A stretch of 21,089 bases of DNA, from positions 1 to 21,089 of IMG/VR virus record IMGVR_UViG_3300032224_000224. One strand, given 5' to 3'. Both the position numbers and the translations under genes were made by a program. Source of the DNA: a virus. Below are positions 1 to 21,089 of the stretch, piece after piece; position 1 is the stretch's first letter; each line of letters starts with the position of its first letter. The notes under the pieces are model-generated. The model worked only from the letters and a program-made list of their open reading frames with translations, was not told the origin of the DNA and did no database searches.

Positions 1-465
1 GGCAAAGAAGTCAGGCTCATTGATTTCGTGGAAAACCACGGGGTTGGGCTTGATTGGTATGTCAATTGGCTCAAAGAGAATAGATATGAGCATTTCGACC
101 AGTACCTACCACATGACGTTGAAGTCCGTGAATTGGGATCGGGGCGCAGCCGTAAAGAAATGTTGCAAGAAGCAGGACTGCAAATAACTGTAGCCCCTAG
201 ATTATCTGTAGCAGATGGGATACAGGCAGTACGTAGATTACTGCCACGTTGCTGGTTTAATGCCGAAACGACAAGACAAGGCGTTAATGCTTTAAGGAAC
301 TATCGTAGGGAATATAACGAGAAACAGAACGTATATTACGAGAAACCATTACATGATTGGGCATCTCACGCATCGGATAGTTTCAGGTATTTAGCGATAA
401 CACTTGACGAATCTGGTGATTCATGGTCAACAAGTTTACCAAATAATACCAGTTGGGTTGTATAA
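1..465 (+). CDS. Terminase large subunit, C-terminal part (5' end cut by window)
   Basis: The frame is open from base 1, so this is the last 154 codons of a gene that begins outside the window. Large terminases are the ATP-driven motors that package DNA and cut the concatemer; this part corresponds to the RNase H-like nuclease domain. Visible family marks are an acidic strand (RLIDFVENHG), an arginine/glycine-rich stretch (RELGSGRSRKEM), a DGIQAVRRLLP helix, and the terminal HDWASHASDSFRYLA block, whose aspartate and histidine match the last metal-binding cluster of phage terminase nucleases. The in-frame GTG at 28 is internal, not the true start. The portal gene follows after 27 bases, the usual terminase-portal order. 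The family is clear; the subfamily and packaging type (headful or cos) cannot be told without the ATPase half. Confidence 0.93.
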   Translation, partial: GKEVRLIDFVENHGVGLDWYVNWLKENRYEHFDQYLPHDVEVRELGSGRSRKEMLQEAGLQITVAPRLSVADGIQAVRRLLPRCWFNAETTRQGVNALRNYRREYNEKQNVYYEKPLHDWASHASDSFRYLAITLDESGDSWSTSLPNNTSWVV

Positions 466-492
466 TAGACAAAATTTTGGATTAGGTGCGGC

Positions 493-2583
493 ATGGACAT
501 TAACGAAATCAAAAGTATCGTCCGTTCAGAGATCGACTTTTCTATCGGTTACTTTGAGACTGAGACTGTTGAAGCTCGCAGAAAGGCGTTAGATTACTAT
601 CTACGTCATCCTTACGGTAACGAGGTTGAGGGTCGCAGCCAGATCGTCACAGGTGAGGTTGCTGAGGCTGTAGATGGTGCGCTACCTTCTCTAATCCGTG
701 TCTTTACCACTACAGAAGATATAGTCCTGTTTGAGCCACAAAGAGCTGGTGACGAGGACGCAGCTAAACAAGCAACAGCGTACTGTAACTGGGTTTTCTA
801 TCGTGATAATCCTGGTATGCACATTCTCCACAATTGGTTTAAGGATGCCTTGTTACAAAAGACAGGTATCGTTAAGGCATATTGGGACACCAAAGAAGAT
901 GTTACTGAGGAAAAGTATTACGATCTGAATGATGATGAGCTGACAATGCTCTTGATGGACGAGAATCTGACAGTCATTAAGCAGAGTTCAGAGATGATTG
1001 AGATGCAGACTCCAATGGGGTTAATGCAGCAGAACTCTACAGATTTAGTCGTAAAACGTAAGAAACATAGTGGCAACGTAGTTATTGAGAACGTACCGCC
1101 AGAAGAATTCCTGATCTCTAAGTTTGCTAAAACTATCCAAGACTCTCCGTTTGTGGCGCATAGACGCATGGTTCCACGTAGTGACTTGATCGCTATGGGT
1201 TATAAGCGTGATGTAGTCATGGCTTTACCTGCTTACGATAGACTTACATTTAGTCCAGAACGTATTGCTCGATTTGATCGTGGTGAGCAGCCATTAGACC
1301 AGATGCAGCTTGATCCAATTATGCAGACGGTTGAGATATACGAGTGCTATATACGTTTGGATGAGGATGATGACGGTATCGCTGAACTGCGTAGAATCAT
1401 CTATTGTGGTGAGGAAATCCTAGAGGATGAGGATTGTGACTACGTTCCATTCCATTCTATTTGTCCGTTCCCAATACCACACAAGTTTTTTGGTCAGTCG
1501 TTAGCTGATCGCACGATGGATATTCAGTTAATCAAGTCAACTTTGACTCGTCAGATGCTGGATAACATTTACTTAACTAATAATGCTCGTATGGGTGCTG
1601 TCGAAGGTCAGGTAAATCTGGATGATCTGCTTAACGCAACTCCTGGCGGTATCGTTCGTATTAAGTCTGCTGGTGCTATTGTTCCATTAACGATTCCATC
1701 TGTAACTGGTCAGGCGTTTCCAATTTTAGAATACATGGATACGGTTCAGGCGAAGCGTACAGGCGTTTCAGACGCTCAACAGGGGTTGAATCCAGATATT
1801 CTCAGTAACGTCACTGCGGCTGCTGTAGCGGCTATGACACAGGCTTCTAACGGCAAGCTAGAACTGATAGCTCGTATCTTTGCTGAGACAGGAGTTAAGT
1901 CATTGTTTCAGGGTATCTTGCACTTAGTTGGCAAGTACCAAGATAAGCAGCGTGTATTGAGAATAAATAACAAGTACGTTAGTTTTGATCCTCGCTCGTG
2001 GAAGAATCAGTTTGATGTCAGCATTAACGTAGGCTTAGGCTCAGGTAACAAAGACCAACAGTTAGCTATGCTGAATATGGTTATGGCTAAACAAGAGATG
2101 ATCCTACAGCAATATGGCCCATCTAATCCTTTGGTATCTGTTGGGCAGTATCGCAACACGTTAGCAAAGTTAATCGAGGCTGCTGGATTTAAGGATGCTT
2201 CTCAGTTCTTAAACAATATCTCAGAAGAACAGAACGCTCAGTTGTCACAGCAACAACCACCTAAACCAGATGCACAGGCTGAAGTAGCTAAGATGCTTGC
2301 TGACGTTGAGCGAGAAAAGACTGCTGCTAAGATGCAGATAGAGTCTGAGCGCATGAAGTTGCATCAGCAAGAATTAGAAGCCGAATATACCCAAAAAGGT
2401 ATACAGATGGCTATGGATAATCAGCAAGCTCAAGCAGACTTAAAGATACGTGAGGCAGAGTTAGCTGTTCAGCAGTTACAAGCTATCTTGGCTATGGACA
2501 TGGCTGACGAGAATATGAAGCAAAGTCAGGCTAATATTGTTCTTAAAGCAATTAAAGAATTAGGTACTTTACGCAATGGATAA
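493..2583 (+). CDS. Portal protein, P22/SU10-like podovirus type
   Basis: A 696-residue protein, close in size to P22-type portals (about 700 residues). The portal is the twelve-subunit ring at one head vertex through which DNA is packaged and ejected, and to which the neck proteins bind. The N-terminal block, with a DYYLRHPYGNEVEGRSQIVT stretch followed by an acidic-aromatic segment, is typical of P22-like podovirus portals, as is the middle section around residues 330-440 (an HKFFGQSLADRTMDIQ stretch, then GGIVRIKSAGAIVPL). From about residue 585 the protein becomes Gln/Glu/Lys-rich and heptad-like up to the C terminus, consistent with the long helical barrel of P22-type portals. The first ATG of the frame (493) follows an AGGTG-like site. 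The end overlaps the next gene by 8 bases. The call rests on sequence pattern and on position between terminase and scaffold. Confidence 0.92.
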   Translation: MDINEIKSIVRSEIDFSIGYFETETVEARRKALDYYLRHPYGNEVEGRSQIVTGEVAEAVDGALPSLIRVFTTTEDIVLFEPQRAGDEDAAKQATAYCNWVFYRDNPGMHILHNWFKDALLQKTGIVKAYWDTKEDVTEEKYYDLNDDELTMLLMDENLTVIKQSSEMIEMQTPMGLMQQNSTDLVVKRKKHSGNVVIENVPPEEFLISKFAKTIQDSPFVAHRRMVPRSDLIAMGYKRDVVMALPAYDRLTFSPERIARFDRGEQPLDQMQLDPIMQTVEIYECYIRLDEDDDGIAELRRIIYCGEEILEDEDCDYVPFHSICPFPIPHKFFGQSLADRTMDIQLIKSTLTRQMLDNIYLTNNARMGAVEGQVNLDDLLNATPGGIVRIKSAGAIVPLTIPSVTGQAFPILEYMDTVQAKRTGVSDAQQGLNPDILSNVTAAAVAAMTQASNGKLELIARIFAETGVKSLFQGILHLVGKYQDKQRVLRINNKYVSFDPRSWKNQFDVSINVGLGSGNKDQQLAMLNMVMAKQEMILQQYGPSNPLVSVGQYRNTLAKLIEAAGFKDASQFLNNISEEQNAQLSQQQPPKPDAQAEVAKMLADVEREKTAAKMQIESERMKLHQQELEAEYTQKGIQMAMDNQQAQADLKIREAELAVQQLQAILAMDMADENMKQSQANIVLKAIKELGTLRNG

Positions 2584-2806
2584 ATCAGCATGGGCTAAGA
2601 ATTTAACGTTAGATCCTATGTGGCAGGAAGTCATAGCTGATCTACGATTAATAGAATTAGGTAAGTTTCAGAACAGTTCTGACGGTGACTTTGAATCTCG
2701 TGAGAACGCTTATAGACAATTGAGAGCTATCGACAGTCTGGTCAACCATGTGGAATGGATGGCATCAACAGGCAAGATGGACGAAAAAAGATTGAAGTTT
2801 TTTTAA
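2576..2806 (+). CDS. Small conserved-type protein between portal and scaffold (unknown function)
   Basis: A 76-residue protein whose ATG lies inside the last codons of the portal gene (8-base overlap), implying translational coupling. It is predicted mostly helical, with Trp at residues 6, 16 and 61 and a charged middle (FESRENAYRQLRAIDSLVNH). No signal peptide or membrane segment is visible. Small ORFs of this kind often sit between portal and scaffold genes in podoviruses, but I do not recognise a characterised family. By position it could be an assembly accessory or a minor head protein; this is inference only. That it is a real gene is supported by the overlap, the lack of any alternative frame and the tight spacing (12 bases) to the scaffold gene. 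Confidence 0.75.
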   Translation: MDKSAWAKNLTLDPMWQEVIADLRLIELGKFQNSSDGDFESRENAYRQLRAIDSLVNHVEWMASTGKMDEKRLKFF

Positions 2807-2812
2807 CAAAGT

Positions 2813-2816
2813 AGGA
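2813..2816 (+). promoter_or_regulatory. Shine-Dalgarno AGGA deciding the scaffold start
   Basis: AGGA lies only 2 bases before the ATG at 2819 but 8 bases before the in-frame ATG at 2825. The usual 5-9 base spacing therefore favours 2825 as the scaffold start, giving an N terminus of MSETTNV rather than MTMSETT. Confidence 0.6.
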
Positions 2817-2824
2817 AAATGACA

Positions 2825-3793
2825 ATGAGCGAAACAACTAACGTGACACCAGAAGGTAGCGGTGAGTTGACAGTAGGTGGTGCAGCCGAAGCGTTTTTGG
2901 GTTTGATGGGTGATGAGGAAGGCTCCGAACAGGAACAACCAGAATCTCATGCAGAAGCACAAGAAGGTGAGGAAACTGAGCAGTCTGAAGAATATCCAGA
3001 TGAATCAGAACAGGAAGAAAGTTACGATGAGCCAGAGGAACCTCTCTACCGTGTCAAAGCGGCAGGTGAAGAAAAAGAGGTAAGCCTAAGTGAGCTGATC
3101 AAGAACTATCAACTTGGTGCAGACTACACGAAGAAATCGCAAACTGTAGCGGAAGAACGCAGAACTGTAGAAGCTGAAAAGGCGGCAGTCAATGAAGCTA
3201 AACAGTTGCGTGATACTTACGCACAAAGACTGCAATACATTGAGCAGATGCTTGATGCACAGCAGCCGCAAGAAGATCTTGATTACCTAAAGGAAACCGA
3301 TCCTATCGGTTATGCCGTAAAAGTAGCCGAAATGTCGCAGATGGAAAAGCAATTAGCTCAGGTTCGTGCCGAACGTCAAAGTATCCAAGCACAGCAAGAG
3401 CAGGATAGACAGCAGCAATTAAGACAGACGGTTGCTCAAGAAGCTCAAAAGCTCATTGAGAAGTTACCTGAATATGCTGATCCAGAAAAAGGCGAACACA
3501 TTCGGCAAGAGATACGGAAGTACGGTAAACAAGCAGGATTTTCTGATGAAGAATTAGCTGGAGTTTATGATTCCAGAGCAGTATTGACGTTATGGAAAGC
3601 TATGCAGTTTGACAAGTTGCAATCTGCTAGACCAGAGATCTCCAAGAAGGTGAACTCTGCTCCGAAGATGATGAAGCCTGGTGCTAGTCAACCAAGAGAA
3701 TCCAATAGCGAGGAAATTAGAAGGCTGAAAGCTAACGCAAAATCCTCTGGAAAGATGCGAGACGCAGCAGCCGTATTTGAACGATTTTTATAA
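2825..3793 (+). CDS. Capsid scaffolding protein
   Basis: A protein of about 322 residues (324 if the ATG at 2819 is used; the Shine-Dalgarno spacing favours 2825). Scaffolds organise capsid subunits into a procapsid and then leave. The evidence is compositional and positional. A very acidic Glu/Gln/Ser-rich N-terminal third is followed by a YRVKAAGEEKEVSLSELIKN motif seen in podovirus scaffolds, then a long Gln/Glu/Ala-rich coiled coil (about residues 95-210), and a basic, low-complexity C-terminal region (NSAPKMMKPGASQPRESN, then RRLKANAKSSGKMRDAA). Basic C-terminal segments bind the capsid protein in P22-like scaffolds. It lies directly upstream of the major capsid gene, 9 bases away. No protease motif is visible. 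Confidence 0.85.
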   Translation: MSETTNVTPEGSGELTVGGAAEAFLGLMGDEEGSEQEQPESHAEAQEGEETEQSEEYPDESEQEESYDEPEEPLYRVKAAGEEKEVSLSELIKNYQLGADYTKKSQTVAEERRTVEAEKAAVNEAKQLRDTYAQRLQYIEQMLDAQQPQEDLDYLKETDPIGYAVKVAEMSQMEKQLAQVRAERQSIQAQQEQDRQQQLRQTVAQEAQKLIEKLPEYADPEKGEHIRQEIRKYGKQAGFSDEELAGVYDSRAVLTLWKAMQFDKLQSARPEISKKVNSAPKMMKPGASQPRESNSEEIRRLKANAKSSGKMRDAAAVFERFL

Positions 3794-3802
3794 GGAATAA
3801 TC

Positions 3803-4747
3803 ATGGCAACATTTGGCACAAGTACAGGCATCGGCTTACGTGAAGATTTATCTGACGTTATCTATAACATCAGCCCAACAGAAACACCATTCATGTCATC
3901 TATCGGTAAGAGCAAAGCTACTGCCGTTTATCACGAGTGGCAGACAGATTCGTTAGCATCAGCTACTACCGCTAACGCAGCAGTTGAAGGTGCAGACGCT
4001 TCCTCAGCAACTATCAGCCCAACGACTCGTGTAGGTAACTACACACAGATCATCCAGAAAACTGTTCAAGTTTCTGGCACGATTGAATCTGTAAATAAAG
4101 CTGGTCGTAAGTCAGAAAAGGCTTACCAATTGGCTAAAGCATCTGCTGAAATCAAGCGTGACTTAGAGACAATCATCACCTCTAACCAAGCTCGTTCGGC
4201 TGGTTCTTCTACTACTGCTCGTAAATTAGGTTCGATCCTCTCTTGGCTCGTTACTAACACCAGCAAAGGTACTAGCGGTGCAGATCCTTCAACTTCTGGC
4301 TCAACAACTCGTACTGACGGTACACAGCGTACTTTCACCGAAGCTCTGTTAAAGACTGTTGTTGCTTCTGTATTTAGCTCAGGCGGCAATCCTAAGATTC
4401 TGATGGTTGGTGCTACTGGTAAGCAAAAAGTATCTAGCTTCCCTGGTATCGCTGTTAATCGTTTCCAACTCAATAAAGTTGAGCAGGGTGCGATCATCGG
4501 TGCTGCTGACATTTATCAGTCAGACTTTGGTGCAATGTCTGTAGTTCCTAACCGTTTCATGCGTGCTCGTGATGCTCTGGTAATTGATCCAGAATTCGCA
4601 GCACTTGCGTTCTTACGTCCATTCCAAACCAATGACTTGGCTAAGACTGGTGACAGCGAGAATACCCAACTGATAGCTGAAGTAACTCTCGAAGTTAAGA
4701 ACGAAGCAGCACACGGTATCATTGCTGACTTAGATATGTCCTTGTAA
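3803..4747 (+). CDS. Major capsid protein, SU10-type HK97 fold
   Basis: A 314-residue protein with the hallmark N-terminal block of SU10-family major head proteins: LREDLSDVIYNISPTETPF, then SSIGKSKATAVYHEWQTDSL. An acidic/Ala-rich segment follows, then YTQIIQKTVQVSGTIESV, the KRDLETIITSN helix, and a C-terminal half with ILMVGATGKQKVSSF and the late FLRPFQTNDLAKTGD strand. These proteins adopt the HK97 fold and form the icosahedral shell. No N-terminal delta domain long enough to act as a built-in scaffold is seen, which fits the separate scaffold gene upstream. An AAGGA Shine-Dalgarno sits 6 bases before the ATG. A strong hairpin follows immediately downstream. This is normally the most abundant virion protein. 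Confidence 0.93.
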   Translation: MATFGTSTGIGLREDLSDVIYNISPTETPFMSSIGKSKATAVYHEWQTDSLASATTANAAVEGADASSATISPTTRVGNYTQIIQKTVQVSGTIESVNKAGRKSEKAYQLAKASAEIKRDLETIITSNQARSAGSSTTARKLGSILSWLVTNTSKGTSGADPSTSGSTTRTDGTQRTFTEALLKTVVASVFSSGGNPKILMVGATGKQKVSSFPGIAVNRFQLNKVEQGAIIGAADIYQSDFGAMSVVPNRFMRARDALVIDPEFAALAFLRPFQTNDLAKTGDSENTQLIAEVTLEVKNEAAHGIIADLDMSL

Positions 4748-4757
4748 TTATGAGCAA

Positions 4758-4784
4758 CCAGCCCCTTCTTAATGGAGGGGTTGG
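4758..4784 (+). terminator. Strong hairpin after the capsid gene (partial terminator or mRNA-stabilising stem)
   Basis: An 11-bp stem, CCAGCCCCTTC (4758-4768) with GGAGGGGTTGG (4774-4784), closes over a 5-base loop TTAAT. Nine pairs are Watson-Crick and two are G-T. There is no T-run after the stem (ACTCATCGG follows), so it is not a classical intrinsic terminator. It lies in the only gap longer than 30 bases in the window, just after the capsid stop codon and 15 bases before the next start. It may attenuate transcription beyond the capsid gene or protect the capsid mRNA 3' end. Confidence 0.55.
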
Positions 4785-4799
4785 ACTCATCGGAGAAAT

Positions 4800-5114
4800 A
4801 TGAAACTCTTTAATTCTGACGATATAAGATATACGGTAGCTCACGATCTTGGTGATGGTGAGTTAGTTTTAGAAACCAAGCAGAATGTAGATCAATACAT
4901 CGAGCGTAACAAGGTTCTTCAGGAAGTAGAGTTACATAGAACTAAACCTGTAGGCGATGTTCACTTAGTTGCATCTATTCCTTTTACGGTTATTGACGAA
5001 CTCAATAAACAAGGGATAATGAAGGGCTATGCCGTAACTGACGAAAAGCGGTTTAAGGCATGGTTAAATCATCCAGATCAACAAGCGTGGAAAATTTACA
5101 GGGGTAAATTATGA
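4800..5114 (+). CDS. Uncharacterised protein downstream of the capsid gene
   Basis: A 104-residue soluble protein with no signal peptide or membrane segment. A GGAG site lies 4 bases before the ATG, just after the post-capsid hairpin. The protein is mixed alpha/beta and basic at the C terminus, with an N-terminal DDIRYTVAHDLGDGELVLET strand region and a C-terminal FKAWLNHPDQQAWKIYRGKL. I do not recognise a characterised family. It overlaps the glycosyltransferase gene by 4 bases (ATGA), so the two are probably translated together. Position between capsid and adaptor genes suggests a head-associated or capsid-modification role, but nothing in the sequence proves it. Confidence 0.75.
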   Translation: MKLFNSDDIRYTVAHDLGDGELVLETKQNVDQYIERNKVLQEVELHRTKPVGDVHLVASIPFTVIDELNKQGIMKGYAVTDEKRFKAWLNHPDQQAWKIYRGKL

Positions 5115-5764
5115 GAGTTGGTGTTTGTATTCCTTGCAGGGACGAAGTTCATACAGGTTTTGCTTTCGATTTTGCTCGTATGGCGGCACACGATGCTTCC
5201 GTTAGGTGCAAAAACGGTAAAGGTGGATTAAGTCTTTATACAATGCCTGGCACATTGATATTCGACCAGCGTGAGAAATTAGCTAAGGTTGCGATGGATG
5301 AGGGTTGTGATGCTATCTTATATATTGATAGCGACATGAGATTCCCTCCTGACATCATAACGATAATGCTAAGTCGTGAGGTTCCTATTGTTGGCGTAAA
5401 TGCAGTTACACGCAGACATCCAGTGACACCAACGGCAAAGCTGCTAACAAAACGTGAGGAAGGTGATAAGACTGTTTATCATTGGGAAAACATTGATTCT
5501 CGTGGCAAAGAAGGTTTAGATAAGATTACTGCGGTAGGTTTTGGTGCTGTAATGATTCGTGCTGAAGTATTTAAGAACGTGCCACAGCCGTGGTTTGATG
5601 CAGGATGGGGGCCAACTGGTGTTGTCGGTGAGGACGTACATTTCTGCGTTAAGGCTGGTGATAACGGTTTTGATACTTACGTGGATCATGAGTTATCAAT
5701 GCACATAAAGCATATTGGTACGCATGAATATAGTTGGAAAGACTTTGAGCAATTAGAGGAATAA
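5111..5764 (+). CDS. GT-A-fold glycosyltransferase, family 2-like
   Basis: A 217-residue protein with features of a nucleotide-sugar-dependent GT-A glycosyltransferase. It has an N-terminal VGVCIPCRDEVH strand-turn, then QREKLAKVAMDEGCDAILYI leading into the metal-binding DSD (residues 73-75) and MRFPPDII. GFGAVMIRAEVF (143-154) matches the acceptor-side segment, GEDVHFCVKA (173-182) is the usual acidic ED pair, and H198/H201 near the end could be metal or phosphate ligands. No membrane anchor or signal peptide is visible, so it should act in the infected cell's cytoplasm. Donor and acceptor are unknown: a virion protein, DNA or a host glycan are all possible. It overlaps the upstream unknown gene by 4 bases and sits among head genes, which makes virion glycosylation an attractive but unproven idea. 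Confidence 0.85.
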   Translation: MRVGVCIPCRDEVHTGFAFDFARMAAHDASVRCKNGKGGLSLYTMPGTLIFDQREKLAKVAMDEGCDAILYIDSDMRFPPDIITIMLSREVPIVGVNAVTRRHPVTPTAKLLTKREEGDKTVYHWENIDSRGKEGLDKITAVGFGAVMIRAEVFKNVPQPWFDAGWGPTGVVGEDVHFCVKAGDNGFDTYVDHELSMHIKHIGTHEYSWKDFEQLEE

Positions 5765-5765
5765 T

Positions 5766-6380
5766 ATGTCATTTGCGAGCTATTCAGATTTCAAGACAAC
5801 AATTGCTAACTATTTAGCTCGTAGTGATTTAACTTCAGTAATCCCAGACTTTATCCGTTTGGCTGAGTTACGTATAGCTCGTGAGATACGCACTCGATTG
5901 ATGTTAAAGATAGTGACTACCGATACTACTGATGCTTTAGTTGGACTTCCTTCTGATTTCTTAGAGATGAGGGACATCCATCTAGTTACTAATCCACTAT
6001 CTGCGTTATCGTACAATACTCCTAATACTTTCTACAAAGACAATCTGGCTAGTATTGTTGGCAGACCTAAGATTTACACGGTTCTGGCTACTGAAATAGC
6101 ATTTGCTCCTTCTCCAGATACTACCTATACCGTTCAGATGCTCTATTACGCTAAACCAACGCTTCTGAGCGACACAAACTCAAGCAACATACTTCTAGCT
6201 AACTATTATGATGCACTTCTCTACGCCACGTTAGGTGAAGCAGAGCCGTATCTAATGAATGATGCTAGATTGCAAACATGGGCTGCTATGTATCAGAAGG
6301 CTATTGATGCGATTAACTTAGCAGATCATTCAAGCGAACATAGTGGTCAACCAATTGCAATGTCCTATAACGTGAGGTAA
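5766..6380 (+). CDS. Head-tail adaptor (P22 gp4/SU10 adaptor-like)
   Basis: A 204-residue protein matching podovirus adaptor proteins, which bind the portal ring and form the platform for the tail nozzle. The N-terminal part is helical (a SYSDFKTTIANYLARSDL stretch, then IPDFIRLAELRIARE). A beta segment follows with LVGLPSDFLEMRDIHLV and a short turn, then YTVQMLYYAKPTLLSD, NILLANYYDALLYATLGEAE and a long C-terminal helix. This helix-beta-helix layout with a YYDALLYAT-like motif is typical of SU10-type adaptors. A strong GAGGAA Shine-Dalgarno precedes the ATG. Its place after the capsid genes and before the tail genes agrees with the assignment. Confidence 0.85.
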   Translation: MSFASYSDFKTTIANYLARSDLTSVIPDFIRLAELRIAREIRTRLMLKIVTTDTTDALVGLPSDFLEMRDIHLVTNPLSALSYNTPNTFYKDNLASIVGRPKIYTVLATEIAFAPSPDTTYTVQMLYYAKPTLLSDTNSSNILLANYYDALLYATLGEAEPYLMNDARLQTWAAMYQKAIDAINLADHSSEHSGQPIAMSYNVR

Positions 6381-6382
6381 TT

Positions 6383-6769
6383 ATGTCAGAAATGTCCAAC
6401 TACCTAGAAAATGCTCTAGTCAACGCTACCTTGCGTAACACGGCATTTACTAGCCCAGCTACTGTTTATCTGGCTTTATACACTACAGATCCAACTGATG
6501 CTGATACAGGCACTGAGGTAACTGGTGGATCGTATGCTCGTCAGTCTATTACGTTTGGTGCGCCAAGTAACGGTGTATCTACAAATAGCGTAGCTATTGA
6601 GTATCCACAGTGTACAAGTACATGGGGAACTGTTACTCATATCGGTATTCGTGATGCGTTAACCACTGGTAACTTGCTGTATCACACTCCGCTAGATGTA
6701 TCTAAGACAATATCAACTGGTGATATATTTAAGATAGCTATAGGTAGCCTTAGCGTAACCTTAGCGTAA
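6383..6769 (+). CDS. Small beta-rich tail/head-associated protein of the phage tail-fibre-like family
   Basis: A 128-residue protein of a type widespread in tailed phages and often labelled tail fibre protein. It has an N-terminal SNYLENALVNATLRNTAF helix, then SPATVYLALYTTDPTDADTG, GGSYARQSITFG, WGTVTHIGIRDALTTGNLLY and a final beta strand ISTGDIFKIAIGSLSVTL. The pattern suggests a compact beta-sandwich. Its exact virion position is not established for this family as far as I know; decoration, tail or fibre base are possible. It starts 3 bases after the adaptor stop and has a GAGG Shine-Dalgarno. Confidence 0.75.
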   Translation: MSEMSNYLENALVNATLRNTAFTSPATVYLALYTTDPTDADTGTEVTGGSYARQSITFGAPSNGVSTNSVAIEYPQCTSTWGTVTHIGIRDALTTGNLLYHTPLDVSKTISTGDIFKIAIGSLSVTLA

Positions 6770-6779
6770 GGGGTAAGCG

Positions 6780-7280
6780 ATGGCACTAGTTGTAGCGGAT
6801 CGTGTCAAGGAAACATCTACCACTGCTGGCACTGGTACGCTAACGCTCGCTGGTGCTAGTTCAGGTTTCCAGTCCTTTGCTGTTATTGGTAACGGTAACA
6901 CTACCTATTATTCTATTGTAGACAATACTGCTAATGCGTGGGAAGTAGGTATTGGTACGTACACATCGTCAGGTACTACGTTATCTCGTGATACGGTTTT
7001 ATCAAATTACTTAGGAACTACGGCTAAAATTTCATTTGCAGCTAATAGTAAGGACGTATTCGCTACGTATCCTGCTGGTAAGGCTGTATATCAAGACTCA
7101 ACTAATACAGCGTACTCAAACCAATTAGCAGCATCTAACGGTATTGTAATAAATAATAATACTGTTAGTTCAAACTTTACAATACCTACTGGTTATTCTG
7201 CCATGAGTACTGGCCCTATTTCTGTAAATAATGGTATTAGTGTAACTGTACCTAACGGATCAAGATGGGTGGTTCTGTAA
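6780..7280 (+). CDS. Fibre-like protein with an ADRVKET N-terminal domain and a C-terminal GSRWVV module
   Basis: A 166-residue beta-rich protein. Residues 1-104 carry a domain common in aquatic phages: MALVVADRVKETSTTAGTGT, a GFQSFAVIGNGNTTYYSIVD stretch, WEVGIGTYTSSGTTLSRDTV and VFATYPAGKAVY. Residues 122-166 form a separate Asn/Ser/Thr-rich C-terminal module ending in VTVPNGSRWVVL. That same module closes the 192-residue fibre gene at 15625. It is predicted to be a tail-attached or fibre protein, probably trimeric. No enzymatic motif is visible. An AAGGGG Shine-Dalgarno precedes the start, and the next gene begins directly after the stop codon. Confidence 0.75.
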   Translation: MALVVADRVKETSTTAGTGTLTLAGASSGFQSFAVIGNGNTTYYSIVDNTANAWEVGIGTYTSSGTTLSRDTVLSNYLGTTAKISFAANSKDVFATYPAGKAVYQDSTNTAYSNQLAASNGIVINNNTVSSNFTIPTGYSAMSTGPISVNNGISVTVPNGSRWVVL

Positions 7281-8186
7281 ATGTTTGGCTTTTCAGCATA
7301 CTCGCAAGCTCCTTACTCGTCATTAGGTGGGTTGCCTGCTAATTATGTTGCTGGATCTGCGATAGTAGATGGAACTGCTACTATTACAGCTTTAGGCGGT
7401 ATATTAAATAACGCAGTCGGAAGTGTAAACGGAGCTGCACAAGTAACTGCAAATGGCACAAGGGTTCAGTTCTTTTCTGGGTCTGTTAACGGTGCTGCTA
7501 ATGTAGCTGCATTTGCCACAAGAGTCCAACTTGCTTCTGGTTTTATTGATGGTACTGCAACAGTAGCAGCAAATGGAATAAGAGTCCAACTTGCTGCTGG
7601 AGCTATTAATGGAACAACATCTGTAACTGCACTAGGTGGTGTTATTTATAACGCAGCCGGAAGAATTATAGGAACCGCTACAATAACTGGACTGGCAAAT
7701 GTTATTTATGCTGGTGTTGGTGTTGTTAATGGTACTGCAACTGTAAATGCTGATGGAATAAGAATTCAGCTTGCTGTTGGTTCTATTAATGGCACGGCTA
7801 CAGTAACAGCGAATGGTACTAGAGTTGCTTTGGCGGCTGCTGACATACTTGGAACTGCATCCGTACAGGCAATTGGTGGTGTGCAATACAATGCAGACGC
7901 TGCAATTAATGGATCTGCTGCTCTTATCTGTTTACCTAATGCTATGTGGGCAGGATTAAGTAGGATAAATGGAACAGCTAATTTTACTGCTAATGCTCAA
8001 GTTCACATTATTGGTGATGAGTGGACTGTAGTTATAGATGACGTAAATATTTGGACAGTAATTCCTGACGATACAAATGACTGGATTGAGGCTAGTCCTA
8101 ATTCTGATGTTTGGACAGTAATTCCTGATGATATAAATATATGGGCTAATACTAGCCCTAATTCTGATACTTGGACAATACAATAA
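7281..8186 (+). CDS. Repeat protein: eleven 20-residue repeats plus a Trp-periodic tail (probable beta-solenoid)
   Basis: A 301-residue protein made almost wholly of repeats. After a short head (MFGFSAYSQAPYSSLGG) a glycine recurs at residues 31, 51, 71, 91, 111, 131, 151, 171, 191, 211 and 231, so eleven repeats of 20 residues run without any insertion or deletion. The consensus is roughly G-T-A-x-V-x-A-x-G-x-R-V-x-L-A-x-G-x-I-N. Two subtypes can be told apart: ANGTRVQLA-like and ALGGVIYNA-like. The last 54 residues switch to a Trp-rich pattern with Trp at 248, 258, 268, 278, 288 and 298. Such regular short beta repeats suggest a beta-solenoid or fibre shaft. It lies between a fibre-like gene and the nozzle gene. 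The function is unknown; a tail appendage is the best guess. The stop codon overlaps the next ATG (TAATG). Confidence 0.8.
   Translation: MFGFSAYSQAPYSSLGGLPANYVAGSAIVDGTATITALGGILNNAVGSVNGAAQVTANGTRVQFFSGSVNGAANVAAFATRVQLASGFIDGTATVAANGIRVQLAAGAINGTTSVTALGGVIYNAAGRIIGTATITGLANVIYAGVGVVNGTATVNADGIRIQLAVGSINGTATVTANGTRVALAAADILGTASVQAIGGVQYNADAAINGSAALICLPNAMWAGLSRINGTANFTANAQVHIIGDEWTVVIDDVNIWTVIPDDTNDWIEASPNSDVWTVIPDDINIWANTSPNSDTWTIQ
7371..8030 (+). repeat. Eleven in-frame 60-bp repeats coding for 20-residue units
   Basis: The 660 bases encode residues 31-250 of the repeat protein. Each unit is exactly 60 bases and starts with a GGN glycine codon (7371, 7431, 7491 and so on to 7971). The third, fourth, seventh and eighth units keep recognisable shared DNA words such as ATAAGAGTCCAACTTGCT. 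The others have drifted strongly at the DNA level while keeping the protein pattern and the exact length, which argues for selection on the protein period. Confidence 0.85.
8052..8171 (+). repeat. Two near-identical 60-bp tandem copies (WTVIPDD unit)
   Basis: Two direct tandem copies, 8052-8111 and 8112-8171, share TGGACAGTAATTCCTGA at their starts and CTAATTCTGAT near their ends. They encode WTVIPDDTNDWIEASPNSDV and WTVIPDDINIWANTSPNSDT. A further partial unit (TGGACAATA) follows at 8172. The close DNA similarity points to a more recent duplication than that of the eleven upstream repeats. Confidence 0.85.
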
Positions 8187-9601
8187 TGGCTAAGATTCAA
8201 TTCGGTGAATGGCTACCAGATCAGCCTGGCGTAACAGGAGCATTAACAGATGCTGTTAATTGTTATCCTGTAGCAAACGGATATGCTCCATTTAAATCAG
8301 AAACTAATTATTCTAACGATGCTGCTGCTGACTTATTAACTGTATTTGCAGGTAAATATGCAAACTCAGTAAGTCTATTTGCTGGATCTGGATCTAATTT
8401 ATACAAATATAATCCAGGTACTAAGAATATGGATTCAGCCAATACCACTGGCTATACTTCTATTGAATATTGGGATAACACTCAGTTTGGATCTAAAATT
8501 ATTTGCGCCAACGGTGTAAATAGACTGCAATCATATACGTTAAATTCAAGCACATACTTTGCTAATTTATCCGCAGATGCTCCGCAAGCTAAATATGTAA
8601 GCACAATTCGTGACTTTGTTGTGGCTGCTAATGTATCTGGTTATGAAAATAAGATTTATTGGAGTGACATTAATAACGAAACCAACTGGACTCCTAGCAC
8701 AACAAGTCAAGCAGACAGTCAAGTATTGCCTGATGGTGGAGATATTATAGGATTAGCTGGTGGTGAGTTTGGAATTGTGTTCCTAGAACGTGCTATTTAC
8801 CGTATGTCTTACGCAGGTAGCCCATTATTCTTCCAGTTTGATGCAATTAACACTAAATTAGGTTGTATAGCTGCTGGATCTATTGCTCAGTTTGGTGGAT
8901 TGGCATATTTCTTAGGCACTGATGGCTTTTATGTATGCAATGGACAAGATACTAAGTCAATTAGTGACAATAAAGTAAGTAAATGGTTCTTTAGTAATGC
9001 GACATTAGAAAATATTAATAACACAATGTCATCTGCTGTAGATCCTATCAATAAATTAGTAATTTGGTGCTTTAAGTCTCAGTCTGGTGGGTATTATTTA
9101 TTAACTTATAGTATTACTTTAAATAAATTTACATATTGTTTAACATCAGCATATTCAGTAAATTCTGCATTAACTCCTTCTATTAGTTTAGATGATTTAG
9201 ATGGGTATAGTTCAAGTATTGATGCGCTAACAGTATCGCTAGATGATCGTCAGTGGTCAGGTAACCAGTTAATTTTTGCAGGGACATCGGCAAAAAAAGT
9301 AATTACATTTGGTGGCGCAAATAAGACTGCATCTATCGTTACTGGTGACATTGATTCAGGTCGTACAGTGATTAATTTAGTACGTCCTACGGTTGACGGT
9401 GGTAGCGGATCGGTGCAAATAGCAAGCAGAACTCAATTAAGTGACCCACTAGTATTTGGCGATGCGTCTGTAGCTGACGCAGAGGGTCGCTGTAGCGTTA
9501 GAACAGCAGGGTACTACCATAGGATCAAACTAATCCCATCGGGCAACTGGGTAACTGCTGTAGGTCTTGATGCCAATATCATAGGTCAAGGTTCAAGATG
9601 A
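8186..9601 (+). CDS. Tail nozzle / DNA stabilisation protein, P22 gp10-like beta-propeller
   Basis: A 471-residue protein starting at the ATG that overlaps the previous stop (TAATG). An upstream in-frame TTG at 8171 would add MDNTI but has no ribosome site. The N terminus IQFGEWLPDQPG, then LTDAVNCYPVANGYAPF, is the standard opening of podovirus nozzle or DNA-stabilisation proteins. Repeated blade-like strands follow, e.g. VSLFAGSGSNLYKY, STIRDFVVAANVSGYENKIY, WSDINNETNWTPSTT, IGLAGGEFGIVFLERAIYRM and GGLAYFLGTDGFYVCNGQDT. Such proteins (P22 gp10, functionally T7 gp12) attach under the adaptor and form the short tail tube that plugs and then guides the DNA. The gene overlaps the next by 4 bases (ATGA). 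Confidence 0.85.
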   Translation: MAKIQFGEWLPDQPGVTGALTDAVNCYPVANGYAPFKSETNYSNDAAADLLTVFAGKYANSVSLFAGSGSNLYKYNPGTKNMDSANTTGYTSIEYWDNTQFGSKIICANGVNRLQSYTLNSSTYFANLSADAPQAKYVSTIRDFVVAANVSGYENKIYWSDINNETNWTPSTTSQADSQVLPDGGDIIGLAGGEFGIVFLERAIYRMSYAGSPLFFQFDAINTKLGCIAAGSIAQFGGLAYFLGTDGFYVCNGQDTKSISDNKVSKWFFSNATLENINNTMSSAVDPINKLVIWCFKSQSGGYYLLTYSITLNKFTYCLTSAYSVNSALTPSISLDDLDGYSSSIDALTVSLDDRQWSGNQLIFAGTSAKKVITFGGANKTASIVTGDIDSGRTVINLVRPTVDGGSGSVQIASRTQLSDPLVFGDASVADAEGRCSVRTAGYYHRIKLIPSGNWVTAVGLDANIIGQGSR

Positions 9602-10380
9602 CACAGTACCGCATATTGCCGACTATTGGTGGAGATCAGCGAGCTGTTGCTGAGATTGTTAATGGTGCAATGAATGGCAAGACAAATAATACTGGGAAAA
9701 TAACTTTAGCTACTGGTAATGCTACTACAACCACGTTATATGATGAACGTATAGGTTACGATAGTTTAATTTTCTTTGTCCCTATATCTGCTGCTGCTTA
9801 TGCTGATTCTGCTCCTTACGGTGCGTTTGAAAGTGTTGTAGATCAAACCATAACAGCTAACACAGCTACCGCTATGACGTTAGACACCACAGATTATTCT
9901 AACGGTGTATACCTATCAAACACTGCAAGAATGAATGTTAGAAATAATGGAGTTTATAACTTGCAATGGTCTGGCCAGTTTCAGAATACAGATACTCAAT
10001 TAAATGATGTTAGCGTTTGGTTAAGAAAAAATGGTACAGATATTGTAGGTTCAACTGGACTTATATCAATTCCTAACTCACATGGTGGAGTTGATGGTCA
10101 TATTATCGCAGGATGGAATTATTTTTTAGAATTAGTAAAAGATGACTATATCGAGATTTATTGGTCAGCTACTAATGCTGCTGTAAGTCTCCAGTTTTAC
10201 TCAGCTCAGACCAGTCCTTCTAGACCAAGTACAGCATCAGTTATAGCTACAATGAACTATGTAGCCCCAGCAGCAACATCTAATTTATATGTTTCGTCAC
10301 AGCAGCAAGGAAGTGCTATCCTTACGCACTGGACAAACAATACTGCGGATAAAACTTATGGATACATTGTGGTGGGATAA
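9598..10380 (+). CDS. Tail-associated protein with a C1q/TNF-like jelly-roll domain
   Basis: A 260-residue protein. Residues 1-67 (YRILPTIGGDQRAVAEIVNG, then NTGKITLATGNATTTTLYDE and an RIGYDSLIFFVPISAAA stretch) form an N-terminal module common in aquatic podoviruses next to the nozzle gene. About residues 85-222 read as a C1q/TNF-like jelly roll: alternating strands with GVYNLQWSGQFQNTD, VSVWLRKNGTDIVGS, NYFLELVKDDYIEIYWSA and VSLQFY. The end, ILTHWTNNTADKTYGYIVVG, is a further short module. Such domains usually trimerise and are found in phage decoration or receptor-binding proteins. It overlaps both neighbours (4 bases with the nozzle gene, 1 base with the next), so it is probably co-assembled with the tail tip. 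Confidence 0.72.
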   Translation: MTQYRILPTIGGDQRAVAEIVNGAMNGKTNNTGKITLATGNATTTTLYDERIGYDSLIFFVPISAAAYADSAPYGAFESVVDQTITANTATAMTLDTTDYSNGVYLSNTARMNVRNNGVYNLQWSGQFQNTDTQLNDVSVWLRKNGTDIVGSTGLISIPNSHGGVDGHIIAGWNYFLELVKDDYIEIYWSATNAAVSLQFYSAQTSPSRPSTASVIATMNYVAPAATSNLYVSSQQQGSAILTHWTNNTADKTYGYIVVG

Positions 10381-10778
10381 TGGAATTTAGACATATTCCA
10401 GTAGATCAAATAAGGGGATGGTGGTCAACAATTAAACCGCCATTAGAAGATATTAAAACTCATAGTCCAGAGAATTGGATAGTAGAAGATGTCTATGCAG
10501 ATTTAACTGCTAATAGATCGCTGCTATGGGTAGTTTTGAAGGAGCAGAGGTTTGGCGGATTCTTCATATTGCAGCCATCTGGCATACATCTTCACGTTTG
10601 GGCGGCTTGGACGTTAGAAAATGATTATCAAATGGTTGAAGATGGGCTAAAATACATAAAAACAATGGCAAGTCAAGCTAATGCAAAATTTATAACATTC
10701 TCCAGCCATCGTAAGGGCTGGCAACGTAGGGCTGAAAAGTACGGATTCAAGCCTAAACAATGGATTTGCGAGGTCTAA
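10380..10778 (+). CDS. GNAT-like small protein (T7 gp13-like position)
   Basis: A 132-residue protein with the length and strand/helix order of a small GNAT-type (acetyltransferase-fold) protein: NWIVEDVYADLTANRSLLWV, VLKEQRFGGFFILQ, IHLHVWAAWTLEND, a long helix MVEDGLKYIKTMASQANAKF, a strand ITFSSHRKGWQRRAEKYGF and a final strand. No clear acetyl-CoA P-loop (Q/R-x-x-G-x-A) is visible, so it may keep the fold without the activity. In T7 a GNAT-like protein of similar size (gp13) lies between the tail and internal virion genes and is needed for virion morphogenesis; the same gene order here supports an analogous role by inference. Its start overlaps the previous stop (TAATG). Confidence 0.68.
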   Translation: MEFRHIPVDQIRGWWSTIKPPLEDIKTHSPENWIVEDVYADLTANRSLLWVVLKEQRFGGFFILQPSGIHLHVWAAWTLENDYQMVEDGLKYIKTMASQANAKFITFSSHRKGWQRRAEKYGFKPKQWICEV

Positions 10779-10779
10779 T

Positions 10780-11502
10780 ATGGGCGGTGGTGGCGGAGGC
10801 AGTACAACTTCAACAGGCATAGATCCATTCTTAAAGCCTTATGTTGAATATGGATTAAGCGAAGGTCAAAAGCTATATCAAAGTGCAGGGCCAGAATATT
10901 ATCCTGGTCAAACTTATATTGCTCCTTCTGCTGCTACTCAGCAAGCATTATCAATGGCACAGCAACGTGCTTTGGCAGGTTCTCCATTGCTTCAGGCAGC
11001 TCAACAGCAACAACTTCAAACGATTCAGGGTCAGGGTACTAACCCATTCTTAGCGGGTGCTTTACAGGCTGGTTATAGCCCAACGGTACAGGCTTATCAG
11101 GAGGGCGTTAGAGGTCTTGAGAGCAAGGCTTCTGCTGCTGGTCGTTATGGGTCAGACGCTATGTCTCAATTGGCTCAGAAACAGGCTCAAGGCTTTGGGA
11201 CAGGGATTGGAAATAGCCTAGCTAATTTAGCGTATCAATCGTCTGAAGCTCAGGCAGATAGGGCGCAACAATCTGCGCTACAGGCTCCAACATTAGCTAA
11301 TGCAGACTATAACGATATTCAGAAGTTATTAGCAGCAGGTCAAGGCACAGAACAATATCAGCAAAATGCTTTACAAGCTGACATAAATCGTTACAACTAT
11401 CAGCAACAACTGCCACAGATGAAGTTGCAGAATTACGCTAATTTATTTAGTAACGCTCCTGGTGGAAGCACATCAACAACTACACAATCAGGGGGTAAAT
11501 AA
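10780..11502 (+). CDS. Candidate ejection/internal virion protein, Gln/Ala-rich with polyglycine N terminus
   Basis: A 240-residue protein beginning MGGGGGGSTTSTGIDPFLKP. Residues 15-60 include YVEYGLSEGQKLYQSAGPEY then YPGQTY, a sequence style common in phage internal virion and tail-tip proteins. The rest is Gln/Ala-rich and helical (ATQQALSMAQQRALAG, QAQGFGTGIGNSLANLAYQS, then AQADRAQQSALQAPTLANAD), ending in a Ser/Thr/Gly-rich tail. Size and place match the first of the P22-type ejection proteins (gp7, about 230 residues). Those are packaged in the head and form the conduit through the Gram-negative envelope. The stop codon overlaps the start of the next gene (TAATG). The role is inferred from composition and gene order. 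Confidence 0.65.
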   Translation: MGGGGGGSTTSTGIDPFLKPYVEYGLSEGQKLYQSAGPEYYPGQTYIAPSAATQQALSMAQQRALAGSPLLQAAQQQQLQTIQGQGTNPFLAGALQAGYSPTVQAYQEGVRGLESKASAAGRYGSDAMSQLAQKQAQGFGTGIGNSLANLAYQSSEAQADRAQQSALQAPTLANADYNDIQKLLAAGQGTEQYQQNALQADINRYNYQQQLPQMKLQNYANLFSNAPGGSTSTTTQSGGK

Positions 11503-12050
11503 TGGCTGATCCTATTACTTTAGCTATGATTGGAGCAGCAGGTGGAGCTGCAATTAAACCTAGAAACCCATTACAAGGTGCTTTATTAGGTGCTACAGCA
11601 GGTTTTACAGGTGGTACTGCTTTAGGGATTGGCGGGGCTGCTGGTGGTGGAACTGGTTTGGCACTTGGCTCTGGTGGTGCTTCTGGTTTAGGTGCTGCTA
11701 ATGCTGTTGGTGGAACTGGTTTAGGTGAATTTGCTGGAGGAGTTGGTTTACAAGCTCCTGCGGCTACTAGTGGTTATGCTTTAGCTACTCCTGCTGCTAC
11801 TAATGCTGCAATGGCTCCTACATTCTTAGAAAGATTAGGGATGGCTGGTCAATCTGCTTATGAAAATCCAATGATGACGGCACAAGCATTAAGCGCAACT
11901 CAAGGTTTATTGACACCAGATCAACAGATACACGCAACACCTGGTCAAGTTTCATATAGTAGAGGTCAAGGTCAGCCAGTAGATTTTAATGCTGCATTAA
12001 ATCCTTACAAGCAAACGCTTCCGCAAAACAAACCGATTTCACTAATTTAG
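11502..12050 (+). CDS. Gly/Ala-rich protein of the ejection cluster
   Basis: A 182-residue protein whose first 100 residues are almost all Gly, Ala, Leu and Thr with repeated small-x3-small spacing (ITLAMIGAAGGAAI, GALLGATAGFTGGTALGIGG, LALGSGGASGLGAANAVGG). Glycine-zipper patterns like this occur in phage proteins that enter membranes during DNA ejection. The C-terminal half is soluble and Gln/Pro-rich (MTAQALSATQGLLTPDQQ, GQPVDFNAALNPYKQTLPQN). It sits between two other ejection-type genes with a 1-base overlap upstream and a 7-base gap downstream. I know no specific family name; an ejectosome membrane component is the likeliest role. Confidence 0.65.
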   Translation: MADPITLAMIGAAGGAAIKPRNPLQGALLGATAGFTGGTALGIGGAAGGGTGLALGSGGASGLGAANAVGGTGLGEFAGGVGLQAPAATSGYALATPAATNAAMAPTFLERLGMAGQSAYENPMMTAQALSATQGLLTPDQQIHATPGQVSYSRGQGQPVDFNAALNPYKQTLPQNKPISLI

Positions 12051-12057
12051 GTGATAT

Positions 12058-13566
12058 ATGGCATTAGAAGATTTAACTCCGTTCGGTACTGCTCCTAGTT
12101 ATTATCAGGGATTACTTGGTGCTGATGAAACTGCTGCGCTACAAAAGAGAGCGCAAGTACAAGGTTTACTAGGTGCTGGTTTAGCATTGGCTCAAGGCAT
12201 GAGTCGATCAGGCGCACCACGTTCAGCATTGCAAAACATTCTTGGTGCTGGAGTAGCAGGTTTTCAAGGTGCTGGTGGAGCGTATCAACAAAGTTTGCAG
12301 AATTTCCAGACTGAGCAACAAGTTGAGCAATTAAAATTAAAGCAACAGCAAGCAAGAAATCAGATGGCTGGTATTGCTAACGCTAAAAATATGTATCCAG
12401 ATTTAGCTCCATTGGCTGACATTGATCCGCAAGAATTTGTTAAAGCAGTAGCAGCTAGAGAAGAAACAAAACGAGCGCAGGAACGTATGTCTGGCTATGA
12501 AAAGATTGGTATGCCTTCACAGCAGCCAATAGCAAATGCTCCTGAAGCTGTTGGTATGCCTATTTATGGTGATATGGGTGAGATGCCACAAAACGCTATA
12601 ACATCTCAACAAGTCCCACAACAATTAAGTCAGTTAGAGCAAAACAAACAGCAAGCAGCTATATATCGTCAAAAACAACAGGTTGCTTTGTTAAATAAAG
12701 ATACAGAGGCAGCTAGATATTTTGGTGATATGGCTGAACAGTTATATCCTAAAAATAGTTTTATGCGTGTTGGCGATCAACTTATATCTACTGCTGATAT
12801 GCAGCCAGTTTATACTGCTCCTAAGACAGAAGAATTTACAGGTAATTTAGGTAACTTGTCTTTGCGATTATTTGGTACAAGAGATCCATCTAAATTAACT
12901 CGTGAACAAAGTTCTAGGTTAGAAACAGAAGCGACTAGACTTGGTGTTGGAGAAGGTCAAAAGATAAATATATATACTGGTCAGTTATCTAAACCAACTG
13001 CTACTAAAGTAGAAGAACAGCAATTAAATACTGGCGATCAAATTGCTCGCTTAAACAATATTCAGTTTTCTTATCGTCCAGAGTTTTTAAATCCTAAGTT
13101 TAGGGCAACTCAGGAATGGAATACATTAAAAGACAAGTTCGGAACTTTGCCTGAAAACGAAAAAGTACAGTTAGGTCAATTTTCACAATACAAACAAAAT
13201 GCGGTACAAAATCTTAACTTAACAATTAAAGATTTAACAGGCGCATCAATGGGAGTGCAAGAAGCTGATCGCATTATTTCTACGTTGCCTAATCCTGGTA
13301 TGGGTGTATTTGATGGAGATAGTCCAACTCAGTTCAAAGCTAAATTAGATAATGCAATACAACAAACTAAATATTCTTTAGCTCGCAAACAATATGCATT
13401 AAAGAATGGGTTGAAGTGGGAAAATATATCGTTAGGTGAAATGCCAACAATCGTTAATAAACGTGCGGCTGATATAGCAAAACAATATAAATTAGATCCA
13501 ACTAAAGAAGCAGATAAAAACACAATTAAGACACAATTAGCTGCTGAATTTGGTATAGCATTTTAA
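12058..13566 (+). CDS. Candidate ejection/internal virion protein (P22 gp20-like size and position)
   Basis: A 502-residue protein. Residues 1-85 contain hydrophobic Gly/Ala segments (AQVQGLLGAGLALAQGMSRS, ALQNILGAGVAGFQGAGGAY). The next block is a Gln-rich coiled coil (NFQTEQQVEQLKLKQQQARN), and another follows at about 185-220 (SQLEQNKQQAAIYRQKQQVA). The C-terminal 200 residues are alpha-helical and charged, without a known catalytic motif. No lytic transglycosylase or lysozyme signature is seen. Hydrophobic start plus long helices fits proteins that leave the head and assemble across the envelope during infection. It has a TAGGTGAT-type ribosome site and is followed 8 bases later by the largest gene of this group. 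Confidence 0.65.
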   Translation: MALEDLTPFGTAPSYYQGLLGADETAALQKRAQVQGLLGAGLALAQGMSRSGAPRSALQNILGAGVAGFQGAGGAYQQSLQNFQTEQQVEQLKLKQQQARNQMAGIANAKNMYPDLAPLADIDPQEFVKAVAAREETKRAQERMSGYEKIGMPSQQPIANAPEAVGMPIYGDMGEMPQNAITSQQVPQQLSQLEQNKQQAAIYRQKQQVALLNKDTEAARYFGDMAEQLYPKNSFMRVGDQLISTADMQPVYTAPKTEEFTGNLGNLSLRLFGTRDPSKLTREQSSRLETEATRLGVGEGQKINIYTGQLSKPTATKVEEQQLNTGDQIARLNNIQFSYRPEFLNPKFRATQEWNTLKDKFGTLPENEKVQLGQFSQYKQNAVQNLNLTIKDLTGASMGVQEADRIISTLPNPGMGVFDGDSPTQFKAKLDNAIQQTKYSLARKQYALKNGLKWENISLGEMPTIVNKRAADIAKQYKLDPTKEADKNTIKTQLAAEFGIAF

Positions 13567-13574
13567 GGGATAGC

Positions 13575-15623
13575 ATGGCAGATACAGTAGACTTTGCTAG
13601 TGAGTTGTTTTCAGCTAAACCACAAGTTGATACGACAGCAACAGAAAAACCTCAAGCAGTTGATTTTGCTTCTGAGTTGTTTGCTCCTGCTATTCCTAAA
13701 CAGGGGGCAAAGGCTCCTAGAAACATACCACCTAAAGCTATATCTGAGCCATCTCGTGCAGCTAATGTATCTACTGCATTTATGGGTGGTATCCCAACTG
13801 AAAAACAAGCTGCAATTAATTACTTTGCTAAAGCTCGTGGCATTTCTCCAGATAGATATGCAGTTATTGGTGGCGATATAGCTTATAAAGCAGACGATGG
13901 TAAGTTTTATAAAGAAGTAGTAGGTATTCCTTCAAGAATGGCTTATAACGCTCCAGATGTAGCTGAAATGGTTCCTGATATTGCTACTGGAGTTTTATCT
14001 GCCCCATTGTTATTAGGTGGGCCATTAGGTGCTAGTGCTGCTGTAGGTTTAACTGGTGGCGTATCTGCATTAAGTAACTATGTCCGTCAAAAAATAGCTG
14101 GTGCTACAGCAGGTCAAGAAGTTAATCCTTACGAAGTTGGTATAGCAGGTGGTCTATCGTTATTGGGTGAGGCTGCTCCATTAGGCGTAAAAGCATTTAA
14201 AGAACGTAGATTGGCTCGTGATATAGCTCAGATTAATCCTGCTGAGACTGCTGCATTACGTCAGCAAGCAAATAAGTACGGTATTCCTTTAACTGGTGCT
14301 GAATTAAGTAATTTGCCATCATTAAAGAGTACACAGAAAGTATTAGGAAACGTTCCAGAATCATCTGCACAGATGGAAAGGTTCTATCGTGAACGTGAAA
14401 AGAAAGTTCAATCTGCTGTTGATGATTACCTAAGTAGTTTGTCGCAAGTTGAGGACGCATCAATAGCTGGTAATCGTGGATTACAGGCACTAGAGGTTCA
14501 AAAAGAAAACTTAATTAAACAGCGTGAAGAAGTTACAAAGCCAATATATGATAAGGCTTTTGAGGCTTCTGTTCCTGTAAATACACAGCCAGTTCTAAGC
14601 AGCATAGATAATATGCTGAAGTCTCAGCCGCCAACAGGTACAGCTACAAAGTATCTTAATAGAGTTAAGTCGCTACTAGAAAAGCCTGGTATTGATGAGG
14701 CAGGTCAACCATTAAAGACTATGGTTCCTGAGGATAGATTACCTTTATTGCATAACGCAAAACTAGAAATAGATGCGATGTTTAAGGAAGATGCTTTTAG
14801 TTCTTTGGATAATACAATTCAATCTAAATTAGCAGGTATTAAAGATAATCTATTAAAAGAGATTGAAAAAGGTAATCCAGATTACATAGCGGCTAACCAG
14901 AAGTTTGCACAATATTCTCAGCCATTGAATGAGTTTAACGAACGTATTACTGGTGTATCGTTATCTCAGATGTCTAAGGACAATCTGAAGAACTTTGCTA
15001 ACAGAATATTCCAGAATCCTAGCCCTAGTACGATTAGATACGCTAAGGATCAGATTACTTCTGGTGGTGGTGAGGAAGCATGGAACGCAGTTACTAGATC
15101 ATACCTAGAAGAACAATGGCAGTTAGCTAAGAAACCAGCTAAAAGTCAGCAAGGTCAGAAATTAGATGTAGGTAATGCTTGGCAGAATGTTCTAATGGGC
15201 GATCAAAAGCAGCAAAAGGCATTGCAGGTAGCGTTAGGTAAGGATAAATTTGATGGACTACGTGATCTATCGCAAGTCCTTGAAGCTGCTGGTAGAGTTA
15301 AAAAGCTAGGCTCTGATACCGCATTTAACCAGTTGATAACGGAAGAATTAATTAAGAATCCTCCTGTTACTAATGTAATAACTGGTGCAGCTAGAGCTAC
15401 TGGTTTTGCAATGTCTCCTCAGAATTGGGGTAAAAAGATTACTGATTGGGCTATAAAAAAAGATGCTGCAAATAACGCAGAAAAACTAACTCAGATTATC
15501 ACTAGTCCTAATGCGGTAGATCAGCTAAAGCAATTAAAACGGATGTCTCCTACTTCGGCTAAGTTTTGGGCTGGATTAGGTCAAGTATTAGGTGATGCCG
15601 GAATTATAGAAACTAGGGATTAA
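13575..15623 (+). CDS. Large internal virion/ejection protein with duplicated VDFASELF motif
   Basis: A 682-residue protein, similar in length to P22 gp16 (about 610). The N terminus holds the peptide VDFASELF twice (residues 5-12 and 29-36). Residues 78-118 form a small domain (AINYFAKARGISPDRYAVIG, then YKADDGKFYKEVVGIPS) that is common in podovirus internal virion proteins. Hydrophobic Gly/Ala/Leu segments follow at about 136-168 and 188-206, consistent with membrane insertion. The remaining 470 residues are charged and helical (e.g. ERFYREREKKVQSAVDDYLS, NAKLEIDAMFKEDAFSSLDN). I see no peptidoglycan hydrolase motif. It is predicted to be packaged in the head and delivered with the DNA. 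An AAGGG Shine-Dalgarno precedes the start, and the gene ends 1 base before the first fibre gene. Confidence 0.7.
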   Translation: MADTVDFASELFSAKPQVDTTATEKPQAVDFASELFAPAIPKQGAKAPRNIPPKAISEPSRAANVSTAFMGGIPTEKQAAINYFAKARGISPDRYAVIGGDIAYKADDGKFYKEVVGIPSRMAYNAPDVAEMVPDIATGVLSAPLLLGGPLGASAAVGLTGGVSALSNYVRQKIAGATAGQEVNPYEVGIAGGLSLLGEAAPLGVKAFKERRLARDIAQINPAETAALRQQANKYGIPLTGAELSNLPSLKSTQKVLGNVPESSAQMERFYREREKKVQSAVDDYLSSLSQVEDASIAGNRGLQALEVQKENLIKQREEVTKPIYDKAFEASVPVNTQPVLSSIDNMLKSQPPTGTATKYLNRVKSLLEKPGIDEAGQPLKTMVPEDRLPLLHNAKLEIDAMFKEDAFSSLDNTIQSKLAGIKDNLLKEIEKGNPDYIAANQKFAQYSQPLNEFNERITGVSLSQMSKDNLKNFANRIFQNPSPSTIRYAKDQITSGGGEEAWNAVTRSYLEEQWQLAKKPAKSQQGQKLDVGNAWQNVLMGDQKQQKALQVALGKDKFDGLRDLSQVLEAAGRVKKLGSDTAFNQLITEELIKNPPVTNVITGAARATGFAMSPQNWGKKITDWAIKKDAANNAEKLTQIITSPNAVDQLKQLKRMSPTSAKFWAGLGQVLGDAGIIETRD

Positions 15624-15624
15624 C

Positions 15625-16203
15625 ATGGCAAAAACAAAGATCAGCGAATACAGCTCAACAGCAGCAAATAATACTGATATTAACGGTATTAACATAGGTG
15701 AAGGTTGCTTACCTAGCAATATCAATAATGCAATACGTGAGTTAATGGCTGAGTTAAAGAATCAGCAGGTAGGTACATCTAGCGATGACTTTACTATTGG
15801 CGGTACTTTAACTGCATCAGGTGCAACGGTCATAGGAAGCACGTCAACGTCATCAGTAACGATTAACGCAGCTAGTGTAAGTGTACCTACTGCTTTCACA
15901 ATAAATAGCACAGGAGCTGTTAAATTACCTGTAGGAACGACTGCTCAAAGACCATCGGCTTCAGTAGGTCAGATCAGATATAATTCTACTTTGTTAATAC
16001 TTGAGACTTATGATGGTGCTAATTGGTCTGCTGTAGCTGGTGCAACTGGCGGTGCAGGAGCAATATTTGAAAATAACCAAGTAATTAACTCTAATTATAC
16101 GATTACAACTGGTAAGAATGGAATGAGTGCTGGCCCAGTAACATTGGCTTCAGGTGTAACGGTAACAGTTCCTAGCGGTAGTCGCTGGGTAGTAGTAGGA
16201 TAA
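15625..16203 (+). CDS. Tail fibre protein, virion-anchoring type N terminus
   Basis: A 192-residue protein. Residues 1-50 (KISEYSSTAANNTDINGINI, then EGCLPSNINNAIRELMAELK) match the N-terminal region of podovirus tail-fibre proteins that joins the fibre to the tail. Residues 100-140 (LPVGTTAQRPSASVGQIRYN, then LETYDGANW) are a GTTAQRP-type fibre domain common in phages. Residues 149-192 repeat the C-terminal module of the 166-residue protein at 6780, ending VTVPSGSRWVVVG. The protein is short for a complete fibre, so the following genes probably supply the distal parts. It lies directly after the ejection genes. Confidence 0.8.
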   Translation: MAKTKISEYSSTAANNTDINGINIGEGCLPSNINNAIRELMAELKNQQVGTSSDDFTIGGTLTASGATVIGSTSTSSVTINAASVSVPTAFTINSTGAVKLPVGTTAQRPSASVGQIRYNSTLLILETYDGANWSAVAGATGGAGAIFENNQVINSNYTITTGKNGMSAGPVTLASGVTVTVPSGSRWVVVG

Positions 16204-16212
16204 GGAGTAATA

Positions 16213-16890
16213 ATGTCTACAATCATTACAGCAGGTAATGCAACAAATAACGGTGCATCAATTAGTAGTGCAGCCGATGGATTAATCGAGATCAAAACAG
16301 GTACTGGAGCAGGAACTACGGCTATAACTATTGATGCTAGTCAGAATGTAACGATGTCGGCTAATTTGTCGGTAACTGGAAATACTACGGTTACAGGCAC
16401 TTTGTCAGCTACTAATGGTATTACAGGCTCACTTAAATCTGCAACAGCTCAGGCTTCTACATCAGGCACTAGCATTGACTTTACTGGTATTCCTTCTGGT
16501 GTAAAGCGTATTACTGTGATGTTTAGTGGTGTTAGTACTAATGGAAGCACTAATTTTTTAATACAAATAGGCTCTGGTTCTGTAACTACTACTGGTTACT
16601 CGTCTGGGTCTGGAGTTGCTAGGGCAACTACAGGGTTGTTTGCATCGTCTACTGCGGGGTTTATTGTTGTTGAATCTGGAGCCGCTTTAAATGCGTATGG
16701 TCAAATGGTTCTTACGCTTGTTAGCGGTAATATTTGGGTTTCTTCTCATGCTATGACTGATGCATCATCATTGTCAATGGTAGGTGGCGGCAACATAACT
16801 CTTGGTGGTGTATTAGATAGAGTACGTATTACTACAGTAAACGGCACAGACACATTTGATGCTGGCTCAATTAATATTATTTACGAATAA
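16213..16890 (+). CDS. Fibre-like protein with beta-structured N-terminal module
   Basis: A 225-residue Thr/Ser/Gly-rich beta protein. Residues 20-66 (ADGLIEIKTGTGAGTTAITI, then ASQNVTMSANLSVTGNTTVT) are a module often found in phage fibre and appendage proteins. Residues 75-225 form a separate globular beta domain with IDFTGIPSGVKRITVMFSGV, an STNFLIQIGSGSVTTTGY stretch, LDRVRITTVNGTDTFDAGSI and a final NIIYE. It has the strongest Shine-Dalgarno of the cluster (AAGGAG), so it may be made in quantity. Probably a tail-fibre or receptor-binding subunit; receptor unknown. Confidence 0.72.
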   Translation: MSTIITAGNATNNGASISSAADGLIEIKTGTGAGTTAITIDASQNVTMSANLSVTGNTTVTGTLSATNGITGSLKSATAQASTSGTSIDFTGIPSGVKRITVMFSGVSTNGSTNFLIQIGSGSVTTTGYSSGSGVARATTGLFASSTAGFIVVESGAALNAYGQMVLTLVSGNIWVSSHAMTDASSLSMVGGGNITLGGVLDRVRITTVNGTDTFDAGSINIIYE

Positions 16891-16900
16891 GAGGTAAAAA

Positions 16901-17770
16901 ATGTCCACAGGGCTAAAAGCAAACTCAGACGGATCAGCCGCAATACAAGTCGGTGGATCGGATGCTATTAAGATTGATACAAATTTAGTTTGTACTGGCG
17001 AATTCACTTCTAACATTCAGCCAATTACTGCGTCTGTTGCTGCTAATGCTTTAACTGTTACTTTAAATCCAACGTCATTAGATTTTCGTAGTGCAACATT
17101 AGGAAGTGGAACGGTTAATACTCGTCAAATATCTACTGCTATTTCTGTTGTAGTTCCTTCATCCGCAACATTAGGTACAGTTTCAGCGCAGCAATCTAGG
17201 ATTATTGTTTTAGCTATTGATAATGCAGGAACTATTGAATTAGCTGTTGTGAACGTTTCTGGTGGTACAAACCTGACAGAAACAGGAGTTATTTCTACGA
17301 CTGCAATTACTTCTGGTGCTACTTCTGCAAGTACAGTTTATTCCACAACTGCTAGAACATCTGTTGCTTATCGTGTTGTTGGTTATGTTGAATCTACACA
17401 GACTACAGCAGGTACATGGGCAACAGCACCATCAACGATTCAAGGTGTTGGTGGTCAGGCTTTAACTGCTATGAGTTCGTTGGGATATGGTCAAACTTGG
17501 CAACAACTTTCAGCTAGTAGAGCGGTGGGTACAACTTATTACAATACAACAGGTAGACCAATTTCTGTAAATATAGTTGCAGTTTCTGCTGCTGGTAATG
17601 TTTTTCCTATTTTAACTGTTAATGGCGTTATTGTTTCATCTGGAACAGGGGCGGGAACAACATCTTATTATTCTGGAACTCAAGCCGTAATTCCTCCAAA
17701 CGCATCTTATGTTTTAAGTGCAAGTAGCTCAAGTTTAAGTTCAATTACTTATTGGTCAGAATTACGTTAA
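16901..17770 (+). CDS. Fibre-like / receptor-binding candidate protein
   Basis: A 289-residue Ser/Thr/Ala-rich beta protein. Its first 32 residues (MSTGLKANSDGSAAIQVGGS, then DAIKIDTNLVCTG) resemble the N-terminal module of the gene just upstream, so the two proteins may use the same type of attachment. The middle has strands such as RIIVLAIDNAGTIELAVVNV and ARTSVAYRVVGYVESTQTTA. The C-terminal part (WQQLSASRAVGTTYYNTTGR, then VIPPNASYVLSASSSSLSS) resembles the distal domain of phage appendage proteins. An AGAGG Shine-Dalgarno precedes it. Host recognition is the likely role, by composition and position only. Confidence 0.7.
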   Translation: MSTGLKANSDGSAAIQVGGSDAIKIDTNLVCTGEFTSNIQPITASVAANALTVTLNPTSLDFRSATLGSGTVNTRQISTAISVVVPSSATLGTVSAQQSRIIVLAIDNAGTIELAVVNVSGGTNLTETGVISTTAITSGATSASTVYSTTARTSVAYRVVGYVESTQTTAGTWATAPSTIQGVGGQALTAMSSLGYGQTWQQLSASRAVGTTYYNTTGRPISVNIVAVSAAGNVFPILTVNGVIVSSGTGAGTTSYYSGTQAVIPPNASYVLSASSSSLSSITYWSELR

Positions 17771-17780
17771 GGAATTAAAA

Positions 17781-18041
17781 ATGCCACATTACAAAGACTT
17801 AAATAACGGACTGCATTTCCTAGATGATGCGTCATTTGCACATTTACTGCCAGAAGGCTCTGTTGAAATTACTGATGCAGAAGCTGATGCTTTACGTTTA
17901 GTCCATACGCCAACTTATGCAGAGAAACGTGCTGCTGAGTATCCATCGTTTGCGGATCAATTTGATTTGCTTTATCACGGTGGACTAGACGCATGGAAAG
18001 ATGCAATCCAAGCAGTTAAAACTAAATATCCTAAAGAATAA
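17781..18041 (+). CDS. Small tail-fibre-assembly-like protein
   Basis: An 86-residue acidic protein. Its C-terminal half, EYPSFADQFDLLYHGGLDAW then KDAIQAVKTKYPK, belongs to a motif seen at the ends of many small phage tail proteins, including assembly or chaperone-like ones. The N-terminal half (YKDLNNGLHFLDDASFAHLL) resembles the short beta-rich start of such proteins. It lies between fibre genes and its stop overlaps the next start (TAATG). A chaperone or fibre-assembly role is plausible but not demonstrated. An AAGGA Shine-Dalgarno precedes the ATG. Confidence 0.65.
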   Translation: MPHYKDLNNGLHFLDDASFAHLLPEGSVEITDAEADALRLVHTPTYAEKRAAEYPSFADQFDLLYHGGLDAWKDAIQAVKTKYPKE

Positions 18042-18400
18042 TGACTTCAGTCGTTGACGGAACAAATATTACTGATTCTTACGGAAACGTAAGAACAATT
18101 CCTCAATCGGGAAGTGATAAAACTACGTCTTACACATTAGTTACGACAGATGTGGGTAGATTGATTGGCGTTGGCAGTGGTGGAAGTGTAACAATTCCAA
18201 ATGCTACGTTTTCAACTGGTGACGCAATATCTATCTTTAACAATACCACTGGCAACATTACGATTACTTGCACTATTTCATCTGCATATATTGGCGGGAT
18301 AAATACTGTTAAATCTACCGTCACATTAGCAACCAGAGGTGTAGCAACAATATTGTTTATAAGCGGTACTGTTTGCGTTATTAATGGGAACGTTTCGTGA
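18041..18400 (+). CDS. Short beta-repeat fibre-like protein
   Basis: A 119-residue protein without charged clusters, rich in Thr, Ser, Ile and Gly. The sequence TTSYTLVTTDVGRLIGVGSG, then VTIPNATFSTGDAISIFNNT and GNITITC, is a module found in phage fibre and appendage proteins, where it forms a small beta barrel. It overlaps the upstream gene by 1 base and the downstream glycine-rich gene by 4 bases (GTGA), so the three are probably translated together. It may be a separately encoded domain of a larger fibre. Confidence 0.65.
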   Translation: MTSVVDGTNITDSYGNVRTIPQSGSDKTTSYTLVTTDVGRLIGVGSGGSVTIPNATFSTGDAISIFNNTTGNITITCTISSAYIGGINTVKSTVTLATRGVATILFISGTVCVINGNVS

Positions 18401-19278
18401 GTGGAATAATGATGCTGTTGTTGGCTGGTGCTGCTAGTCCACCAACATCAATTGATTATTTGGTTGTAGCTGGCGGTGGTGGTGGTGGAACGCAAGGCGG
18501 TGGCGGTGGTGCTGGTGGTGCTAGAGTTAACGCATCAGCTTTTAATGTTTCATCTGGAACGTCTTACACAGTCACAATTGGTGGCGGTGGAGCAGCAAAT
18601 ACAAACGGATCAGATTCTGTATTTTCAACCATTACTTCTACGGGTGGCGGCAAAGGCGGTGGTGCGTTATTAACCGTAAACGGATCGTCAGGTGGATCAG
18701 GCGGTGGTGCAGCGGTATCAGCAACCACAGGCACAGGTGGCACAGGTAATACGCCAAGCACAAGCCCATCACAAGGTAATAATGGTGGTGGAAATGCCGG
18801 TAATAATGCTCGATATGGCGGTGGTGGTGGCGGTGGATCTGCTGGCGTTGGCGCAACCGGCACTTCATCGGCTGGTGGTAATGGCGGTAATGGTACTGGC
18901 TTTGCAATAAATGGCGGTACTTACGCAGCCGGTGGTGGTGCTGGTATTTTTACAGGTGCGCTGCCAGCTGTAGTCACAGCCGGTACAGGCGGTTCTGGAA
19001 TCGGTGGTAATGGCTCAATAGGTAATGCAAACGCAACATCTGCCGGTGCAAATACTGGTTCAGGTGGCGGTGGTTCAGGTACTAACGTTGGCACTGTTGG
19101 TTCTGGTGGCTCAGGTATTGTGGTTATTTCTTATCCTGCTTCTAATGCAAATTTAGCTAGTGTAGGTGCAGGATTAACTTGTAACGGTAGCGCAGGAAAT
19201 ACTGTGCCAGATACCACAACTAGCCCAGGCTATAAACTTTATACATTTACAGCAGGTACAGGTTCAATTTCTTGGTAA
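18397..19278 (+). CDS. Polyglycine-rich adhesin-like tail protein
   Basis: A 293-residue protein of which roughly residues 24-245 are dominated by Gly runs with Ser, Thr, Asn and Ala. The opening YLVVAGGGGGG motif (residues 21-31) and the closing GGSGIVVISYP motif mark a known type of phage tail protein. Glycine-rich segments form polyglycine-II helix bundles in some phage adhesins, such as the tip protein of Salmonella phage S16; by analogy this could be the receptor-contacting tip. The C-terminal 50 residues (NGSAGNTVPDTTTSPGYKLY, then TFTAGTGSISW) are a short beta domain. The start is taken as the GTG overlapping the previous stop, 6 bases after GGGAA; ATGs at 18409 and 18412 are alternatives that drop only 4 or 5 residues. 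Confidence 0.75.
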   Translation: MSGIMMLLLAGAASPPTSIDYLVVAGGGGGGTQGGGGGAGGARVNASAFNVSSGTSYTVTIGGGGAANTNGSDSVFSTITSTGGGKGGGALLTVNGSSGGSGGGAAVSATTGTGGTGNTPSTSPSQGNNGGGNAGNNARYGGGGGGGSAGVGATGTSSAGGNGGNGTGFAINGGTYAAGGGAGIFTGALPAVVTAGTGGSGIGGNGSIGNANATSAGANTGSGGGGSGTNVGTVGSGGSGIVVISYPASNANLASVGAGLTCNGSAGNTVPDTTTSPGYKLYTFTAGTGSISW

Positions 19279-19282
19279 TTAA

Positions 19283-19576
19283 ATGGCACATTACGCATTT
19301 TTAGATTCTAATAATATTGTTACTCAAGTAATTGTCGGAAATGATGGCGATGAATGGGAACAGTTTTATTCGCAGGAAGTCGGTCAAGTTTGCAAACGCA
19401 CAAGTTACAATACTTATGGTGGCAAACATAAAACTGGCGGTGAGCCATTTAGAAAAAATTATGCAGGTATTGGTTATACATACGATGCAGAACGTGACGC
19501 TTTCATTCCTCCTAAACCAGAGGGAGATTATGCGTTAGACGAAAAAACTTGTTTATGGGTAGAGAATAATGTCTGA
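19283..19576 (+). CDS. Conserved aquatic-phage tail protein of unknown function
   Basis: A 97-residue protein of a family frequent in aquatic phages next to fibre genes. It has an N-terminal YAFLDSNNIVTQVIVGNDGD, a central CKRTSYNTYGGKHKTGG, then RKNYAGIGYTYDAERDAFIP and the closing ALDEKTCLWVENN. The KNYAGIGYTYD...FIPPKP core is the diagnostic part. No activity is known to me; a virion or fibre-associated role is likely from context. No good Shine-Dalgarno precedes the ATG. Its end overlaps the next gene by 8 bases. Confidence 0.75.
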   Translation: MAHYAFLDSNNIVTQVIVGNDGDEWEQFYSQEVGQVCKRTSYNTYGGKHKTGGEPFRKNYAGIGYTYDAERDAFIPPKPEGDYALDEKTCLWVENNV

Positions 19577-19754
19577 CATCAAACTATCTGACGATCAAAT
19601 AGAAGCTATTGCAGAACGTGCTGCTGAGGTGGCATTTAAGAAGATTTATGAGGAAGTCGGTAAGTCTGTTGTTAAGAAGATATTCTGGATAGTTGGTGCT
19701 GGTGCTTTATTCCTATTAATGTGGTTAGGCTCTAACGGACAATTACCAAAATGA
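19569..19754 (+). CDS. Small single-pass membrane protein (lysis-region)
   Basis: A 61-residue protein. Residues 6-33 form an amphipathic charged helix (SDDQIEAIAERAAEVAFKKI). Residues 39-54 (FWIVGAGALFLLMWLG) form one membrane segment, with a short polar tail GSNGQLPK. There is no cleavable signal peptide. It overlaps the previous gene by 8 bases and the next by 4 bases (ATGA), in a run of three membrane-protein genes leading into the endolysin. It could be an accessory holin, an antiholin or another lysis regulator; I do not recognise a specific family. Confidence 0.72.
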   Translation: MSDIKLSDDQIEAIAERAAEVAFKKIYEEVGKSVVKKIFWIVGAGALFLLMWLGSNGQLPK

Positions 19755-20272
19755 TCGAAGTTGCAGTTGCCTTTGCTGCTGCGGAGGCTGCTGTAGCTGG
19801 AGTCAAGAGAGCCATCGCATTAGGAAAAGATATACAAGAGTGTTATCACGACATCTCTACGTTTTTTGAGAAACAAGCAGAAATTAAGTCTGTTGCAGTT
19901 GTTGATACGGTAGCTAAGAAGAATCCTAATATTTCGTTATCGCAAGCAACCAAACAAGCACTAGACGCTACATTCGCATCACGTAAGCTGTACAGACTAG
20001 AAGTCGAGCTACGTGAAATGCTTATCTACAATAACTCAGAAGAAACTGGTCTATACGAGGAGATGTGCGCTCGTAGGGACGCTATTGTCGCTGCTGCTAA
20101 AGAAGAAGCTGAAGAAGAAGCTAGGATCGCTAGGGTTAGGTTACGTGAGATCGCTAGACGTAAGGCTGAGAGGATTCAGTTAATTCAGAACATTATTGCT
20201 GCTGTAGTAGGTACTGCGTGTGCTACGGCTATTTTGTATTTTATTTGGAGTATGTTTCACTGGAGAGATTAA
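19751..20272 (+). CDS. Coiled-coil protein with C-terminal membrane anchor (unknown, lysis-region)
   Basis: A 173-residue protein. An Ala-rich N-terminal helix (residues 1-25) is followed by a soluble helical domain. A highly charged coiled coil runs over about 105-143 (KEEAEEEARIARVRLREIAR), and a C-terminal membrane segment over about 144-166 (LIQNIIAAVVGTACATAILY) ends in FHWRD. The tail-anchored layout with a long cytoplasmic coil is unlike a standard holin, and it is not a typical spanin, whose anchor is N-terminal. It starts by ATGA overlap with the small membrane gene and ends by TAATG overlap with the holin gene. A role in lysis or in interaction with the host membrane is inferred from context only. 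Confidence 0.72.
   Translation: MIEVAVAFAAAEAAVAGVKRAIALGKDIQECYHDISTFFEKQAEIKSVAVVDTVAKKNPNISLSQATKQALDATFASRKLYRLEVELREMLIYNNSEETGLYEEMCARRDAIVAAAKEEAEEEARIARVRLREIARRKAERIQLIQNIIAAVVGTACATAILYFIWSMFHWRD
20262..20265 (+). promoter_or_regulatory. Shine-Dalgarno GGAG deciding the holin start
   Basis: GGAG lies 6 bases before the ATG at 20272, which also overlaps the previous stop (TAATG). This supports MITLFSTIIS as the true holin N terminus over an upstream in-frame start at 20218, which would add 18 residues out of context. Confidence 0.65.
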
Positions 20273-20757
20273 TGATTACTTTATTTTCTACGATAATTTC
20301 GTTTTTAACTGGCGGTTTACCTAAGTTACTTGATTTCTTTCAAGATAAGTCTGACAAGAAGCATGAGCTACAGTTAGCGCAGATGCAGTTAGATCAGCAG
20401 TTCAGATCACAAGCAGCAGGATTTCAGGCTCAAGAACGTGTTGAGGCTATCCATACAGAGCAGTTACAGATTGAAGCTAACGTACAAGAACGTCAGGCTT
20501 TGTATGCTCACGATATAGCTATCGGACAAGGTGCGTCTCAGTGGGTTATTAACATGAGAGCTATCGTTCGTCCTGCTATTACTTTCGGTTTGTTTGGTCT
20601 GCTTGTCTTTGTGGACATCTTTGGCTTCTATTACGCTATTAAAACTGGTGTAGCGTTTGACGCAGCAATGAATATCTTGTGGGATGACGAGACTCAGATT
20701 ATTTGGTCATCTGTCGTTGCATTTTGGTTCGGCACACAGGCGTTTAGCAAAAAATGA
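20272..20757 (+). CDS. Holin of the 3-TM (gene-transfer-agent holin) type
   Basis: A 161-residue protein. It has a hydrophobic N-terminal helix (residues 1-23, TLFSTIISFLTGGLPKLLDF), then a charged Gln/Glu-rich coil over 25-90. The family block follows: NMRAIVRPAITFGLFGLLVF over 94-113, continuing through a second hydrophobic stretch to about 123, and a final segment IIWSSVVAFWFGTQAF over 143-158. The RP pair at 100-101 and the FWFG at 151-154 are marks of holins of the 3TM family named from gene-transfer agents. Holins collect in the inner membrane and open holes that let the endolysin reach the cell wall. Its stop overlaps the lysozyme start by 4 bases (ATGA), giving a holin-endolysin pair. 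Confidence 0.82.
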   Translation: MITLFSTIISFLTGGLPKLLDFFQDKSDKKHELQLAQMQLDQQFRSQAAGFQAQERVEAIHTEQLQIEANVQERQALYAHDIAIGQGASQWVINMRAIVRPAITFGLFGLLVFVDIFGFYYAIKTGVAFDAAMNILWDDETQIIWSSVVAFWFGTQAFSKK

Positions 20758-21089
20758 ATATGTCAGCAAAAGGTCGGCAAGATCTTTGTCGGCATGAAGG
20801 CGTAAGGAAAAAGCCTTATTTAGATTCAATATTGTTATGGACTACCGGAGTTGGTCATTTAATTGCACCGGTTGAGCAACAAAAAATGACGTTAGACCAA
20901 AGGAAGGCAGCTCACGCAGCGCATAACTTACTTTGTCCAGTTGAATGGTTAAGGACTCTTACAGATGCCGAAGTGGATAAGATATTGCAGGATGATCTGG
21001 CACGTTTTGAGCGAGGCGTACTACGTCTTTGCCCTAATAATCTTACTCAAGGGCGGTTTGACGCTTTGGTCAGCTTTGCTTTTAACGCA
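20754..21089 (+). CDS. Endolysin, T4-type GH24 lysozyme (3' end cut by window)
   Basis: An open frame of 112 codons running off the right edge. It cleaves the glycan backbone of peptidoglycan (muramidase). The catalytic block reads HEGVRKKPYLDSILLWTTGV followed by GHL. Counting from the ATG at 20754, E15, D24 and T30 have the same spacing (9 and 6 residues) as the E11-D20-T26 triad of T4 lysozyme, and the histidine five residues after the threonine is also kept. The late motif RFDALVSFAFN is the usual GH24 second signature. No signal or SAR sequence precedes the catalytic Glu, so export should depend on the holin. An alternative start at 20760 loses only two residues. There is no clear Shine-Dalgarno; the ATGA overlap suggests coupling to the holin. 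Confidence 0.93.
   Translation, partial: MNMSAKGRQDLCRHEGVRKKPYLDSILLWTTGVGHLIAPVEQQKMTLDQRKAAHAAHNLLCPVEWLRTLTDAEVDKILQDDLARFERGVLRLCPNNLTQGRFDALVSFAFNA

Follow-up and report, generated by a model that had tools for sequence, protein, structure and literature searches.

Introduction

Repeat-built viral fibre shafts include the triple beta-spirals of adenovirus and reovirus, which carry one conserved glycine or proline per repeat, the adenovirus repeats being about 15 residues long. In beta-solenoids, the rise per coil is about 4.8 Å. In the tail of Kuravirus SU10, a dock loop of the nozzle protein carries three tryptophans (W839, W847 and W857) arranged in pseudo-threefold symmetry, each of them contacting one chain of the short-fibre trimer (PMC9509320); the three residues were confirmed at these positions in the SU10 sequence. 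The tail of GP4-type podophages includes gp80, the fibre I protein (PDB 8jou). Here we compare with these systems a repeat protein encoded in a 21,089-base virus record (the window, meaning the whole stretch of DNA analysed).

Results

The window shares its portal, capsid and adaptor families with SU10: its genes encode SU10-type portal, scaffold, major capsid and adaptor proteins, and next to these come genes for a protein like gp80 of GP4, for a small fibre-like protein, for the repeat protein and for a nozzle/stabilisation protein. The genome carrying the repeat gene is that of an SU10/GP4-like podophage. All the genes of this segment lie on the plus strand: the adaptor gene (5766–6380; PF24175, E=3.5e-30); the gp80-like fibre I gene (6383–6769; PF23140, E=4.3e-52; PDB 8jou, E=2e-16); the gene of a small fibre-like protein of 166 amino acids (6780–7280; phrog_5342, tail fiber, E=4e-7), also present in many relatives and separated by zero bases from the repeat gene; the repeat gene itself (7281–8186; 301 amino acids, one copy); and the nozzle/stabilisation gene (8186–9601; phrog_3287, E=5e-63; PDB nozzle chains 8zkk and 8zkm), whose ATG, as read from the sequence, overlaps the stop codon of the repeat gene. 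The gp80-like gene, located next to or near the repeat gene, is what the window has in common with the GP4-type tail; no chain of 8jou matches the repeat-protein profile. The repeat gene lies between adaptor and nozzle, as expected for a component of the tail-fibre apparatus, and at the related loci displayed with their neighbours it also sits in the fibre cluster, usually with a gp80/fibre gene on one side and a nozzle or other fibre gene on the other. This conserved position makes a tail-fibre role likely, and the protein is presumably located in the virion.

Three other observations concern further genes of the window. A protein encoded amid the virion structural genes (5111–5764), 63–86% identical in many relatives, gave weak glycosyltransferase-like matches (PF13632, E=0.003; phrog_1574, E=2e-18). 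With their C-termini, the small fibre-like proteins encoded at 6780–7280 and 15625–16203 match one end of phrog_5342, the same 47 residues in both cases. The second fibre cluster encodes a glycine-rich protein of 293 residues (18397–19278; phrog_2295), which we take to be reminiscent of gp38-type adhesins.

The repeat protein, whose composition is biased (Ala/Thr/Gly/Val-rich), comprises three parts. Its short N-terminal module (residues 1–19, MFGFSAYSQAPYSSLGGLP; 7281–7337) is a putative attachment end on the tail: MFGFSAYS, P11 and S13 do not change across 17 relatives, while the N-termini differ in other relatives. Two of the latter (L030:1331-2218 and L038:1588-2802) begin with other sequences (MADLLPPWTIDSLDNLKSSIDDLTLTLDS... 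and MPVPMTLEELDVYGSLENVPYSLDN...), which include an LD-rich motif like a stretch of the window nozzle protein (SISLDDLDGYSSSIDALTVSLDD); the resemblance may reflect a common motif for attachment. Residue 31 follows about half a unit, and from there eleven 20-residue units extend to residue 250 (7371–8030). A preliminary description of this DNA had reported a glycine at every 20th residue from 31 to 231, and it is present in 11/11 units, with zero indels. Mean BLOSUM62 self-similarity reaches 1.56 at a lag of 20 residues and 1.15 at a lag of 40, compared to a maximum of 0.22 at any lag in 1000 shuffles, which places the register well outside chance expectation. The first ten units are canonical; unit eleven (231–250) is canonical in its first half only, and its second half already includes W248, which belongs to a separate C-terminal repeat. 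The DNA of most units has diverged, as was also described (pairwise identity of 28–80%, the closest adjacent pair being units 3 and 4, with 75%), and third-codon-position identity between units averages 39%, indicating that most of the copying is old.

Scanning IMG/VR yielded 18 loci and then, with an alignment-based scan, at least 455 relatives, the best 80 of which were kept; 84 distinct proteins, including that of the window, were analysed. Homologues were found in the OM43-clade phages Venkman (gp51) and MEP401 (gp59). The family-profile search of nine records found a match in each of them, always in one gene only, and in the window record 7281–8186 is the sole gene of the family. Bacterial and archaeal genome contigs, scanned with one short N-terminal pattern only, gave no relative, and literature searches returned no paper on this repeat-protein family. 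Some family members bear misleading GenBank names (L020 gp51 and L022:10001-10777; putative E3 ubiquitin-protein ligase HERC6 and serine-rich adhesin).

A free fit of the units produced spurious spacings of 14 and 26 residues, and a fixed-register test was used instead. When the register is set at the C-terminal end, a single exact 20-residue register extends over 7–17 units (17 in L080) in 77 of the 84 proteins. The remaining seven (L011 and L013–L018) carry a small insertion at a single place, a one-residue insertion being tolerated in one clade, and Venkman has one 21-residue unit. MEP401 gp59, with 27% identity, keeps exactly 20 residues across nine consecutive units. Judged from these sequences, the 20-residue period is not absolute, yet it does not vary freely; the free variation of unit length around 20, named beforehand as evidence against a structurally fixed coil, did not appear in the 84 proteins. 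Next to gp59, the adjacent MEP401 gene gp58 (L021:3671-4794 for the pair) shares its N- and C-terminal motifs (RITE... and YVK..GxW), the 20-residue array being present in gp59 only; these modules seem to have been reshuffled.

The array changes its length in whole units, as the preliminary description had proposed: proteins that are 88–93% identical show a length difference of exactly 80 residues or a pair of 40-residue gaps (L038, L048, L049 and L057 compared to L031 and L064). The closest relative among the matches listed (L001), whose neighbouring proteins are 66–99% identical to those of the window, is shorter than the window protein by four units, by a pair of Trp repeats and by two further residues when both are compared in register. 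The absent segment corresponds to units 1–4 (7371–7610, plus strand; subtypes B A A A), with units 2–5 fitting equally. Unit 1 of this relative has 76% DNA identity to window unit 1 and equally to window unit 5, the pattern that recombination between these two window units would leave. Among the 84 distinct relatives, the length varies mainly in the N-terminal run of A-type units.

Unit subtypes were scored by position 11, type A being defined by Arg or Lys. The order in the window is B A A A B B A A B B B, which reproduces the order given previously for units 1–10 and differs at unit 11, described as A and scoring B here. The subtypes, described earlier as mixed, are not freely so: BBAABBB or ABBAABBB ends the array in many relatives, preceded by a variable number of mostly A units. 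This common C-terminal order and the variable run before it make the subtypes largely positional.

Across 519 distinct units, positions 5, 12 and 19 hold an aliphatic residue or Phe in 98%, 87% and 100% of cases, respectively, and positions 1, 3, 7, 9, 15 and 17 hold small residues in 83–96%; the most variable positions, read as outward, are 2, 8, 10, 13, 14, 16 and 20. The array therefore has the fixed-length repeat with in-register core positions characteristic of beta-solenoids, and the 7-7-6 spacing of the core positions suggests a three-sided coil. The AlphaFold model of the full protein had regular strands in each unit (pLDDT 55). A second model, built from an alignment closer to the register (A4) after dropping the mixed-register alignment A3, in which MAFFT had added gaps, had very regular short strands (pLDDT 63, pTM 0.54); strand boundaries disagree between the two models. 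The monomer predictions thus contain the regular coil-like strands whose absence would have spoken against a solenoid, although at low confidence.

Foldseek searches with these models gave zero significant matches, viral matches being weak too; the leading PDB matches were mostly beta-solenoids. Weak matches to single-chain beta-solenoids (LpxD-type left-handed helices, tapirin, ice-binding proteins, CsgA, pectate-lyase-like helices) share a similar coil-like strand pattern, but none is significant and the 20-residue 7-7-6 coil differs from the hexapeptide and pentapeptide patterns. A hexapeptide (left-handed) or pentapeptide solenoid was rejected (no Pfam match; aliphatics at 5, 12 and 19, not at every 6th or 5th position), as was the putative adhesin fold of 3ljy and 4opw (3ljy: E=8e-4 with alignment A1, no single stretch passing; E=0.024 with the cleaner profile A4). 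Neither the window protein nor its alignment retrieved a convincing family from Pfam, PHROG or PDB sequences. The relative L038 has matches in two unnamed phage families, phrog_7964 (E=3e-16) and phrog_5070 (E=4e-14), but PHROG gave no match at E<=0.1 for the window protein itself. The earlier remark that no characterised fold is assigned to this protein holds for Pfam, PHROG and solved structures, no family of which covers it. The solenoid proposed at that time agrees with the residue pattern and with the AlphaFold strands, tempered by the low model confidence and by the Foldseek result; the modelled array is likely a beta-solenoid.

The C-terminal region (residues 246–301; 8016–8183, plus strand) contains a second repeat, absent from the preliminary description, with a 60-bp tandem duplication: six tryptophans exactly 10 residues apart (248, 258, 268, 278, 288 and 298). 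In the relatives, 385 of 385 Trp spacings equal 10 in a chain search that permitted 9–11. In most relatives the tail contains 4 or 6 Trp, and the single protein with 5 (L016) is truncated by the end of its contig; tandem duplication of 60 bp in the tail may account for 4 or 6, and not 5. In MEP401 gp59 the C-terminal repeat is of another kind and contains three Trp, and the product of the adjacent gene, gp58, resembles gp59 at its C-terminus but lacks a long array, which suggests that the Trp tail is a module of its own. The Trp tail alone found no match in the PDB.

The three Trp about 8–10 residues apart that characterize the SU10 dock have their counterpart in the six Trp, spaced by 10, of the window protein. 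Both would be extended segments with Trp about 10 apart, but the SU10 loop lies inside the nozzle beta-propeller whereas here the Trp repeat ends a protein of its own that carries a long array. There is no SU10-like Trp triplet in the window nozzle, nor in the other window proteins tested, which makes the Trp tail of the repeat protein a candidate fibre dock. By analogy with SU10, it may dock a trimeric fibre or tip; 4 or 6 Trp have no simple match to a trimer, and the dock idea leans on a non-homologous loop.

Discussion

We propose, with a probability of roughly 0.5, that the repeat protein is a beta-solenoid spacer that changes its length in whole coils and carries a Trp docking peptide, in the tail-fibre apparatus of an SU10/GP4-like podophage. 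The N-terminal module would probably attach the protein to the tail; residues from about 20 to 240 would form the solenoid, with one 20-residue unit per coil and a core lined by the aliphatic positions 5, 12 and 19; and this solenoid would serve as a rigid spacer. Coil length would be fixed by the structure, and coil number free to change, because each coil stacks on the next. At about 4.8 Å per coil, the 7–17 units would span roughly 3.4–8 nm, and the 11 of the window about 5 nm. Whole 60-bp units would be gained or lost when similar units recombine or slip against each other, mostly in the direction of the N-terminus, and the 10-residue Trp repeat would be an extended peptide holding a trimeric fibre or tip, comparable to the SU10 nozzle dock loop. 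Both functions, spacer and dock, are what we infer from this arrangement. The fibre shaft suggested previously is plausible but incomplete, the protein having also an N-terminal module and the C-terminal Trp repeat.

The same array could be read as a trimeric shaft made of three chains wound around each other (a triple beta-spiral or triple beta-helix), each 20-residue unit then being a step along the trimer and not a coil of a single chain. Most phage fibres are trimeric, the gene sits in a fibre cluster, and poor monomer prediction is what a three-chain fold would give; however, regular repeating strands appear even in the monomer models, the three evenly spaced core positions per unit suit a single-chain coil, and the Pfam shaft families give no match. 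The window protein and the adenovirus and reovirus shafts are both repeat-built, but the unit here is 20 residues long and matches no Pfam family. We regard a trimeric shaft as less likely than a single-chain solenoid. Another reading is a receptor-binding solenoid, an adhesin that recognises the surface of the host through its own outer face, with unit number and surface residues determining specificity and not reach. The concentration of variation at the outward positions (2, 8, 10, 13, 14, 16 and 20) and the weak sequence match to the putative adhesins 3ljy and 4opw would be in line with it, but the 3ljy match weakened from E=8e-4 to 0.024 with the cleaner profile, the long N-terminal A-type runs resemble filler, and the conserved C-terminal Trp tail points to the attachment of something else; we consider an adhesin improbable.

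The low model confidence and the biased composition might also reflect a low-complexity Ala/Thr/Gly/Val-rich protein without defined coils, its register held only by recent 60-bp copying, some adjacent units being indeed alike in DNA (75% for units 3 and 4). The third-position identity, only 39% on average, the aliphatic positions kept in 87–100% of the 519 distinct units and the persistence of the register down to 27% protein identity make this reading very improbable.

The protein constitutes a new family within a familiar type of system, that of phage tail fibres and adaptors, with hundreds of members in IMG/VR (at least 455). More tentatively, and with considerable doubt, it might represent a new phage beta-solenoid class: a 20-residue three-sided coil (7-7-6) forming a modular spacer that evolves in length by whole coils towards one end, plus a Trp peptide, itself repetitive, for the capture of trimeric fibres, used as a separate docking adaptor across many uncultured aquatic podophages. 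If the spacer reading is true, related phages provide one fibre spacer in a natural series of lengths (7 to 17 coils), through which the link of fibre reach to adsorption becomes testable. The Trp tail, in turn, would suggest that fibres are exchanged on a common tail via a short generic docking peptide and not through a dedicated interface.
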